A stretch of DNA of 64,000 bases from Yoonia maricola (GTDB taxonomy: Bacteria > Pseudomonadota > Alphaproteobacteria > Rhodobacterales > Rhodobacteraceae). The stretch is from the NCBI RefSeq assembly GCF_002797915.1, contig NZ_PGTY01000001.1, positions 1,178,001 through 1,242,000 on the forward strand. Reading direction: 5' to 3'. Position 1 is the stretch's first letter. Every line of letters starts with the position of its first letter. Shown here in pieces: positions 1 to 64,000 of the stretch. The translations under genes were made by a program, and so were the position numbers. Under the pieces are notes generated by a model, which did not search any database, had not been told where the DNA came from, and saw only the letters and a program-made list of their open reading frames with translations.

Positions 1-2
1 AA

Positions 3-221
3 ACGCGTATCGCAGATATTGGTCCGGAGGATATCGACGCGCGCCAGACGTTGATTGCCGACATACTAGAGGCACATGCTCTGCCCGACCTCGTCGAAGA
101 CAGCATCACCTTGCCGGAGCTTGATGACGCGGTCGTGGACGCAATGAGCGCGGCATATGAGGCCGATCTTGAGATTATTGCAGATATGGAAGGGGTGGAA
201 CTGATCCTCCCCTTCGATTAA
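3..221 (+). CDS. C-terminal end of an unidentified protein (partial)
   Basis: An open frame enters from the left edge and ends at TAA 219-221, giving 72 residues that finish in LPFD. The fragment is acidic and helical-looking, without a recognisable motif. The tail loosely resembles the C-termini of Roseobacter sulfotransferase-like proteins, but this is only an impression. The GapR-like gene converges on it with a 4-nt gap. The start lies outside the window. Confidence 0.6.
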   Translation, partial: TRIADIGPEDIDARQTLIADILEAHALPDLVEDSITLPELDDAVVDAMSAAYEADLEIIADMEGVELILPFD

Positions 222-225
222 GGGA

Positions 226-483
226 TTACATGCCCAGTGCGGCTTTATACATATCCATGACCGCCTCTTCCTCGGCCAGATCATTCGCATCGCGCTTGCG
301 GATTGCCACGATCTTGCGCAGCACTTTGGTGTCATAGCCGCGGCCTTTCGCTTCGGCCATCACTTCTTTTTGCGCATCCGCAATGTCTTTCTTTTCGGCC
401 TCCAGCCGCTCATAGCGTTCCACGAACTGGCGCAGTTCTTGTCCGGCAACGGTGCTGGCGGTCTCGGTCACGGTATCGTTCAT
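226..483 (-). CDS. DUF2312 / GapR-family DNA-binding protein
   Basis: The 85-residue protein has the DUF2312 pattern: a helix with QFVERYERLEAEKKDI, then EVMAEAKGRGYDTKVLRKIV and an RKRD stretch, ending in an acidic helix. In Caulobacter the family member GapR is a nucleoid protein that binds overtwisted DNA ahead of polymerases; that role is transferred from the family, not shown here. Length is typical (about 85-90). The gene stands alone, divergent from the small membrane protein at 591. Roseobacters can carry several paralogues, so I give no symbol. Confidence 0.88.
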   Translation of the reverse strand: MNDTVTETASTVAGQELRQFVERYERLEAEKKDIADAQKEVMAEAKGRGYDTKVLRKIVAIRKRDANDLAEEEAVMDMYKAALGM

Positions 484-590
484 TCATGCTCTCCTGAAAA
501 CTTGCCATTGACTAGCCCCTGCCCCTTTGGCCTGCAACCCTTGCGCCGCATCCCGGCGCGCGTTAGGTCGGCCAAAACGCAGGAGTGACC

Positions 591-806
591 ATGGAAATCA
601 TCGTTTGGAGCGGCGCGGCACTGTCGGTCATAGGCCTGTGTGGGATCGTCTACAGCATTGTTGCGGTCACGCGCGCCAAACGTGCAAACTTGGCCGATGA
701 GGAACTACGCGCGCGCATCTCCAAGATTTTGCCAATCAATCTGGGCGCGCTTTTTGTATCAATGATTGGCCTGATGGCCGTGATCGTCGGGGTGATGCTG
801 GGTTAA
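591..806 (+). CDS. small two-helix membrane protein, unknown function
   Basis: The 71-residue protein has two hydrophobic segments (about residues 3-27 and 48-70) joined by a charged loop rich in Arg and Glu. The start at 591 is chosen because AGGAG lies 5 nt upstream; the in-frame GTG at 585 overlaps that ribosome site. Its stop overlaps the stop of the convergent phosphotransferase gene. I do not recognise a family; likely an inner-membrane protein. Confidence 0.75.
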   Translation: MEIIVWSGAALSVIGLCGIVYSIVAVTRAKRANLADEELRARISKILPINLGALFVSMIGLMAVIVGVMLG

Positions 807-1852
807 AGCTCGGCCCCCTCATGCATGACAATTGTGGCCATCGCCGCCAAAGCCGGAACTGCGGCACCATATTTTCGCGCCATTGTCGGATTTGAAGCGT
901 TCCCAGCCACAGCCCGCGCGGCGACACCCGCCAATATCGCTGCCAGCCTGAAGAAGGCAAACACCAGATAGAATGGCCAACCGTCGATCCGTTCAAGACC
1001 CCGGCGCGCCGCATAATCCGCCACATATTGGGCCTCGCTTGGTAGCCCCAAGGCCGCCCGGTCCACGCCCGCCAATCCGCGCATATCGCCTTGGTTAGGT
1101 AGCCGCCATTGCATGCATTGATAGGCCAAATCGGCCATGGGGTGCCCAAGTGTGGATAGCTCCCAGTCCAAAATGCCCGCAATTTCAGCAGTTTCCGAGC
1201 GAAAGATCATGTTATCAAGACGCCAATCGCCATGCACCAGCGCAACCTGTCCATCATCAGCAGGCATTTGCGCGCCAAGCCACGCGATGATCTCGGACAT
1301 CGCTTCGGTCGGTGCATCAACCGAGGCAAGATATTGGCTGCTCCAACGGTCCAACTGACGGGCAAAATAATTGCCCGGCCTGCCATAATCGCCAAGGCCC
1401 ACCGCATCGACATCCACGTCATGCATCGCAGCCAAGGCGGCGTTCATCGCGTCATAGATCGCCGACCGTTCCACCTTTTCGCAATCAGGCAGCGCGGGAT
1501 CCCAGAAGATGCGCCCCGGCAGATAGCGCATAACAAAGAAAGCCCGCCCGCTGGGCGAGGTTTCGGTGTCTGCCAAATGCAGCACCTCAGGGACCGGCAC
1601 ATTGGTGCCAGCCAAGGCGTCCATCACACGGAACTCACGATCAACAGCATGGGCTGACGGCAGTAACCGGCCAGGGGGTTTGCTGCGCAACACGTAAGTC
1701 CCGCTTTCAGCGTTGAGCTGATAGGTCGGGTTTGATTGGCCCGTGCCGAATTTGGTGACCTCCTTCAGCCCTTCAAATTCGGCGATGGACTGCGTGAGGT
1801 AAGCGTCCAGATCAGGCAGGCTGATCCCTAGGTTTTGCGCGGCTTCTTTCAT
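803..1852 (-). CDS. phosphotransferase (APH-like kinase) family protein, acyl-CoA dehydrogenase partner type
   Basis: A 349-residue APH/choline-kinase fold protein. It shows the substrate-loop pattern GTGQSNPTYQL and YVLRSKPPG near the N-terminus, the Brenner motif HGDWRLDN and the metal-binding segment ILDWELSTLGHP. In bacteria this subgroup sits beside acyl-CoA dehydrogenases, and in animals it is fused to one (ACAD10/11), where it phosphorylates 4-hydroxyacyl-CoA substrates; Pseudomonas LvaA is comparable. The dehydrogenase at 1950 is divergent, 97 bp away. The start at 1852 has a G-rich stretch just upstream and gives a normal N-terminus; ATG 1891 is an alternative. The longer open frame up to 2182 would run into the dehydrogenase gene and is rejected. 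Confidence 0.88.
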   Translation of the reverse strand: MKEAAQNLGISLPDLDAYLTQSIAEFEGLKEVTKFGTGQSNPTYQLNAESGTYVLRSKPPGRLLPSAHAVDREFRVMDALAGTNVPVPEVLHLADTETSPSGRAFFVMRYLPGRIFWDPALPDCEKVERSAIYDAMNAALAAMHDVDVDAVGLGDYGRPGNYFARQLDRWSSQYLASVDAPTEAMSEIIAWLGAQMPADDGQVALVHGDWRLDNMIFRSETAEIAGILDWELSTLGHPMADLAYQCMQWRLPNQGDMRGLAGVDRAALGLPSEAQYVADYAARRGLERIDGWPFYLVFAFFRLAAILAGVAARAVAGNASNPTMARKYGAAVPALAAMATIVMHEGAEL

Positions 1853-1949
1853 GGCCCCATTAGGGCCGCCTGCCCACCCATGTGCAACCATTGATTGACA
1901 CACCGACCCTGCGATGCACGATGGCGACAAGATAACATGAGGCGCAGCG

Positions 1950-3179
1950 ATGGATCTGGGACAAACCGAACGACTAAAACCGGTACTGGCGGCAGTCAAA
2001 GCGATGATCACAGATGAGATCGCGCCGATGGATGCCGCGTTTCTGGCCGAGGTGGACGTGGGCGACCGCTGGGCCTTCACACCACGCCAGACCGAGATAC
2101 TTGAAGGGCTCAAGGCCAAAGCGAAAAACCGCGAACTTTGGAATTTCTGGGATACGTTTCGCGAGGGGCCGCAACTCAACACAGTTGAATATGCCTATCT
2201 GGCCGAGGAGATGGGCAAGTGCCATCTGGCCGCAGAGGTCTTTAACTGCAACGCACCCGATACGGGCAATATGGAGGTCTTCGCCCGCTACGGCACCGAA
2301 GCGATGAAAGAGCAGTGGCTTAAGCCCTTGATGGCAGGCACCATTCGCTCGGCTTATCTGATGACCGAACCTGATGTGGCAAGCTCGGACGCGACGAATA
2401 TCGCAATGCGCTGTGAACGCGATGGTGATGACTACGTACTGAACGGCCAGAAATGGTGGGCAACTGGTGCGGGTGATCCGCGCTGTGCGGTGCATATCGT
2501 GATGGTGCGCACGCGGTTTGACGGGCCGAAGCATCAACAGCATTCCATGATTGTCGTGCCCACCGACACCCCCGGCATCGAAAAACTGCGCGCGATGGAG
2601 GTCTATGGGCATGATGATGCACCACATGGGCATATGCATTTCCGCTATGATAACGTGCGGGTACCTGCCAAGAACCTGTTGCTGGGCGAAGGGCGCGGAT
2701 TTGAGATCGCACAGGGCCGTCTTGGGCCGGGACGTATTCATCATTGCATGCGCGCGATTGGGCAGGCGGAGAAGGCGCTGGAACTACTCTGCGAAAGATC
2801 CGTCGCGAGGCAGGCCTTTGGCAAACCGCTGGCGCAGCTGGGCGAGAATTTTGACATTATCGCCAAGGCGCGGATGGATATCGAACAGGCGCGCCTGCTG
2901 TGTTTGAAAGCGGCGTGGATGATGGACCAGGGCGATAAGAAAGCCGCAGCCCCGTGGATCAGCCAGATCAAAGTGATCGCACCGCAAGTCGCACTCGATA
3001 TCACCGACAAGGCGATCCAGATGCATGGTGCGGCGGGGGTTTCGCAAGACACACCATTGGCCCGACAATGGACCGGGCTGCGGACCCTCAGACTGGCCGA
3101 TGGGCCAGACGCGGTGCACCGCAGGCAAGTGGCAAGAGCAGAACTGGCGGTTTATGTTTCTGGGCAGAACAGCTCGTAA
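1950..3179 (+). CDS. acyl-CoA dehydrogenase family protein (ACAD10/11-like)
   Basis: The 409-residue flavoprotein shows the usual order: N-terminal helical domain, the middle FAD/substrate region with AYLMTEPDVASSDATN and LNGQKWWATGAG, and the C-terminal helical domain with QAFGKPLAQLGENF and the HGAAGVSQDTPLARQW tail. This resembles the ACAD10/11 and FadE-type branch that works with APH-like kinases. It should oxidise an acyl-CoA using FAD and pass electrons to ETF in the cytosol; the actual substrate is not visible. GAGGCG lies upstream of the ATG. The 3' end overlaps the convergent ArsR-type gene by 28 nt. Confidence 0.92.
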   Translation: MDLGQTERLKPVLAAVKAMITDEIAPMDAAFLAEVDVGDRWAFTPRQTEILEGLKAKAKNRELWNFWDTFREGPQLNTVEYAYLAEEMGKCHLAAEVFNCNAPDTGNMEVFARYGTEAMKEQWLKPLMAGTIRSAYLMTEPDVASSDATNIAMRCERDGDDYVLNGQKWWATGAGDPRCAVHIVMVRTRFDGPKHQQHSMIVVPTDTPGIEKLRAMEVYGHDDAPHGHMHFRYDNVRVPAKNLLLGEGRGFEIAQGRLGPGRIHHCMRAIGQAEKALELLCERSVARQAFGKPLAQLGENFDIIAKARMDIEQARLLCLKAAWMMDQGDKKAAAPWISQIKVIAPQVALDITDKAIQMHGAAGVSQDTPLARQWTGLRTLRLADGPDAVHRRQVARAELAVYVSGQNSS

Positions 3180-3469
3180 ATCCGCTCTAACAGCGGCCTG
3201 ACGCGCGGGTCAGATAATCGATAACGCATGCTGCGCCCATTGCGTTCGCAGGCAACAAGCCCTTCGCTGCGTAATCGCAAAAGCTGTCCTGAAACATAGG
3301 ATTGGCTGGCACCTAAGGCTTTTTCCAACTCTCCCACCGTCAGATCACCGGGGACAAGGGCGCATAAAATCCGCAGACGTCCGGCGTTTGACAGGGCCTT
3401 GAGCAGGTCAGCCGCATCCGCCGCCGCTGCATCCATAGGGTCATCTGTCAGGGTATTTCCGTGTTCCAT
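3152..3469 (-). CDS. ArsR-family repressor, BigR/SqrR persulfide-sensor type
   Basis: A 105-residue winged-helix protein: ALSNAGRLRILCAL, then VGELEKALGASQSYVSGQLL as recognition region, a wing with RNGRSMRYRLSD, and a C-terminal helix. Cys36 in RILCAL and Cys102 in ELFC match the two positions that form a tetrasulfide link in SqrR/BigR when reactive sulfur is present; Cys74 is extra. It is divergent from the persulfide dioxygenase operon, with a perfect palindrome between them (3492-3517). The context and cysteines make a sulfide-responsive repressor very likely. Confidence 0.9.
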   Translation of the reverse strand: MEHGNTLTDDPMDAAAADAADLLKALSNAGRLRILCALVPGDLTVGELEKALGASQSYVSGQLLRLRSEGLVACERNGRSMRYRLSDPRVRPLLERIYELFCPET

Positions 3470-3491
3470 ATCTCCACCTACCGTCCCACCC

Positions 3492-3517
3492 TATACATTT
3501 CAACATTGAAATGTATA
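3492..3517. promoter_or_regulatory. 26-bp perfect palindrome, likely operator of the BigR/SqrR-like repressor
   Basis: Two 12-nt arms (TATACATTTCAA and its exact complement) flank a 2-nt centre. It lies 22 nt before the repressor start and 38 nt before the persulfide dioxygenase start, so one site could control both genes. The core ATTTC-N6-GAAAT is close to the ATTC-N8-GAAT style site described for SqrR. Assignment is from position and symmetry. Confidence 0.8.
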
Positions 3518-3555
3518 AGAATCTGATTATCTTATAGCCTGATAGGAGATTCGAT

Positions 3556-4419
3556 ATGACACCTGATGTAAAAGCTTTCTTCGATACCGCCACCAACACC
3601 GTATCCTATGTGTTGCGCGAACCACAGGGCAGCAACTGCGCGATCATCGACAGTGTTCTGGATTATGATCAGGCTGCCGGGCGGACAGATACACAATCCG
3701 CTGACGATATTATCGCTTGGGTCAAATCAGAGGGGCTTCAGGTTGCATGGATCCTTGAAAGCCATGTGCATGCTGATCACCTTTCTGCAGCCCCCTATCT
3801 ACAAGAGCATCTGGGCGGTCAGATCGGGATTGGGGCGAATATCACGGTCGTCCAAAATACCTTTGGCAAAATCTTTAATGAAGGCACAGCGTTCCAACGT
3901 GACGGATCGCAATTTGATGCGCTGTTTGAGGATGGTGACAGTTTCCACATCGGACAAATGCGCGCCGATGTCATGCACACGCCGGGCCATACGCCTGCTT
4001 GCCTGACTTATGTGATCGGCGACGCGGCTTTTGTTGGTGATACGCTCTTTATGCCGGACTTTGGCACTGCACGTTGTGATTTTCCGGGTGGATCGGCCGA
4101 AGATCTTTACGCCTCGATCCAGAAAATTCTTGCCCTACCCGACAACACCCGCATTTTCGTGGGCCACGATTACAAAGCGCCAGGGCGTGATGATTTTGCG
4201 TGGGAAACCACAGTGGGCGAACAAAAGGCACTGAACGTGCATATCGGTGAGGGCCGACCGCTGGACGCATTTGTCGCCATGCGGCAAGAACGCGATGCCA
4301 ATCTCGGCATGCCGCGTCTGATCTTGCCGTCACTGCAAACGAATATGCGTGCAGGGCATCTTCCGGAACCAGAAGATAACGGCCAAAGCTATTTCAAAGT
4401 GCCCATCAACACGTTGTAG
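3556..4419 (+). CDS. persulfide dioxygenase (ETHE1/Blh-like MBL-fold enzyme)
   Basis: A 287-residue metallo-beta-lactamase-fold protein with the metal motif H70-x-H72-x-D74-H75 (SHVHADH), a further ligand in MHTPGHTPACLTY, the Asp in AFVGDTLFMPDFG and the late His in FVGHDY. The TARCDFPGG segment is typical of ETHE1-like persulfide dioxygenases and of the Blh protein in Agrobacterium and Xylella. It should oxidise glutathione persulfide to sulfite with a mononuclear iron. First gene of an operon behind the palindromic operator. In classical Blh a sulfurtransferase domain is fused to it; here that domain is a separate gene at 5300. Confidence 0.93.
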   Translation: MTPDVKAFFDTATNTVSYVLREPQGSNCAIIDSVLDYDQAAGRTDTQSADDIIAWVKSEGLQVAWILESHVHADHLSAAPYLQEHLGGQIGIGANITVVQNTFGKIFNEGTAFQRDGSQFDALFEDGDSFHIGQMRADVMHTPGHTPACLTYVIGDAAFVGDTLFMPDFGTARCDFPGGSAEDLYASIQKILALPDNTRIFVGHDYKAPGRDDFAWETTVGEQKALNVHIGEGRPLDAFVAMRQERDANLGMPRLILPSLQTNMRAGHLPEPEDNGQSYFKVPINTL

Positions 4420-4434
4420 GATCAGGACAAAATC

Positions 4435-4860
4435 ATGCCAATGGATTGGATCATGGGGCTCGCCGGTGGCGCGCTCATCGGAATAGCTGCGGCCATTTAT
4501 TTGCTGGTAAATGGGCGGATCATGGGGGCCTCTGGTATTATCGGCGGGCTGGTGGACGGCAGTGGCCGGCATGACCGGGGCGAGCGGACAGCGCTTGTTG
4601 CAGGGTTGCTGGCCGTGCCGGGTATTGCGGCACTTGTTATGGGTGGCGCGCAAACGCAGCTGACGGGCAATTGGGCGGTAATTATCATTGCCGGTTTGCT
4701 TGTTGGTATTGGCACGCGCCTGGCCAATGGCTGTACATCCGGACATGGCGTTTGCGGCATTTCCCGTCTGTCGTTGCGCGGCATTGTCGCTACTGCCTTC
4801 TACATTGGTGCGGGGGGTCTGACTGTTGTGATCTTCAAACATCTATTGGGGGTGATCTGA
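4435..4860 (+). CDS. YeeE/YedE-family sulfur transport protein (PmpA-like)
   Basis: A 141-residue membrane protein with about four hydrophobic helices. The conserved half-channel signature GCTSGHGVCGISRLSLRG sits in the second half; cysteines in this motif are thought to shuttle sulfur species in TsuA/YeeE transporters. Half-size subunits such as this pair with a second one, here the next gene, which it overlaps by one base (TGATG). Probably moves thiosulfate or another sulfane compound across the inner membrane; substrate not determined. Confidence 0.88.
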   Translation: MPMDWIMGLAGGALIGIAAAIYLLVNGRIMGASGIIGGLVDGSGRHDRGERTALVAGLLAVPGIAALVMGGAQTQLTGNWAVIIIAGLLVGIGTRLANGCTSGHGVCGISRLSLRGIVATAFYIGAGGLTVVIFKHLLGVI

Positions 4861-5291
4861 TGCGGATATTGGTTTCATTTCTCGTCGGATCGCTTTTTGG
4901 GTTGGGTCTGTTGGTATCAGGCATGACTGACACGACGAAAGTGCAAGGCTGGCTTGACATCTTTGGGGCTTGGGACCCGACACTCGCCTTTGTCATGGGC
5001 GGTGCCATCATCCCTATGGCGGTCGCATGGCGTGTCACGGTCGGGCGCAAACCGGTTCTTGCGGATACCTTCCCGGCGCCGCCAGAGCCAAAGCTGGGAC
5101 GCAACCTTGTGTTGGGATCGACGCTTTTTGGGGTGGGCTGGGGCCTTGCGGGTCTGTGCCCCGGCCCGGCCGTTGCATCGCTGAGTTTTGGTGGCATGGG
5201 CGGCGTGCTGTTCGTCGCGGCCATGCTGGGTGGCATGATGATCGCACCAAAGCTGCGCAACCGACTGGACCAAACTGCCGTCGCAGTTTAG
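4860..5291 (+). CDS. YeeE/YedE-family sulfur transport protein, second half (PmpB-like, DUF6691)
   Basis: A 143-residue membrane protein, partner of the preceding half-transporter. It carries GLGLLVSGMTDTTKVQGWLD near the N-terminus and GLAGLCPGPAVASL further on, both typical of this subunit. The start at 4860 overlaps the previous stop by one base, indicating translational coupling; a longer frame beginning at 4671 would lie inside the upstream gene. Together the two proteins make one YeeE-like channel. Confidence 0.87.
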   Translation: MRILVSFLVGSLFGLGLLVSGMTDTTKVQGWLDIFGAWDPTLAFVMGGAIIPMAVAWRVTVGRKPVLADTFPAPPEPKLGRNLVLGSTLFGVGWGLAGLCPGPAVASLSFGGMGGVLFVAAMLGGMMIAPKLRNRLDQTAVAV

Positions 5292-5299
5292 GAGGTGAC

Positions 5300-5725
5300 A
5301 TGGATATTCGACACCTCAGCCCCTCTTATGCCGTCTCACCCCAGATTGATGCCGCTGACATTCCAGCCATCGCTGAGGCGGGTTTTAAAACCATCATCTG
5401 CAACAGGCCGGATGCAGAAGTCCCGCCCAGCCATCAGGCCGCAGCGATAGAGGCGGCTGCCAAAGCGGCAGGGCTGCGTTTTGTGATCATTCCCGTGACC
5501 CATCAAGGCCTGAACACACAGATGATCACGGCACAAAAAGACGCGATGGACGCCTCTGACGGGCCCACGCTAGCCTATTGCGCGTCAGGCACACGGTCAT
5601 CCATCGTTTGGGCTTACGGCCAAGCAACCGAGATGCCCGCTGACGATATTATCACAGCCGCTGCTGGCGTTGGGTATGATCTGGGCGGCATGCGCCCGCA
5701 GCTTGAGGCGTTGAAAGACGGCTAA
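5300..5725 (+). CDS. TIGR01244-family sulfurtransferase/phosphatase-like protein (DUF442)
   Basis: A 141-residue protein of the DUF442/TIGR01244 family, the domain fused to persulfide dioxygenase in Blh. The active loop is C94-A-S-G-T-R99-S, a Cys-X4-Arg loop as in rhodaneses. It may handle persulfide sulfur for the upstream dioxygenase. A strong GGAGGTGA precedes ATG 5300, only 8 nt after the transporter stop. Last gene of the sulfur operon; its end overlaps the convergent FliM-like gene by 4 nt. Confidence 0.85.
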   Translation: MDIRHLSPSYAVSPQIDAADIPAIAEAGFKTIICNRPDAEVPPSHQAAAIEAAAKAAGLRFVIIPVTHQGLNTQMITAQKDAMDASDGPTLAYCASGTRSSIVWAYGQATEMPADDIITAAAGVGYDLGGMRPQLEALKDG

Positions 5726-6846
5726 AGCGCGTCCGGATCAAATGGCAGATCGCCCATTTTGGCCATACCATCTGCCATGAAATCCATATCCAATGCCGCC
5801 TCTGCGGGTTCATCCAACATCGGTGTCGGCGCATCGTCCAACGTCAGCCCATCATCCAATGCAGCCCCCTCGCCCATCAAGTCGATGTCCGGCACGTTAA
5901 TGTCTATCGCGTCAGGCAACGGCGTGGCGATATCCGGGGGCGGGGGCGTGCCGGGCAGTTCTGTCAATTGTGGGTGTGATGCGGTTTCAAGTCGGACCGC
6001 GCGGTAACCGCCGATCTGACCCAGCTTTGCTTGCGCGACCTCTTTGCCATCCGCCGAAAGCAGGCGCACCGAACTGACGGTACAACCCGGCAAGGGTAAT
6101 ACAGACCCGACTTGCAAGGCTTGTGCCGTCGCCAGCGATATCGGAAAGCGATGCAACAAGGCATCAAGGCAGGCAGGTGCATCGGACACGCGGCCCTGAA
6201 ACGTACCGTCCCAGTCGACCGCTGCCGCCGGTACAATTTCCTGTTCTGCAACCTCCTGCTGGATCGGCAACACGAGGACAAGTTGCGCCTGCCGATCTGC
6301 CACGCTGAGGTCCACGGTCAACCGGACGATGCGGTAGTCGCAATCCTCTAGAACAAGCCCGGCCGCGCGCGTGCTATCAACCTTAGCGCCGGGTGTGACA
6401 CCATCCATCCATCCTTCCAACGGGGTGTCGAGCACGGCATGTGGGAATGCGGATAAGAACGCGTGCAACAACGGATCGCACAGCGTTTTATCGGTCAGTG
6501 TGGGGCTGCGTGGTTCTGCAGGATGCGCCAGCAGGGCACCCATTGTTTCCATCTCAAGCACGGCGGCGCGCATTTCCATGTCCAGCGCCATAAGGCCCAT
6601 CAGGCTGTCATCCCGATCAAGCCCCACCAACATCATGTCATCCGGCAAGGTCCCCAGCATGTCATCAAGGCCTGTCACCTCTTCGGCGACGCTTTGCACG
6701 GTCAGTACCAGCCCGACCGTGTCGTTGGCCGCCTTGGTCAGCGCCAGACGCACAGCACGCGAAGAGGTCAACGGGTTATCCGCAACCTCCTGCCCATGCG
6801 GACGGGTCATCCGCCGCAGCAATGTTACTTGTGTGCTATCAGTCAT
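5722..6846 (-). CDS. FliM/FliN-family (SpoA-domain) flagellar motor switch-like protein
   Basis: A 374-residue cytosolic protein. Residues about 250-300 (VGSVLPLPGCTVSSVRLLSADG then KLGQIGGYRAVRLE) form a SpoA-like domain as in FliM/FliN. The N-terminal part (RRMTRPHG, SRAVRLALTKAANDTVGL) resembles the divergent FliM-like proteins of Roseobacters. The C-terminal about 85 residues are acidic, Pro- and Asp-rich, and repetitive (DIDLMGEGAALDDGL and similar). No other flagellar gene is present in the window, so the role in the motor is uncertain. Confidence 0.72.
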   Translation of the reverse strand: MTDSTQVTLLRRMTRPHGQEVADNPLTSSRAVRLALTKAANDTVGLVLTVQSVAEEVTGLDDMLGTLPDDMMLVGLDRDDSLMGLMALDMEMRAAVLEMETMGALLAHPAEPRSPTLTDKTLCDPLLHAFLSAFPHAVLDTPLEGWMDGVTPGAKVDSTRAAGLVLEDCDYRIVRLTVDLSVADRQAQLVLVLPIQQEVAEQEIVPAAAVDWDGTFQGRVSDAPACLDALLHRFPISLATAQALQVGSVLPLPGCTVSSVRLLSADGKEVAQAKLGQIGGYRAVRLETASHPQLTELPGTPPPPDIATPLPDAIDINVPDIDLMGEGAALDDGLTLDDAPTPMLDEPAEAALDMDFMADGMAKMGDLPFDPDAL

Positions 6847-6890
6847 AGGCCTGTCACAGATATTCTGGCTACCTTGATAGCGAAAACTCG

Positions 6891-9587
6891 TTACGTTTCT
6901 TCTAACGCCGCCGCAGTCGTCACCTGGGGTAACTGGACACGAAACGCAGCGCCTGTGGCCTGCGGCAGATAGGACACTTCGCCACCAAGCCTGTGCATCA
7001 CCTCACGACAAATAGCCAAGCCCAACCCGGCGCCACCAGCCTTTGAACCATCCGCCACGCGCGAGAATTTTTCAAAGATCAGGTCTTGGTCCTCGGGTGC
7101 GATCCCGCTGCCATTGTCGATGAAATCAACGATGTAGCGGCCTTCATGCTGATGCACCTTGATTTCAAGTATTGGGTTCTGTGCATCGCAATATTTACGT
7201 GCATTCACGATCAGGTTGATAAACACCTGCGTTAAACGATCCAGATCAGTCAGCAATTGCAGTTGCTCTTGATGCAGGTCGCGGCGGATGTCCAATACAC
7301 CATCATGCGTACCAGCCGCGCGCACGGCGCGGTCCAGCAGGTCTGACAAGTGGCCCGTTTGTTCGCGCAACTCGACCTGCCCGTTCTCAAGCACCGACAA
7401 GTCCAGCAAATCATCCAAAAGCCGCGTCAAACGCACCGCTTCGTCATGGATGATACCAGCATAACGCCCCTGCTCTTCCTCGCTCATCTCCCCATCGCGC
7501 AGGATATCCGAGAACGACCGGATCGAGGTCATAGGCGTGCGCAATTCATGGCTGATCTGGCTGAGAAACGCATCCTTCTGGATCGATAGTGCTGTTAGCT
7601 TGTCATTGGCCGCACGCAGGGCGCGTGCCGTGCGTTCCTGTTCCTGCGACTTGGCTTCCAACTCGTTCGAGTATTCAAGGATTTGCGCCGCCTCATCCGC
7701 CACGGCGATCAGATCCTCGACCGAAACGCTGCTCCCGCCGATCAATTGTCCGATCATCGCATGCGCTGTTGCTGCCCCCACGGACCCGGCCAGCACCCGT
7801 TCAAGTCGCTCAATGAAATCCGGTGTCACCTCAGGCAGATATCCCGCCTTGCCCTGTCGTGCGGCCTCTTGCGTGAAAAGCGCCTGCGCCTCTTTTGACC
7901 CCATAATCCGCTGCGACATGATCAACAGGTCCTCGGCCCCGGTCGCTGCCCCAGACCATGCAGGTGCCGCTGTGGAATGGGCAAAGACATTCACAAACTG
8001 CGCGCCTTGCAGACGCTCAAGCGGGGCTGGAAAGGTCACCAAAGAGCAGATCACGAACATCGCCGTATTCAGCAACATCGACCACAAGATACCATGCACC
8101 AGCGGATCAAGCCCGCCGACCCCAAAAAGCGCCTGCGGCCGCAACCAGGACAAGCCCCAAAGCCCATCATCCACAATCGCCTGACTGATGACGGCATCCA
8201 CACCAAAGCTGGGCAGGAACAATGTCCACATCCAGACCACTAGCCCGGTGATCAATCCCGCCGCCGCACCCACGCCTGTGGCGCCGCGCCAAAACATACC
8301 GCCAATCATCGCGGGCAGAATTTGCACAGCCCCTGTAAAGGAAATCAAACCGATTGCGGCCAAAGCCGTACCACCACCCGATATACGGTAATACAAAAAC
8401 CCCAAGGCAATGATGCCAGCCACCGACAGGCGCCGCGCCAAGAGGATCACATGCCGTACATCCCCCGACATGACGGCCTGCTGATTGGTTTGCCTGCTCA
8501 GCCAGATCGGCACAACGATGTGGTTAGATACCATCGTCGCCAAGGCAATGGTCGCCACAATGACCATGGATGTCGCGGATGAAAACCCACCAAGGAATGA
8601 CAGCACAGCCAACCCGTCGCGCCCTTCGGCAAGCGGGACAGTTACAACGAACAGATCCGGGTTGCTGCCCGCCGGCAGCAGATCAAGGCCGATAACAGCG
8701 ATGGGCACCACGAAGAGGCTCATCATGAAAAGGTAAAGCGGAAATGCCCAGCTTGCGATGTGCAGGTGGCGTTCATCCGCGTTTTCGACCACGAGGACCT
8801 GAAACATCCGTGGCAGGCACAGAAACGCAGCACCGGACAGAAAGATCAGGCTAATCCAACGGCTGCTGTCTGCATTCCACAAAACAATCTGCGATTGGTC
8901 GATGCGTTCCAGCATCTCTCCGGGGCCACCCGCGACACCCCAGACGACAAAAACGCCCACCGCAACTAGCGCAAGAAGCTTGACCACAGCCTCAACCGCG
9001 ACGGCAATGACAACGCCGTGGTGGCGTTCATTGGCGTCTAGGTTTCGTGTGCCAAAAATCACCGTAAAGACAGCTAGCCCGACAGCAACCCACATGGCTG
9101 TGACAACAAAATCAGGCTGATCCCAGTTCACCCCTCCATTTTGCGCAAAAACCGCAAATGACAGCGTGACGGACTGCAACTGCAGCGCGATATAAGGCGT
9201 ACCCGCAATCACGGAAATAACCGTTACGATCATGCCCAACTGCGTTGATTTACCAAAGCGCGATGATACAAGATCGGCGATTGAGGTGATCCGCTGCGCA
9301 CGTCCAATTCGCACCAACCGCCGCAATATCCACCACCACCCTACCATCACCAGCGTCGGGCCGAGGTAGATTGTCACAAATTCCAACCCTGATCTGGCGG
9401 CATATCCAACCGCCCCGTAAAAGGTCCATGCTGTGCAATAGATGCTGAGCGACAGTGTATAAATCCACGGTGATTTGAGCCAGTTGGCATGTCCATTCGC
9501 CGCCCGACGTTCGGCAATAAAGGCGATGGCGAACAAAAAAACCACATAGCCAACTGCCACCACGATAAGGGCGTTGAAGGATGTCAT
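6891..9587 (-). CDS. sodium:solute symporter-type sensor histidine kinase (CbrA-like)
   Basis: An 898-residue integral membrane kinase. Residues about 1-520 are an SSS/PutP-like transporter domain with some 13 hydrophobic helices. A linker and a coiled-coil stretch ([20 protein letters not shown]) precede the HisKA domain with phospho-acceptor H680 in SQISHELRTPMTSIRS. The HATPase domain follows (INLIVNARKYCD, FIDNGSGIAPEDQ, GGAGLGLAICREVMHRLGG). There is no receiver domain. It is the last gene of a coupled operon with a small membrane protein and a receiver protein, each overlapping by 4 nt. Likely couples uptake or binding of a small solute to phosphorylation; ligand unknown. Confidence 0.92.
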   Translation of the reverse strand: MTSFNALIVVAVGYVVFLFAIAFIAERRAANGHANWLKSPWIYTLSLSIYCTAWTFYGAVGYAARSGLEFVTIYLGPTLVMVGWWWILRRLVRIGRAQRITSIADLVSSRFGKSTQLGMIVTVISVIAGTPYIALQLQSVTLSFAVFAQNGGVNWDQPDFVVTAMWVAVGLAVFTVIFGTRNLDANERHHGVVIAVAVEAVVKLLALVAVGVFVVWGVAGGPGEMLERIDQSQIVLWNADSSRWISLIFLSGAAFLCLPRMFQVLVVENADERHLHIASWAFPLYLFMMSLFVVPIAVIGLDLLPAGSNPDLFVVTVPLAEGRDGLAVLSFLGGFSSATSMVIVATIALATMVSNHIVVPIWLSRQTNQQAVMSGDVRHVILLARRLSVAGIIALGFLYYRISGGGTALAAIGLISFTGAVQILPAMIGGMFWRGATGVGAAAGLITGLVVWMWTLFLPSFGVDAVISQAIVDDGLWGLSWLRPQALFGVGGLDPLVHGILWSMLLNTAMFVICSLVTFPAPLERLQGAQFVNVFAHSTAAPAWSGAATGAEDLLIMSQRIMGSKEAQALFTQEAARQGKAGYLPEVTPDFIERLERVLAGSVGAATAHAMIGQLIGGSSVSVEDLIAVADEAAQILEYSNELEAKSQEQERTARALRAANDKLTALSIQKDAFLSQISHELRTPMTSIRSFSDILRDGEMSEEEQGRYAGIIHDEAVRLTRLLDDLLDLSVLENGQVELREQTGHLSDLLDRAVRAAGTHDGVLDIRRDLHQEQLQLLTDLDRLTQVFINLIVNARKYCDAQNPILEIKVHQHEGRYIVDFIDNGSGIAPEDQDLIFEKFSRVADGSKAGGAGLGLAICREVMHRLGGEVSYLPQATGAAFRVQLPQVTTAAALEET

Positions 9588-9859
9588 TCCTCTGGCCTGT
9601 CCTGTGATGACAGCGATGGGTCCGCTCGGATGAAGGCGGAGAGGAGGGCACTCAAAACGATCAGCAAAACCCAGACACCAAATATATAAAGCAAACCATT
9701 GGCACCAATCTGATCCTCAGACGTGCCACTTTTCCATGCCAATGGAATGGCCAGCAGGACCACACCGGCAAAGGGCAACAGCTTGACCGCATCCCGCACC
9801 CGGCGCTGGCGGTAACTGTCGCGCTGCAAAAATACCGGCGGTTTCGGTTTGCGGCTCAT
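9584..9859 (-). CDS. small two-helix membrane protein between kinase and response regulator
   Basis: A 91-residue protein with a basic N-terminus (KPPVFLQRDSYRQRRVRD), a hydrophobic helix around residues 27-43, a short polar loop, a second helix around 53-76 and an acidic tail. It overlaps both the receiver gene upstream and the kinase gene downstream by 4 nt, so the three are translated as a coupled set. It may be an accessory subunit of the transporter-like kinase; no family recognised. Confidence 0.8.
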   Translation of the reverse strand: MSRKPKPPVFLQRDSYRQRRVRDAVKLLPFAGVVLLAIPLAWKSGTSEDQIGANGLLYIFGVWVLLIVLSALLSAFIRADPSLSSQDRPEE

Positions 9860-10224
9860 GTCTCCATCAGGTGGCGGACCTGATCACGCACTTCGGTGTT
9901 GGAAAACGGCTTGGTCATAAACAGGTTCGCCCCAAGACGCATCGCCAGATCGCGGTCTTTATCCTGACCGCGCGCGGTCAGCATCATCACTGGTGTTTGC
10001 TGGGTCATTTCATGGCTGCGCAAATCACGCAGAATATCAAAACCACTGCGTCCCGGCAGCATTACATCAAGGATGATCATATCAGGTGGCAAGGCCAGCA
10101 CCTTATCCATCGCCGAGGTGCCATCTTCATGGGTGTGTACAGTCCACCCGTCGCGGGAAAGAATAAAGCTAATCGCCTCAATAATATTCGGCTCGTCTTC
10201 GATCAAAAGGACACGTTTGCCCAT
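9856..10224 (-). CDS. single-domain response regulator (CheY-like receiver)
   Basis: A 122-residue receiver domain with acidic pocket E9-D10-E11, phospho-acceptor D53 (ILDVMLPG), T83 (MLTARG) and K105 (MTKPF). No output domain follows, so it should act by protein contact or in a phosphorelay. First gene of the operon, and the natural partner of the downstream kinase. The promoter must lie within 10225-10303. Confidence 0.92.
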   Translation of the reverse strand: MGKRVLLIEDEPNIIEAISFILSRDGWTVHTHEDGTSAMDKVLALPPDMIILDVMLPGRSGFDILRDLRSHEMTQQTPVMMLTARGQDKDRDLAMRLGANLFMTKPFSNTEVRDQVRHLMET

Positions 10225-10303
10225 TTCATCGCCTCCCTTTCATCTTCCCATCCCAAGGATGGTGCCCCCTGAGACGCAACTATCACGCCAAACCTTGGGG
10301 CTG

Positions 10304-11605
10304 TCAAAGCACTGTTTGGGCATGCATCCCCTTCAAGGCCGGTTCGCGGCGGCTGGCGCAATCGGTCCGCGGGCAAATACGGCAAGACACACCAACGGGA
10401 TGCGGCGCCGTCGCGGGCTCTGGCGGATCAGGTATCACCAGCATCATGCTTTTTAACGCAGGTGGCGCATCAAACTGTGTCGGGCCATGCGGTTCTGCCA
10501 CAGCAAAGCACAAGGCCCGTGTTGCAGCCCGCCCTGGCATTGCCACGTCCATACGCACTGGTTGGTAGGGTCGGCTGAGTGCGCCATAAAGCGGCCACAA
10601 CGGACAAGCCCCGACTGATCGGGGCATTGTGAAACCGGGGGCAGGTTTCACAAAGGTCAAAGCACCTGCTGCATCGCAGATCACCAGCCCCATCGGAGGA
10701 TGCCCTTTGTCAGGCGGCAATTGGGCCAGACGACGCATAATCAACGTCAAAGGCAGCCCAAACGCCTGCGCAAGTGCGGGCGGATCATAGCTGTGTTTGC
10801 GGCACGCCTTTTCAAACCGGGCCAGCGGTAGTTTTTCAACATCTGCCGCATAGCTGTTTAACACATCCCGCAACACGCTTTTGGCAGGACCCTCCAATCC
10901 GGCCTCTTTCAGTACCTGTGATGGCGCGGCACCTTTTTCGATGGCCGCGATATGAAACCCGCTGGATTCCAAATAGCTTTCCACCGCTTCGAAAGGGGAT
11001 CCAGACTGCTCCAGCACGCCATCTGGGGCTTCAAGATAGGCGATGAGCGCTGCACTGCTATCGGCGAGCCTCACGCTATCGCCGTGGATATTTTCGTGAA
11101 AGCGGCGCTGCCAGTCCTGATCCAGATCCTCTGGCCCAACCAGAATAGAGGCCGACGACCGGATTGCGCTCACCGCCGAAATAACCTCGTGCAACGATGC
11201 AGCCAGTTGTGGATCATAGGCGATGCGATCTGTCAAAACCCGACCGCGCTCTTCCAATGCGGCAATCTTGGCCGCTTGTGCTGCGATCAATGCGGCCCAT
11301 CCTGGAAACCGCGCGGCTAGTTCTTCGGTGCGGTCAACCTCAACGTTGCTGCCGATATTGGCCGCGGCATTGCGCATCTGATCAAGTGTGTCACGGCCAA
11401 CACCATCGGCCAGCAAAGATGTGTCAACCTCTAGAACACGGGCGAGGTCAGTCAGCAATTTTCCACCGATTCTGCGCCGATTATGCTCAATCAAATTCAA
11501 ATAAGACGGTGATATGCCCACTGTTTCCGCAACAGATGCTTGCTTCAACCCGAGGTCGAGTCGCTTTTCGCGAATACGCGATCCAACGAGTCTTTGATTG
11601 GACAC
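10304..11605 (-). CDS. short-chain fatty acyl-CoA regulator (ScfR/RamB-like, XRE HTH)
   Basis: A 433-residue regulator. Residues about 5-60 are an XRE helix-turn-helix (RIREKRLDLGLKQASVAETVGISPSYLNLIEHNRRRIGG region). The long remainder is the ScfR/DUF2083 sensory part, ending with the typical CRICPRTDCASRREP cysteine cluster. Related proteins (RamB, PrpC-type MccR, PccR of Rhodobacter) respond to acyl-CoA and control acetate or propionate metabolism. The GTG at 11605 is preferred because AGGGG lies 8 nt upstream; the longer frame to 11671 lacks such a site. Divergent from the Liv transporter operon, which may be a target. Confidence 0.87.
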   Translation of the reverse strand: MSNQRLVGSRIREKRLDLGLKQASVAETVGISPSYLNLIEHNRRRIGGKLLTDLARVLEVDTSLLADGVGRDTLDQMRNAAANIGSNVEVDRTEELAARFPGWAALIAAQAAKIAALEERGRVLTDRIAYDPQLAASLHEVISAVSAIRSSASILVGPEDLDQDWQRRFHENIHGDSVRLADSSAALIAYLEAPDGVLEQSGSPFEAVESYLESSGFHIAAIEKGAAPSQVLKEAGLEGPAKSVLRDVLNSYAADVEKLPLARFEKACRKHSYDPPALAQAFGLPLTLIMRRLAQLPPDKGHPPMGLVICDAAGALTFVKPAPGFTMPRSVGACPLWPLYGALSRPYQPVRMDVAMPGRAATRALCFAVAEPHGPTQFDAPPALKSMMLVIPDPPEPATAPHPVGVSCRICPRTDCASRREPALKGMHAQTVL

Positions 11606-11822
11606 TATGAATTCCCCTATTGGTTTCAGTGGCTTTCTGCGAGTGCGAGAGAATACCTTTACGATAATCACCTACGATCTGTTCATAATTTTACAAATAA
11701 GTCCAGCACTCTCAATGGCTTGTTGGTGAACTGCACAACTTTAACTGACAGTGTTGTGTACTGGATCGTGCGGCCATTGGGGCGTTTGTGCACAAGCAGT
11801 TTAATCTTTAGGGAGGATAATA

Positions 11823-13166
11823 ATGTCCAAATCAAATTTCTCACGTCGTGGTGTGCTCAAAACTGGTATGGTTGCCAGTGCGGGCATGGCGCTGCCGCAG
11901 TATCTGCGCGCGCAAGACGGCGGGTTTACGAATGCGCCTGGCGACAGTGACGTCGTTCTGGGCTTCAACGTACCGCAGACGGGTCCATACGCTGATGAGG
12001 GTGCAGACGAACTGCGCGCTTATGAACTGGCGGTTGAGCACCTGAACGGTGGCGGCGATGGCGGCATGATGTCGACATTCTCGTCTGACGCGCTGGAAGG
12101 CACAGGTATCCTGGGTCGCGAAGTGAAGTATGTTACTGGTGATACGCAGACAAAGTCCGACGCAGCGCGCGCGTCTGCACGTTCGATGATCGAAAAAGAC
12201 GGCGCAATCATGATCACCGGTGGGTCTTCCTCTGGTGTGGCTGTTGCTGTGCAGGCGCTTTGCCAAGAGGCCGGCATCATCTTTATGGCTGGTCTGACAC
12301 ACTCCAACGACACAACAGGTAAAGACAAGCGGGCCAATGGTTTCCGTCACTTCTTTAACTCGTACATGTCTGGTGCGGCGCTGGCACCTGTGCTTGAAGC
12401 GGCTTACGGCAACAACCGGAAAGCATACCACCTGACAGCAGACTACAACTGGGGTTACACCACACAGGAAGCCGTGCAGTCTTCGACAGAAGCTATGGGT
12501 TGGGAAACTGTGAACACAGTGCTGACACCGCTGACGCAAACTGACTTCTCCTCCTACATCGCGCCTGTTCTGAACTCTGGTGCTGACGTTCTGGTTCTGA
12601 ACCACTACGGTGGTAACATGGTGAACTCGCTGACCAACGCGGTTCAGTTTGGTCTGCGTGAAGCCCAAGCCAACGGTCAGAACTTTGAAATCGTTGTTCC
12701 ACTGTACTCTCGTCTGATGGCGAAAGGTGCGGGCGCCAACGTGAAGGGCATCTTTGGTTCCACAAACTGGCACTGGTCTTTGCAGGACGCAGGTAGCCAA
12801 GCATTTGTCCGTTCGTTCGGTACAAAGTACGGCTTCCCGCCGTCACAGGCTGCGCACACATGCTACGTGCAGACACTGCTGTATGCGGATGCGGTTACAC
12901 GCGCCGGTTCGTTCAACCCATGCGCAGTTGCCGAAGCTCTCGAAGATTTCGAATTCGACGGTCTGGGCAACGGCCCAACACTGTACCGTGGCGAAGATCA
13001 CCAGTGCTTCAAAGACGTGCTGGTTGTGAAGGGTAAAGAGAACCCAGACAACGAGTTCGACCTTCTTGAGATCGTTGAAGTTACGCCTGCTGCACAAGTG
13101 ACATACCCTGCAGATCACCCACAGTTCGCTGGTGGTGCTCTGGGGACATGTAACCCAGGCGCATAA
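11823..13166 (+). CDS. branched-chain amino-acid-type ABC transporter substrate-binding protein
   Basis: A 447-residue periplasmic binding protein of the Peripla_BP_6 / LivJ class. The N-terminus has a Tat-like signal (SRRGVLKTGMVASAGMALP). GFNVPQTGPYADEGADEL is the usual first-strand motif, and ITGGSSSGVAVAVQ the effector pocket region. A strong AGGGAGG precedes the start. Codon choice is more biased (CTG, ACA, AAC, GGT) than in neighbours, suggesting very high expression. A terminator follows at 13173. Substrate could be an amino acid, amide or another small polar compound. Confidence 0.92.
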   Translation: MSKSNFSRRGVLKTGMVASAGMALPQYLRAQDGGFTNAPGDSDVVLGFNVPQTGPYADEGADELRAYELAVEHLNGGGDGGMMSTFSSDALEGTGILGREVKYVTGDTQTKSDAARASARSMIEKDGAIMITGGSSSGVAVAVQALCQEAGIIFMAGLTHSNDTTGKDKRANGFRHFFNSYMSGAALAPVLEAAYGNNRKAYHLTADYNWGYTTQEAVQSSTEAMGWETVNTVLTPLTQTDFSSYIAPVLNSGADVLVLNHYGGNMVNSLTNAVQFGLREAQANGQNFEIVVPLYSRLMAKGAGANVKGIFGSTNWHWSLQDAGSQAFVRSFGTKYGFPPSQAAHTCYVQTLLYADAVTRAGSFNPCAVAEALEDFEFDGLGNGPTLYRGEDHQCFKDVLVVKGKENPDNEFDLLEIVEVTPAAQVTYPADHPQFAGGALGTCNPGA

Positions 13167-13172
13167 TGCCTT

Positions 13173-13203
13173 AGGGCCACCGCTTTCGCGGTGGCCCTCT
13201 TTG
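13173..13203 (+). terminator. stem-loop terminator after the substrate-binding protein gene
   Basis: An 11-bp perfect GC-rich stem (AGGGCCACCGC with its complement) closes a TTTC loop at 13173-13198 and is followed by a short CTTT tract. It lies between the binding-protein gene and the permease gene of the same operon. Such leaky terminators usually set a higher level of binding protein than of membrane subunits. Confidence 0.8.
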
Positions 13204-13285
13204 ATACTTCGTAATTTCGTTCACAGTCAGAGGCATTCAATTGCGAATGCCTTGCGGAGCTGTATTTGAACCAGGAGGCCAACAC

Positions 13286-14455
13286 ATGAGCACGTATGTG
13301 GAAAATCCATCCGGCACACTCAAAAGTACTTTCCTGACGCTTGCGTTTCTGTTCGCGGCGTTCTGGGGAAGTTTCCTGATCCTTCGTACGGTCATTGGGT
13401 TTTCTTCCGGCGACAATTTCTCGATACAGCAATACATTCTACAAATTCTTAACGGCCTTGATAAAGGCTCGGCCTATGCGCTGATCGCGTTGGGTCTTAC
13501 GCTTATCTTTGGCACCTTGGGTGTTGTGAATTTTGCGCATGGCGCTTTGTTTATGCTGGGCGCCTTTGTGGCGGTGACCGTCAGCAACTTGCTGTCACTC
13601 AGCCATAAGGTCGTCGACGAAACGCGGACCGACTTTCTGGGCAATCCATTGCAGGTCGAAGTCCCCTACATGTACGACCTTTTTGGACAAGCTGCCGGTG
13701 ACGTCATTATCGACTGGGCCGTCCCGATCTCAATCATCATCGCCATCCCAATCATGGTTGCTATCGGCTTTATCATGGAGCGTGGCCTGATTAAGTACTT
13801 CTATAAGCGGCCGCATGCGGACCAAATCCTTGTGACCTTTGGCCTCGCTATCGTGATCCAAGAGATCGTCAAGTACTTCTACGGTGCGAACCCAATTCCA
13901 ACACCCGCCCCGGACGCATTCGTTGGCAGCTTTGATTTTGGCATCGCCCTAGGCTTTCAAGCCAATGAGATTATCTATCCATACTGGCGCTTGGTCTACT
14001 TCTTCTTCTCAGTCGTGATCATTGGTGCCGTCTTTGCCTTCTTGCAATTCACCACCTTCGGCATGGTTGTGCGGGCTGGTATGGCAGACCGCGAAACTGT
14101 CGGTATCTTGGGCATCAACATCGACAAACGCTTCACAATCATGTTCGGGATTGCCGCCGCTGTCGCGGGGCTAGCGGGCGTGATGTATGCGCCCATCAAT
14201 TCGCCGAATTACCACATGGGTATGGATTTCTTGGTCCTCAGCTTTGTTGTGGTTGTTGTAGGTGGCATGGGTTCACTACCTGGGGCCGTCGCTGCCGGAT
14301 TTCTACTTGGTATTTTGGAAAGCTTTGCGTCCATCAGCCAAGTGATCGACATGATCCCCGGCATCAACCAGATCATCATCTACCTAGTCGCAATCATCAT
14401 TCTGTTGACGCGTCCGCGTGGCCTGATGGGCCGCAAAGGCGTGATGGAGGAATAA
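13286..14455 (+). CDS. branched-chain amino-acid-type ABC transporter permease (LivH-like)
   Basis: A 389-residue inner-membrane permease with about nine helices. Typical LivH signatures include [40 protein letters not shown] and the EAA-like region [28 protein letters not shown]. An extra loop of about 50 residues ([13 protein letters not shown] onward) follows the first conserved helices. ATG 13286 is chosen for its AGGAGG site; the frame opens at 13241. Second gene of the transporter operon. Confidence 0.92.
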
Positions 14456-14459
14456 GCCA

Positions 14460-15659
14460 ATGCTCGGATTAGAGAAAAAAGACTTCCGGCTGTTGCTGAT
14501 CGTAATTGGTCTGACAATGCTGGCCCCCTTCATCCTGAACCCCTTCCCTGCGGGGTCAGAAATGGCGCAATTCAACGCTGGCTATCCTGACCTGATGCAA
14601 CGCTTTGTGATCTTTGGGATCTTCGCCATTGGCTTTAACATCCTGTTTGGCCTCACTGGATACCTCTCCTTTGGTCACGCAGCCTTCTTGGGTGCAGGAT
14701 CCTACGGCGCGGTTTGGATGTTCAAACTGCTCAGCATGAACGTGCTGCCAGCCATCGCGATCAGCGTGATCATTGCTGGCCTCTTTTCACTGCTGATCGG
14801 GTTTATCTCGCTGCGGCGCTCTGGCATCTACTTTTCGATCCTGACGCTTGCCTTTGCGCAAATGTCATTCGCGCTGGCCTACTCTGTGCTGACACCGATC
14901 ACGGGTGGCGAAACAGGTTTGCAGCTTGCGCTTGATGATCCACGGATTTTTGGTGCATCGCAGACAGCAACGGGCAACATTCCTGTCCCTGCCCTCTTTG
15001 GGCTTGAGATGCGATCAAGCTATGAGCTTGGGGTTGGATCGTGGCTCTTCACGTTCAACGCAGGCTACTACCTTGCCGCGGTCTTCATGATCTTTGCCTT
15101 CTATATGTCGATCCGCATTTTCCGGTCACCTTTCGGTATGATGCTGCGCGCGATCAAATCCAACCAGACACGGATGAGCTATACTGGCCTGAACGCACGG
15201 CCCTACACGCTGGCGGCTTTCGTGATCTCTGGCATGTATGCTGGTCTGGCGGGCGGTCTGATGGCGTCAATGGATCCGCTCGCTGGTGCGGAACGCATGC
15301 AGTGGACGGCATCTGGTGAAGTTGTGCTGATGACCATCCTTGGTGGAGCAGGCACACTGATTGGCCCTGTGCTGGGTGCGGGGATGATCAAGTATTTTGA
15401 GAACATCTTTTCCAAGATCAATGAAACGATCCTGCATGGTTGGTTCGCCTTCCTGCCCGACGGGTTGGAAAACGTCGTGGTCGCCATGATCTATCCGTTC
15501 ATTGGTAAGGGCTGGCACCTCACACTTGGTATCGTGTTCATGCTGGTCGTGATCTTTCTGCCCGGTGGTCTGGTCCAAGGTGGTCAGAAAATCGCTGCGG
15601 CCTTCCGGCGCAAAAAGCCGGAAGATGCCAAGCCAAACGCCACTGAACCGGCCGAATAA
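14460..15659 (+). CDS. branched-chain amino-acid-type ABC transporter permease (LivM-like)
   Basis: A 399-residue permease, partner of the preceding LivH-like protein, starting 4 nt after its stop. It shows the LivM pattern [27 protein letters not shown] near the N-terminus and the cytoplasmic loop [25 protein letters not shown]. The C-terminus is a short charged tail ([17 protein letters not shown]). Together the two permeases form the membrane channel. Confidence 0.92.
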
Positions 15660-15671
15660 GGAGACAGACAG

Positions 15672-16430
15672 ATGGGTTTGTTAGAAGTTAAAGGCATCAA
15701 CAAGCGGTTTGGTGGGTTGCAAGCGCTGGGTGACGTGAACCTGAGCATTGAAGAAAACACCACACATGCGATCATCGGTCCCAACGGTGCGGGCAAATCA
15801 ACCTTGCTGAACGTGCTGGTGGGCAAACTGATCCCTGACAGCGGGTCGGTCATGTTTGATGGGCAATCCGTGCTGGGGCGCAAGCCGCATGAGATCAACC
15901 AGATGGGGATCAGCCGGGTGTTTCAAACGCCCGAGATTTTCAGCGACCTGACCGTTTTTGAAAACGTCATGATCCCCTGCTTTGCAAAACGCGATGGCGC
16001 GTTTCGGATGCATGCAATTGAAAGCATCTTTGCGGAACGCGGCATTCAGGAACAGGCGGATGCCATTCTGGATGATGTGAACATGCTTGAGAAAAAAGAC
16101 ATGATCGCCTCCAGCCTGTCACGCGGTGACAAACGGCGTTTGGAAATGGCAATGTGTCTGGTCCAGGACCCCAAGCTTTTGCTGTTGGACGAACCCACGG
16201 CGGGCATGGCACGGGCGGATACGCAAAACACGATCAGCCTGCTCAAAGAAATCCGCGAAAAGCGCGGGATTACCATGGCCATCATCGAGCATGACATGAA
16301 CGTCGTCTTCTCACTGGCAGAGCGGATCACTGTTCTGGCCCAAGGCACGCCACTGGTCGAAGACACGCCAGACAACATCAAGGGCCACCCCAAGGTGCGT
16401 GAAGCCTATCTTGGCGAAGCGCAGGTTTAG
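15672..16430 (+). CDS. ABC transporter ATP-binding protein (LivG-like)
   Basis: A 252-residue ATPase with Walker A GPNGAGKST, a signature region SSLSRGDKRRLEMAM and Walker B LLLLDEPTAGM. The C-terminus has the LivG-type ending KGHPKVREAYLGEAQV. The signature LSRGD departs from the usual LSGGQ, a variation seen in some Liv-type importers. Powers the transporter with the LivF-like subunit encoded next. Confidence 0.93.
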   Translation: MGLLEVKGINKRFGGLQALGDVNLSIEENTTHAIIGPNGAGKSTLLNVLVGKLIPDSGSVMFDGQSVLGRKPHEINQMGISRVFQTPEIFSDLTVFENVMIPCFAKRDGAFRMHAIESIFAERGIQEQADAILDDVNMLEKKDMIASSLSRGDKRRLEMAMCLVQDPKLLLLDEPTAGMARADTQNTISLLKEIREKRGITMAIIEHDMNVVFSLAERITVLAQGTPLVEDTPDNIKGHPKVREAYLGEAQV

Positions 16431-16441
16431 GAGAAGATATA

Positions 16442-17191
16442 ATGAACGCACCTTTCAACAAGCACGCCAACAACGCAGCGACGCACCCCGCCTACCTCAG
16501 CGTTTGGGAAATCGAAGCCTATTACGGTGAAAGCTACATCGTACAAAATGTGAGCTTCAACATTCATGAGGGCGAAATCCTCGCCCTTCTGGGGCGCAAC
16601 GGTGCGGGCAAGACCTCAACCCTACGCACCATCGCGCGGCTGGATGAACCAACATTGACCCACGGTGAAATTTGGCTCGACCACAAACCACTGCATGAAA
16701 TGAAAAGCCACGAAGCGGCTACCAACGGTATCTCCTTGGTGCCCGAAGACCGCCGGATCATTCCCGGTCTGACGGTTGAGGAAAACCTACAACTGGCTCA
16801 GATCGCGCCGCCACACGGCTGGTCGCTCGATCGGATCTACGACCTTTTCCCACGATTGGGCGAACGTCGGAAGCAAGAGGGTGTGACGCTTTCAGGTGGT
16901 GAACAACAGATGCTATCGATTGCGCGGGCGTTGGCACGTGACATCAAGGTCCTTTTGCTGGATGAACCGTATGAGGGGCTTGCCCCTGTTATCGTTCAGG
17001 AAATCGCCAAAACACTTGGCGTGATCCGTGATCAGGGCATCACAACAGTGATCGTTGAGCAAAACGCGGTGGCTGCGCTGAAGCTTGCCGACCGCGCTGT
17101 GATTCTTGATATCGGCAAGGTCGTCTTTGACGGCTCTGCCAAAGAAGTTCTCGAAAACGAAGAACTGCGCGCGCAGTATCTGGCGATCTGA
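16442..17191 (+). CDS. ABC transporter ATP-binding protein (LivF-like)
   Basis: A 249-residue ATPase with Walker A GRNGAGKTS, signature LSGGEQQMLSIARAL and Walker B VLLLDEPYEGLAP. Residues 1-22 form a polar extension before the fold begins (YLSVWEIEAYYGESYIVQ). Last gene of the five-gene transporter operon; a stem-loop follows at 17214. Confidence 0.93.
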   Translation: MNAPFNKHANNAATHPAYLSVWEIEAYYGESYIVQNVSFNIHEGEILALLGRNGAGKTSTLRTIARLDEPTLTHGEIWLDHKPLHEMKSHEAATNGISLVPEDRRIIPGLTVEENLQLAQIAPPHGWSLDRIYDLFPRLGERRKQEGVTLSGGEQQMLSIARALARDIKVLLLDEPYEGLAPVIVQEIAKTLGVIRDQGITTVIVEQNAVAALKLADRAVILDIGKVVFDGSAKEVLENEELRAQYLAI

Positions 17192-17213
17192 TCAGAACCG
17201 GCCGTTAATCTAA

Positions 17214-17248
17214 AATCGCAGCGAAACGACCCGCTGCGATTAATCTTT
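17214..17248 (+). terminator. terminator of the Liv-type transporter operon
   Basis: A 9-bp stem (AATCGCAGC with its complement, 17214-17222 and 17233-17241) encloses a 10-nt loop and is followed by AATCTTTT. It starts 23 nt after the stop of the last ATPase gene, as expected for the operon end. Confidence 0.72.
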
Positions 17249-17306
17249 TGGTAATCCGCAAAAGGGAAATTGAGGTAATAAGCCCTCGCTTTTCGGAGCC
17301 ATACAA

Positions 17307-17642
17307 ATGGATACATCACTGACACTTCCCCAGCCTGCGGCTGTTGCAAGCACTGCCGCACCCACATTGCCCCGCGCGGTGACCACCAAGGTGCAGGCCA
17401 TCGACAGTGCTGACAACAGCGCAACGCTGCCGTCAAACAAACCCTTCGTCGCACAAGTCGTCACCGCACGCCTTTCTGGATCAGAGTTTCCTGAAAACCC
17501 GTCCGAAATTGCGCCTCCAGAGCGGACTTTGCGGCCCTATGATGTGCCGATGCTGCCCTATGATGGCGGCGAAACGGCGAATAACGTACCTGATACAGAT
17601 CAGCCTGCCCCATCCGAAGAGGCGACCGCCAAAGAAGCATGA
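17307..17642 (+). CDS. hypothetical protein, proline-rich
   Basis: A 111-residue protein of low complexity, rich in Ala, Pro and Thr, with a more ordered centre (FVAQVVTARLSGSEFPENPSEIAPPERTLRPYDVPMLPYDGG). No signal peptide or membrane segment. GGAG lies about 8 nt before the ATG. It sits alone between the transporter and accB. Function unknown; probably a real lineage-specific gene. Confidence 0.6.
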   Translation: MDTSLTLPQPAAVASTAAPTLPRAVTTKVQAIDSADNSATLPSNKPFVAQVVTARLSGSEFPENPSEIAPPERTLRPYDVPMLPYDGGETANNVPDTDQPAPSEEATAKEA

Positions 17643-17760
17643 GTGTTTTTCCAAGCACCTATACTTTCCACCTTCGCTGGCTTGCCCTATAAGCATTTTG
17701 ATGCTTCGTGACGTAACGTCGCGATAGCGCCAATAATATGGGCAACGGGCCGAGGAAAAC

Positions 17761-18258
17761 ATGGGCAACAAAACCTCTCACGATAGCGACGTCAGCTTTA
17801 TTGCGGCTTTGGCCGAACTGCTGCGCGACAATGATTTGACGGAATTGCAGGTCAAACGGGACTATGGCGAAAACGACAGCCTGAATGTACGCGTCAGCCG
17901 CCAAACCCAAACCGTTGTGCAAGCCAGCGTACCGGCGGCAGCAGCGCCCGCATTACCATCGGCAACGCCAGCCGCCCCCGCTGGCCCTGCTGCGGCCCCA
18001 CCAGCCTCTGATCCTGCCAGTGATCCTGGGGCCGTGACCTCACCAATGGTCGGTACGGTCTATATGGCACCTGAACCCGGCGCGGCCCCCTTCGCCACAG
18101 TCGGTGCAACAGTCAAAGAAGGCGATACGATCCTCATCATCGAAGCGATGAAGACGATGAACCACATCCCTGCCCCGCGCGCAGGCACCATCAAGCGCAT
18201 ATTGGTCGAAGACGGCGGAGCCGTCGAATTCGGCGCACCTCTTGTGATCATCGAATAA
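17761..18258 (+). CDS. accB: acetyl-CoA carboxylase biotin carboxyl carrier protein
   Basis: A 165-residue carrier. The N-terminal part has the AccB pattern (FIAALAELLRDNDLTELQV), followed by an Ala/Pro-rich flexible linker (about 55-92) and the biotinyl domain with K131 in the motif EAMKTMNHI. It carries biotin between biotin carboxylase and carboxyltransferase in fatty acid synthesis. accC follows after 10 nt. Confidence 0.97.
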   Translation: MGNKTSHDSDVSFIAALAELLRDNDLTELQVKRDYGENDSLNVRVSRQTQTVVQASVPAAAAPALPSATPAAPAGPAAAPPASDPASDPGAVTSPMVGTVYMAPEPGAAPFATVGATVKEGDTILIIEAMKTMNHIPAPRAGTIKRILVEDGGAVEFGAPLVIIE

Positions 18259-18268
18259 GGGCTGACCC

Positions 18269-19615
18269 ATGTTCGATAAAATTCTTATCGCGAACCGAGG
18301 CGAAATCGCCCTGCGCGTCGTGCGCGCCTGCCGCGAAATGGGCGTCAAATCCGTGGCGGTCCATTCCACCGCTGACGCAGATGCCATGCATGTGCGCATG
18401 GCGGATGAGGCTGTCTGCATCGGCCCGCCCTCATCCGCGCAAAGCTATCTGTCGTTTCCTGCCATCATTTCCGCCTGTGAAATCACGGGCGCGCAGGCCA
18501 TCCATCCCGGCTATGGCTTCTTGTCCGAAAACGCAGCTTTTGTGCAGGCGGTTCAGGATCATGACCTGACATTCATCGGCCCGACAGCTGAACATATCCG
18601 TGTGATGGGTGACAAAATCACCGCCAAGGACACGATGAAAGAGCTTGGCGTGCCATGCGTGCCCGGTTCTGACGGCGGCGTACCCACCTTGGCAGAAGCG
18701 CAGCGTGTTGGCGCCGAAATCGGCTATCCCGTGATTATCAAAGCAACCGCCGGTGGCGGTGGGCGCGGTATGAAAGTGGCGCAGACGTCTGATGATATGG
18801 AACAGGCGTTCCATTCCGCACGCGCCGAAGGCAAGGCTGCTTTCGGCAACGACGAAGTCTATATCGAAAAATACCTCACCACCCCGCGCCACATCGAAAT
18901 TCAGGTGTTCGGCGATGGCAAGGGCAACGCGGTACATTTGGGCGAACGGGATTGTTCGTTGCAGCGACGTCATCAAAAGGTGTTCGAAGAAGCACCAGGC
19001 CCTTGCATCACACCAGAACTGCGCGACCGGATCGGCAAGGTCTGCGCGGATGCTGTCGCCAAGATCAATTACATCGGCGCAGGTACGATCGAATTCCTGT
19101 TCGAGAACGATGAGTTCTACTTCATCGAAATGAACACGCGGTTGCAGGTCGAACACCCGGTCACCGAAGGTATCTTTGGCGTTGATCTGGTGCGCGAACA
19201 GTTGCGAGTTGCATCTGGCATGCCAATGTCGTTCGGGCAGGATGATCTTAAGATCAACGGCCATGCCATTGAGGTGCGGATCAACGCCGAAAAGCTGCCC
19301 AACTTCGCGCCCTGCCCCGGTACAATCACGCAGTATCACGCGCCTGGCGGCTTGGGCGTGCGGATGGATTCGGCCCTCTATGACGGCTATCGGATCCCGC
19401 CTTACTACGACAGCCTCATTGGTAAACTCATCGTCCATGGGCGCGACCGCCCAGAGGCGCTTGCGCGGCTTGAACGTGCCTTGGGGGAGCTGATCGTCGA
19501 TGGTGTTGATACAACCGTGCCACTCTTTCATGCGCTCTTGGCTGATCCAGCCGTGCAAACCGGTGACTATAATATCCACTGGCTTGAGCACTGGCTTGAT
19601 GAAAACCTGAATTAG
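18269..19615 (+). CDS. accC: acetyl-CoA carboxylase biotin carboxylase subunit
   Basis: A 448-residue ATP-grasp enzyme that carboxylates the biotin on AccB. Visible motifs are [13 protein letters not shown] at the N-terminus, the glycine-rich ATP loop [13 protein letters not shown], the [17 protein letters not shown] segment and the catalytic stretch [16 protein letters not shown]. Length matches the family (about 447-450). It lies between accB and aat in one transcription unit. Confidence 0.97.
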
Positions 19616-19619
19616 GGCG

Positions 19620-20270
19620 GTGAAAGACGGCGGCCACACCCTAACTGCGGACCTGCTTTTGCAGGCCTATCAGATAGGCGTTTTTCCGATGTCCGAAGGG
19701 CGTAACGACCCGGACGTGTTCTGGGTTGATCCACGTATGCGGGGTGTATTTCCACTAGACGGGTTTCGCATTTCACGTAGCTTGGCGCGCACGATGCGAC
19801 GGGGCCATTTCACCGTGACCGTCGATCACGCCTTTGCCGATGTCGTGCGTGGCTGTGCGGACCGCGAAGAAACCTGGATCAACGATACGATTTTCCAGCT
19901 TTATGAGGAATTGCACCATGCCGGTTTCGGCCATGCGGTTGAAGTTTGGGAGGGTCCACGCCTTGTCGGCGGTGTCTACGGTGTAGCAATCGGTGCGGCG
20001 TTCTTTGGTGAGAGCATGTTCAGCCGGGCCACGGATGCGTCCAAAGTTGCACTCGCCTATCTGATCGATCATCTACGTCTGGGCGGTTACCAACTTTTTG
20101 ATACCCAGTTCATCACACCGCATCTGGCACGCCTTGGTGCGGTTGAAATCCCACGCGACCATTACAGGGCTATGCTAGTGGATGCCTTATCGAAAGAAGC
20201 ATCCTTTGGGCGCCCCGGCCCCATACCATCCGCTCAGGACGTCATACAGCGCAACGCCCAGACGTCATAA
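19620..20270 (+). CDS. aat: leucyl/phenylalanyl-tRNA--protein transferase
   Basis: A 216-residue enzyme that adds Leu or Phe from tRNA to proteins with N-terminal Lys or Arg, making N-end-rule substrates for ClpAP. Key stretches are YQIGVFPMSEG, WVDPRMRGVFPL, TWINDTIFQLYEELHHAGF, EVWEGPRLVGGVYGVAIGAAFFGESMF and LFDTQFITPHLARLGA. It starts at GTG 19620, 5 nt after accC, with AGGGCG partly overlapping. Its 3' end overlaps the convergent DUF2155 gene by 37 nt. Confidence 0.95.
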   Translation: MKDGGHTLTADLLLQAYQIGVFPMSEGRNDPDVFWVDPRMRGVFPLDGFRISRSLARTMRRGHFTVTVDHAFADVVRGCADREETWINDTIFQLYEELHHAGFGHAVEVWEGPRLVGGVYGVAIGAAFFGESMFSRATDASKVALAYLIDHLRLGGYQLFDTQFITPHLARLGAVEIPRDHYRAMLVDALSKEASFGRPGPIPSAQDVIQRNAQTS

Positions 20271-20710
20271 CGCGGGTGGTCCATCGCGTTTAACGCAGGT
20301 GCCGATGCAAGCATCCAGCCCGAAAACAACGTGCCTTCATTGTTGCGCACGATGATCTGCGTAAATGCATCCCCCGCTGGGTTTTCAACAGGATACCGGC
20401 ACTCGTTCAGCTTAACAGAAAGAAAGCCGAAGGTCGCCGTTTCGCCAGTATTCAGCGAGACATCAGTCACCTTACCGGTCAGCTTGTCCAAAATCCTCAA
20501 CTCACCGCCCGGCCCCTGTTCCACCTCTTGCGTTACCGCCTCGTTCGATGTTGTGAGGGAGCCATCTTCCTCTTCAACTGGCGTTGTTGTCAGCTGACCG
20601 ATGAGCTCATCCAAGGGGATTTCTTCAATAGGAGTCGTCACGATTTCTTGCGCCGCTAAAGGTTGCGCGATCAGTGATGCGGTCATGAGTGCAGTAAAAA
20701 GCGATCGCAT
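20234..20710 (-). CDS. DUF2155 domain-containing exported protein
   Basis: A 158-residue protein with a signal peptide (MRSLFTALMTASLIAQPLAAQ). The C-terminal half is DUF2155: ELRILDKLTGKVTDVSLNTGETATFGFLSVKLNECRYPVENPAGDAF, then SGWMLASAPALNAMDHPRYDVWALRC. Two cysteines may pair in the periplasm. In many Rhodobacteraceae it lies beside aat and the NDUFA12 gene, as here. Function not established. Confidence 0.87.
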   Translation of the reverse strand: MRSLFTALMTASLIAQPLAAQEIVTTPIEEIPLDELIGQLTTTPVEEEDGSLTTSNEAVTQEVEQGPGGELRILDKLTGKVTDVSLNTGETATFGFLSVKLNECRYPVENPAGDAFTQIIVRNNEGTLFSGWMLASAPALNAMDHPRYDVWALRCMTS

Positions 20711-20722
20711 ATAAAGCGCCCC

Positions 20723-21106
20723 TTATTCCGGTGTCCAAGCCTCATAATCGGACCGCTCTGCAGGTGCTTTGTGGCGGATCGAACCGGCTGGCGCATATGC
20801 CGCCATTGTCCCCGTCAGGTTTTCCTGATGCGGCTTTTCCCAATCTTTGCGTGGCAAAGCAACCTCGGTAGGTGGCTCATCCCATGTGCGGTGCAGCCAG
20901 CCATGCCATTCCGGGGCCACACGCGACGCTTCGTTTTCGCCGCTGTAGATTACCCACCGGCGGCTGTCGTCGCTATTGCGATAAAATACGTTACCTTGCG
21001 CATCTTCGCCGACCTTGGTGCCATTGCGGCTCGTCCAAAGCTGGGTGCCAAATGACTGCCCATCCCACCATGTGAAAATGCGTTTGATGTTATGACCAAG
21101 GCCCAT
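20723..21106 (-). CDS. NADH:ubiquinone oxidoreductase subunit NDUFA12-like
   Basis: A 127-residue accessory complex I protein of the NDUFA12/B17.2 family, one of the supernumerary subunits shared by alphaproteobacteria and mitochondria. The family pattern is clear: RIFTWWDGQSFGTQLWTSRNGTKVGEDAQGNVFYR and SRVAPEWHGWLHRTWDEPP. ATG 21106 follows GGAG by 7 nt; the frame to 21196 would overlap the upstream RidA-like gene. Confidence 0.94.
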   Translation of the reverse strand: MGLGHNIKRIFTWWDGQSFGTQLWTSRNGTKVGEDAQGNVFYRNSDDSRRWVIYSGENEASRVAPEWHGWLHRTWDEPPTEVALPRKDWEKPHQENLTGTMAAYAPAGSIRHKAPAERSDYEAWTPE

Positions 21107-21167
21107 GTCGCGTCTCCGGATTGCGTTGCTTATCCATGCACGAATGGTTGCAAAAGGTCCAGTGGGT

Positions 21168-21545
21168 TCAGGCGGGAACCCGCGCGGTGACCTCAATCTC
21201 GATCTTCATTTCAGGGGTCTGTAACCCCGCCGAAAGCATCGTAGCTGCCGGTTTTGCCGTCGCGAAAATGGTCGAGGTGATCGGCCAGCACGCGGCCCAC
21301 TCATCCTTATTAGGCACGATATAAGTTACCCGCACCACATGGTCGAGCCCGCTACCAGCCTCTTCCAATGCCTTGCCAATGGTGGTCAGCGCGTTGCGGC
21401 ACTGTTCTTCAATACTGTCGGGCATCACCATGCTGGCGTAATCATAACCCGTTGTGCCAGCAACAAACACCCAGCCATCGGCAACAACCGCACGGCTATA
21501 GCCGATCTGTTCCTCAAAAGGAGACCCGGTCGAGATGTGACGCAC
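21168..21545 (-). CDS. RidA (YjgF/YER057c/UK114) family protein
   Basis: A 125-residue Rid-family protein (SRAVVADGWVFVAGTTGYDY, QCRNALTTIGKALEEAGSGLDHVVRVTYIVP, KPAATMLSAGLQTPEMKIEIEVTA). The usual substrate-binding Arg near the C-terminus of true RidA (around position 105) is not obvious, so this may be a Rid subgroup without imine deaminase activity. GTG 21545 is chosen: it lies 10 nt after the clpX stop; the frame to 21596 would overlap clpX. Confidence 0.85.
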   Translation of the reverse strand: MRHISTGSPFEEQIGYSRAVVADGWVFVAGTTGYDYASMVMPDSIEEQCRNALTTIGKALEEAGSGLDHVVRVTYIVPNKDEWAACWPITSTIFATAKPAATMLSAGLQTPEMKIEIEVTARVPA

Positions 21546-21555
21546 GCTCAAAGAC

Positions 21556-22821
21556 CTAGCTCGCGGTTGCGGGCTCTTTCTTTTTGCCTTCGTCATGGAT
21601 CATCAGGGGCGCGACGTCAGATGTGACAGCCTCTTCATTGACCACGACCTCTGTCACCGTATCCATGCCAGGTAGATCAAACATTGTATCCAGCAGGATA
21701 TCTTCCATGATTGACCGTAGACCACGCGCACCGGTTTTCCGCTCAATCGCGCGTTTGGCGATGGCACCCAGCGCATCCTCAGTGAAGGTCAACTTGGTGT
21801 CTTCCAAGTCAAACAAACGCTGATACTGCTTGACTAGCGCGTTCTTGGGCTTGGTCAGGATGGTGATCAGCGCATCTTCATCCAGATCGGTGAGCGTCGC
21901 GATCACAGGCAGACGGCCAACAAATTCCGGGATCAGACCGAACTTCAACAGATCCTCTGGTTCCAGATCTGTAAAAATCTCGCCAATGCCGCGGTCATCA
22001 TCTTCGCGCACATCAGCGCCAAAGCCCATCGCAGACCCCTTGCCGCGCTGTGCGATAATTTTATCAAGGCCCGCAAATGCACCGCCACAAATAAAGAGGA
22101 TGTTCGTTGTATCCACCTGCAGGAATTCCTGCTGCGGATGCTTGCGCCCGCCCTGCGGCGGCACGGAGGCAACCGTGCCTTCCATGATTTTCAACAGCGC
22201 CTGCTGCACACCCTCGCCCGACACGTCACGTGTGATGGACGGGTTATCAGACTTGCGTGTAATCTTATCGACCTCGTCGATATAGACGATGCCGCGCTGT
22301 GCGCGTTCGACGTTGTACTCAGAGGCTTGCAACAGCTTGAGAATGATATTTTCCACATCCTCACCCACGTAACCTGCTTCGGTCAGCGTCGTGGCATCGG
22401 CCATCGTGAAAGGTACATCGAGAATGCGTGCCAGCGTCTGTGCAAGCAATGTCTTACCACAGCCAGTCGGCCCGATCAGCATGATGTTGGATTTCGCCAA
22501 TTCAATATCTGATTTCTCGGCGTGGTTCAGGCGTTTGTAGTGGTTATGTACAGCAACCGACAGCACGCGCTTTGCGTGCAGCTGCCCGATCACATAATCG
22601 TCCAATACGCCACAAATCTCGGACGGTGTCGGCACGCCCTCGCCCGCTTTGAGCCCTGCTGTTTTCGTCTCTTCACGGATGATATCCATGCAGAGTTCAA
22701 CGCATTCATCACAAATGAAAACAGTCGGCCCGGCGATGAGCTTGCGCACTTCGTGCTGACTTTTTCCGCAGAAGCTGCAGTAGAGGGTGTTTTTACTGTC
22801 GGTGCCGCTTGTATTCGCCAT
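21556..22821 (-). CDS. clpX: ATP-dependent Clp protease ATP-binding subunit ClpX
   Basis: A 421-residue AAA+ unfoldase that delivers substrates to ClpP. The N-terminal zinc domain has four cysteines (YCSFCGKS and ICDECVELC). Walker A is [12 protein letters not shown], Walker [10 protein letters not shown], and the pore and sensor regions follow. ATG 22821 has AGAGG upstream. clpP lies 224 nt upstream on the same strand, with its own terminator between, so the two are probably separate transcripts. Confidence 0.98.
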
Positions 22822-22995
22822 CTCAAACCTCTTAGCCCATAGGCCGCTCAAATAAAAATCGGACTGCGCTTTCTGCAACACTAGGACAGCCCGCCGAGGT
22901 CCACAATGTCAAAATGAACTTACGCAGTTTGTCGTTAACATTCCGCTAATGGCCCCGGCAAAGGGCAACTAATCGGACATTTCGTCAGAAAAATG

Positions 22996-23021
22996 ACAAA
23001 CGCGGCCAAGGCCGCGTTTGT
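22996..23021 (-). terminator. clpP terminator
   Basis: A perfect inverted repeat (ACAAACGCGGC arm of at least 11 bp) around a short loop, followed on the minus strand by CATTTTTC. It starts 23 nt beyond the clpP stop and separates clpP from clpX. Confidence 0.82.
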
Positions 23022-23044
23022 GGCTGATTTCTTTAACGAATGAC

Positions 23045-23665
23045 TTAATCTTCGGCTTTGGTCCGATTTTCGACAATCTCGTCGATCAATCCCCAGTCTT
23101 TTGCCTCTTCTGGCGACATGAAGTTGTCGCGCTCAAGCGCGGCTTCAACCTTCTTGAGCGTGTTGCCTGTATGTTTAACGTAAATCTCGTTCAAACGTGT
23201 CTTCAGCTTTTGGGTTTCAGCAGCGTGGATCATAATGTCTGTTGCCTGCCCCTGATAGCCGCCAGAGGGCTGGTGCACCATCACACGGCTATTGGGCAAC
23301 GAGAACCGCATGCCTTCGGATCCTGCGGTCAACAGCAAAGACCCCATCGACGCCGCCTGCCCGATCACCAGCGTGCTGACCTTGGGGCGGATGTATTGCA
23401 TCGTGTCATAGATCGACAAACCGGATGTCACAACGCCACCCGGGCTGTTGATATACATGCTGATTTCTTTCTTAGGGTTCTCGGATTCGAGGTGCAGCAA
23501 CTGCGCCACGATCAGCTGGCTCATACCGTCGTGCACAGGGCCATTCACAAAAATGATCCGTTCTTTGAGCAAACGAGAGAAAATGTCGTAGGCGCGTTCA
23601 CCCCGGGCGGTCTGTTCGACCACCATTGGGACAAGGTTCATATAAGTCTCTGTGGGGTCTTGCAT
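23045..23665 (-). CDS. clpP: ATP-dependent Clp protease proteolytic subunit
   Basis: A 206-residue serine protease subunit. Catalytic Ser is in [11 protein letters not shown], His in VMVHQPSGG and Asp in the [19 protein letters not shown] region ([11 protein letters not shown]). Length and N-terminus ([33 protein letters not shown]) are typical. A candidate heat-shock promoter lies at 23720-23748. Confidence 0.98.
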
Positions 23666-23719
23666 ATTTACTGCCTCATGTTTGGACGGGTCCGTCCTAG
23701 TTCAAATATCCTGACAGAG

Positions 23720-23748
23720 TCTTAGTGTTCGGGGTCAGGGGCTTCAAG
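23720..23748 (-). promoter_or_regulatory. candidate sigma-32 promoter of clpP
   Basis: On the minus strand CTTGAA (23748-23743) and CTAAGA (23725-23720) are separated by 17 nt, close to the alphaproteobacterial RpoH consensus CTTG-N17-CTATWT. The -10 part is imperfect. It would start transcription about 45-50 nt before clpP, a normal heat-shock target; rpoH itself is in this window. Confidence 0.4.
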
Positions 23749-23771
23749 GGCGCACGACAGGTTTGACGAAT

Positions 23772-23805
23772 CGTAAGCAATGGCTTACGGTAAGTCATGG
23801 ATTAC
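23772..23805 (+). promoter_or_regulatory. tandem palindromic operators of the ArsR/SRPBCC operon
   Basis: Two sites of the form GTAA-N8-TTAC lie at 23773-23788 and 23790-23805. The first has a longer match (CGTAAGC-AATG-GCTTACG), and the second covers the ATG at 23797. Centres are 17 bp apart, about 1.6 turns. Most likely autoregulatory binding sites of the ArsR-type protein. Confidence 0.6.
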
Positions 23806-24117
23806 GAAGATGCAATCGCCGCCCTTGCCGACCCCACACGACGCGTGATCATTGATCGTCTGCGGTCAGGCGCGCTGCCTGTTGGGGCTATCGCGCAAGG
23901 CATGACCATCAGCAGACCCGCGGTTAGCCAGCACCTGCGTGTGCTGTCCGATGCAGGACTTTTGACGGTGACCCCCGCGGGCAACCGCAGGCTCTATGCC
24001 ATCGCCCCAGAAGGGGTTGCCGGATTACGCGCGTATTTGGACAGCCTATGGGATGATGCATTTGCCGCTTTCGCCCGTGCGGCAGAGGAAAAAGCAAAGG
24101 AAAACAACGATGAATGA
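23797..24117 (+). CDS. ArsR-family HTH regulator (SRPBCC-linked)
   Basis: A 106-residue winged-helix repressor (DPTRRVIIDRLRSGALPVGAIAQGMTISRPAVSQHLRVLSDAGLLTVTPAGNRRLYAIAPEG). No metal-binding cysteine cluster. The family commonly forms a two-gene unit with an AHSA1/SRPBCC protein, and here the next ORF overlaps by 8 nt. Tandem palindromes at the start suggest autoregulation. The inducer is unknown. Confidence 0.9.
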   Translation: MDYEDAIAALADPTRRVIIDRLRSGALPVGAIAQGMTISRPAVSQHLRVLSDAGLLTVTPAGNRRLYAIAPEGVAGLRAYLDSLWDDAFAAFARAAEEKAKENNDE

Positions 24118-24565
24118 CCCGATCGAGAAAACTTTGACTGTGCCACTTTCCCCGGCAGACGCCTTTGCGTTGTTTACCACTGACATCGACACATGGTGGC
24201 CGAAAGCCACACATTCGGTGACGGGTGCCAAGGCCAAGATAACCTTTCCAGACCATAAGGACGGCGACATCATTGAAGAAGGGGCCGATGGGACCCGCGC
24301 CATTTGGGGCAAGCTGATTGCCTATGAACCGGATACCTATCTTGCCTTCACATGGCATCCAGGGCGGACCGAGAAGGAAGCCACCGTTGTCACCCTTACC
24401 TTCACCAAAACGTCCAAAGGCACCCGCTGCGATCTGACGCATGGCGGCTTTGACATTCTGGGAGACACAGCCGATGCCGTCAGCACCAGCTATCTGCACG
24501 GCTGGGACATGGTACTGGGCTGCTATGCAAGCGCAGTAATGACCCCTGTTCTGAGCGAAAACTGA
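24110..24565 (+). CDS. SRPBCC (AHSA1-like) domain protein
   Basis: A 151-residue START-like fold protein (LTVPLSPADAFALFTTDIDTWWPKATHS, then LIAYEPDTYLAFTWHPGR and VTLTFTKTSKGTRCDLTHGGFDILG). Such proteins have a hydrophobic cavity for a small ligand. Paired with the overlapping ArsR gene; the pair may sense and bind the same compound. A weak stem with GGGTTT follows the gene. Confidence 0.87.
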   Translation: MNDPIEKTLTVPLSPADAFALFTTDIDTWWPKATHSVTGAKAKITFPDHKDGDIIEEGADGTRAIWGKLIAYEPDTYLAFTWHPGRTEKEATVVTLTFTKTSKGTRCDLTHGGFDILGDTADAVSTSYLHGWDMVLGCYASAVMTPVLSEN

Positions 24566-24641
24566 TAGGATACAAGCCCTTGCGGGGGTTTCGTTAAAGT
24601 TGCATCCTGCGCAGGAATTTCCCTAACGCAGGAGACGTGCA

Positions 24642-25415
24642 ATGGAATGGGCGCGCATCAAAACGGCTGACGATCAAATCCTTACTGGTGTGATCGCAGA
24701 TGGCAAATTGCACCCTCGTACATCGCTTGGCTCTGACGAAGTTGCCGGTGATCCGGTTGCGCTAGAGAGCAGCACGATGCTGTCACCCTGCGTGCCAGGC
24801 AAGTTCATCGGGCTGTGGAACAACTTCCATGCGGCGGCCGAACGTAACAAGCTCGACATCCCCGAACACCCCCTTTTCTTTCTTAAACCCCTGTCATCAC
24901 TGGCCGGACCGGGGGTGACAGTTACCCTTCCTGCCGACATCGGTCGGGTGATTTTTGAAGGCGAGTTGGGTGTCGTGATTGGGCGGACCTGCGCCAACAC
25001 GAGCGTAGAAGAGGCCGAGGATGCCATCCTTGGTTATACCTGCGTCAACGACATCACCGCCTTGGATATCCTTTTTGAGGATCCCTCTTTTCCGCAGTGG
25101 ACACGGGCCAAGGGTTTTGACGGGTTTGGCGTCATCGGCCCTGTCATTCAAACCGATGTTGACTGGCGCGATTTGACGGTGAAGGTCATGGTGGGCGGGC
25201 GCGAGCGGCAATCCTATCCAGCATCAGACATGATCAGGAACCCGGCTGAAATCGTTAGCCAACTGTCCGCCGACATGACGCTCGAAGCAGGTGATGTGAT
25301 CGCTTGCGGCACATCCATTGGTGCGCGGCCTATCAAGGCGGGGATGGAGGTCGTCGTTGTGATCGACGGGATTGGCGAACTGCCGGTCACCATTGCGGCG
25401 ACCGACACAGATTAG
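24642..25415 (+). CDS. fumarylacetoacetate hydrolase family protein
   Basis: A 257-residue FAH-fold enzyme. The metal site pattern is visible as FEGELGVVIGRTC and VNDITALDILFEDPSFPQWTRAKGFDGFGVIGPVI. The first 60 residues form the usual small N-terminal domain with PGKFIGLWNNFHAAAER. The family includes acylpyruvate hydrolases, oxaloacetate decarboxylases and isomerases of aromatic breakdown; the sequence alone does not choose. Convergent 4-nt overlap with folE2. Confidence 0.88.
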   Translation: MEWARIKTADDQILTGVIADGKLHPRTSLGSDEVAGDPVALESSTMLSPCVPGKFIGLWNNFHAAAERNKLDIPEHPLFFLKPLSSLAGPGVTVTLPADIGRVIFEGELGVVIGRTCANTSVEEAEDAILGYTCVNDITALDILFEDPSFPQWTRAKGFDGFGVIGPVIQTDVDWRDLTVKVMVGGRERQSYPASDMIRNPAEIVSQLSADMTLEAGDVIACGTSIGARPIKAGMEVVVVIDGIGELPVTIAATDTD

Positions 25416-26515
25416 CCAATATGGAAAAGCGACTGGAACAGGCGGGGATCAATGCTCTCTGCCGCGAAGGTCTCGCCTTCAGTCAGCACTGATACGGCAT
25501 CATGGCTGTGCAGGCTTTCCTGATGGCTGGCAATCACTCGGAAATCAGAGATGCGGGTGTCCATTTGTAGTTGCTCGGTAAACAAGCGGGCGGCGTCCTC
25601 TACAAAGATCGGGTTCGCCGCGTTCAACTCTGCAAACGCCTGCTCATCCTCACGCTTGACCATCACTTGCGTTTCGGTCGGCACCGCCGCGCGGGCGCGA
25701 TCAATCAGGTCTTCGAACCATAGCACCTCAGCGCCCTCTTCCAGCAGTACCGAGATGCGGGCCACCGAACGTTGCGAATGCGGTGTGGCAAGCTGGCCCC
25801 GGAATTGGCGGGCATGTTCGGACAATTCCAGTGAACAGGGGCATGTGGACGAATAGACGTAATCCAGATGCACGATCTTCTTGCGCACACCGGCACTTTC
25901 GACCAGTTCCAGCGCAATGTCATAATACTGATAGCCAGCCAGGCCCGAGCGCAGGCTGTCCACCTTCATCGGAAAGCTGAAGCGCATCTGAATGCGGGCG
26001 TCAAAGCTTTCCAGATCGGTCTTATAGGCATCCAGCGCCTGCTCAATCACCTCAAAGCTGAAGGTCTCTTCCGCATGTTTGTAAAATGTCCGCATGATGC
26101 GGGACATGTTGATGCCCTTCTTTTCCGCTTCAAGTGACACCGTACCAGTGACAGAGGTTTCAAGCGTCAGATCGCCATTGTCGCGGGTATGAAAGCGGAT
26201 CGGGAGGCGAAAGTTTGAGATACCCACGTGCTGAATTTGCTGCTTTGCACCGCGGATCAGGCTGGCCGGACCGTTCTGCAAATCAGGCATCGACGCTTTG
26301 TAAGCGTCATCGACTTCGAACTCTTCGGGGTATGCACGGGCCAAAGCGGGGTAGTTCGACACCTCTTGTCCGGGGATCAAACGCGAGACAAGCGGGTCAA
26401 GCGTTGCGACTTCCTCTGCTGTGACATCGCCAGCCCAGCGCCGCAGCAATGCAAGGGCTGCTTCGGCCTCTTCGCGGCTTGGTTCGCGATCCATATCAGG
26501 TGAGTGGATATTCAT
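25412..26515 (-). CDS. folE2: GTP cyclohydrolase FolE2 (type IB)
   Basis: A 367-residue enzyme that converts GTP to dihydroneopterin triphosphate for folate. The signature HVGISNFRLPIRF and the metal site region SSTCPCSLELSEHA, followed by TPHSQRSVARISV, identify FolE2. ATG 26515 has a strong G-rich ribosome site and gives the usual family length. An in-frame ATG at 26623 would add 36 coding-like residues; I cannot exclude it. Confidence 0.93.
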   Translation of the reverse strand: MNIHSPDMDREPSREEAEAALALLRRWAGDVTAEEVATLDPLVSRLIPGQEVSNYPALARAYPEEFEVDDAYKASMPDLQNGPASLIRGAKQQIQHVGISNFRLPIRFHTRDNGDLTLETSVTGTVSLEAEKKGINMSRIMRTFYKHAEETFSFEVIEQALDAYKTDLESFDARIQMRFSFPMKVDSLRSGLAGYQYYDIALELVESAGVRKKIVHLDYVYSSTCPCSLELSEHARQFRGQLATPHSQRSVARISVLLEEGAEVLWFEDLIDRARAAVPTETQVMVKREDEQAFAELNAANPIFVEDAARLFTEQLQMDTRISDFRVIASHQESLHSHDAVSVLTEGETFAAESIDPRLFQSLFHIG

Positions 26516-26689
26516 GTCAGGTCCCCCCATCAGTGCGTTAGACACCGCAACATGGGGCCGCGCATCGGAATTTCCAATGATTTCTTTATAGATACGCTGA
26601 AGTTCCGCACGCGGATCGTTCATTTCAGTTGGCCTTTCCGGGGCTAAACATACCAAAGTTAACCAATTTTCCGGCGCGCCGTCACCTCT

Positions 26690-27865
26690 TCAAATTTGCG
26701 CCATAGCGGCCCGAAGGTCTGACAGCAGATCATCCGCATCCTCAAGCCCCACGCTCAACCGCAGCAGGCCCGGTGTGATGCCCAATACCGCCTTGGTGTC
26801 ATCTGACAACCGCTGGTGTGTCGTCGTAGCCGGATGAGTTACAATGGACTTCGCATCGCCAAGGTTGTTTGAAATCGTCCAGATCTCCAACGCATTCAAC
26901 ACTTTGAACGCTGCGGCTTGCGAACCGGCATCAATCGCCAGCACCGTACCGCCTGCCTCCATCTGCACCTTGGTCAGAGCGCTTTGTGGATGGCTGGCCA
27001 GACCGGGATAAATCACTTCAGCCAATCGCCCGTCTGCCTCCAGCGCCTCGGCCAGATACTGTGCGCTCTCAGTCTGTGCGCGCACCCGCAAATCAATGGT
27101 TTCCAAACCTTTGAGCATCACCCATGCGGTGAACGGCGACATCGAACCACCGGTATGCTTCATGTAAGGTTCCACCGTGCCGCGGATAAACTCGCGCGTG
27201 CCAAGGATCACACCGCCCAGCGCGCGCCCTTGCCCGTCGATATGTTTGGTTGCGGAATAAATGACCACATCAGCACCTTGCGCAATCGCGTCTGAATAAA
27301 CCGGCGTGGCAAAGACATTATCTATGACCACAGTAGCATCAACAGCATGTGCCAGCTTGGATACTGCCACGATATCAATCACTTCCAGCGTCGGGTTCGA
27401 AATGCTTTCGAAGAAAACAACCTTCGTTTCAGGCCGGATCGCAGCCTGCCATGCGGCCAAATCAGTGCCATCCACAAAGGTCACTTCGACGCCATAGCGG
27501 GTTAGAATTTCCTCAAGGATATACAAACAAGACCCAAAGAGCGCACGCGCCGAAACCACATGATCGCCAGCACGCAACATCGACATCAACGCACCATTGA
27601 CAGCCGCCATGCCAGAGGCTGTCGCAAACCCATCCTCGGCCCCTTCCAGCGCGGCAATCCTGTCTTCGAACATCGCCACTGTGGGGTTGCCATAGCGGGC
27701 ATAGATGAACTCATCCTCGCCTGCCTTGATGAACCGCGCTTCCGCGTCCTCGGCGCTGTCATAGACAAAGCCTTGCGTCATATAGATGGCTTCGCTGACC
27801 TCATTATACTGGCTGCGTCTGGTGCCTGTGTGCACCGCTTTGGTACGTTTCTTCCACGTTTTCAT
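26690..27865 (-). CDS. metZ: O-succinylhomoserine sulfhydrylase
   Basis: A 391-residue PLP enzyme of the Cys/Met metabolism family. The PLP lysine is in SATKHIDGQGRALGG, with ASGMAAVNGALMSML and VVIDNVFATP as other hallmarks. It makes homocysteine from O-succinylhomoserine and sulfide. A SAM-II riboswitch and intrinsic terminator in the 5' leader support a methionine-biosynthesis role. Confidence 0.93.
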   Translation of the reverse strand: MKTWKKRTKAVHTGTRRSQYNEVSEAIYMTQGFVYDSAEDAEARFIKAGEDEFIYARYGNPTVAMFEDRIAALEGAEDGFATASGMAAVNGALMSMLRAGDHVVSARALFGSCLYILEEILTRYGVEVTFVDGTDLAAWQAAIRPETKVVFFESISNPTLEVIDIVAVSKLAHAVDATVVIDNVFATPVYSDAIAQGADVVIYSATKHIDGQGRALGGVILGTREFIRGTVEPYMKHTGGSMSPFTAWVMLKGLETIDLRVRAQTESAQYLAEALEADGRLAEVIYPGLASHPQSALTKVQMEAGGTVLAIDAGSQAAAFKVLNALEIWTISNNLGDAKSIVTHPATTTHQRLSDDTKAVLGITPGLLRLSVGLEDADDLLSDLRAAMAQI

Positions 27866-27920
27866 TGTCCGTCCTCGCGCCTCTGTTGCGCTTTCATTTC
27901 ATGCGCGTCCTTCGCGCAAT

Positions 27921-27953
27921 AAAAAACCCCGACACCGGGAAAAGGTATCGAGG
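27921..27953 (-). terminator. intrinsic terminator in the metZ leader
   Basis: Minus-strand stem of 10 bp (CCTCGATACC with GGTGTCGGGG, two or three G:U pairs) encloses a 7-nt loop and is followed by six Ts. It sits between the SAM-II aptamer and the metZ start, 56 nt before the ATG. Confidence 0.8.
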
Positions 27954-27968
27954 CATAAAAACCTGCAA

Positions 27969-28026
27969 CCCTCTTTAGCGGCATATTTAACGTGGCCCGC
28001 AATCCGGTAACAAATCGCCACAACCG
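27969..28026 (-). promoter_or_regulatory. SAM-II riboswitch (metA-type aptamer)
   Basis: On the minus strand the leader shows the SAM-II core in order: GTGGCGATTTG, a variable loop, TTGCGGGCCACGTTAAA, then GCCGCTAAAG. P1 is formed by GTGGC with GCCAC, and the GCTAAAG end can form the pseudoknot helix. SAM-II occurs mainly upstream of methionine genes in alphaproteobacteria; metZ follows here. High SAM should lower metZ expression. Confidence 0.87.
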
Positions 28027-28121
28027 GTTGCATACGCCCGCGCCGGGTCTGCGTCAAGCCGCCCTCGACTTGCCCTTTGGGGCGATCATGCGATGGTAAG
28101 CGTCAAGCGAAAGGATAATGC

Positions 28122-28829
28122 ATGACCCAACCCTTTGATCTTTACTTCTGGCCGACACCCAATGGCTGGAAGGCCTCTATCGCGCTCGAAGAAATGGAAC
28201 TGCCTTACACCTTGCATTTGATTGATATCGGCGCGGGTGATCAGTTTAAACCCGCGTTTCTCAAGATATCCCCCAACAACCGGATGCCGGCAATTGTTGA
28301 TCATGAAGGGCCAGATGGCACCCCAATCTCAATCTTTGAATCCGGGGCGATCCTGCAATATTTGGCACGCAAAACGGGTCAGTTTTACGGGACAACCGAA
28401 AGGGACCGGATCAGCGTGGATCAATGGTTGATGTGGCAAATGGGTGGCCTTGGGCCAATGGCAGGGCAAGCGCATCATTTCCTGAAATATGCCCCCGCGA
28501 TGGACCCGCCCAATGACCTGCCCTACGCCAAGGACCGCTATCGCAAGGAAACGGCGCGGCTATATGGGGTGTTGGATGGCCAACTGGCCAAGCATGAATT
28601 TGTAGCAGGCGATTTCTTTTCCATCGCAGATATGTCGATCTGGGGTTGGGCATCACTTTGGGAAGGGCAGCAGCAAACGTTGGATGACAAACCACATATG
28701 GCGCGATGGTTGGAAACGGTGGGGGCACGTCCCGGTGTGCAACGCGGACGGGCGGTCGCGGCAGAAAAGCGCGGTGACTTTCGCAAGGATGCGCAGGCGC
28801 AGAAAACGCTTTTTACTAAACCAGAGTAA
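28122..28829 (+). CDS. glutathione S-transferase family protein (Nu-class, YfcG/YghU-like)
   Basis: A 235-residue GST with thioredoxin-fold N-domain (LYFWPTPNGWKASIALEEMELPYTLHLIDI, then NRMPAIVDHEGPDGTPISIFESGAILQYLARK) and an all-helical C-domain (MWQMGGLGPMAGQAHHFLKYAP). These stretches are typical of YfcG/YghU, which act as disulfide-bond reductases with glutathione. AAGGATAATGC precedes the start. Monocistronic by appearance. Confidence 0.92.
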   Translation: MTQPFDLYFWPTPNGWKASIALEEMELPYTLHLIDIGAGDQFKPAFLKISPNNRMPAIVDHEGPDGTPISIFESGAILQYLARKTGQFYGTTERDRISVDQWLMWQMGGLGPMAGQAHHFLKYAPAMDPPNDLPYAKDRYRKETARLYGVLDGQLAKHEFVAGDFFSIADMSIWGWASLWEGQQQTLDDKPHMARWLETVGARPGVQRGRAVAAEKRGDFRKDAQAQKTLFTKPE

Positions 28830-28886
28830 CGAATTCTTAGGTATACCCGGGTAGCGTAGACCCGTTCAGTTAAATTGGTCCACGCT

Positions 28887-29213
28887 ATGCAGTTCCGTTC
28901 ACATCGCTATCAAACGCAATATCCGATCCAACTCTCGACGCCTGCTGGGCTTCAACAGTGCCGTATCACCGATATTAACAACACAGGTGCCCGCATTCTG
29001 GGCCATTGCACCCTGCGGCGCGGAGATAAGGTGAAATTCAAGGTACTGAACGACGAAATATCCGCAGTTGTCTGCTGGTGTTCTCAGGAGAGTGCAGGCA
29101 TCTTATTCCGGCCGCAGATTTCATCAAACCAAGTGGACATGCTACGCTACCGCAGAGACAGGGCACACAATCAGTTACGCGGATCGGTAGGGTTTGGCTA
29201 CGCCCAGATGTGA
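28887..29213 (+). CDS. PilZ-domain protein
   Basis: A 108-residue protein that is almost only a PilZ domain: basic HRYQTQYPIQLS, then QCRITDINNTGARILGHCTLRRGDKVKF and SAVVCWCSQESAGILFR. The classic c-di-GMP motif RxxxR is not cleanly present (only SHRYQTQ), though the (D/N)xSxxG-like part reads DINNTGA. It may not bind c-di-GMP. ATG 28887 is the first ATG of the domain; the ribosome site is weak. Confidence 0.75.
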   Translation: MQFRSHRYQTQYPIQLSTPAGLQQCRITDINNTGARILGHCTLRRGDKVKFKVLNDEISAVVCWCSQESAGILFRPQISSNQVDMLRYRRDRAHNQLRGSVGFGYAQM

Positions 29214-29226
29214 TTGGGTTGCTCGG

Positions 29227-29838
29227 CTATTCCTCTGACGCTTCCGGCCCTTCGATGAAATAGTCCTGCAAACGATAGATTTGCACCCAAAGGAACACCA
29301 TCAACACTGCCGGGAAGGCAAATGTCTCTAGCTTGACCCACAGATCGGTCGTCTGGGTACGCCAAATCACTTCATTCGCGATACCAAGTGCCGCAAACAT
29401 ATAACACAGGCGGCGGGTGAAGATCATCCAGCCCTCTTTTTCCATCGGCAGGAATTCTTCCATCACATATTGAAGATAACTTTGGCCACGCAACAGGCCA
29501 ATGCCCAACAGCCCTGCCATCACGCCATAAACGATTGTCGTCTTCATTTTGAAGAACCGCTCATCGTTGAAATAGGCGGTCAGACCACCAAAGAAGATGA
29601 CCATAAAGGCGGTAAAAACCTGCATCCGGCTCAGCTTGCCCGTCAGCACCCACAGGATGCCCATTGCGGCCAGCAAAATGGGAATAAAGATCAAGGCGGC
29701 CACAATAAAGCCGGTGTACTCCGTGCCAGCAATCGTAAAGCTTTCGTCCCGGATACGCAGGTAAATCAGGAAAAACGCAAGCGTCGGTCCCAATTCCAAG
29801 ACCTGTTTCACCACCGGATTAATCGCTTTTTCGGCCAT
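29227..29838 (-). CDS. yciB: inner membrane-spanning protein YciB / septation protein IspZ
   Basis: A 203-residue membrane protein with about five to six helices, including VLELGPTLAFFLIYLR, FFGGLTAYFNDERFFKMKTTIVYG and the WMIFTRRLCYMFAALGIANEVIWR segment typical of YciB/IspZ. It acts in the envelope, linked to septation. Last gene of a four-gene minus-strand operon led by ftsY. ATG 29838 lies 11 nt after the transporter stop. Confidence 0.92.
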   Translation of the reverse strand: MAEKAINPVVKQVLELGPTLAFFLIYLRIRDESFTIAGTEYTGFIVAALIFIPILLAAMGILWVLTGKLSRMQVFTAFMVIFFGGLTAYFNDERFFKMKTTIVYGVMAGLLGIGLLRGQSYLQYVMEEFLPMEKEGWMIFTRRLCYMFAALGIANEVIWRTQTTDLWVKLETFAFPAVLMVFLWVQIYRLQDYFIEGPEASEE

Positions 29839-29849
29839 AGATATCTCCC

Positions 29850-30779
29850 TCACCCACCCATTTCCACGATGACGGCACCAAGTGCAACCAAGCACATCAA
29901 AAACAGACGACGTGACCCAACTTTTTCACCCATGATGAACCAGCCAATCAAGGCCGCGAAAACGACCGAAGTCTCACGCAGCACCGCTGCCTCACCGACT
30001 TTGTCCAAACGGGTGGCCAACATCACGCCGCCGAAGCTGATCCAGGCAATCAGCGCACCCACAAACCCGCGCCAGACCAGCGGACCCAAGGCTGGCTGTA
30101 TAGCAAGCCGTTTGTAACGCCATGTCGCAAGCAACGGGAAATCAATCGCAGTCACGAAAAAGAACCATGCCAAAAAGGTAAAAGGATCAGGCGTTTGCCG
30201 GATACCATAAGCATCATAGGTGGTGTAGATCGCAACAAGGCAGCCACCAATCAGCGCCCACAAAAGCCCTAGTTTCAGCGTATGTGGGTCGATCAACTCT
30301 TCCGCGATATTGCGCACGGCCAGCAACAGGATACCGCCTGATAAACAGGCTACCCCTACCCACTGCACGGCCGTAAAATGTTCGCCAAAAAACAGCGATG
30401 CAGCAATGACAGTAACCAAAGGCCCCGTGCCGCGCACCACCGGATATACAACCGTATATGCCGCGCGCTCATAGGCCAGCGCCATAGTCACCTTATAGGC
30501 AAAATGCACAATGATCGCGCCAACAAGGATCAGGGCTGTTGTCACATTCGGCCATGGCACCACAAAAAGCGCAACGGGCGCGGATAGTACACAAAGCCAG
30601 CCATCAATCGCCCCACGCGTCAGCCAAGGGTCATAGCGCCCTTTCTGCAGCGCGCCGAAAATAGCGTGGGCCAAGGCTGAAACCAAAGCAAGGATCGTGG
30701 CCAGCTGGGCGCCTGCGGGCGTGCCTGCGATCGCCACCAACCATGCGCCCAATTCATTCACATACGCCCCGGTTTCCAC
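29850..30779 (-). CDS. EamA/DMT-superfamily transporter
   Basis: A 309-residue membrane protein with ten predicted helices in two EamA repeats (e.g. AHAIFGALQKGRYDPW in the first, ALIGGCLVAIYTTYDAYGIR and VFAALIGWFIMGEKVG in the second). Substrate unknown; the family exports metabolites and drugs. It lies between the periplasmic-protein gene (22-nt overlap) and yciB in the ftsY operon, an arrangement I associate with Roseobacters. Confidence 0.88.
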   Translation of the reverse strand: METGAYVNELGAWLVAIAGTPAGAQLATILALVSALAHAIFGALQKGRYDPWLTRGAIDGWLCVLSAPVALFVVPWPNVTTALILVGAIIVHFAYKVTMALAYERAAYTVVYPVVRGTGPLVTVIAASLFFGEHFTAVQWVGVACLSGGILLLAVRNIAEELIDPHTLKLGLLWALIGGCLVAIYTTYDAYGIRQTPDPFTFLAWFFFVTAIDFPLLATWRYKRLAIQPALGPLVWRGFVGALIAWISFGGVMLATRLDKVGEAAVLRETSVVFAALIGWFIMGEKVGSRRLFLMCLVALGAVIVEMGG

Positions 30780-31566
30780 ACTAGACCCACTGTCGCGTCC
30801 ATCAGGACGGTCGCCAGCGCATCGGCAATCTCGGCATTACTGCGCAGCGCATCTAAGGCAGGCGCAATTTGCAGCACAGTTTTACCGCCGGAAATTTCAA
30901 CGATCAGGTCCAACGTGCCCTGCGCGTTCGGTGTCGCCCCCGCAAACCGCAAAAATTCGCTCCGGGCGCGCCGATCAACCTGGCGAGGGCTAACATCACG
31001 CAACGCATCATCAAGAGCGACGCGCGAAAGACTAGATAAATCAACCTCTGCCTCTTGCAACAGCCCCGGGGTCACAAAAACCGAAATCGCAGCGTCCTGC
31101 GCGATCACTGCAGGCAAGGTGGCCAGAAAGTCCAACCCGGCCTCAAAATCATCAAGCCGCATGTTTGCATCAATGCGCACACCACGCCCATCATCCGCAC
31201 GCGCGGTCATTTGATGCAGGCGCAACGCTCCGGTTTCGGGCTGATAGCTCAGCATTGCGGCAATATCAAAAACGCCAATGCACGTCGAAAAAGCCTCGAT
31301 GGTCACTTCAAAAGATCGGGCATTTTGTGGCGCTTGAACCAGTTGGTCCGTCCGAAATGCAGCTTCGATATCGTCATCGTCCAAAGACGCCGCCACCATG
31401 CACCAACCATCTGCACCGCTTTCGACAGTGGCTGCGGCGATTTGTTCGCCGAAATCACCTGCGAAGACCACGATGTCTTCCCATGTCTCAGCGCAGGCCG
31501 TTTGCGCATCCTGTGCGACAACATCCGTTGGGCAGAACGCCAGCGCGGCCATGGCAATGATATGTT

Positions 31567-31570
<4 letters not shown>
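30758..31570 (-). CDS. hypothetical periplasmic protein
   Basis: A 270-residue protein with a signal peptide (MKHIIAMAALAFCPTDVVAQ) and four Cys in the mature N-terminal part. The rest reads as an alternating beta/alpha domain (GALRLHQMTARADDGRGVRIDANMRLDDFEAGLDFLATLP). No family recognised. It overlaps ftsY by 4 nt and the transporter gene by 22 nt, so it is translated as part of that operon. Confidence 0.75.
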
Positions 31571-32874
<1,304 letters not shown>

Positions 32875-32944
32875 GCCATTCAACCATTTCTGCGTTGCAT
32901 ATCACCTAATGATGATCAGAAGATTTGGAAAGGCCGCATGCTAT

Positions 32945-34636
32945 TTAACCGCCAACCTCATCCTTGAAATGCTGCATGACTAGCTTGATCGGGTTTGGCG
33001 CCGCCTGCCCCAAACCACAAATCGACGCATCCGCCATTGCCGTACAAAGGTCCTCCAGCAGGGGCTGATCCCACGTGTCCGCCTGCATCAATTTGACCGC
33101 TTTTTCACAGCCCACCCGGCATGGCGTGCATTGCCCACAGCTTTCGTCCTCAAAGAACCGTAACATGTTCAGTGCGGCATCACGGGCGCGGTCTTGATCC
33201 GACAGAACGACCACGGCGGCAGAGCCAATGAACGTACCCAGCGGCTGCAACGTGTCAAAATCAAGCGGTACATCGTTGATTGAGGCAGGCAACAACCCCG
33301 ACGACGGGCCGCCCGGCTGGTAAGCCTTAAATACATGGCCATCCGCCATGCCACCCGCAGCCGCAATGATATCAGTGATCGTTGACCCAGCAGGCAAAAG
33401 ATAAACACCGGGTTCTGCAACGCGGCCAGAAACGGAATAGGACCGCAGCCCAATCCGCCCGTTTTTTTGGGTATTGCTTAATACATCTGGCCCCTCACGG
33501 CACACCCGCGCGACCCAAAGCAGCGTTTCGACATTGTGCACCAGTGTCGGGCGATCAAAGATACCAACCTGTGCCACAAAAGGCGGACGGTGGCGCGGCA
33601 AACCACGTTTGCCTTCGATGCTTTCAATCATCGCGGATTCTTCGCCACAAATATACGCACCCGCGCCGCGCCGTAGATCGATATAGCCTTCGGCCACTAG
33701 ACCTGCATCTTCCAACGCTTTGATCTCGCGCGCTAAAATCTCAAGCACTGCGGGGTATTCATCGCGCATGTAGATATAGCATGTTTCGGCCTCAACGGCC
33801 CATGCGGCGATCAACATGCCTTCCAGGAACAAATGCGGTGTGCGCTCTAGGTAGTAGCGGTCTTTGAATGTCCCCGGCTCGCCCTCATCCCCATTCACAG
33901 CCAGATAGCGCGGGCCGGTATTGCCGTGCACAAAGCCCCATTTCTTGCCAGAGGGGAAGCCAGCACCACCCAATCCGCGCAAACCAGAGGCCAGTACCTT
34001 GTCCTGTACTGCCTCCCAATCGCCGTGATCGCGCAGTGCTTTGAGTTCGGCATAACCGCCCGACGCGATATAGGCCGCGTAATCTTCGTAGTCCGGCACA
34101 TGCGCATGGGTGTCACCTGCTGCAATCGCCGCCTCAACCTTATCTACACTCGCGTGATCAATATGGTTATGGCCCAGTTCCAACACCGGTGCTGTATCGC
34201 AACGCCCCATGCAGGGTGCGCGTAGAACCCGCACTTGGGAAGCGTCCAACCCGTCCTCCAACGCCGCTTTCAACTGCTGCGCACCCGCCAATTCGCATGA
34301 CAGGGAATCACAAACGCGAATCGTCAGCGCAGGCGGCGCAGGTTCGCCTTCTTTCACCACATCGAAATGGGCGTAGAAGGTCGCGACCTCATACACCTCA
34401 GCCTGACTAAGGCGCATCTCTTCCGCCAAGGCACGCATATGAGGCGCGGATAGGCAGCCATGCGCATCCTGAATCAAATGCAAAAACTCAATCAGCAAAT
34501 CGCGGCGACGCGGACGATCACCCAAAAGCCCCTGCACCTCCGCCCAGGCGGTATCGTCCAACTGCCGGCCCTTTGGGCGATGCCGCCCCTTGCCCTTGCC
34601 GGATTTCCAAACACCTTTGCGGTTGTCCAAAGCCAT
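32945..34636 (-). CDS. NuoE-NuoF fusion, FdsB-like NADH/formate dehydrogenase beta subunit
   Basis: A 563-residue protein. Residues about 30-170 are a NuoE/FdsG-like thioredoxin-fold domain with 2Fe-2S cysteines (RVCDSLSC and APCMGRC). The rest is NuoF/FdsB-like, with FMN/NADH motifs GLRGLGGAGFPSGKKW, AVNGDEGEPGTFKDR and GAGAYICGEESAMIESIEG, and 4Fe-4S cysteines ESCGQCTPCRVGC plus a later Cys in SICGLG. Such fusions are the NAD-reducing diaphorase part of formate dehydrogenases. No catalytic alpha subunit lies next to it: ftsY is downstream. ATG 34636 has AGGA upstream. Confidence 0.88.
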   Translation of the reverse strand: MALDNRKGVWKSGKGKGRHRPKGRQLDDTAWAEVQGLLGDRPRRRDLLIEFLHLIQDAHGCLSAPHMRALAEEMRLSQAEVYEVATFYAHFDVVKEGEPAPPALTIRVCDSLSCELAGAQQLKAALEDGLDASQVRVLRAPCMGRCDTAPVLELGHNHIDHASVDKVEAAIAAGDTHAHVPDYEDYAAYIASGGYAELKALRDHGDWEAVQDKVLASGLRGLGGAGFPSGKKWGFVHGNTGPRYLAVNGDEGEPGTFKDRYYLERTPHLFLEGMLIAAWAVEAETCYIYMRDEYPAVLEILAREIKALEDAGLVAEGYIDLRRGAGAYICGEESAMIESIEGKRGLPRHRPPFVAQVGIFDRPTLVHNVETLLWVARVCREGPDVLSNTQKNGRIGLRSYSVSGRVAEPGVYLLPAGSTITDIIAAAGGMADGHVFKAYQPGGPSSGLLPASINDVPLDFDTLQPLGTFIGSAAVVVLSDQDRARDAALNMLRFFEDESCGQCTPCRVGCEKAVKLMQADTWDQPLLEDLCTAMADASICGLGQAAPNPIKLVMQHFKDEVGG

Positions 34637-34759
34637 CGCACTTTCCTTTTTGATCTCTGCCAACATAGCCAGCGCATCCTGCGCAAACCACGCAAAAGCG
34701 ACACCAGAGCGGACCAATACGCGCAGCATAACATTTTCCCCTGCACCTGCGGGAAACAC

Positions 34760-35794
34760 ATGCTAACAATGCGAAACATGACACCCCGGCTTTGGCATTT
34801 TGGATTTGCGACGCTGACACCTGCAGCATTGCTTGTGGCGGGTGCATTTTTGGGCGGTTTGTGGGTTTTGACCGCTGTGGTTTATCTGACTGCGATGACA
34901 AGCGCGCTCGACAGGCTGATCAAACCGAATACGACAGCCGCGCCGGATCAAAGCGATACATCTCTCTCAGTCATCATTGCCTTGGCACATTTCGCCTTGC
35001 TGCCCATCATTGTTTGGGCGCTCGTTGGCTCCGCATTGGGCACACTGGAAAAAGCAGGGCTTTTCTTTGCGGCCGGCCTGTGGTTCGGGCAAGTCAGCAA
35101 TGCAAATGCACATGAGTTGATCCACCGCCAAAGCCGCGTGCTGCATCGCTTGGGCATGTGGTCCTATATCACTCTGCTCTTTGGTCATCACACCTCTGCG
35201 CACGTGCTTGTCCACCACCGGCACGTCGCGACACGGGCCGATCCCAATACATCGCGCCAAGGTGAAAGCCTTTATCGTTACATGGCGCGGGCGTGGATCG
35301 GATCATTCTGGCAAGGCTACATGGCCGAGCGCGCGCGGCTGGCCCGGATCGGGCGCCCTGCATGGCGCAATCCGTATGTCATGTATGTGGGCGGTGCCGC
35401 ACTCTGCCTCAGCATGGCTGCTTTGCTGGGTAGCTGGCCGGCCACGTTGGCCTACGTCGGCCTGTGCGGATACGCCCAATCACAACTTTTGATGTCCGAC
35501 TACGTGCAGCACTACGGCTTGCTGCGCGCCACGCGCGAAGACGGCAAGCCAGAACCTGTGGCCGCCAAACACAGCTGGAACAGCCCGCATTGGTTTTCCT
35601 CTGCCCTTATGCTGAACGCCACCCGCCATTCCGACCACCACGCCCATCCGGGGCGCCACTATCGCTCACTCACGCTACCAAAGGATGCCCCCATGCTCCC
35701 TCGTCCCCTGCCGCTGATGGCAAGTATCGCGCTGATCCCACCGTTATGGCGGCGCATTATGGACCCTCGTGTTGAGAGGTGGCGTAATGCGTAA
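34760..35794 (+). CDS. alkane 1-monooxygenase (AlkB-like) membrane di-iron hydroxylase
   Basis: A 344-residue integral membrane hydroxylase. Histidine boxes are NAHELIHR, HHTSAHVLVHHRHVATRADPN and NATRHSDHHAHPGRHY, with HSWNSPHWFSS before the last, all as in AlkB. It would insert oxygen at the terminal carbon of alkanes or fatty-acyl chains, using rubredoxin electrons; no rubredoxin gene is nearby. ATG 34760 follows GGGAAAC; the much longer frame from 34460 overlaps the divergent FdsB-like gene and is rejected. Its stop overlaps the next gene by 8 nt. Confidence 0.88.
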   Translation: MLTMRNMTPRLWHFGFATLTPAALLVAGAFLGGLWVLTAVVYLTAMTSALDRLIKPNTTAAPDQSDTSLSVIIALAHFALLPIIVWALVGSALGTLEKAGLFFAAGLWFGQVSNANAHELIHRQSRVLHRLGMWSYITLLFGHHTSAHVLVHHRHVATRADPNTSRQGESLYRYMARAWIGSFWQGYMAERARLARIGRPAWRNPYVMYVGGAALCLSMAALLGSWPATLAYVGLCGYAQSQLLMSDYVQHYGLLRATREDGKPEPVAAKHSWNSPHWFSSALMLNATRHSDHHAHPGRHYRSLTLPKDAPMLPRPLPLMASIALIPPLWRRIMDPRVERWRNA

Positions 35795-36173
35795 CTTACT
35801 GTTTTGTCTGATGCTCGCCACCCCCGCCGCCGCCCAGGATGCGATGACGGCAGAGGAATTCGATACATACGTCACAGGCCGTACGATCACATTCAGCACA
35901 GCCCTGAACCCCGCTTATGGGATTGAACGTTACCTGCCCGGACGCCGCGTGATGTGGTCTGCATTTGATGGGACCTGCCAATATGGGGTGTGGTATGAAA
36001 GCAAAGGTGACATCTGTTTTCGCTACGATGGGAACCCGGTCAGCCAGTGCTGGACCATCTATGACGACCCGAACGGGCTGCGCGGGGTTTTTACAAATGT
36101 GCCCAATACGACGGTCATCTTCGAAGTGCCCGATAGCGATGATGCACTGATCTGCAACGATCTGTCGTCCTAA
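35787..36173 (+). CDS. hypothetical exported protein, coupled to AlkB-like gene
   Basis: A 128-residue protein with a signal peptide (MRNLLFCLMLATPAAAQ) and four Cys in the mature part (DGTCQYGVWY, DICFRYDG, SQCWTIYDD, LICNDL), which could make two disulfides. Its ATG overlaps the end of the hydroxylase gene, with GAGAGG upstream. Similar small exported proteins occur widely in Roseobacters; no function known. Convergent 4-nt overlap with xseA. Confidence 0.78.
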   Translation: MRNLLFCLMLATPAAAQDAMTAEEFDTYVTGRTITFSTALNPAYGIERYLPGRRVMWSAFDGTCQYGVWYESKGDICFRYDGNPVSQCWTIYDDPNGLRGVFTNVPNTTVIFEVPDSDDALICNDLSS

Positions 36174-37657
36174 GCACCCTTACTGACATCCAGACGGCCA
36201 TCTGCAAATTCGATTTCCAGCGCCTTGGCCATCTCAGCAGCCTGCTTTGTCGTCACCACGGCCCCATCACCGCGCACAACCGCGTAGCCACGTTTGAGCG
36301 TTTCGACATAACCCAGTGTTTCGCGCAAACGGTCCAGCGCGTCGAGCCGTGACACCCGCTCTGCCTGCTGCCGGGTGGCCCGATCTGACAGACGGCGCAA
36401 CACAGTTTCGAAGCACTCCGATTGTCGCGCCACCCTGTCGTGCAAAACCCCCACACGCAAACCACGGCTGGTTTGTTCAAGTGCTATGCGTCCATCCCGT
36501 GACCTGCGTTTTAACGCAGGCGCCAGCCGCGCGGTCAAACCATCCAACCGTCGCCGGTCTTCAGCCACGCGACGCGACAGGATGGCGGGACGCAGCGCCG
36601 CCTCGCTCATTTGCAACCGCTTTTTCGCCGCTGCACCGCGCAACGCCGCTGGCAACCGCTCGCCCAGATAGTCCAGCCGCTGGCGCGGCCCTTCGACCAA
36701 CGCATCCACCTGCGGCAAGGCCCGTCCCAGATCACGAACCCGTTGCTGGCGCTGAGTTAACCCAGCGGTGAGCGCCCGGCTCAGCCGCGCGCCCTGTTGA
36801 TCCGCCCAAGCCAGCAATTCCATCCGCACAGGCACGGCTAGTTCAGCCGCAGCCGTAGGGGTCGGCGCGCGCATGTCCGAAACGAAGTCGATCAATGTCG
36901 TGTCCGTTTCATGCCCTACGGCAGAGATCAACGGAATCTCAGAGGCTGCAGCCGCTCGCGCGACGACCTCTTCATTAAACCCCCAAAGATCCTCTAACGA
37001 GCCGCCGCCCCGCGCGACGATCAATAATTCCGGACGTGGCAAAGCGCCCCCCGGTGTCAGCCTGTTGAACCCTTCGATGGCCGCTGCCACCTCTGGTGCG
37101 CATTTGGCCCCCTGCACAGCGACTGGCCAGACTAGAACCTTGCGCGGAAACCGGTCGCGCAACCGGTGCAGAATATCGCGGATCACCGCCCCAGAAGGCG
37201 AGGTCACAACGCCGATAATCTCTGGCAGATATGGTAGCTCCTTCTTGCGCTCTGGCGCAAAAAGGCCTTCCGCCGCCAAAGCTGCCTTGCGCTTTTCCAG
37301 CATGGCCATCAAGGCACCCGCACCCGCAGGTGCGATATCTTCAATCACCATCTGATATTTGGATTGGCCGGGAAAAGTGGTCAGCTTGCCGGTCGCCACA
37401 ACCTCCATCCCTTCTTCGGGCCGATGCGCCAGGCCCTGCGCGCGGCCTTTCCAGATCACGCCTGCCAGCACGGCCCGGTCGTCTTTCAGATCCATATAGA
37501 TATGACCGGATCCAGGCCGGGAGACGCGCCCGATCTCGCCTTTCACACGAACGTGGGAAAAACCGCCTTCGATGGCCTTTTTGACCGCCCCCGATATTTC
37601 AGACACCGAAAACTCCGGCGTGTTATCCGCCAGGTCATCCTCAAACAGGTCATTCAT
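36170..37657 (-). CDS. xseA: exodeoxyribonuclease VII large subunit
   Basis: A 495-residue subunit: N-terminal OB fold (SVSEISGAVKKAIEGGFSHVRVKGEIGRVSRPGSGHIYMDLKDDRAVLAGVIWKGRA region), catalytic core (GVVTSPSGAVIRDILHRLRDRFP, IARGGGSLEDLWGFNEEVVARA, SAVGHETDTTLIDFVSD), then a long coiled coil of Arg/Leu-rich heptads and a C-terminal segment. Degrades single-stranded DNA. ATG 37657 overlaps the stop of the upstream GRDP-like gene by 4 nt. Confidence 0.96.
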   Translation of the reverse strand: MNDLFEDDLADNTPEFSVSEISGAVKKAIEGGFSHVRVKGEIGRVSRPGSGHIYMDLKDDRAVLAGVIWKGRAQGLAHRPEEGMEVVATGKLTTFPGQSKYQMVIEDIAPAGAGALMAMLEKRKAALAAEGLFAPERKKELPYLPEIIGVVTSPSGAVIRDILHRLRDRFPRKVLVWPVAVQGAKCAPEVAAAIEGFNRLTPGGALPRPELLIVARGGGSLEDLWGFNEEVVARAAAASEIPLISAVGHETDTTLIDFVSDMRAPTPTAAAELAVPVRMELLAWADQQGARLSRALTAGLTQRQQRVRDLGRALPQVDALVEGPRQRLDYLGERLPAALRGAAAKKRLQMSEAALRPAILSRRVAEDRRRLDGLTARLAPALKRRSRDGRIALEQTSRGLRVGVLHDRVARQSECFETVLRRLSDRATRQQAERVSRLDALDRLRETLGYVETLKRGYAVVRGDGAVVTTKQAAEMAKALEIEFADGRLDVSKGA

Positions 37658-38247
37658 GTCGCGTCCCTCTTGGTTTCCGCATGCAGTGGCAGCGAAGAAA
37701 ACTTCCATTTCAAAAACAGCGTCGCGATAAACAACCCGATACCAAGCCCGGCGAACAACAGCGAGCTGAAGAGCAGCGACAGAATGATCGCAAGAAACCC
37801 GCTGATCAGGAACAGTACCCGCGACATGCGCACAGTTGCCAAATCAGGATCAGGCCAGAATTCCACACCTGCGCGTCCAAATTCTTCAGCATAATAGTCC
37901 AACGTCCGTAAATATGCCGGATCGTCTTGAAAGGGCGGTAAATCATCGGGGTGATGAATTGTGCGGCCCATGATGCGCGGGCAAAAATCATCAAAATATG
38001 CTTTCTTATCGCTGGCATGCACCCGCCAGACCAAATTGACGATAGGCGACGGTGCCAGTGTTTCGCCAGTGCTGCCAACCAAATACATAAAGCGTCGGTA
38101 TTCCTCTATCAGGATGTAGCACACGTCAATCGAATGACCCGTTTCCTCTTCCAGCAGATCAATCAAAGACTGCGATAGGGGGCGCTCATGAAAGCTATAA
38201 CCCTCAAGGCGATGCCAAAGCTGCCGGTCCTTTTTGATTGGTCTCAT
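37654..38247 (-). CDS. glycine-rich-domain-protein-like (GRDP-like) membrane-anchored protein
   Basis: A 197-residue protein. Residues about 45-110 (ILIEEYRRFMYLVGSTGETLAPSPIVNLVWRVHASDKKAYFDDFCPRIMGRTIHH region) match the layout of GRDP-like proteins (a YRRF helix, then VDxVWHxH, FC and HH). The first usual His is replaced by Arg (WRVH). The C-terminus has one or two hydrophobic helices (LFLISGFLAIILSLLFSSLLFAGLGIGLFIATLF) and a short basic tail. Role unknown. It overlaps xseA by 4 nt. The start at 38247 has a poor ribosome site, so the exact start is uncertain. Confidence 0.68.
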   Translation of the reverse strand: MRPIKKDRQLWHRLEGYSFHERPLSQSLIDLLEEETGHSIDVCYILIEEYRRFMYLVGSTGETLAPSPIVNLVWRVHASDKKAYFDDFCPRIMGRTIHHPDDLPPFQDDPAYLRTLDYYAEEFGRAGVEFWPDPDLATVRMSRVLFLISGFLAIILSLLFSSLLFAGLGIGLFIATLFLKWKFSSLPLHAETKRDAT

Positions 38248-38407
38248 TTTCGCTGTTCGCTTACCGTCTTCTATCCCGCCGCAACAGTAGTCTGATGCAA
38301 GCGATTGGCCAAGCGTCGTGCTGCGAAAATATACACAGCACAGCCCACTTGTGGTCGCGTGATCTGCACCGTAGAACCGGACGCGCAGCGCAATGGCAGA
38401 GGCAGAT

Positions 38408-39670
38408 ATGAACATTCTCATTTTGGGCAGCGGCGGGCGTGAGCATAGCCTTGCATGGGCCGTCAAACAGAACCCCAAATGTGACCGTCTGATTGTCGCC
38501 CCCGGAAATGCCGGTATTACGGCAATTGCCGAATGCGCCGATATCAACATTCTCGACGGTGGCGCAGTTGCGACCTTCGCCGAGGAAAACGCCATTGATT
38601 TCATCATCATCGGACCAGAGGCACCTTTGGCAGCAGGTGTTGCTGATCGGCTGCGCAAAGCCGGGCTGCTGGTCTTTGGTCCCAGCGAGGAAGCGGCCCA
38701 GCTGGAAGCCTCAAAATCCTTCACCAAAGCGATCTGCGACGCCGCAAATGCCCCCACCGCCGCTTATGCCCATTTCACGGATGCCGACGCTGCCCGCTCC
38801 TATATCCGTGCCCAAGGCGCGCCCATCGTTGTGAAGGCTGATGGCCTTGCCGCTGGCAAAGGGGTTATCGTCGCGATGACCGAGGCTGAAGCACTAGCTG
38901 CCATTGATGATATGTTCGACGGCAGCTTTGGTGATGCCGGGGCCGAGGTCGTAATCGAAGAGTTCATGGATGGCGAAGAAGCATCCTTCTTTGTGCTGTG
39001 CGACGGCAAAACCATCCTTCCTGTTGGCACCGCCCAAGACCACAAACGCGCCTATGACGGCGACACCGGGCCGAACACAGGCGGCATGGGCGCTTATTCT
39101 CCTGCCCCGGTGATGACTGATGAGATCACCCGGAAAGCGCTGGATGAAATCATCACACCCACCATGAATGAGATGCGCAAACGCGGCACGCCGTTTCAGG
39201 GGGTGCTGTTTTGCGGGCTGATGATCCAGAACGGGCAGCCGCGATTGGTGGAATACAACGTGCGTTTCGGCGATCCCGAATGCCAATGCCTGATGATGCG
39301 TCTGGGCGGTCAGATCCTTGATCTGCTACAGGCTTGCGCCGAAGGACGGCTGGATCAGGTTCAGGCTAATTGGTCCAATGATCACGCGCTGACCATCGTG
39401 ATGGCAGCCAATGGCTATCCCGGCAGCTACGCCAAAGGCACAGTGATCAAAGGGCTGGACAGCCAGCCCGAGGACAGTTTTCACATGGTCTTTCACGCAG
39501 GCACCGCCGCGGTTGACGGGCAAATCACGGCCAATGGCGGCCGGGTTCTGAACATCACCGCACGCGGCAACAGTTTGGCCGAAGCGCATGAAAAAGCCTA
39601 TGCCATGGCGCAGGGCATCGACTGGGACGACGGGTTCTACCGGTCTGACATTGGCTGGCGGGCGCTTTAA
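38408..39670 (+). CDS. purD: phosphoribosylamine--glycine ligase
   Basis: A 420-residue ATP-grasp enzyme of purine synthesis. Motifs: ILILGSGGREHSLAW at the N-terminus, FGPSEEAAQLEASKSFTK, the ATP loop VVKADGLAAGKGV, QDHKRAYDGDTGPNTGGMGAYSPAP and FNVRFGDPECQ-type end of the catalytic site (YNVRFGDPECQCLM). ATG 38408 follows AGAGGCAGAT; an earlier in-frame ATG at 38393 is less likely. Convergent 4-nt overlap with the DUF4336 gene. Confidence 0.97.
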   Translation: MNILILGSGGREHSLAWAVKQNPKCDRLIVAPGNAGITAIAECADINILDGGAVATFAEENAIDFIIIGPEAPLAAGVADRLRKAGLLVFGPSEEAAQLEASKSFTKAICDAANAPTAAYAHFTDADAARSYIRAQGAPIVVKADGLAAGKGVIVAMTEAEALAAIDDMFDGSFGDAGAEVVIEEFMDGEEASFFVLCDGKTILPVGTAQDHKRAYDGDTGPNTGGMGAYSPAPVMTDEITRKALDEIITPTMNEMRKRGTPFQGVLFCGLMIQNGQPRLVEYNVRFGDPECQCLMMRLGGQILDLLQACAEGRLDQVQANWSNDHALTIVMAANGYPGSYAKGTVIKGLDSQPEDSFHMVFHAGTAAVDGQITANGGRVLNITARGNSLAEAHEKAYAMAQGIDWDDGFYRSDIGWRAL

Positions 39671-40293
39671 CTGATCTGCCGCAGTAACGCGACAAGTTGG
39701 TCTGACAACGCATCATCGCGCACAATAGACCCATGGCAGGGCACAAGCATGTTTGGTGATTGCTGCGTCAAAAATCTCTGTACCCAAGTCGTGTACACGG
39801 ACGCATTGCCGACCCCATAGCGTGGAAACGTCTTAAGCAATTCAGGCGCACCCGCACCGGCAAACGCATCCACAACGATCAGAGCCGCACCCACAGCAAT
39901 CCACACCTCGCCCGTTTTCAGGCCTTCAGGGAAAACCAGACGTGCGGGCTCTGGAAGCTCCAGACCCACCGTCTGCAACGGATCAAACGTCAGGCCTGTT
40001 ACTTTCTTCAGCCGTGCGCATACATCTGCGGGCGCAACCAATGCGGCCTGCGGAAACGCTGCGTGGTACTGCGCAAGTCCTTTATTGTGATACTGATTGG
40101 GGGCCGGCAACACTTCAACCGAACCCAAGTGATCCAGACTATTCCGTGCTGTCTGCCCCAAACCCAAAACCGGACTATACAAACATAAGCCGCCCGAATT
40201 CAGACGTATGGCGACACAGCGTAGTTTGCCGTTCGACGTCGAATAGACGCCGTCCAGCCCGGCAATTTGTTCAAACGCTGGCAGGTCAGGCAT
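39667..40293 (-). CDS. DUF4336 domain-containing protein (MBL-like fold)
   Basis: A 208-residue protein of the DUF4336 family, distantly related to metallo-beta-lactamase folds (SGGLCLYSPVLGLGQ, LGSVEVLPAPNQYHNKGLAQYHAAFPQA, VVDAFAGAG, VPCHGSIVRDD). The usual HxHxDH zinc motif is not present; only isolated His remain. Activity unknown. It overlaps the TetR gene by 8 nt, so the pair is co-translated. Confidence 0.82.
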   Translation of the reverse strand: MPDLPAFEQIAGLDGVYSTSNGKLRCVAIRLNSGGLCLYSPVLGLGQTARNSLDHLGSVEVLPAPNQYHNKGLAQYHAAFPQAALVAPADVCARLKKVTGLTFDPLQTVGLELPEPARLVFPEGLKTGEVWIAVGAALIVVDAFAGAGAPELLKTFPRYGVGNASVYTTWVQRFLTQQSPNMLVPCHGSIVRDDALSDQLVALLRQIS

Positions 40294-40870
40294 GACGCGG
40301 TCCCCATTGTTCCAATGAGTGTTGCAACAGGCGGACCAAAGGGCGACCGGCGTCATGTGCGCCGCAAGCCCGGTTCATCGTGTGAACACCCATCGTGGCC
40401 GTGACCAAGCCACGCGCAACATCCGCGGCATCAACCGGCGGCTTGTCAGATCGCGCGAGCGCCATTTCAAAACATGCAGCAAGTTCGGTCCAATACGCAT
40501 CCGCGGCCTTTTTCAACGCAGGGCTTTTGATCTCGGCGTTCTCGACTCCGGTATTGACCATCAAACAGCCCCAGGCGCTCGAATTGATACTGCCCTTGGT
40601 CACAAGGCCTTCAAGGAACGCATAGATCATTTCCAAACCGCCCTGTCGCATGGGTGCCAGAACAGTCTTACGCGCCGCTTGGTGATAATATGTCAGCGCA
40701 GCAAGATAGAGCCCTTCTTTCCCGCCGAACTTCGCACGTATTGCGAATTTGTTCAGGCCTGTCTGCTGTTCCAGCGCGCGCACGCCCAGCGCACCATAGC
40801 CGTGTTCCCAAAAGGCGCGGCAAGCGCAGGCGATCGCTTCATCATGGTCATAGGACTTTGGGCGTGGCAT
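40286..40870 (-). CDS. TetR/AcrR-family regulator
   Basis: A 194-residue repressor. The N-terminal HTH reads DEAIACACRAFWEHGYGALGVRALEQQTGLNKFAIRAKFGGKEGLYLAAL, followed by a helical ligand domain with SSAWGCLMVNTGVENAE. A perfect 16-bp palindrome lies upstream (40884-40899). It most likely controls itself and the overlapping DUF4336 gene. Ligand unknown. Confidence 0.93.
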   Translation of the reverse strand: MPRPKSYDHDEAIACACRAFWEHGYGALGVRALEQQTGLNKFAIRAKFGGKEGLYLAALTYYHQAARKTVLAPMRQGGLEMIYAFLEGLVTKGSINSSAWGCLMVNTGVENAEIKSPALKKAADAYWTELAACFEMALARSDKPPVDAADVARGLVTATMGVHTMNRACGAHDAGRPLVRLLQHSLEQWGPRHA

Positions 40871-40883
40871 CGTATCCTCGAAT

Positions 40884-40899
40884 CAATACATATGTATTG
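40884..40899. promoter_or_regulatory. 16-bp perfect palindrome, likely TetR operator
   Basis: CAATACAT and its exact complement meet without spacer, 14 nt before the TetR-family start. Position and symmetry suggest an autoregulatory operator. Confidence 0.7.
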
Positions 40900-40938
40900 A
40901 AATATAGTGAGCGAGGCTGATGATCAAGAAAACAACAA

Positions 40939-40964
40939 AGCCGCACCTTTTCACAGGTGCGGCT
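40939..40964 (-). terminator. carD terminator
   Basis: A 10-bp stem (AGCCGCACCT with its complement) around a 6-nt loop, followed on the minus strand by TTGTTGTTTTC. It lies 28 nt after the carD stop and before the TetR operator. Confidence 0.78.
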
Positions 40965-40991
40965 CAATCAAACTGAAATGGTGGTTACGTC

Positions 40992-41498
40992 TTAAGCGGC
41001 GCGACTTACCAGAACCGAGTCAATCTCAGCGGCAGCGGCGTTTTCATCATTGCCTGCAACGGCAGCAATCTCGCGTGTAAGGCGCTCAAGCGCGGCTTCA
41101 TAAAGCTGACGCTCTGAATAGCTCTGCTCGCGCTGGTCATCCTGGCGATGCAGGTCGCGCACGACCTCTGCAATCGCAATCAGATCGCCAGAGTTGATCT
41201 TTTGCTCGTACTCTTGCGCACGGCGCGACCACATGGCTTTTTTCACCTTGGCTTTTCCGCGCAGTGTTTTCATCGCATGACTAACCACATCAGGCGTCGC
41301 CAAGGCGCGCATGCCCACGTCGGTGGCCTTGTCGGTTGGCACCCGCAGGGTCATCTTGTCTTTTTCGAAAGAGATGACGAACATCTCCAATTCAAACCCG
41401 GCAACCTCTTGTGTTTCAATCGAAACAATTTTGCCTACGCCATGCGCAGGATAAACAACAAATTCGTTGGGGCTGAAATCATACTTTTTCTTGCTCAT
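40992..41498 (-). CDS. carD: CarD-family transcription regulator
   Basis: A 168-residue protein: RNA polymerase-interacting Tudor-like domain (FSPNEFVVYPAHGVGKIVSIETQEVAGFELEMFVISFEKDKMTLRVPTDKA region) and a helical DNA-binding C-terminus (KAMWSRRAQEYEQKINSGDLIAIAEVVRDLHR). It stabilises open promoter complexes at many promoters, including rRNA genes, in alphaproteobacteria. ATG 41498 follows AGGACGATC; upstream codons to 41582 are rejected as leader. Confidence 0.94.
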   Translation of the reverse strand: MSKKKYDFSPNEFVVYPAHGVGKIVSIETQEVAGFELEMFVISFEKDKMTLRVPTDKATDVGMRALATPDVVSHAMKTLRGKAKVKKAMWSRRAQEYEQKINSGDLIAIAEVVRDLHRQDDQREQSYSERQLYEAALERLTREIAAVAGNDENAAAAEIDSVLVSRAA

Positions 41499-41710
41499 GA
41501 TCGTCCTTCCATGGCGATACAGACTGATAAGCGACAAAAAAACCGCCGGGGGCAATCCGCCTCCGCCGGGTCTGTCGGTCACGAAACTTGGTTAACTCGT
41601 TCGCAGCATTATTTCCATTATATCACAAATATGACACTTCTGAAAGCGCTGCATCGCAGCACCACGAAGTCCAACGAATTAAGGGGTCTGATGGGTCTGA
41701 AATGCCCGAA

Positions 41711-42046
41711 TCAGCCGCCTTCGCCAGCCGCTTCGGAAAACAGCTCGATTTTGCCTTCTTTGCCGTCCATATCATCGGCGGTCGGCAACGGGTCTTTCTT
41801 GGTAATGATCACCGGCCACATCTCGGAATACTTGCGATTGAATTCAACCCATTTTTCCATATCAGGTTCCGTGTCGGGGCGGATGGCGTCCGCCGGGCAT
41901 TCGGGTTCACACACACCACAATCAATACATTCGTCAGGGTGGATCACCAGCATGTTTTCGCCCTCATAAAAGCAGTCCACAGGGCAGACTTCGACGCAGT
42001 CGGTGTATTTGCAGGCGATGCAGTTGTCATTGACGATATATGTCAT
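41711..42046 (-). CDS. fdxA: 7Fe-type ferredoxin FdxA
   Basis: A 111-residue ferredoxin. Cys clusters [18 protein letters not shown] and [12 protein letters not shown] give one 3Fe-4S and one 4Fe-4S centre; the C-terminal extension ([17 protein letters not shown]) is typical of FdxA in this class. Soluble electron carrier; partners not evident from context. It stands alone. Confidence 0.94.
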
Positions 42047-42184
42047 GAGGCTCGGGTTCCGCTTATCTAACGATGCCTAGCTAGAATAGACGGTCAAAGC
42101 ATTCAAGGTCCAACCGACGCGGTGACGCAGGGAACCTGCGAAAACGTGAAATGCGCCGTGCAATTCCGACATTGACTCGCTGTA

Positions 42185-42207
42185 ATATTTGATATAACTA
42201 GAAATAT
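42185..42207. promoter_or_regulatory. candidate operator upstream of the ArsR-permease operon
   Basis: Inverted arms ATATTT (42185-42190) and AAATAT (42202-42207), separated by 11 nt, lie 23 nt before the ArsR-type start in an AT-rich stretch. This is an imperfect, short palindrome; placement fits an autoregulatory site. Confidence 0.35.
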
Positions 42208-42229
42208 AGAATTAAAAAGGCAAACTGAA

Positions 42230-42532
42230 ATGGATATCGTCACAGCAACCCAAGGGTTTTCCGCAATAGGATCCGAACCGCGGATGGAGGTCCTTCAAAC
42301 GCTGGTCAAAGCTGGGGAAAACGGGCTGCTTGTTGGTGACATCCAGCAGCGCACTGGCATCCCCGCGTCGACTTTGGCCCATCACCTTAAGTTTCTGGCC
42401 AGTGCCGGTTTGGTACGGGCCGACAAAAAGGGACGTACGATCACCAACCGCGCAAATTTCGACCATCTGAAAGACCTCGCCGCCTTCATTCTTGAAGAAT
42501 GCTGCGCTGATGTGGAGACAACAAATGACTGA
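42230..42532 (+). CDS. ArsR-family HTH regulator of the adjacent permease
   Basis: A 100-residue winged-helix protein (SAIGSEPRMEVLQTLVKAGENGLLVGDIQQRTGIPASTLAHHLKFLASAGLVRADKKGRTITNRANF). A C-terminal CC pair (LEECCADVE) could bind thiophilic metals such as As(III) or Hg. The permease gene overlaps by 8 nt, so this is probably the regulator of a small resistance operon. Confidence 0.88.
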   Translation: MDIVTATQGFSAIGSEPRMEVLQTLVKAGENGLLVGDIQQRTGIPASTLAHHLKFLASAGLVRADKKGRTITNRANFDHLKDLAAFILEECCADVETTND

Positions 42533-43559
42533 CGCAACCCGCGCTGCCCCATCATTCAGCGAGCGCGCCCGGTCGTTGCTTGCCACACCCTGGACCATCA
42601 CATTTCTGATCCCGGTAGTCGTTGCCTTGCTCGATACACCCAATTTCGGGACGATCATTACTTTTGCAATCAACGCGCTGATCGGCACGCTGCCCTACAT
42701 CGCCTTCGCAGTCTTCTTGATCGCAGGGCTCAAGGCCGCAGGTGCAGAAGCGATGATCGCCAAGGCCTTTCAAGGCCGCGAAAACCGGATGATTGTGCTC
42801 GCAGCCCTCTTTGGCGGCCTTGCCCCCTTCTGTTCCTGCGAGGTTATCCCCTTCATCGCGGGTCTGCTTGCCCTTGGTGCACCACTTGCAGCAGTCATGG
42901 CGTTTTGGCTGTCGTCACCACTGATCGATCCACCAACACTGCTGATCACGGCTGCAGCACTCGGTTGGCCCTTCGCCATCGGCAAGGCAGTGGCAGCAGT
43001 CGCACTTGGATTGGCAGGCGGGTTCGCGATCAAAGCAATGACCCGTGCGGGTCTTTTTACCGATCCCCTCAAACCCCAACGGGCCAAAGGCTGCGGCTGC
43101 GGGCCAAACCCGTTTGACGGCAAACCGGTCTGGACCTTCTGGAACGAACCTGCGCGCCGGACCGTATTCGGGCAGGAATTCGTGCAGAACGCGGCCTTCC
43201 TGATCAAATGGCTCGCTCTTGCCTATGCGCTTGAATCACTGCTGGTCACATATGTCCCCGCAGAACTGATCGCAGGGATTGTCGGCGGCGAAGGTATCCT
43301 GCCCATCGGCATCGCAGCCCTCGTCGGCATGCCCGCTTACCTGAACGGCTACGTAGCTCCACCTTTACTAGCGGGGCTAATCACACAAGGGATGAGCAAC
43401 GGGGCTGCCATGGCCTTTATGATTGCAGGGTCCGTCAGTTCAATTCCCGCAATGGCCGCCGTGTGGTCATTGGTCAAAGGACGGGTCTTTGCGGCCTATA
43501 TCGGGCTGGGCGTGTTCGGTGCTATCCTGTCGGGCGTTGCTTTCGGGGCGCTAGTCTAA
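42525..43559 (+). CDS. DUF318/ArsP-like permease
   Basis: A 344-residue membrane protein with about eight helices. It has the family signature FGGLAPFCSCEVIPFIAGLLALGAP and a mirrored half (VGMPAYLNGYVAPPLLAGLI). The loop KGCGCGPNPFDG carries two extra Cys. Relatives include the ArsP organoarsenical exporter and other metal-linked permeases. Paired with an ArsR regulator, it likely exports a toxic metalloid or organometal; substrate uncertain. ATG 42525 is used; the longer frame starts inside the regulator. Confidence 0.85.
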   Translation: MTDATRAAPSFSERARSLLATPWTITFLIPVVVALLDTPNFGTIITFAINALIGTLPYIAFAVFLIAGLKAAGAEAMIAKAFQGRENRMIVLAALFGGLAPFCSCEVIPFIAGLLALGAPLAAVMAFWLSSPLIDPPTLLITAAALGWPFAIGKAVAAVALGLAGGFAIKAMTRAGLFTDPLKPQRAKGCGCGPNPFDGKPVWTFWNEPARRTVFGQEFVQNAAFLIKWLALAYALESLLVTYVPAELIAGIVGGEGILPIGIAALVGMPAYLNGYVAPPLLAGLITQGMSNGAAMAFMIAGSVSSIPAMAAVWSLVKGRVFAAYIGLGVFGAILSGVAFGALV

Positions 43560-43922
43560 CCCCATATCTCGGCGGTCTTTCTTTGTTGGGCGTCCGCCCT
43601 TCTCATATCGGGGGTTCGCACCCTTCGCCGCTACGTGGCGTTCTTTGGGCGCGGGTGTCAGATCTTCATACAGCGCCTGTGCCTCGGGCGCGGGCCCGCG
43701 CCGTTCGCCGCAAGCCAAAATGCGCACAACTTTGGTGTCATCGGCCTGCACAAAGGTCAGCACATTGCCCGGTCCAACAGCACGAGCCGGTTTGCTGACA
43801 GGCTGGCTGTCTACACGCACCTTGCCCCCTGTCACAACGCCCGCAGCCAAGCTGCGCGATTTGAAAAACCGCGCATGCCAGAGCCATTTGTCCAGCCGGA
43901 TCGTCGGACGGGGGTCGGTCAC
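43551..43922 (-). CDS. S4-domain RNA-binding protein (Hsp15-like)
   Basis: A 123-residue protein with an S4 domain at residues about 9-65 (IRLDKWLWHARFFKSRSLAAGVVTGGKVRVDSQPVSKPARAVGPGNVLTF region) and a basic tail. Hsp15 binds 50S subunits carrying nascent chains after heat shock. It overlaps the start of the helicase gene by 4 nt and converges with the permease. Confidence 0.92.
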   Translation of the reverse strand: MTDPRPTIRLDKWLWHARFFKSRSLAAGVVTGGKVRVDSQPVSKPARAVGPGNVLTFVQADDTKVVRILACGERRGPAPEAQALYEDLTPAPKERHVAAKGANPRYEKGGRPTKKDRRDMGLD

Positions 43923-46714
43923 TCCTTCTTGAAGCCAGCCAATGCGGCGGCAAAGGGGTTATCCGGATCAATCTGCTTTTCACGCTTGGGCTTGGCCTGA
44001 TAAGACTGCGGCTTGTTACCGCCGCCTTGCGGCTTGCCTTTGCCTTTTGGCTTGCCCTTGCCGCGTGGACGGCTGTCTCCTTGCGGGCGGGCCTGGCGTT
44101 GCGCGCGACCACCCCATGTGAAGGTGTAGAACACCTCCTTTTCGACCTCTTCCGCGGCATCAGACGCAGGAGGGGTGTCAGCGGGCATATCGGCCGGTAT
44201 CTCTTGCGGGGCATTGGCGGGCGTTTCCAGAGGTGGATCAACAGGTGTTTCCTGCGGCGCGTCGGCAGGCGTTTCATCTGGTGGCGTCCCGGGCACTTCT
44301 GTAGGCGGCGCGTCGGGTGTTTCCGGCGGCTTGCCTGCCTTGATCTTCTCGCGCTCACCCTTCTCGGCTTTATAGCCCAGCCCACCCATCAGGTCGGCAA
44401 ACTGTTCCAGCGTCATACCTGTGATTGAAAGCATATCGGGGTTGGCTTCGAACCCACCCCGGCTGTCCTGATCACGCAGCATGTCGGCAAGGCGTTCCAA
44501 CATATCAATGCGGATCGCACGCTCGCCAGCTGCGCGATACCCTGCCATTGCGTAATAGCCCGGCGTCGCATCTTTCGATGACGGGACGGTAACCAAACCG
44601 GGTGGCGGGCTTTCGGGAAACTCACTCAACCCTTTGGACAACGACCAGAGTACCAACCGCAGGCGTGTCGGCGCAGGTTTCAGCAAAAGCGGCATAAAGA
44701 TCGTGAACTGCCCAAAGCGCAAGCCATGTTTGCGCAACGCACCGCGGGCGTCCTGATCAAGCGCTTTCACTTCATCAGCCACTTCACCACGCGGGATGAT
44801 GCCAAAACCTTCAGCCATCCGAAAGGCAAAGCCTTTGGCCGTGCCTGTCAGGGTTTCATCATTTTTCAGCGCCAAGAGCGGCTCAAACCCGGCCGCGACT
44901 TTGCGGTCGATGAAATGCTGCAACCGGCGCTGCACTTTGGCGGCAACATCGGCACCTGCTTCATCATCGACAAAAGCCTCGATCCCCGGTTTCAAAGGAT
45001 CATCGCCTTTGACCAGCTTGCCCACAGCCTGATCGCCCCACATCAGGCCACCTTGTTCTGTGAAATCAATTTCGGGGTCCGGTGCGTTGTAGAACCGATC
45101 CGCCAGCAAATGAAATTGCGGCACCAACGCCTGCACCGAAGCTTGGCGCAGCGTCTTGGCCTCATCAGGGCTGCCCGCCTTATCCATACGGAAGCGGAAC
45201 CCCTCTAACCGTCCGACGAATTCGCCCTCGACGGTTACTTCACCTTTTTCATTCACGTCAGCCAAAAGGCTCTCCTTCTGTTTGAGCCGGCGAAGCAAAA
45301 TGCTGGTCCGCCGGTCCACGAATCTTTGTGTCAATGCGCCGTGCAGCGCATCTGATAGTCGGTCTTCTACAGCGCGCGTCTCATCCCGCCAATGGGATTC
45401 GTCATGCAACCAACCGTTGCGTTGTGCCACATAAGTCCACGTGCGGATATAGGCCAACCGTTTGGATAGCGTATCAATGTCGCCGTCCGTGCGGTCAATG
45501 CGCCGGACCTGCAGACCAAACCAATTGGCGGACACATGCCCAAGCTGGTGCAGGTCGTTGTAAATATGCGTCAACAGCCCCGCATGTTCGCCTTTACTGA
45601 TACCACGGAAATCAGGGATGCGGCAGACATCCCACAACAGCTTGATCGATGGGCCATCCGTGGCGCGCGCTGCGACCTCATCATCCATCGCCAGTGCCTT
45701 GAGTGCTGCAAGGTCATCGCTTTCGCGCACACGGGTCAGCCAGAAATCGTCGGTGCGTTCTTCTAGCGTGGCAATCAGGCGTTTAACCGACCCGAACTGC
45801 AACCGGCTGTTGCGCCATTGCAGTTTCTTGACCGGCTGAAACCTGTGATCGCAAATGGCCTGCGCGACACCTTCATCCAAAGGAGGCGCTTCGCCCGTGA
45901 CACCAAAAGTTCCGTTCTCGATATGCCGTCCGGCGCGCCCGGCAATCTGCGCCAGTTCCTCTGGCTGCAAATGCCGCATCCGGCGGCCATCAAATTTGGT
46001 CAGCGACGAAAAAGCGACATGGCTGATATCCAAATTCAACCCCATTCCGATGGCATCTGTGGCCACCAGATAATCGACGTCGCCGTTTTGATACATCGCG
46101 ACCTGCGCATTGCGGGTGCGGGGTGACAGCGCACCCATGACAACCGCTGCACCCCCTTTGGTGCGACGTAGAAGTTCTGCAATGGCATAGACGTTTTCAA
46201 CCGAAAACCCCACAATTGCAGCTCTGCTGGGCATACGGCTTATCTTTTTCGAACCTGAGTAGGTCAGCTGCGACATCCGCTCGCGGCGCATGAAATTCAC
46301 GTCTGGTACCATCGCCGAGATCGCGTCGCGCATCGTTTCCGCACCCAGAAACAGCGTCTCATGCAAGCCACGGGCATTCAGCAGGCGGTCGGTAAACACA
46401 TGCCCCCGTTCCGGATCACCGCATAGTTGGATCTCATCAACGGCTAGAAAATCGCATCCCATCCCTTCTGGCATGGCCTCAACCGTGCAGACCCAATAGG
46501 CCGCACGCGGCGGCACGATCCGTTCTTCGCCCGTTACCAAGGCCACAACCCCCGGACCGCGCACGGCAACAATTCGGTCATAGACCTCACGCGCCAGCAG
46601 ACGCAGCGGCAGGCCGATCACGCCAGTGCGATACGACAGCATCCGTTCAATCGCATAATGCGTTTTGCCAGTATTTGTCGGCCCAAGCACGGCCGTGATC
46701 CGGGAACCCGTCAT
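43919..46714 (-). CDS. SUV3-like RNA helicase with proline-rich and basic C-terminal tail
   Basis: A 931-residue superfamily 2 helicase. Walker A GPTNTGKTHYA at the N-terminus, motif II VDEIQLCGD, motif III-like LGAETMRD and motif VI QIAGRAGRHIENG match mitochondrial SUV3 and its alphaproteobacterial homologues. After the helicase and SUV3 C-terminal domains (about to residue 780) comes a Pro-Glu-Thr repeat tract (PxETPAxxPQE-type units), then a Lys/Gly/Arg-rich tail (RGKGKPKGKGKPQGGG). Likely acts in RNA turnover. The tail looks disordered and RNA-binding. Confidence 0.9.
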   Translation of the reverse strand: MTGSRITAVLGPTNTGKTHYAIERMLSYRTGVIGLPLRLLAREVYDRIVAVRGPGVVALVTGEERIVPPRAAYWVCTVEAMPEGMGCDFLAVDEIQLCGDPERGHVFTDRLLNARGLHETLFLGAETMRDAISAMVPDVNFMRRERMSQLTYSGSKKISRMPSRAAIVGFSVENVYAIAELLRRTKGGAAVVMGALSPRTRNAQVAMYQNGDVDYLVATDAIGMGLNLDISHVAFSSLTKFDGRRMRHLQPEELAQIAGRAGRHIENGTFGVTGEAPPLDEGVAQAICDHRFQPVKKLQWRNSRLQFGSVKRLIATLEERTDDFWLTRVRESDDLAALKALAMDDEVAARATDGPSIKLLWDVCRIPDFRGISKGEHAGLLTHIYNDLHQLGHVSANWFGLQVRRIDRTDGDIDTLSKRLAYIRTWTYVAQRNGWLHDESHWRDETRAVEDRLSDALHGALTQRFVDRRTSILLRRLKQKESLLADVNEKGEVTVEGEFVGRLEGFRFRMDKAGSPDEAKTLRQASVQALVPQFHLLADRFYNAPDPEIDFTEQGGLMWGDQAVGKLVKGDDPLKPGIEAFVDDEAGADVAAKVQRRLQHFIDRKVAAGFEPLLALKNDETLTGTAKGFAFRMAEGFGIIPRGEVADEVKALDQDARGALRKHGLRFGQFTIFMPLLLKPAPTRLRLVLWSLSKGLSEFPESPPPGLVTVPSSKDATPGYYAMAGYRAAGERAIRIDMLERLADMLRDQDSRGGFEANPDMLSITGMTLEQFADLMGGLGYKAEKGEREKIKAGKPPETPDAPPTEVPGTPPDETPADAPQETPVDPPLETPANAPQEIPADMPADTPPASDAAEEVEKEVFYTFTWGGRAQRQARPQGDSRPRGKGKPKGKGKPQGGGNKPQSYQAKPKREKQIDPDNPFAAALAGFKKE

Positions 46715-46745
46715 GATTTTCCCCGAAACGTCGAGGGGCTGCCGC

Positions 46746-47306
46746 CTAGAGCGACTGACCCTCTAGCTGCAATTTCAAACGATCCACTGCGACTTGCGCC
46801 TCTACGGAATTTGGGTTCATCGCGAGGACCATCTCGTAAAGCTCAAGCGCATCGTCGCGGCGCTCAAGCTCTTCCATAACGATAGCCAAACCGCGCATCG
46901 CTTCAAAATGGCGGGGATTCAGGATCAGCGTTTGGCGAATGTCATCCAGCGCAGGACCCGTCAGCCCAAGCAGATAGTAAGACGACGCACGGCCGTAATA
47001 TCCTTCGGCGAAATCCGGCGCATGATCGACCAGCGCGGTGAAATGCTCAACCGCAACGTCGGGCTGACCTTCCTCCAACGCCTCTTTTCCACGGCGCAGC
47101 AACAAATCCATAGCTGCTGACCCGCTCTTCTCCCATTGAGAAACGATCTGCCCTTCAATACGCTCATAAGTGCCTTCATCGGCCTCTGCGAGGTCTTGAT
47201 AAAGTTCATCCAATGTCGCCTGCTGTGCGTAAACTGGTAAGGAAAACCCTACTGCCACACAAAGTGCCGTAACGATACATTTGAAGCGCTGTGTTTGCAT
47301 AACCAT
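46746..47306 (-). CDS. TPR-repeat exported protein
   Basis: A 186-residue protein with a signal peptide (MVMQTQRFKCIVTALCVAVGFSLPVYAQ) and three or so TPR units (GKEALEEGQPDVAVEHFTALVDHAPDFAEGYYGRASSYYLLGL, then ALDDIRQTLILNPRHFEAMRGLAIVMEEL and DALELYEMVLAMNPNSVEA). Probably a periplasmic scaffold. The start could also be ATG 47300. It follows the helicase gene by 31 nt on the same strand as the upstream member. Confidence 0.85.
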   Translation of the reverse strand: MVMQTQRFKCIVTALCVAVGFSLPVYAQQATLDELYQDLAEADEGTYERIEGQIVSQWEKSGSAAMDLLLRRGKEALEEGQPDVAVEHFTALVDHAPDFAEGYYGRASSYYLLGLTGPALDDIRQTLILNPRHFEAMRGLAIVMEELERRDDALELYEMVLAMNPNSVEAQVAVDRLKLQLEGQSL

Positions 47307-47379
47307 AACACTAATGTAGCGCACTACGCGGCCAACACCAGAGCCCGCGCAGTCACATCAATGAATAGAGGACGAAAAA

Positions 47380-47670
47380 ATGAGTGAAGTCGTGACAGAG
47401 GCCGTCGCCCAGTTGAATGCAAAGATGGATGGGGCAGGTTTTGACGGCTCTGCCAAATTCGATATCGAAGGTGAAGGCAGCATCATCATCGACCAAAACG
47501 GCGCACGTGCAGGTGACGATGATACTGATGTCACGCTCACCGCCACGACAGAGGTTTTTAAAGCCATCCTTGACGGTGAAATGAATCCGACCACCGCTTT
47601 CATGACTGGCAAACTAACCGTTGATGGCGATATGGGTCAGGCGATGAAGCTGTCGAGCGTCCTTTCATAA
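47380..47670 (+). CDS. SCP2 sterol-binding domain protein
   Basis: A 96-residue SCP2-fold protein (FDGSAKFDIEGEGSIIIDQNGARAGDDDTDVTLTATTEVFKAILDGEMNPTTAFMTGKLTVDGDMGQAMKL). It has a hydrophobic cavity and may bind acyl-CoA or similar lipids. GAGGAC precedes the ATG. The hydrolase gene starts within its stop codon (TAATG). Confidence 0.92.
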   Translation: MSEVVTEAVAQLNAKMDGAGFDGSAKFDIEGEGSIIIDQNGARAGDDDTDVTLTATTEVFKAILDGEMNPTTAFMTGKLTVDGDMGQAMKLSSVLS

Positions 47671-48620
47671 TGATGGAAACAGCCCCCCTTTTCGAAGAGA
47701 TCGCGGATGGTCCCGCGGGGGGGGCTGCCCATTGGCTGACCACATCCGATGGGTTGCGCATCCGCGTCGCCCATTGGCCGATGGAAAACGCCAAGGGCAC
47801 AGTCTTGATTTTTCCAGGCCGCACCGAGTTTGTCGAAAAATACGGGATGACAGCGCAAGCGCTGCAGGCACGCGGCTTTGCCAGCCTTGCTATCGACTGG
47901 CGCGGGCAAGGCATCGCCCAGCGGATGTCCCCGAACCGGGCCATTGGGCATGTCGGCGACTTTACCGACTATCAACATGATGTTGCAGCAACACTCGCCT
48001 ATGCCAAACAAGTGGGTCTGCCACGCCCCTATTTCTTGCTTGGGCATTCCATGGGCGGCTGTATCGGTTTGCGATCCTTGATAGAAGGCCTAGACGTGCA
48101 AGCAGCGGTGTTCTCGGCTCCGATGTGGGGTGTGCAGATGGCAGCGGCCTTGCGCCCTGTCGCATGGGGGCTCTCAGCAGTGAGCACGCCTTTGGGCTTT
48201 GACCAAGCACTGGCACCCGGACAATTCGAAGAAAGCTACGCCCTACGCGCCAGTTTCGAGGAGAACACACTGACAAACGACCCGGACATGTGGGCAATGT
48301 TTGGGGAACAGCTACGCAAGCACCCTGATCTGGGGCTCGGCGGCCCGTCACTGCGCTGGCTCAACACATCCTTACGCGAAATGCACAGGCTCAGCACCCT
48401 GCCGTCACCACGCGTGCCTTGCATGACATATCTGGGCACTGAAGAGGCAATCGTTGACCCGTTCCGCATCCGCGCCCGCATGAAGAACTGGCCGGATAGC
48501 GTGCTGCGCGTCATCAAAGGCGGCAAACACGAGATGCTGATGGACAGGCCGGACCTGCGCACCATGATCTTTGACGAAACGGCTTCTTTTTTTGATGCAC
48601 AGTTGGCGCAAGCCGCTTAA
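47670..48620 (+). CDS. alpha/beta hydrolase (monoacylglycerol-lipase-like)
   Basis: A 316-residue hydrolase with nucleophile elbow GHSMGGC, oxyanion region FPGRTEFVEKYG, Asp near LGTEEAIVDP and His in IKGGKHEML. It resembles lysophospholipase / PldB-type enzymes. The preceding SCP2 gene is translationally coupled by a one-base overlap, suggesting a lipid-handling pair. Convergent 4-nt overlap with ilvA. Confidence 0.9.
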   Translation: MMETAPLFEEIADGPAGGAAHWLTTSDGLRIRVAHWPMENAKGTVLIFPGRTEFVEKYGMTAQALQARGFASLAIDWRGQGIAQRMSPNRAIGHVGDFTDYQHDVAATLAYAKQVGLPRPYFLLGHSMGGCIGLRSLIEGLDVQAAVFSAPMWGVQMAAALRPVAWGLSAVSTPLGFDQALAPGQFEESYALRASFEENTLTNDPDMWAMFGEQLRKHPDLGLGGPSLRWLNTSLREMHRLSTLPSPRVPCMTYLGTEEAIVDPFRIRARMKNWPDSVLRVIKGGKHEMLMDRPDLRTMIFDETASFFDAQLAQAA

Positions 48621-49831
48621 TCCAGATCGCTATCCGCGCGGACTTTAAATCCGGCATCGCGCAGTTGACTAACCGTTTCGGCGACATGGCTTTGATCACG
48701 CGCCTCAATCACGATCTCGAGTTCGGCCTGCTTGAGCGATACACTTTGCATCATGCGTTGGTGGATCACCTCGATCACATTCGCGCCCGCAGCACCGATA
48801 ATGCGCGAAATATCCGACAGCTGGCCCGGCGTATCATCAATTTCAAACGTCAAACGTGTGATCCGGCCATCGCGGACCAGCCCACGCAAAATGAGGGTTG
48901 AGAGCAGGCGCGAGTCGATGTTGCCCCCGCAGACAACCAGCCCGACCTTCTTGCCGCGCAAATCCTTGGCGTGTTTTTCAATCACAGCCAACCCTGCCCC
49001 AGCGGCCCCTTCTGCAACGATCTTTTCGTAGGACAGCAGATCAAACACAGCCGCCTCAATCTCGGCCTCTGTCGCGGTCTCTACCCGGTCCACATGTGAT
49101 TTGATCACCGCCAAATTCGCCGGCGCGGGTGCGCGCACCGCAATTCCTTCGGCCAAAGTGGCGCCACCAAAATTTGGCCTCACTTGGTCAAACGCCGCCT
49201 TGACCGCATCGAAATTCGCCGCCTGCGCGCCGATTATCTGCACCTCTGGTTTCACAGATTTTGCGGCAACCGCCATGCCCGCAATCAGCCCGCCCCCACC
49301 GATGGGCACCACAATCACATCCAGATCAGGCGCCTGTTCAAGCATCTCCAACGCCACGGTTCCCTGCCCTGCAGCGACCACCGGATCATCAAAAGGGTGC
49401 ACAAAGGTCATCCCCTTTTTTGCAGCCATTTCATGGGTGAACTGCACCCCCTCGTCAAAGCCCGTACCATGCAGCACAACCTCGGCCCCGAAATCCTTGG
49501 TGCGTTTGATCTTATTAAATGGTGTTCCTTCTGGCATGACGATCACAGCCGGAATACCAAGGCGGCTGGCATGATAGGCTACACCTTGCGCATGATTGCC
49601 AGCACTGCAGGCAATCACACCTGCGGCGCGTTCACCTTCGCTGAGCGTCAATAGTTTCGCCAAAGCGCCCCGCGCCTTAAAAGCGTTGGTGTGTTGCAGG
49701 TTCTCCAACTTCAAATACAAATCAATGCCCAGATGCAGCGACAGACGCGCAGCATGCACCGTGGGCGTCCGCATCGTAGCGGGTTTGATCGCCTCATAGG
49801 TCTTTGTAATCAGCGCGGGATCAAGGGCCAT
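48617..49831 (-). CDS. ilvA: threonine ammonia-lyase (threonine dehydratase), ACT-containing
   Basis: A 404-residue PLP enzyme. PLP lysine K52 is in HTNAFKARGA, with phosphate loop SAGNHAQGVAY and the GGGGLIAGMA glycine loop. The C-terminal about 75 residues form an ACT domain (RLTFEIDDTPGQLSDISRIIGAAGANVIEVIH). It deaminates threonine to 2-oxobutanoate. The single ACT domain and length fit the short form. Divergent from the exonuclease gene, 103 nt apart. Confidence 0.92.
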   Translation of the reverse strand: MALDPALITKTYEAIKPATMRTPTVHAARLSLHLGIDLYLKLENLQHTNAFKARGALAKLLTLSEGERAAGVIACSAGNHAQGVAYHASRLGIPAVIVMPEGTPFNKIKRTKDFGAEVVLHGTGFDEGVQFTHEMAAKKGMTFVHPFDDPVVAAGQGTVALEMLEQAPDLDVIVVPIGGGGLIAGMAVAAKSVKPEVQIIGAQAANFDAVKAAFDQVRPNFGGATLAEGIAVRAPAPANLAVIKSHVDRVETATEAEIEAAVFDLLSYEKIVAEGAAGAGLAVIEKHAKDLRGKKVGLVVCGGNIDSRLLSTLILRGLVRDGRITRLTFEIDDTPGQLSDISRIIGAAGANVIEVIHQRMMQSVSLKQAELEIVIEARDQSHVAETVSQLRDAGFKVRADSDLD

Positions 49832-49876
49832 GAACCACCTCGTTCAATCATAATCACCCACGGACCTACACTGTAA

Positions 49877-49893
49877 GGTGGGTGAAACCCACC
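49877..49893. repeat. short REP-like hairpin between ilvA and the exonuclease gene
   Basis: GGTGGGT-GAA-ACCCACC is a perfect 7-bp hairpin in a non-coding gap of about 100 nt. The same kind of hairpin (GGTGGGTGAAACCCACC) is common as a scattered palindromic element in proteobacterial intergenic regions. Confidence 0.55.
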
Positions 49894-49934
49894 CCCGCCA
49901 TTGGAGACCACAGGACGCGCACTATACTCACTTC

Positions 49935-50948
49935 ATGGCTGACGTTCTCACCTTCACCGACCGGGGCATCTATTGCCCAGCAGGCGATTTCTACATTGAT
50001 CCGTGGAAACCCGTGGACCGTGCGCTGATCACCCACGGGCATAGCGACCACGCCCGCTATGGTATGGGGCGCTATCTGGCCACCGCCGGGACCGCGCCGG
50101 TGATGCGGCACCGATTGGGCGAGATCACACTAGAAACGGTCGAATACGGCACGGAAACAAAGATCGGAGACGCCCGCGTTTCCTTTCACCCCGCAGGCCA
50201 TGTTCCCGGCTCTGCCCAAATCCGGGTCGCAGTCAAAGGCGAAGTCTGGGTCGTCTCTGGAGACTACAAAACTGTGGCAGACGGGCTCTCAGAACCATTT
50301 GAGCCAGTCAAATGTCACGCCTTTATTACCGAATGCACGTTCGGCCTGCCCATCTTCAAATGGACGCCGCAAGACATTCTCACACGCCAAATCAACGATT
50401 GGTGGGCCGCTAACGCTGCCGCCGGGCGCACGTCGATCCTCGGGGCCTATGCCTTAGGCAAAGCGCAACGCTTGCTCACAACTGTGGACCCTGACATCGG
50501 CCCAATCCTGACCCATGGCGCCATTGAAAACACCAACGCAGTACTGCGCGGCCAAGGATTTAACCTGCCAGAAACCACCCTTGTCACCCCCGACATCAAC
50601 CACAAAACGCATCCCGGCGCGCTGGTGCTTGCCACGCCCGGCGCGCTTGGCACCACATGGGCGCGACGTTTTGGGCCGTCATCAACCGCTTTTGCCAGCG
50701 GCTGGATGGCCCTGCGCGGTGTCCGCCGCAGACGCGCTGCAGACCGCGGTTTCATCGTATCCGACCATGCCGATTGGGAAGGGTTGAACGATGCCATCAA
50801 AGCCACAGGAGCCACAAAAGTTTTTGCCACTCATGGTTACACTTCGGCCTTCCAGAAGTGGCTGACCAGCCGCGGCTATGATGCGCATATCGTCAGCACC
50901 GAGTACCAAGGGGAAGGTTTCGATCAGACGGAAGAGGCAGAGGCATGA
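49935..50948 (+). CDS. ligase-associated DNA exonuclease (MBL/beta-CASP fold)
   Basis: A 337-residue metallo-beta-lactamase/beta-CASP nuclease with metal motif THGHSDHARYG, later HPAGHVPGSAQ, SGDYK and SDHADW. It is the exonuclease companion of the bacterial ATP-dependent ligase in the ligase-associated DNA repair system. The next gene is that ligase, with a 4-nt overlap. ATG 49935 is used over the earlier frame start, which has no site. Confidence 0.92.
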   Translation: MADVLTFTDRGIYCPAGDFYIDPWKPVDRALITHGHSDHARYGMGRYLATAGTAPVMRHRLGEITLETVEYGTETKIGDARVSFHPAGHVPGSAQIRVAVKGEVWVVSGDYKTVADGLSEPFEPVKCHAFITECTFGLPIFKWTPQDILTRQINDWWAANAAAGRTSILGAYALGKAQRLLTTVDPDIGPILTHGAIENTNAVLRGQGFNLPETTLVTPDINHKTHPGALVLATPGALGTTWARRFGPSSTAFASGWMALRGVRRRRAADRGFIVSDHADWEGLNDAIKATGATKVFATHGYTSAFQKWLTSRGYDAHIVSTEYQGEGFDQTEEAEA

Positions 50949-52534
50949 AAGACTTCGCCACCCTCTTCACCCGCATCGACGAAAGCACGAAAACGACAGT
51001 CAAAACCGCAGCCCTCGCCGATTATTTCCAAACTGCCTCACCCGAAGACCGGCTGTGGACCATCGCCCTTTTCACCGGACGCCGTCCTAAACGCACAATC
51101 ACGGCCACCCGCCTGCGTGAATGGGCGGCAGAAGTCGCAAGGCTTCCCGATTGGCTGTTTGAGGAAAGTTACAGCATCGTCGGCGACCTGGCAGAGACGA
51201 TTGCATTGGTGCTGCCACCCGCGACGGAAAGCGAAGACAAGACGCTGACCCATTGGATAGGCTACATCAAAACGCTCTCCACCTTGGAAGATGACGACCG
51301 CAAAGCAGGTATTCTGACCGCATGGAACAGCTTGCCCAGCACAGAACGCTTTCTGTTCACCAAGCTGCTGACGGGCGGCTTTCGTATCGGTGTCAGCGCG
51401 AAATTGATCACACGGGCGTTGGCACAAGCGACTGGCCAGCCCGAACCACAACTGACCCACAAGCTGATGGGTAACTGGACCCCTGATACGACAACATGGG
51501 AAGCCCTTATCGAGGCGGATGACCCAACCGCCGACCTGTCACGCCCCTACCCGTTTTATCTGGCCTACCAACTGGACGGTTTCGATGATCTGGGCGCACC
51601 CGCCGACTGGAACGCCGAACGCAAATGGGACGGTATCCGCGGGCAACTGATCGTGCGCGGTGGCGAACATCACCTATGGTCACGCGGTGAAGACCTGATG
51701 ACCGACCGTTTCCCCGAATTCGCGCAACTACGCGACTACCTGCCCGACGGCACGGTGATCGACGGCGAAGTGCTGGCGTTCGCAGACGAAAAGCCACTGT
51801 CATTCAACGCCCTGCAAAAACGGATCGGGCGCAAAACGGTGCCCAAGAAGTTGCTGACAGAGGCCCCGGTGATCCTCATGGGTTACGACCTTCTGGAGCA
51901 TCAAGGCAAAGACATACGCGCCATGCCCCTGCAAGAACGACGCAATATGTTGGAAACGCTCATCGCAGACGTCCCTCAAACAGCCCCCCTCCGCCTCTCT
52001 GCCTCGGTCCCTTTCACCACATGGGACGATCTCGGCACCGCCCGCGCCCAGTCCCGCGACCTCAACGCAGAAGGTCTGATGCTCAAACGCCGCGACAGCC
52101 CATACCTTGCGGGCCGCAAACGCGGTGACTGGTGGAAGTGGAAGATCGACCCGCTCACTATTGATGCGGTGATGATCTATGCGCAAGCGGGGCACGGGCG
52201 GCGCGCAAACCTATTTACCGACTACACCTTCGCCGTGCGCAGCGGCAACGAACTGGTGCCCTTTACCAAAGCCTACTCCGGCCTGACCGACAAAGAATTC
52301 CGCGAGATCACAGCGTGGGTCCGCAAGAACACACTGCAACGGTTCGGCCCCGTCCGGCACGTCCCGCCAGAGCATGTGTTCGAGATCGCTTTCGAAGGCA
52401 TTCAGGCCAGCCCTCGCCATAAATCCGGCGTCGCATTACGCTTTCCGCGCATGCTGCGTTGGCGGCGTGACAAGCCGGTGGATGAGGCCAATACATTGGA
52501 TGATCTCAAAGAGATGTTGGCGACCTATGGCTGA
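50945..52534 (+). CDS. ATP-dependent DNA ligase (cisplatin damage response type)
   Basis: A 529-residue ligase. N-terminal DNA-binding domain (RLWTIALFTGRRPKRTI), adenylation lysine K227 in AERKWDGIRGQ, motif III region LWSRGEDLMTDRFPE, VIDGEVLAF, then GLMLKRRDSPYLAGRKRGDWWKWK and an OB domain. It belongs to the class linked with the exonuclease encoded just upstream. Repairs DNA breaks or crosslink damage. The usual DEXH helicase and phosphoesterase partners are not beside it. Confidence 0.94.
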   Translation: MKDFATLFTRIDESTKTTVKTAALADYFQTASPEDRLWTIALFTGRRPKRTITATRLREWAAEVARLPDWLFEESYSIVGDLAETIALVLPPATESEDKTLTHWIGYIKTLSTLEDDDRKAGILTAWNSLPSTERFLFTKLLTGGFRIGVSAKLITRALAQATGQPEPQLTHKLMGNWTPDTTTWEALIEADDPTADLSRPYPFYLAYQLDGFDDLGAPADWNAERKWDGIRGQLIVRGGEHHLWSRGEDLMTDRFPEFAQLRDYLPDGTVIDGEVLAFADEKPLSFNALQKRIGRKTVPKKLLTEAPVILMGYDLLEHQGKDIRAMPLQERRNMLETLIADVPQTAPLRLSASVPFTTWDDLGTARAQSRDLNAEGLMLKRRDSPYLAGRKRGDWWKWKIDPLTIDAVMIYAQAGHGRRANLFTDYTFAVRSGNELVPFTKAYSGLTDKEFREITAWVRKNTLQRFGPVRHVPPEHVFEIAFEGIQASPRHKSGVALRFPRMLRWRRDKPVDEANTLDDLKEMLATYG

Positions 52535-52598
52535 TGGCCTTTCCACCGTTTCAATCAATACTTATGTTGGTCGCAACAGATCATGAAAGGTTTCTCCC

Positions 52599-54416
52599 AT
52601 GCATACGCCCCAGCCCGTTTTTGACGCCAACACAAGCGGTGGAAAGGACCTTGGCAATCTACCCGAATGGGACCTGAGCGATCTTTACCCTTCAACTGAC
52701 AGCGCTCAATTGGAACGGGATATGGCCTGGCTAGAAAAGGAATGCGCTGCCTTTGCCGCTGACTTCGAAGGCAAACTGGCCGATCTGGATGCGCCCGGCC
52801 TTCTGGCTGCTGTGCAACGCTACGAACAGATCGACGTGATTGCCGGGCGCATCATGTCTTTTGCTGGCCTACGTTATTACCAATGCACCACCGACAGTGA
52901 CCGGGCCAAATTCATGGCCGATTGTCAGGACAAGATCACCACCTACACCACACCGCTGGTCTTCTATGGGCTAGAGTTCAACCGGCTGGATGATGACCAT
53001 CTGATGGGCCTACTCGCCGCCAACGCCGACCTTGCGCGCTATAAACCCGTCTTCGATCGCATGCGCGCGATGAAACCGCATCAGCTGTCAGATGAGCTGG
53101 AAAAATTCCTGCACGATCAATCCACTGTCGGCTCTGCCGCGTGGAACCGGCTCTTTGATGAAACGATGGCCGGACTTGAATTCACCGTCGATGGTGAAAC
53201 CCTCAACCTCGAATCCACGTTGAATTTGCTGACCGAACAGGATCGTAGCAAACGCGAAGCGGCAACCCACGCGTTGGCGGCTGTCTTTCAGGAAAACATC
53301 AAAATTTTCTCCCGCGTCCACAACACGCTGGCCAAAGAAAAAGAAATCGAGGACCGCTGGCGCAACATGCCGACCCCCCAAACCGGACGGCACCTGTCAA
53401 ATCATGTTGAGGCCGAAGTGGTCGAGGCATTGCGCAACGCCGTTGTTGCCGCCTACCCGCAACTTTCGCATCGCTACTACGCGCTGAAAGCCAAATGGAT
53501 GGGGCTGGAGCGGATGCAGGTCTGGGACCGCAACGCGCCCTTACCAATGGAAAGCGACCGGATCGTTGATTGGGACGAGGCGACCAATACGGTGATGGAT
53601 GCCTATGCGGAATTCGACCCGCAAATGGCAGAAATCGCAAAACCGTTCTTTACGGATGGCTGGATCGACGCCGCCGTGAAACCAGGCAAAGCGCCGGGCG
53701 CTTTTGCGCATCCGACCGTCACGCCCGTGCACCCCTATGTGATGCTGAACTACCTGGGAAAACCACGCGACGTCATGACTTTGGCACATGAATTGGGTCA
53801 CGGCGTGCACCAAGTATTGGCCGCAGAGCAAGGCGAATTGCTTTCCTCTACGCCACTGACGCTCGCCGAGACTGCCTCGGTCTTTGGTGAAATGCTGACT
53901 TTTCAGAAACTGCTGGACGGTGCCAAAACCAAAGAGGAACGCAAGATACTGCTGGCCGGCAAAGTCGAAGACATGATCAACACGGTCGTCCGCCAGATCG
54001 CGTTCTACGACTTCGAATGTAAACTCCACGCCGCCCGCGCCGAGGGCGAACTGACACCAGACGACATCAATGCGCTATGGATGTCCGTGCAGGCCGAAAG
54101 CCTTGGCCCCGTATTCGATTTCGCGGAAGGCTACGAAACCTTTTGGGCCTACATCCCCCACTTCGTCCACTCGCCATTCTACGTCTACGCCTACGCCTTT
54201 GGCGACGGGCTCGTGAACGCGCTTTATGCGGTCTATGCCGAGGGCGACCCAGACTTCCGCACCAAGTATTTTGACATGCTGCGCGCCGGCGGGTCCAAGC
54301 ACCACAAAGAACTGCTGGCACCCTTTGGGCTTGATGCCTCTGATCCGCAATTCTGGGACAAGGGGCTGTCGATGATCAGCGGCATGATCGACGAATTGGA
54401 AGCAATGGAAGCGTGA
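52599..54416 (+). CDS. pepF: oligoendopeptidase F (M3 family)
   Basis: A 605-residue zinc peptidase with the M3 motif TLAHELGHGVHQ and the third ligand Glu in LAETASVFGE. The long N-terminal half is the helical substrate channel; SPFYVYAYAFGDGLVNALYAVY is a typical C-terminal segment. Cuts oligopeptides in the cytosol. The GNAT gene overlaps its end by 4 nt. Confidence 0.95.
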   Translation: MHTPQPVFDANTSGGKDLGNLPEWDLSDLYPSTDSAQLERDMAWLEKECAAFAADFEGKLADLDAPGLLAAVQRYEQIDVIAGRIMSFAGLRYYQCTTDSDRAKFMADCQDKITTYTTPLVFYGLEFNRLDDDHLMGLLAANADLARYKPVFDRMRAMKPHQLSDELEKFLHDQSTVGSAAWNRLFDETMAGLEFTVDGETLNLESTLNLLTEQDRSKREAATHALAAVFQENIKIFSRVHNTLAKEKEIEDRWRNMPTPQTGRHLSNHVEAEVVEALRNAVVAAYPQLSHRYYALKAKWMGLERMQVWDRNAPLPMESDRIVDWDEATNTVMDAYAEFDPQMAEIAKPFFTDGWIDAAVKPGKAPGAFAHPTVTPVHPYVMLNYLGKPRDVMTLAHELGHGVHQVLAAEQGELLSSTPLTLAETASVFGEMLTFQKLLDGAKTKEERKILLAGKVEDMINTVVRQIAFYDFECKLHAARAEGELTPDDINALWMSVQAESLGPVFDFAEGYETFWAYIPHFVHSPFYVYAYAFGDGLVNALYAVYAEGDPDFRTKYFDMLRAGGSKHHKELLAPFGLDASDPQFWDKGLSMISGMIDELEAMEA

Positions 54417-54913
54417 CCGTCAAGGTCACACTTGCACCGCTCACCGCTGATCTGACCGACACGCTGCGCGATATTCGCGTTGCCGCAGATCAGGTCGCGT
54501 TTTCAGGGCAACCCTATGAGGTGATTGACGACCCAGAGCCGGGTGTTGATGTCCATGTGATCCTGAACGAGGGCCAAGTTGTGGGTATGTTCCGCATTGA
54601 TCCGGGGTTTCACCACACCTACCCTTTTGCAGGGCCGGACACACCGGGCCTACGGACGTTTTTAGTGGATCAACAGATGCAGGGGCGCGGGATCGCCAAG
54701 GCCTGCTGCATGCAATTGCATGACTATCTTTCAAAGCACTACGGCGATGCAAAGGCGGTCTATCTTACAGTGAACTTGCGAAACCAGGCCGCGCGCAAGG
54801 TCTACCTTGCAAGCGGGTTCGTCGATACCGGGGATCAATGGCTGCTTGGTGAGGCAGGGCCGCAAAATGTCCTGCGACTGGATTTAGACAAACCAAAGGC
54901 ACCTGACAGATGA
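54413..54913 (+). CDS. GNAT-family N-acetyltransferase
   Basis: A 166-residue acetyltransferase with the acetyl-CoA loop QMQGRGIAKACCMQL and the C-terminal YLTVNLRNQAARKVYLASGF. GTG 54413 overlaps the pepF stop (GTGA), so it is translationally coupled. Substrate unknown. A small inverted element follows. Confidence 0.88.
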   Translation: MTVKVTLAPLTADLTDTLRDIRVAADQVAFSGQPYEVIDDPEPGVDVHVILNEGQVVGMFRIDPGFHHTYPFAGPDTPGLRTFLVDQQMQGRGIAKACCMQLHDYLSKHYGDAKAVYLTVNLRNQAARKVYLASGFVDTGDQWLLGEAGPQNVLRLDLDKPKAPDR

Positions 54914-54917
54914 CGCA

Positions 54918-54976
54918 GTCCCGGATTTGATCCGGGACTTCAACCTGGCCTCAAAAAGCATCGGATCAAGTCCGGG
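54918..54976. repeat. small palindromic intergenic repeat (CCCGGAT-type)
   Basis: GTCCCGGAT-TTG-ATCCGGGAC (54918-54938) is a perfect 9-bp hairpin, and a related half (CGGATCAAGTCCGGG, 54962-54976) lies 23 nt further. This resembles REP-like elements scattered in alphaproteobacterial genomes. The hairpin may also act as terminator for the pepF unit, but there is no T-tract. Confidence 0.6.
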
Positions 54977-55004
54977 AACACGCCGGTCACGTCGCGCACG
55001 CTTC

Positions 55005-55292
55005 TCAATCCAACTCGGTCCATGGCCAAGGCTTCACCTCGCTGGCCGCCGTCTGATACCGCGCCGCTTTAGCCATCCAGACGCCCATTGTTGTGCCCAA
55101 TTCAGCCAATTGTTCGTTCGGTTCACGCTTGTTGAATAACATGATCAGGAACTGCGCCACAGTCAGCAAACCCAAAAGCGTGCTGGTGATACTCATCATG
55201 AACGAGATGATAATCATATGCAGCAGGCGTACCCAGATGCTATCGAAATCTTCTTCGACGTTTGTTTCAGCCGTATCTTGATCTTTGGCCAT
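55005..55292 (-). CDS. DUF4389 domain-containing membrane protein
   Basis: A 95-residue protein: acidic N-terminus, one long hydrophobic stretch (LLHMIIISFMMSITSTLLGLLTVAQFLIMLF), then NKREPNEQLAELGTTMGVWMAKAARYQTAASEVKPWPW, as in DUF4389. Function unknown. It is 9 nt downstream of the oxidoreductase gene stop, likely co-transcribed. Confidence 0.87.
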   Translation of the reverse strand: MAKDQDTAETNVEEDFDSIWVRLLHMIIISFMMSITSTLLGLLTVAQFLIMLFNKREPNEQLAELGTTMGVWMAKAARYQTAASEVKPWPWTELD

Positions 55293-55301
55293 CGTCTTCT
55301 C

Positions 55302-56276
55302 CTACGCGGGATGCCCACCCGCCGCAAAAACCATATCCATCATGTGCTGCGTGCCGCGCGAGAATTCAAGCGGGCACGGATAATCCGCGCCAGTCTGCAC
55401 TGAATTGCAGAAGTTTTCCACCTGTAGCACATATTGGTTCACACCCGGCCAGCGTTCGGTCGTGACAGTGTTGTCTGCATTCTCAAGCGTCAGGGTCGCC
55501 GCATCAAACACATTGGCGTTGAATGGGCAAGTCAGTGTCAGAACGCCTTTTTCGCCATGAAAAGTGATCTCCTGACGCGGGAACATCCGCATCGAGACTG
55601 TGGCAGCATAGCTAAAGTTTGGGAAATCAGCCGCCACCTGAGCAAAAACATCAACATCATTCTCAAGGCGTAGCTTGGCATAAGGCACTGCTATGGGTTC
55701 TTGCCCCGTCACGAAACGCGCCGCGCCAAAAGTATAGACGCCAATATCACGCAAGCCCCCACCACCAGCCTCGGGTTTGTTACGGATGTTATTTGTATCA
55801 TCGTTAAAGAAACTGAAGGTCGCATCGACATGCACCAGATCACCAATTGCACCGCCTTGTACCAGTTCGCGGGCACGAATGAATTGCGGGTGATGGACGA
55901 TCATATAGGCTTCAGCGGCCAGTTTGCCCGATTGATCACGCGCCGTAATCAGTTGTTCAAAATCGGCTTCCTGCAACGTTATTGGCTTTTCGCACAATAC
56001 ATGCTTGCCCGCTGCGAGCGCTTTCAAGGACCATTCCACATGCAGATGGTTCGGCAGCGGAATGTATACGGCATCAACCTGCGGATCAGCCAAGAGCGCA
56101 TCATAACTGTCATGCACCCGCAACTGCGGCGCGAAGGCCTGAAATTCGGTAGCCTTCCTTGCGCTCGACGTGGCAAGGGCTGCCAGCTCTGCGCCCGCTG
56201 CGGCATGGATCGCAGGCCCCATATGCTCTTTCGCAAAATGGGCGGCACCCAAGATACCCCATCGGATTGGTGTCAT
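55302..56276 (-). CDS. Gfo/Idh/MocA-family oxidoreductase
   Basis: A 324-residue NAD(P)-dependent dehydrogenase. Rossmann start IRWGILGAAHFAKEHMGPAI, then VDAVYIPLPNHLHVEWSLKALAAGKHVLCEKPITL with the catalytic Lys in EKP, and the C-terminal (beta) domain. Substrate probably a sugar or inositol-type polyol. ATG 56276 fits the family; the frame up to 56375 is rejected. A DUF4389 gene follows closely. Confidence 0.92.
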   Translation of the reverse strand: MTPIRWGILGAAHFAKEHMGPAIHAAAGAELAALATSSARKATEFQAFAPQLRVHDSYDALLADPQVDAVYIPLPNHLHVEWSLKALAAGKHVLCEKPITLQEADFEQLITARDQSGKLAAEAYMIVHHPQFIRARELVQGGAIGDLVHVDATFSFFNDDTNNIRNKPEAGGGGLRDIGVYTFGAARFVTGQEPIAVPYAKLRLENDVDVFAQVAADFPNFSYAATVSMRMFPRQEITFHGEKGVLTLTCPFNANVFDAATLTLENADNTVTTERWPGVNQYVLQVENFCNSVQTGADYPCPLEFSRGTQHMMDMVFAAGGHPA

Positions 56277-56345
56277 TGCTGTATCCCCCTGTTTTGACAA
56301 TGGTAGCGTCAACCTTCCCCGAATGGAAACACCCCACAAATGAAA

Positions 56346-56372
56346 ATCCCCGCCAGCAGTGCGGGCGGGGAT
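56346..56372 (-). terminator. rpoH terminator
   Basis: A 9-bp stem (ATCCCCGCC with its complement) with a 9-nt loop, followed on the minus strand by TTTCATTTG. It lies 24 nt after the rpoH stop and before the oxidoreductase gene. Confidence 0.78.
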
Positions 56373-56396
56373 CATCCATCTTGGTTGTGAAACGCC

Positions 56397-57293
56397 TTAG
56401 GCTTCGGCAAGCATGCCCTTCTTGCGGGCCAACTCTTGCATTTTCGTTTGCAGCTTTTCGAAGGCGCGCACCTCGATCTGGCGAATACGCTCGCGGCTGA
56501 CGTCATACTGACCGCTGAGGTCTTCAAGCGTCACCGTTTCTTCGGACAATCGGCGCTGCATGAGAATATCTTTCTCACGGTCATTCAGCACGCCCATCGC
56601 TTCAGCCAAAAGCTCACGTCGCGCATCCAGCTCATCACTCGCCTCATAGTCAGCAGCCGTATTGGCGCTTTCATCCTCAAGCCAGTCCTGCCATTGCGCG
56701 GCACCTTCACCGTCGGCGCTGACGGTCGCGTTCAGCGATGCATCACCGCCCGATAAACGCCGATTCATGGAAATAACTTCCTGCTCGGTCACGCCAAGGT
56801 CATTGGCGATGCGTTCAACGTTTTCAGGACGCAGATCACCGTCTTCCAACGCGCCAATCCGGTTCTTTGCCTTACGCAAGTTGAAGAACAACTTCTTCTG
56901 CGCAGATGTCGTGCCCAGCTTGACCAGTGACCAGGACCGCAGGATATACTCCTGGATCGACGCCCTGATCCACCACATTGCATAAGTTGCCAACCGGAAA
57001 CCCTTTTCAGGGTCAAAGCGTTTCACGGCTTGCATCAAGCCGACATTGGCTTCAGAAATCACCTCGGCTTGTGGCAGACCATAACCGCGGTATCCCATTG
57101 CAATCTTGGCCGCTAATCGCAGGTGCGATGTGACCATCTGATGTGCTGCATCTGTATCTTCGTGATCCACCCAACGCTTGGCGAGCATATATTCCTGCTC
57201 AGGCTCCAGCATGGGGAATTTGCGGATTTCTTGCATATAACGGTTCAGACCACCCTCTGGTGTGGGTGCTGGAAGATTTTTATAATTACTCAC
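56397..57293 (-). CDS. rpoH: RNA polymerase sigma factor RpoH (sigma-32)
   Basis: A 298-residue heat-shock sigma factor. Region 2 includes LRLAAKIAMGYRGYGLPQAEVISEANVGLMQAVKRFDPEKGFRLATYAMWWIRASIQEYI, the RpoH box region reads TSAQKKLFFNLRKAKNRIG, and region 4 ends LSGQYDVSRERIRQIEVRAFEKL. Roseobacters often have two rpoH copies; this one is not assigned to a subtype. Confidence 0.96.
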   Translation of the reverse strand: MSNYKNLPAPTPEGGLNRYMQEIRKFPMLEPEQEYMLAKRWVDHEDTDAAHQMVTSHLRLAAKIAMGYRGYGLPQAEVISEANVGLMQAVKRFDPEKGFRLATYAMWWIRASIQEYILRSWSLVKLGTTSAQKKLFFNLRKAKNRIGALEDGDLRPENVERIANDLGVTEQEVISMNRRLSGGDASLNATVSADGEGAAQWQDWLEDESANTAADYEASDELDARRELLAEAMGVLNDREKDILMQRRLSEETVTLEDLSGQYDVSRERIRQIEVRAFEKLQTKMQELARKKGMLAEA

Positions 57294-57455
57294 TGTCTCT
57301 GCCCTCCTATGTATAAAGGCTTAACATGGATATGGGAATGATCGTTTTGGGTTTCAAGAGCAGCCCTATTCGATTTCCGTAAAAGCAATATGAACTCTTC
57401 GGTTTAGTTTTGCGAGGCACGTTTCCGTGCGCTCACGCACATGGGATCGAATATT

Positions 57456-58484
57456 TCAGCCATGATGACTAAGAACGCGCAACAAACCGCGCATGTCTTG
57501 GGGCATTTCCGCTTCAAACTGCAGGAATGCGCCAGAAACCGGGTGTTCAAAGCCCAAAGTGGCCGCATGCAGCGCTTGACGCGGGAAAGCGGCAACTGCC
57601 GCGACACCCGCCTCTCCGATTGCCTTTGGCGATAACTTGCGCCGCCCGCCATAGGTCGGATCACCAATCAGCGCATGACCGCAATGGGCCAGATGAACGC
57701 GAATTTGATGCGTACGACCAGTTTCCAGCCAGCATTCGATCAAAGCGGCACAGGCGGGCACGCCAAGCGCCTGCACAATGCGCGAACGCGTGACGGCATG
57801 TCGCCCAGCGGTGAAAGACACCGCTTGGCGCTGCCGGTCGGTACGATGACGACCAAGGAAGGTCTGGATTTTCAAGATATTGCCTGGCTCAAAGGATGTT
57901 CCCTTGATCCCGCGCAGTCGCGGATCATTCTGATCAGGCAGGCCATAACAAATCGCAAGATAACGCCGTTCGACCGTATGCGCGGCAAACTGATCCGCAA
58001 GATGATGATGCGCCCGGTCCGATTTCGCAGCGACCAGCAGACCCGTCGTCTCTTTATCAATACGGTGCACAATACCGGGGCGTTTCATCCCGCCCACACC
58101 CGACAGGGTATCCCCACAGTGGTGGATCAGCGCATTGACGAGTGTTCCACCGGGCGTGCCGGGGGCTGGATGCACAACCATACCTGCGGGTTTGTTGACG
58201 ACAATGAGATCATCATCCTCGAAAACCACATCAAGTGGGATGTCTTCGCCGACGATATGGCTTTCTTCGGCCATCGCCACGGTGACGGTCACAACCGCAC
58301 CTTCGGCAACCCGGTGGCGCGCATCGGTGACAACGGCGCCATCGACCGTTACGGCACCTTCAGCAATCAGCTTGGCCAGACGCGACCGGCTCAACGCGAC
58401 CTCAGCAGGCACATCACGGCTCAACGCCTTATCCAAACGCGGCGGGGGCGCTGCCGAAATCACAAACTCAATGATCTCCGTCAC
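57456..58484 (-). CDS. rluD: RluA-family pseudouridine synthase (RluD-like)
   Basis: A 342-residue enzyme with an N-terminal S4 domain (RSRLAKLIAEGAVTVDGAVVTDARHRVAEGAVV) and the catalytic core IVHRIDKETTGLLVAAKS with D143, then RYLAICYG and TGRTHQIRVHLAHCGHALIGDPTYGG. It modifies uridines in 23S rRNA. S4 plus length point to RluD; substrate specificity is inferred. It is divergent from tRNA-His by strand order only, both on minus. Confidence 0.93.
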   Translation of the reverse strand: MTEIIEFVISAAPPPRLDKALSRDVPAEVALSRSRLAKLIAEGAVTVDGAVVTDARHRVAEGAVVTVTVAMAEESHIVGEDIPLDVVFEDDDLIVVNKPAGMVVHPAPGTPGGTLVNALIHHCGDTLSGVGGMKRPGIVHRIDKETTGLLVAAKSDRAHHHLADQFAAHTVERRYLAICYGLPDQNDPRLRGIKGTSFEPGNILKIQTFLGRHRTDRQRQAVSFTAGRHAVTRSRIVQALGVPACAALIECWLETGRTHQIRVHLAHCGHALIGDPTYGGRRKLSPKAIGEAGVAAVAAFPRQALHAATLGFEHPVSGAFLQFEAEMPQDMRGLLRVLSHHG

Positions 58485-58563
58485 ACGCCCGTTCCTTCAT
58501 CTTGGCCCAAAAACTCCCGCCGGAGGCTCCGACCACCGCAAATGGTGCAAAGGTGGGTGAGAG

Positions 58564-58640
58564 TGGTACCGCCTCCCCGGCTTGAACGGGGGACCCCTGG
58601 TTCCACAAACCAGTGCTCTAACCAACTGAGCTAAGGCGGC
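58564..58640 (-). tRNA. tRNA-His (anticodon GTG)
   Basis: A full cloverleaf on the minus strand: acceptor GCCGCCT / AGGCGGT, D-arm TAGCTCAGTTGGTTAGAGC, anticodon loop TTGTGGA giving GTG, T-loop GTTCAAGC and encoded CCA. G1 pairs with U72 as a wobble, position 73 is A, and no extra G precedes G1. This is the alphaproteobacterial form of tRNA-His. Confidence 0.95.
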
Positions 58641-58683
58641 AACACGGTTGATCTAGCGGGATGGGATCACGATTGCAAGTCCT

Positions 58684-59163
58684 CTAAAACGCAATCTGCC
58701 ATGTCTCTTCTACCAGATCGACACCGAAAGAATGCACAGCTTTGGTATGGGTGCGGGTCAGCCCATTGCGCATGTAGATGCGGCCTGCAGCAGCGTGGCT
58801 TTCATGCGTCCATAGGGTCAGGCCCCCATAACCGGCAGCGCGCGCAAAACCCAGGCACTGATCGATGAGCGCCTGCGCGACGCCTGTCCCCCTCGCCTCT
58901 GACACTACGTAGAAAAGGCGCAGCTTAGCTGTGGTGTTATCTTTGCGCACGCAAAAGATACTGCCCAAGCGCTGACCCTTGTGATGCGCAATCCATCCGG
59001 CCTCACAGGTTTCATCATGCGCCCTTAGGAAATCATCGACGATACGGCGCACCAAAGGCCCAAAACTATCATCAAAGCCTTCAGCTTGCGCATAGTGGGT
59101 CGCATGTTCGCTCACCAGCCAATCGGCGTCAGCAGCTTCGAAAGGGCGTACGTCAAAATCCAT
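58684..59163 (-). CDS. GNAT-family N-acetyltransferase
   Basis: A 159-residue acetyltransferase with the loop VVSEARGTGVAQALIDQCLGFARAAGY and the C-terminal THESHAAAGRIYMRNGL. Residues 1-20 (FDVRPFEAADADWLVSEHATHYAQAEG) match a MarR-GNAT type acetyltransferase domain. The start may be 59163 or 59193; the former is preferred for family length. Confidence 0.87.
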   Translation of the reverse strand: MDFDVRPFEAADADWLVSEHATHYAQAEGFDDSFGPLVRRIVDDFLRAHDETCEAGWIAHHKGQRLGSIFCVRKDNTTAKLRLFYVVSEARGTGVAQALIDQCLGFARAAGYGGLTLWTHESHAAAGRIYMRNGLTRTHTKAVHSFGVDLVEETWQIAF

Positions 59164-59243
59164 GCCCCAACTTGCCCGCGTTGCCCTTGCCAATCAAGCC
59201 CACCCCACGGTAGGACATTCTCTAGCCGACCAAAGGAACCACC

Positions 59244-59435
59244 ATGGGTATCAATAACGAACGCGACATCGAAGCGAACATGCAAATCGGGCCGACCGAT
59301 CTGGGTATGGTACGGATATTCATCGAAGCTGACGGCGTAGAGATTCCGATGGATTTCGACCCTGAGGAAGCAGACGAGATCGCAGAAGAAATCAAAGCGG
59401 CGGCAATAGCGGCGCGAGCTGTTAAGCGGCCTTAA
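59244..59435 (+). CDS. small conserved protein (DUF6324-like)
   Basis: A 63-residue acidic protein (MQIGPTDLGMVRIFIEADGVEIPMDFDPEEADEIAEEIKAAAIAAR) matching a short Roseobacter family I recall as DUF6324. AAAGGAACCACC precedes the ATG. Function unknown. Convergent 4-nt overlap with the next minus-strand gene. Confidence 0.72.
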   Translation: MGINNERDIEANMQIGPTDLGMVRIFIEADGVEIPMDFDPEEADEIAEEIKAAAIAARAVKRP

Positions 59436-59656
59436 CTATAGACAACACCCGGCTCCAATAGTTCAAAACCCGCGATTTCGAATTCATACAGTGATCCATC
59501 CGCTTTTTGCGCCCGGGCGATCAGCTTGCCTATATCATTACGGAATACAGCATGCGTTGTATGCAATGCGCGATAGCAGTGCGTGCCGTCAGGATAGATG
59601 TATTGATCATATCGTCTCCTTGAAACGACGCTTGGCCGCGTGTGATCTCGCGTCAT
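59432..59656 (-). CDS. small hypothetical protein
   Basis: A 74-residue basic protein (DGTHCYRALHTTHAVFRNDIGKLIARAQKADGSLYEFEIAGFELLEPG), predicted mostly beta. It overlaps the upstream CutA/NIF3-like gene by 4 nt, so both belong to one operon. No family recognised. Confidence 0.62.
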   Translation of the reverse strand: MTRDHTRPSVVSRRRYDQYIYPDGTHCYRALHTTHAVFRNDIGKLIARAQKADGSLYEFEIAGFELLEPGVVYS

Positions 59657-60111
59657 TCAATCTTCTTGGGCAGTCCCCGACCATCATTCCACCAGCGGTT
59701 TGGATTATCGCTATCGGGGTTATAGGTCGCACGACTTGCCCAATCCTCACGCAAGAAAATAACCGGTTGCTCGTAGTGATGTGCGTAAATGACAGCATCC
59801 ATCACACGTTCTAACACCGCCATGTCCCGTTCGATTGATATTTTCAATTCAACCATTGGATAGGTTTCGGTGTTTCCGGCCTCAAATCCGTCAACATGCG
59901 TTGTCGTCGTCGACCCGGTTTCGGGCTGCGTGGTCTCTTTGCCTTGTGCGGAAATACTCGCGGTCCGTTGATATCGCCCATAGCTTAGCGGGTGCACCTC
60001 CATCACAGCTTCCAATATCTTATCGGTATCTTCTGCAATTGTTTGAATTTCTAGCGTCCACACAGGAATGAATTTCCCTGATTTGGCTTGGTAATTGCTC
60101 AAGCTTGTCAT
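59653..60111 (-). CDS. hypothetical protein with NIF3-insert/CutA-like pattern
   Basis: A 152-residue protein. It has two similar halves: FIPVWTLEIQTIAEDTDKILEAVMEVHPLSYGRYQRTASI and PMVELKISIERDMAVLERVMDAVIYAHHYEQPVIFL. The late HHYEQPVIFL resembles the HPYEEP motif of the NIF3/YqfO insert and CutA. This would make a trimeric, ligand-binding ferredoxin-like fold. Function unknown. It is coupled to the next small gene by a 4-nt overlap. Confidence 0.6.
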   Translation of the reverse strand: MTSLSNYQAKSGKFIPVWTLEIQTIAEDTDKILEAVMEVHPLSYGRYQRTASISAQGKETTQPETGSTTTTHVDGFEAGNTETYPMVELKISIERDMAVLERVMDAVIYAHHYEQPVIFLREDWASRATYNPDSDNPNRWWNDGRGLPKKIE

Positions 60112-60170
60112 TTGACTTGCTATTTCCTTTATGTCGGGGGGGCACGCCGACCAGGGAACCGACGATGGGA

Positions 60171-60635
60171 TTAGTACGGCGTTTCAATGAAGCCGCCCGG
60201 ATCGCGCGCTGCTTGTGCGCGTATGGCCGCGTGACGCGCGAATTTCTGCACCATCACCTTGCGCCGCGCGGCTGCCAGTTTGGCCTCTGGCCCCATACGA
60301 ATAATCTCGGCGTCATAGGCATCGGCAATAATAAGACCTGTTTCATCTGGCAAAAGCTCAGTCGGGAAATCACCGTCAACGGCCCAAAAGAACCGGTCGC
60401 ACCATTCCAGATAGTCTTGCCATTTGGTGTCGGACTGAAAATCAGCACGGCTGGATTTACATTCGACAATCCAAACCTCGCCTTTCGGACCCAGGGCCAT
60501 CACATCAACGCGCAGGCCAGACGTGGGCACCAGCTCTTCAACGCTCACAAAATCATGGCTGCGCAATGCGCGTGACACGCCACGGGCCAGCAATTGGCCG
60601 GGCATCAGGCTGGGGTTGGGATTATCATCGCGCAT
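60171..60635 (-). CDS. mmcB: MmcB-family DNA repair protein
   Basis: A 154-residue protein of the MmcB/DUF3291-like nuclease fold family: GLRVDVMALGPKGEVWIVECKSSRADFQSDTKWQDYLEWCDRFFWAV, with the PD-(D/E)xK-like D-x(n)-ECK core. In Caulobacter MmcB is an SOS-induced gene needed for mitomycin C resistance. A LexA box lies 13 nt before this start. The start at 60635 is chosen because the longer frame to 60671 would run through that box. Confidence 0.87.
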   Translation of the reverse strand: MRDDNPNPSLMPGQLLARGVSRALRSHDFVSVEELVPTSGLRVDVMALGPKGEVWIVECKSSRADFQSDTKWQDYLEWCDRFFWAVDGDFPTELLPDETGLIIADAYDAEIIRMGPEAKLAAARRKVMVQKFARHAAIRAQAARDPGGFIETPY

Positions 60636-60647
60636 ACATATCAACAT

Positions 60648-60662
60648 GAACAATACGTGAAC
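60648..60662 (-). promoter_or_regulatory. LexA (SOS) box upstream of mmcB
   Basis: On the minus strand GTTC-ACGTATT-GTTC is an exact match to the alphaproteobacterial LexA consensus GTTC-N7-GTTC. It ends 12 nt before the mmcB start, so LexA would block transcription initiation or elongation there. Confidence 0.85.
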
Positions 60663-60955
60663 AAAATGCAAGCAATCGTGCGATGGGTAGAACCGACGCG
60701 TTGGCGTAGCCCACCTCTCTCTTCCACCGAAACAATACCGCCAATAACCACCATTGATGAAGACGCCCCATTTTTATTATTTATTATCAATAAACTACAA
60801 AAAAGCCGTCACATTTAGTTCACCTAATCGAGACAGCTTTGTGACACAAACAGGACGATTGACCCCGCGTCACCAGCCAGAAAGCCCAAGGATCGTCATT
60901 TTTTGGACGGCTTCATTAAATAAACACTAAAGCAAGTATTAAGGGAAAGCTGCCA
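60663..60955. other. AT-rich intergenic region with probable divergent promoters
   Basis: About 290 nt without a convincing gene, apart from the LexA box at its left edge. It is unusually AT-rich in its middle (TTTTTATTATTTATTATCAAT near 60771) and holds a spaced inverted pair GTCACA / TGTGAC near 60807 and 60841. It probably carries the promoter of the 48-residue gene at 60956. I see no tRNA or stable RNA. Confidence 0.5.
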
Positions 60956-61102
60956 ATGTCACTGTTTGCGAATATCACGTTTTTCGAAGTCTCCATGGCC
61001 CTGGTTTTTGTCGGTCTGGCCGAGCGCCTGCTGCTTGGTTACGCCCCTGCCGAAATGGTCGGCGCCAAAGGCTGGCTCATCCGCGGCGACATCGAAGAAT
61101 AA
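60956..61102 (+). CDS. 48-residue membrane-associated small protein
   Basis: A short gene (ATG 60956, TAA 61100-61102) preceded by AAGGGAAAGC. The peptide has a hydrophobic N-terminal helix (FANITFFEVSMALVFVGLAERLLLG) and a short polar tail (KGWLIRGDIEE). It is easily missed because of its length. No family recognised; coding is supported by a good ribosome site and a signal-like hydrophobic pattern. Confidence 0.55.
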   Translation: MSLFANITFFEVSMALVFVGLAERLLLGYAPAEMVGAKGWLIRGDIEE

Positions 61103-61362
61103 ATAGCCAGGGCCTTGCCCTTCACCCACTGCCCGCCTACCTGTTGGGTGACGGGTTCTGCGCCTCTCGTATACCATAGGTACAAATCCAGCGGCCTTAC
61201 GCAAATCCTAGGGGGCTGGCTCTGTTCTGACCCTGGTCTGATTACCTGGCGCCCACCTGTACTTACAGGTCCTCAGGATTAGCTACCTCTACGGTTGCCG
61301 CGGTCCCCGTCACTGTCGCCCAAAAAAATTGACCCGCCGCCGTTCAGCGCTAAATCTGAATT
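61103..61362. other. unassigned intergenic region with strong potential RNA structure
   Basis: 260 nt without a supported protein. It contains a near-perfect stem AATCCTAGG (61204 region) with CCT-C-AGGATT (61274 region), which encloses a hairpin ACCTGTACTTACAGGT and three CTGGC/CTGGT-like segments. No match to tRNA, SRP RNA, 6S RNA, tmRNA or RNase P RNA that I can see. Strand of any transcript is not clear. Confidence 0.4.
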
Positions 61363-61866
61363 ATGAAAAAAGCCATTCTCTGTACGGCGCTTCTGGCGCT
61401 GCTTGCCCCGCCCGCTATTGCTGACATCACAGTGCGATTCGTCGAAAGCGCACCCAAAGATCGCTTTGTGATCTCCAGCGATACCTGCCCTTTGCAAGAC
61501 GTTGATGTGCTGATTGATCTTGATGGATCGGTCGGCGGGCTGATCTTTGATGTCACTGGTGCCGGCGCTGGGGTGGAAGTTTTCCAACCCGTCGAGGTGC
61601 AAAGTGGTCTTGTAACGGCGCAGCCCGTGGTTGACGGCGACCAACAGCTTTCATTTCAGATCAACGACCTGCGTGCAGGCGATGATATTGTCATCTCTGC
61701 CGACCTTGATGATGTACTGACCAACAGTAGCCTTGGCCAAATTAGGGTCGGCGGTTCTGAGTTGGATGGCGCTGTGGTTCAGATGACAATTGCAGGCGAA
61801 ACCCAAACCGCCGTCTTCGCGGAAGGTGCGAATACGCTGGTCTTGGCACATAGCTGTCTGAGTTAG
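61363..61866 (+). CDS. exported protein, "aggregation factor core"-like
   Basis: A 167-residue protein with a signal peptide (MKKAILCTALLALLAPPAIA) and a beta-rich mature part (DITVRFVESAPKDRFVISSDTCPLQDVDVLIDLDGSVGGLIFDVTGAGAGVEVFQPVEVQSG). Similar Roseobacter proteins carry the name "aggregation factor core", a label from weak similarity to sponge proteins. Two Cys (SDTCPL and AHSCLS) could pair. Function not known. Confidence 0.72.
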   Translation: MKKAILCTALLALLAPPAIADITVRFVESAPKDRFVISSDTCPLQDVDVLIDLDGSVGGLIFDVTGAGAGVEVFQPVEVQSGLVTAQPVVDGDQQLSFQINDLRAGDDIVISADLDDVLTNSSLGQIRVGGSELDGAVVQMTIAGETQTAVFAEGANTLVLAHSCLS

Positions 61867-61876
61867 GGTCCCGCCC

Positions 61877-62200
61877 CTACAGTTTGCGTGACGGCGTTTG
61901 CGCGGTCACCCGGATCGGGATCATCTTGCCCCGCTTCGGCCCCTCATCGTCATCATCTGCCTGAGACATGACCACAATGGCAAATTGGACACTGCCAAAC
62001 ACTGTTCCATTAAAGAACCATAGCAAAAATACGGCCAACCAACCCACGTCTGATCCCATTACAAGGCCGCGCAGGCCAACGATATCAAACCACAGGATCA
62101 TCCCGACAAAGACCGCTGACAGCACAAACCCGACCGCGCAATGGCGCAGGTAAAGCCGCATCAGGTCGGGTTCTGGCTTTTGGTTCAGTGTTCCGCTCAT
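61877..62200 (-). CDS. hypothetical membrane protein
   Basis: A 107-residue protein with two hydrophobic helices (FVLSAVFVGMILWFDIVGL and VGWLAVFLLWFFNGTVFGSVQFAIVV) and a basic C-terminal tail. ATG 62200 is chosen since the longer frame to 62455 overlaps nusB. It lies 41 nt after nusB and may be co-transcribed. Function unknown. Confidence 0.75.
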   Translation of the reverse strand: MSGTLNQKPEPDLMRLYLRHCAVGFVLSAVFVGMILWFDIVGLRGLVMGSDVGWLAVFLLWFFNGTVFGSVQFAIVVMSQADDDDEGPKRGKMIPIRVTAQTPSRKL

Positions 62201-62241
62201 TCTGTAAAGATAATCCAAACAGCGCCAATAGCAAATGCGAC

Positions 62242-62715
62242 CTATCCGCCAAACGCCTCTGGCTGCACTTCGCGCGCCATATGGTCCAGCACGGCATTGA
62301 CGAATTTGGGTTCTTTGCCGTCGGCGGAAAATGCCTCGGCCACACCGACAAATTCGCTGATCACGACTTTGGGCGGCGTCTGTTTCAGTGTCATCTCTGC
62401 CCCCGCTGCGCGGAACAATGCGCGCCATGTCGGGTCTATCCGTGCAATTGGCCATTTGGCCACCAAGGCGCGGTCAGTCAGTTGGTCAATTGCGGCCTGA
62501 TCATCAACAGCCTTTTCCATCAGCGCGCGGAATGTGTCCACATCACCTTCGGTCATCTCGCCTTCATCATAGACCGCCCCAAGGCGGTGATCCTCGAACT
62601 CGCGCACAACTTGATCAACGGTCTGGCCCGAGGCCTCCATCTGGAACAGCGCCTGAACGGCATAAAGCCGGGCGGCTGATTTCATCTTGCGCTTTTGGTT
62701 ATTTGAAAGGGTCAT
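62242..62715 (-). CDS. nusB: transcription antitermination factor NusB
   Basis: A 157-residue all-helical protein: SAARLYAVQALFQMEASG at the N-terminus and VVISEFVGVAEAFSADGKEPKFVNAVLDHMAREV at the C-terminus, as in NusB. It acts with NusE (S10) on boxA of rRNA operons. It overlaps ribH by 4 nt, the common ribH-nusB order. Confidence 0.95.
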   Translation of the reverse strand: MTLSNNQKRKMKSAARLYAVQALFQMEASGQTVDQVVREFEDHRLGAVYDEGEMTEGDVDTFRALMEKAVDDQAAIDQLTDRALVAKWPIARIDPTWRALFRAAGAEMTLKQTPPKVVISEFVGVAEAFSADGKEPKFVNAVLDHMAREVQPEAFGG

Positions 62716-63251
62716 GTGGTGGTCTTGCTGTCCGTATCGCCTGCCATCAGAATCTCGCGGGTGAAGCCCACGGTCTTATCGGCTTTGCCCCACTTACGGG
62801 CGAGCGCGATCAGGTGCAAGGCCGCAGCCGCAGCTCCGCCCCCTTTGTTCATCTCAGCCGGATCAGCGCGGACCTCCGCCTGCGCGCGGGTTTCTACTGT
62901 CAAAATACCGTTGCCAATGCAGACGCCTTGCAGACCCAACAATTGGATCGCGCGGCTGCTGTCATTGCAGACAGTGTCATAGTGCGTCGTCTCTCCCCGG
63001 ATCACACAGCCAAGAGCAACATAGCCGTCAAAGTTGCTCATCCGTTCGGCAATGCCGATGGCGGTGGGGATTTCCAAAGCGCCCGGCACGTCGACAATCT
63101 CCCAAGTCGCCCCGGCTTTCTCAATCTCTGCCTTGGCGCCCGCAATCTGGTTGTCCGAAATATCTTTGTAGTAAGGCGAGGCGACGATCAGTATCTTCAC
63201 CGGCTTATCGAAAGCTGGCAACGGCATGATGTAATGAGATGGTCCTGCCAT
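62712..63251 (-). CDS. ribH: 6,7-dimethyl-8-ribityllumazine synthase
   Basis: A 179-residue lumazine synthase with ILIVASPYYKDISDNQIAGAKAEIEKAGATWEIVDVPGALEIPTAI, GYVALGCVIRGETTHYDTVCNDSSRAI and GNGILTVETRAQAEVRADPAEMNKGGGAAAAAL. It makes the lumazine from the ribityl-pyrimidine and dihydroxybutanone phosphate. It overlaps ribB by one base (TAATG) and nusB by 4 nt. Confidence 0.96.
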   Translation of the reverse strand: MAGPSHYIMPLPAFDKPVKILIVASPYYKDISDNQIAGAKAEIEKAGATWEIVDVPGALEIPTAIGIAERMSNFDGYVALGCVIRGETTHYDTVCNDSSRAIQLLGLQGVCIGNGILTVETRAQAEVRADPAEMNKGGGAAAAALHLIALARKWGKADKTVGFTREILMAGDTDSKTTT

Positions 63252-64000
63252 TATCCGATCTCCGAGATTTTGCGGGTGCCCACGATTTCAAGCCCATAGG
63301 CATCAAGTCCCACGACTTTGGGCTGCGGCGAATTCGTCAGTAGTTCGATCTTATGTAACCCAAGCGAACTGAGGATTTGCGCGCCCAGCCCGTATTGGCG
63401 CAAGGTCTGAGGCGAGGCTTCTTCGACAGAGTCCAGTTTCATATGCACGTCGCGCAAAAGGACTAACGCACCGCGCCCTTCTTTTGCGATCAGTTCCATG
63501 GCATCGCCAAATTCATTCCGACGGCCACGCGGACCTGTCCCCAGCACATCCAGCATCGGATCCATCGCGTGCATGCGTACCAAAACCGGGTCGGGGGTCG
63601 TGATGTCCCCTTTAATCAATGCGATATGTTCGGCCCCTTGGGTTTCATCCGTGTAGATGCGCATTTCCCATGCGCCACCAAACTCCGACGTGATTGTGCT
63701 CGTCTCACGGACGCGCACCAGATTGTCGTGGCGGCGACGGTACGCGATCAGATCACTGATCGTGCCGATCTTGAGGTTATGGAGCTGGGCAAAGGCAATC
63801 AGGTCAGGCAGGCGCGCCATTTCGCCATCTTCCTTCATGATCTCACAGATCACACCAGATGGGTTTAGCCCCGCAAGGCGGGAAATATCAACGGCGGCCT
63901 CGGTATGGCCAGCACGGACAAGCACACCACCATCGCGGGCACGCAATGGAAAGACATGGCCGGGCGTCGCGATATCGGCGGCCCCCTTGGCGGCATCAAT
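63251..64000 (-). CDS. ribB: 3,4-dihydroxy-2-butanone 4-phosphate synthase with degenerate GTP cyclohydrolase II-like domain (partial)
   Basis: The start lies beyond the right edge. The visible 249 residues begin in the RibB domain ([57 protein letters not shown]) and continue into a RibA-like domain. The zinc-cysteine stretch of true RibA (SECLTGDVFGSxRCDC) is replaced by [18 protein letters not shown], so GTP cyclohydrolase II activity is unlikely. First step enzyme for ribH, which it overlaps. Confidence 0.9.

Follow-up and report, generated by a model that had tools for sequence, protein, structure and literature searches.

The window, a stretch of 64,000 nt of the Yoonia maricola genome, carries metZ on its reverse strand, preceded by a leader in which a SAM-II aptamer, an intrinsic terminator and a candidate antiterminator follow one another or overlap (Table 1). 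The metZ product passes the TIGR01325 profile (543.5 bits, cut-off 510.05), which places a methionine-pathway gene downstream of the aptamer and bears out the preliminary description, where metZ had been named as the controlled gene. Behind metZ lies a FolE2 GTP cyclohydrolase homologue (25412-26656, reverse strand; 295.2 bits, cut-off 215). Its profile spans residues 112-380 of the 402 searched, so that a long N-terminal stretch of the listed frame falls outside it. A divergent gene (28122-28829, forward strand) resembles glutathione-dependent disulfide-bond oxidoreductases, with a score below the family cut-off.

Table 1 Features of metZ and its leader, in window coordinates
Feature	Position	Strand	Basis
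Promoter candidate: TTGACG (28057-28052), 17 nt spacer, TATGCA (28034-28029)	28029..28057	-	Sequence
SAM-II (SAM_alpha) aptamer match	28031-27954	-	RF00521
P1 stem, UGUGGC with GCCACG	28022-28017 with 27996-27991	-	RF00521 alignment
P2 5' strand, around CC	28007-28006	-	Inferred by eye from other leaders
SAM-II core GCUAAA	27979-27974	-	
P2 3' strand with SD-like GAGG	27973-27970	-	Inferred by eye from other leaders
Antiterminator candidate	27941..27973	-	Duplex prediction, minimum-energy fold, genus covariation
Intrinsic terminator hairpin, 11 pairs including closing G-U, loop UUUUCCC	27954-27926	-	
Residual small hairpin UCCCG-GUGU-CGGGG, abutting the T tract	27927..27940	-	
Six-T tract of terminator	27926-27921	-	Sequence
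metZ Shine-Dalgarno (SD) GAGGA, 6 nt before ATG	27872..27876	-	Sequence
metZ, O-succinylhomoserine sulfhydrylase, 391 aa	26690..27865	-	

The aptamer was recovered by covariance-model search (cmscan, Rfam) with a score of 52.3 bits against a gathering threshold of 36 (E 7.1e-9, model positions 1-79). This agrees with the SAM-II aptamer that the preliminary description had claimed for the metZ leader, and the position given there was right to within a few bases, the model match starting 5 nt upstream of 28026. Among the matches listed at E <= 0.001, the metZ leader is the only SAM-II site of the genome. Both the P1 stem and the conserved GCUAAA/UUGC core are present in the RF00521 alignment, the printed structure line of which shows P1 only; for P2, few clear pairs were visible by eye (CC with GG, and more only on shifting).

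The hairpin that follows, GCCTCGATACC-TTTTCCC-GGTGTCGGGGT (27954-27926, reverse strand), is strong and runs into six T. Folded alone, the stretch 27957-27920 reaches -17.5 kcal/mol (z -4.4), a value matched by none of 200 shuffles, and the intrinsic terminator claimed earlier is thereby confirmed as a structure. Its claimed spacing also holds, the ten-pair stem beginning 16 nt after GAGG and the ATG at 27865 lying 55 nt past the T run.

SAM-II matches were found in 55 of 56 genomes of the genus, the single exception being the least complete genome (72%), in 93 of the 120 family-sample genomes and in 90 of the 190 class-sample genomes. The genus set used 55 of the 56 listed matches, a weak second match in genome G004 being omitted. 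The family set, with one genome per genus, used 91 of 94 listed matches, omitting the window, a weak second match and a partial match. For the class set 65 of 123 listed matches were taken, mostly the best-scoring, from at most about two genomes per family and sometimes with several copies per genome; two leaders (L113 and L127) in which the core could not be located were then dropped, leaving 63. GCTAAA stood at the located core position in all 55 genus leaders. With one detection rule, a terminator was found after the core in all 55 genus leaders, 78 of the 91 family leaders and 52 of the 63 class leaders, against 13/55, 26/91 and 14/63 when the downstream stretches were shuffled (a background of 22-29%) and 3/55, 2/91 and 5/63 in reverse-complemented upstream stretches. 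All ten leaders scanned with Rfam, out of 80 named metZ loci, likewise held SAM-II. By computation this study shows that the aptamer match and the terminator are present and conserved, and a SAM-II aptamer with a terminator before metZ is a common arrangement, with nothing unusual about it in this lineage.

The promoter candidate abuts the aptamer, and transcription is therefore expected to start near the first bases of P1. A relaxed promoter-like pattern occurs just upstream of P1 in 54/55 genus, 87/91 family and 51/63 class leaders, compared with 2/54, 2/91 and 2/63 in a control stretch further upstream; a stricter sigma-70 consensus scan gave no promoter within 26000-30000. Pairing between GCAACC (28031-28026) and the GGUUGC that follows GAGG was considered by eye and dropped because GCAACC overlaps or directly trails the -10 candidate and is probably untranscribed or only partly transcribed.

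The 13 family leaders with no detected terminator include L143, L149, L152, L164, L169 and L198, and by eye L082, L083 and L092 are also SAM-II leaders lacking one. In some of the terminator-less family leaders an SD and start codon stand not far 3' of the aptamer, and it is possible that the mode of control alternates between termination and translation before one and the same gene. In L191 the leader is enlarged between terminator and metZ, and by eye the added part looks like GCGCGTCAGGCGCGCATGA-like units nearly repeated in tandem. In the window a second short hairpin (27918-27902, reverse strand) separates the terminator from the metZ start codon; it recurs, partly by eye, in L003, L166, L195, L197 and further leaders; its stem varies (GCGC, GCCTG, GGCG, GGGC) and abuts the SD in several of them. 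Start codons were assigned in 111 of 133 leaders, some plainly falsely, and among those kept the mean z of this hairpin was -0.99 (47 genus leaders) and -0.89 (31 family leaders), which is a lead rather than a result.

The preliminary description had started from the premise that most SAM-II elements hide the ribosome site. The terminators trailing the genus, family and class leaders go against this, as does the literature, where terminators are said to accompany SAM-II more often than the other classes in alpha- and beta-Proteobacteria. Putative terminators have been described for many SAM-II representatives (PMC1273637), and 14 of the 15 Rhodobacterales genomes in one account are reported to carry SAM_alpha, which stands before metY in 26 of 30 genomes from two orders (PMC4239095). 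The metZ leader of Sinorhizobium meliloti has the same RF00521 aptamer, the same gene and a terminator between aptamer and ORF; OFF control by termination upon SAM binding is predicted there, and an RNA of ~100 nt, more plentiful in rich medium, appears on Northern blots (PMC9373788). In Gluconobacter oxydans the O-succinylhomoserine sulfhydrylase gene follows an aptamer of the same class, with 5'-UTR coverage 20-fold over that of the ORF; the RNA-seq suggests termination, and a terminator/antiterminator prediction is cited (PMC5756330). The likeness to both leaders is one of architecture, as given in their descriptions. A predicted terminator after SAM-II is also part of tandem SAM-II/SAM-V arrangements such as that of Candidatus Pelagibacter (PMC9481103, PMC11508383); unlike that tandem (PMC2704228), the window holds no SAM-V or other second riboswitch at gathering thresholds in the Rfam scan. 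The open-licence literature yielded no comparative treatment of SAM-II antiterminators, though one may well exist in print.

No obvious antiterminator had been seen in the preliminary description, which is probably wrong, since GAGGGU together with the linker behind it can pair with the 5' arm and loop of the terminator. At -10.9 kcal/mol this is the best duplex between the stretch after GCUAAA and the terminator 5' arm plus loop. Its predicted outer helix joins GAGGGU (27973-27968) to ACCUUU (27946-27941) and its inner helix joins CAGGU (27965-27961) to GCCU (27954-27951) and G27949, with C27950 bulged and a two-by-two U-G/A-U internal loop between the helices. The same structure is the minimum-energy fold of the window leader without the 3' terminator arm and, in the leader taken to the end of the terminator stem, mean terminator pairing rises from 0.105 with GAGG free to 0.975 with GAGG barred. 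The residual hairpin is able to form alongside the antiterminator fold, so that termination may be leaky, and read-through incomplete, in the ligand-free state. Taken on its own, the window antiterminator is weak and within chance, as 331 and 392 of 2000 shuffles of either strand give an equally good duplex (17-20%) and 67 of 1000 shuffled linkers reach the predicted switch size of the window leader. It is a plausible structure, predicted to share GAGG with the P2 3' strand of the aptamer, and it becomes more credible through linker-arm covariation in the genus and through complementarity between P2 3' strand and terminator in family and class.

Within the genus, the base that precedes GG in the linker covaries with the third base of the arm motif CC[C/T]C, with A/U in 13 leaders, A/C in none, G/U in 5, G/C in 29 and other combinations in 8 of the 55 (Fisher 6e-8, uncorrected for the kinship of the leaders). 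On a metZ tree of 54 leaders, a rough one built by parsimony on 330 bases, the linker changed 14 times and the arm 12 times, both together on 7 of the 106 branches (hypergeometric p 8e-5). Of these shared branches six keep or create a complementary pair, five by swapping A-U and G-C and one, leading to L195, by an A made to pair with U at the next arm base; the remaining branch is non-complementary (linker G to C, arm C to U). This covariation supports the predicted linker-to-arm pairing. NAGG is fully paired with arm plus loop in 54/55 genus leaders against 59% of shuffles, and the extended frame in 43/55 against 34% (five bases) and 24/55 against 14% (six bases), with 30/55 against 27% for five bases one position later. 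The hexamer starting from GG reaches six of six pairs in 2/55 genus leaders against 26% of shuffles, which is below chance; the support in the genus requires a frame two bases earlier than GG, which was picked after the window duplex was known, and the four frame and length choices tried after this negative hexamer are all reported here.

In the family the GG hexamer is fully paired in 32/78 leaders against 12% of shuffles. NAGG is above chance there (50/78 against 40%), the other frames being at or below it (12/78 against 20%, 2/78 against 5% and 6/78 against 12%). Of 38 family leaders with AGGTCA behind the core, 32 have a terminator containing TG[AG]CC, compared with 6 of the 40 that lack AGGTCA (Fisher 8e-10). 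In the class set, where 51 of the 52 leaders with a terminator entered the hexamer and frame tests, the GG hexamer is fully paired in 33/51 against 20% of shuffles, and the other four frames are above chance as well (17, 11, 7 and 10 of 51 against 12%, 6%, 2% and 6%). By eye, the terminator arm in the class is often CC[T/C]GACC, which nearly repeats the CCGACC of the P2 5' strand. When a 3' hexamer was fitted to the P2 5' strand, it came out as GGTCGG in 33 of 52 class leaders; these hexamers score 13.27 against their matched terminators and 12.43 against permuted ones, with 5 of 5000 permutations as good, but only 12 of the 19 class leaders with an uncommon P2 pair more strongly with their own terminator than, on average, with the others.

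Own terminators were also favoured over permuted ones in a swap test (z -3.3 genus, -6.2 family, -3.4 class, the last from 50 leaders), with the limit that the leaders are related, so that these figures and the Fisher values above overstate independence, the class set being affected least. The advantage is small, since for the median leader 43% of foreign terminators in the genus, 32% in the family and 38% in the class pair at least as well. The duplexes are modestly better than those of shuffled sequences, with a mean z of -0.87 (55 genus leaders), -0.89 (78 family leaders) and -1.14 (50 class leaders).

Taken together with the architecture, we read the leader as a SAM-sensing transcriptional OFF switch before metZ, which we consider the best reading, as a prediction, at a probability of roughly three in four; the preliminary description had likewise judged premature termination the likely control. 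At low SAM the P2 pseudoknot would be open and the GAGGGU strand available, so that GAGGGU and the linker could capture the terminator 5' arm and loop as these emerge and the polymerase would continue into metZ. At high SAM the aptamer would close P2 and occupy the GAGG strand, the outer helix of the antiterminator would be lost, and the terminator would form and release an RNA of ~100 nt. That SAM is bound, that GAGG is the contested strand and that termination takes place are inferences. The best reading is thus of a predicted lineage-specific expression platform on a known kind of OFF switch.

Equilibrium folding failed as a general proof of switching, the terminator being favoured in most leaders. 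With the aptamer bases free, mean terminator pairing is 0.81 in the genus, 0.82 in the family and 0.87 in the class. Blocking these bases raises it by more than 0.2 in 14/55 (25%), 15/78 (19%) and 4/52 (8%) leaders, against 8.5%, 9.6% and 9.6% with shuffled linkers, and the class set therefore shows no excess of predicted switching over shuffled linkers. The antiterminator loses more when the linker is blocked than when the aptamer bases are, in a calculation whose aptamer block fell short in some leaders, among them that of the window. Because most leaders favour the terminator at equilibrium, the switch could be general only as a kinetic one, in which the antiterminator forms ahead of the synthesis of the 3' arm. 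The same preference for the terminator with aptamer bases free fits the alternative of a constitutive or otherwise governed terminator, which would limit metZ and yield a stable riboswitch RNA while SAM acted mainly on RNA stability or not on the terminator. A precedent may be seen in S. meliloti metA, where a strong terminator stands behind SAM-II, the authors could predict no SAM-II-driven antiterminator, and growth conditions altered promoter activity and RNA stability (PMC9373788). However, the linker-arm covariation seen in the genus, and in family and class the complementarity of the P2 3' strand to arm and loop beyond shuffles, would be superfluous for a constitutive terminator, and we regard this alternative as improbable.

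Translational control, in which SAM would hide the SD-like GAGG of the aptamer, corresponds to direct occlusion, the class to which a recent review assigns SAM-II by way of a metX example (PMC10907184). The window leader shares with metX the aptamer class and an SD-like P2 3' strand containing GAGG, but differs in that this strand is distant from the start codon and a terminator comes after it. In favour of this reading, a 20-codon frame that crosses the terminator (27956-27894, reverse strand) starts from an ATG 13 nt after GAGG, and in L188-L190 an ATG 12 nt behind GAGG opens a frame of at least 168 codons. Judged by spacing, GAGG nevertheless lies ~104 nt from the metZ ATG, which has its own GAGGA, and an ATG stands close behind the aptamer in just 8 of 55 genus leaders; for this distance and this rarity, control of translation through the aptamer SD was rejected as very improbable. 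The 168-codon frame of L188-L190 is possibly in frame with metZ, which brings to mind S. meliloti metA, a gene described as having two starts. That the hairpin is a chance, functionless resemblance to a terminator has in its favour that the 4 kb around it hold terminator-like sites in near the expected number (5 against a shuffle mean of 3.9, hence no excess). It is scarcely credible as far as sequence can tell, since the hairpin combines its z of -4.4 with a counterpart in every genus leader.

The OFF-switch reading may extend to the Alphaproteobacteria at large, a tentative proposal about which our doubts slightly outweigh our confidence. The SD-like P2 3' strand would serve as the seed of the antiterminator and the terminator 5' arm would copy the P2 5' strand, so that the P2 3' strand would choose between two look-alike partners, with the parts rebuilt from lineage to lineage. 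Many families would have arms resembling CCUGACC, many Rhodobacteraceae genera would have loops resembling CUUGACC, and the genus of the window would have a hybrid of linker and GAGG.

The window leader and those of its relatives suggest that termination is the common SAM-II mode in this lineage, in contrast to the direct-occlusion picture of the review. The exact bases of a testable antiterminator are now named for an element whose annotation is otherwise routine. If the proposal for the Alphaproteobacteria is true, a single switching rule would be built from lineage-specific parts.
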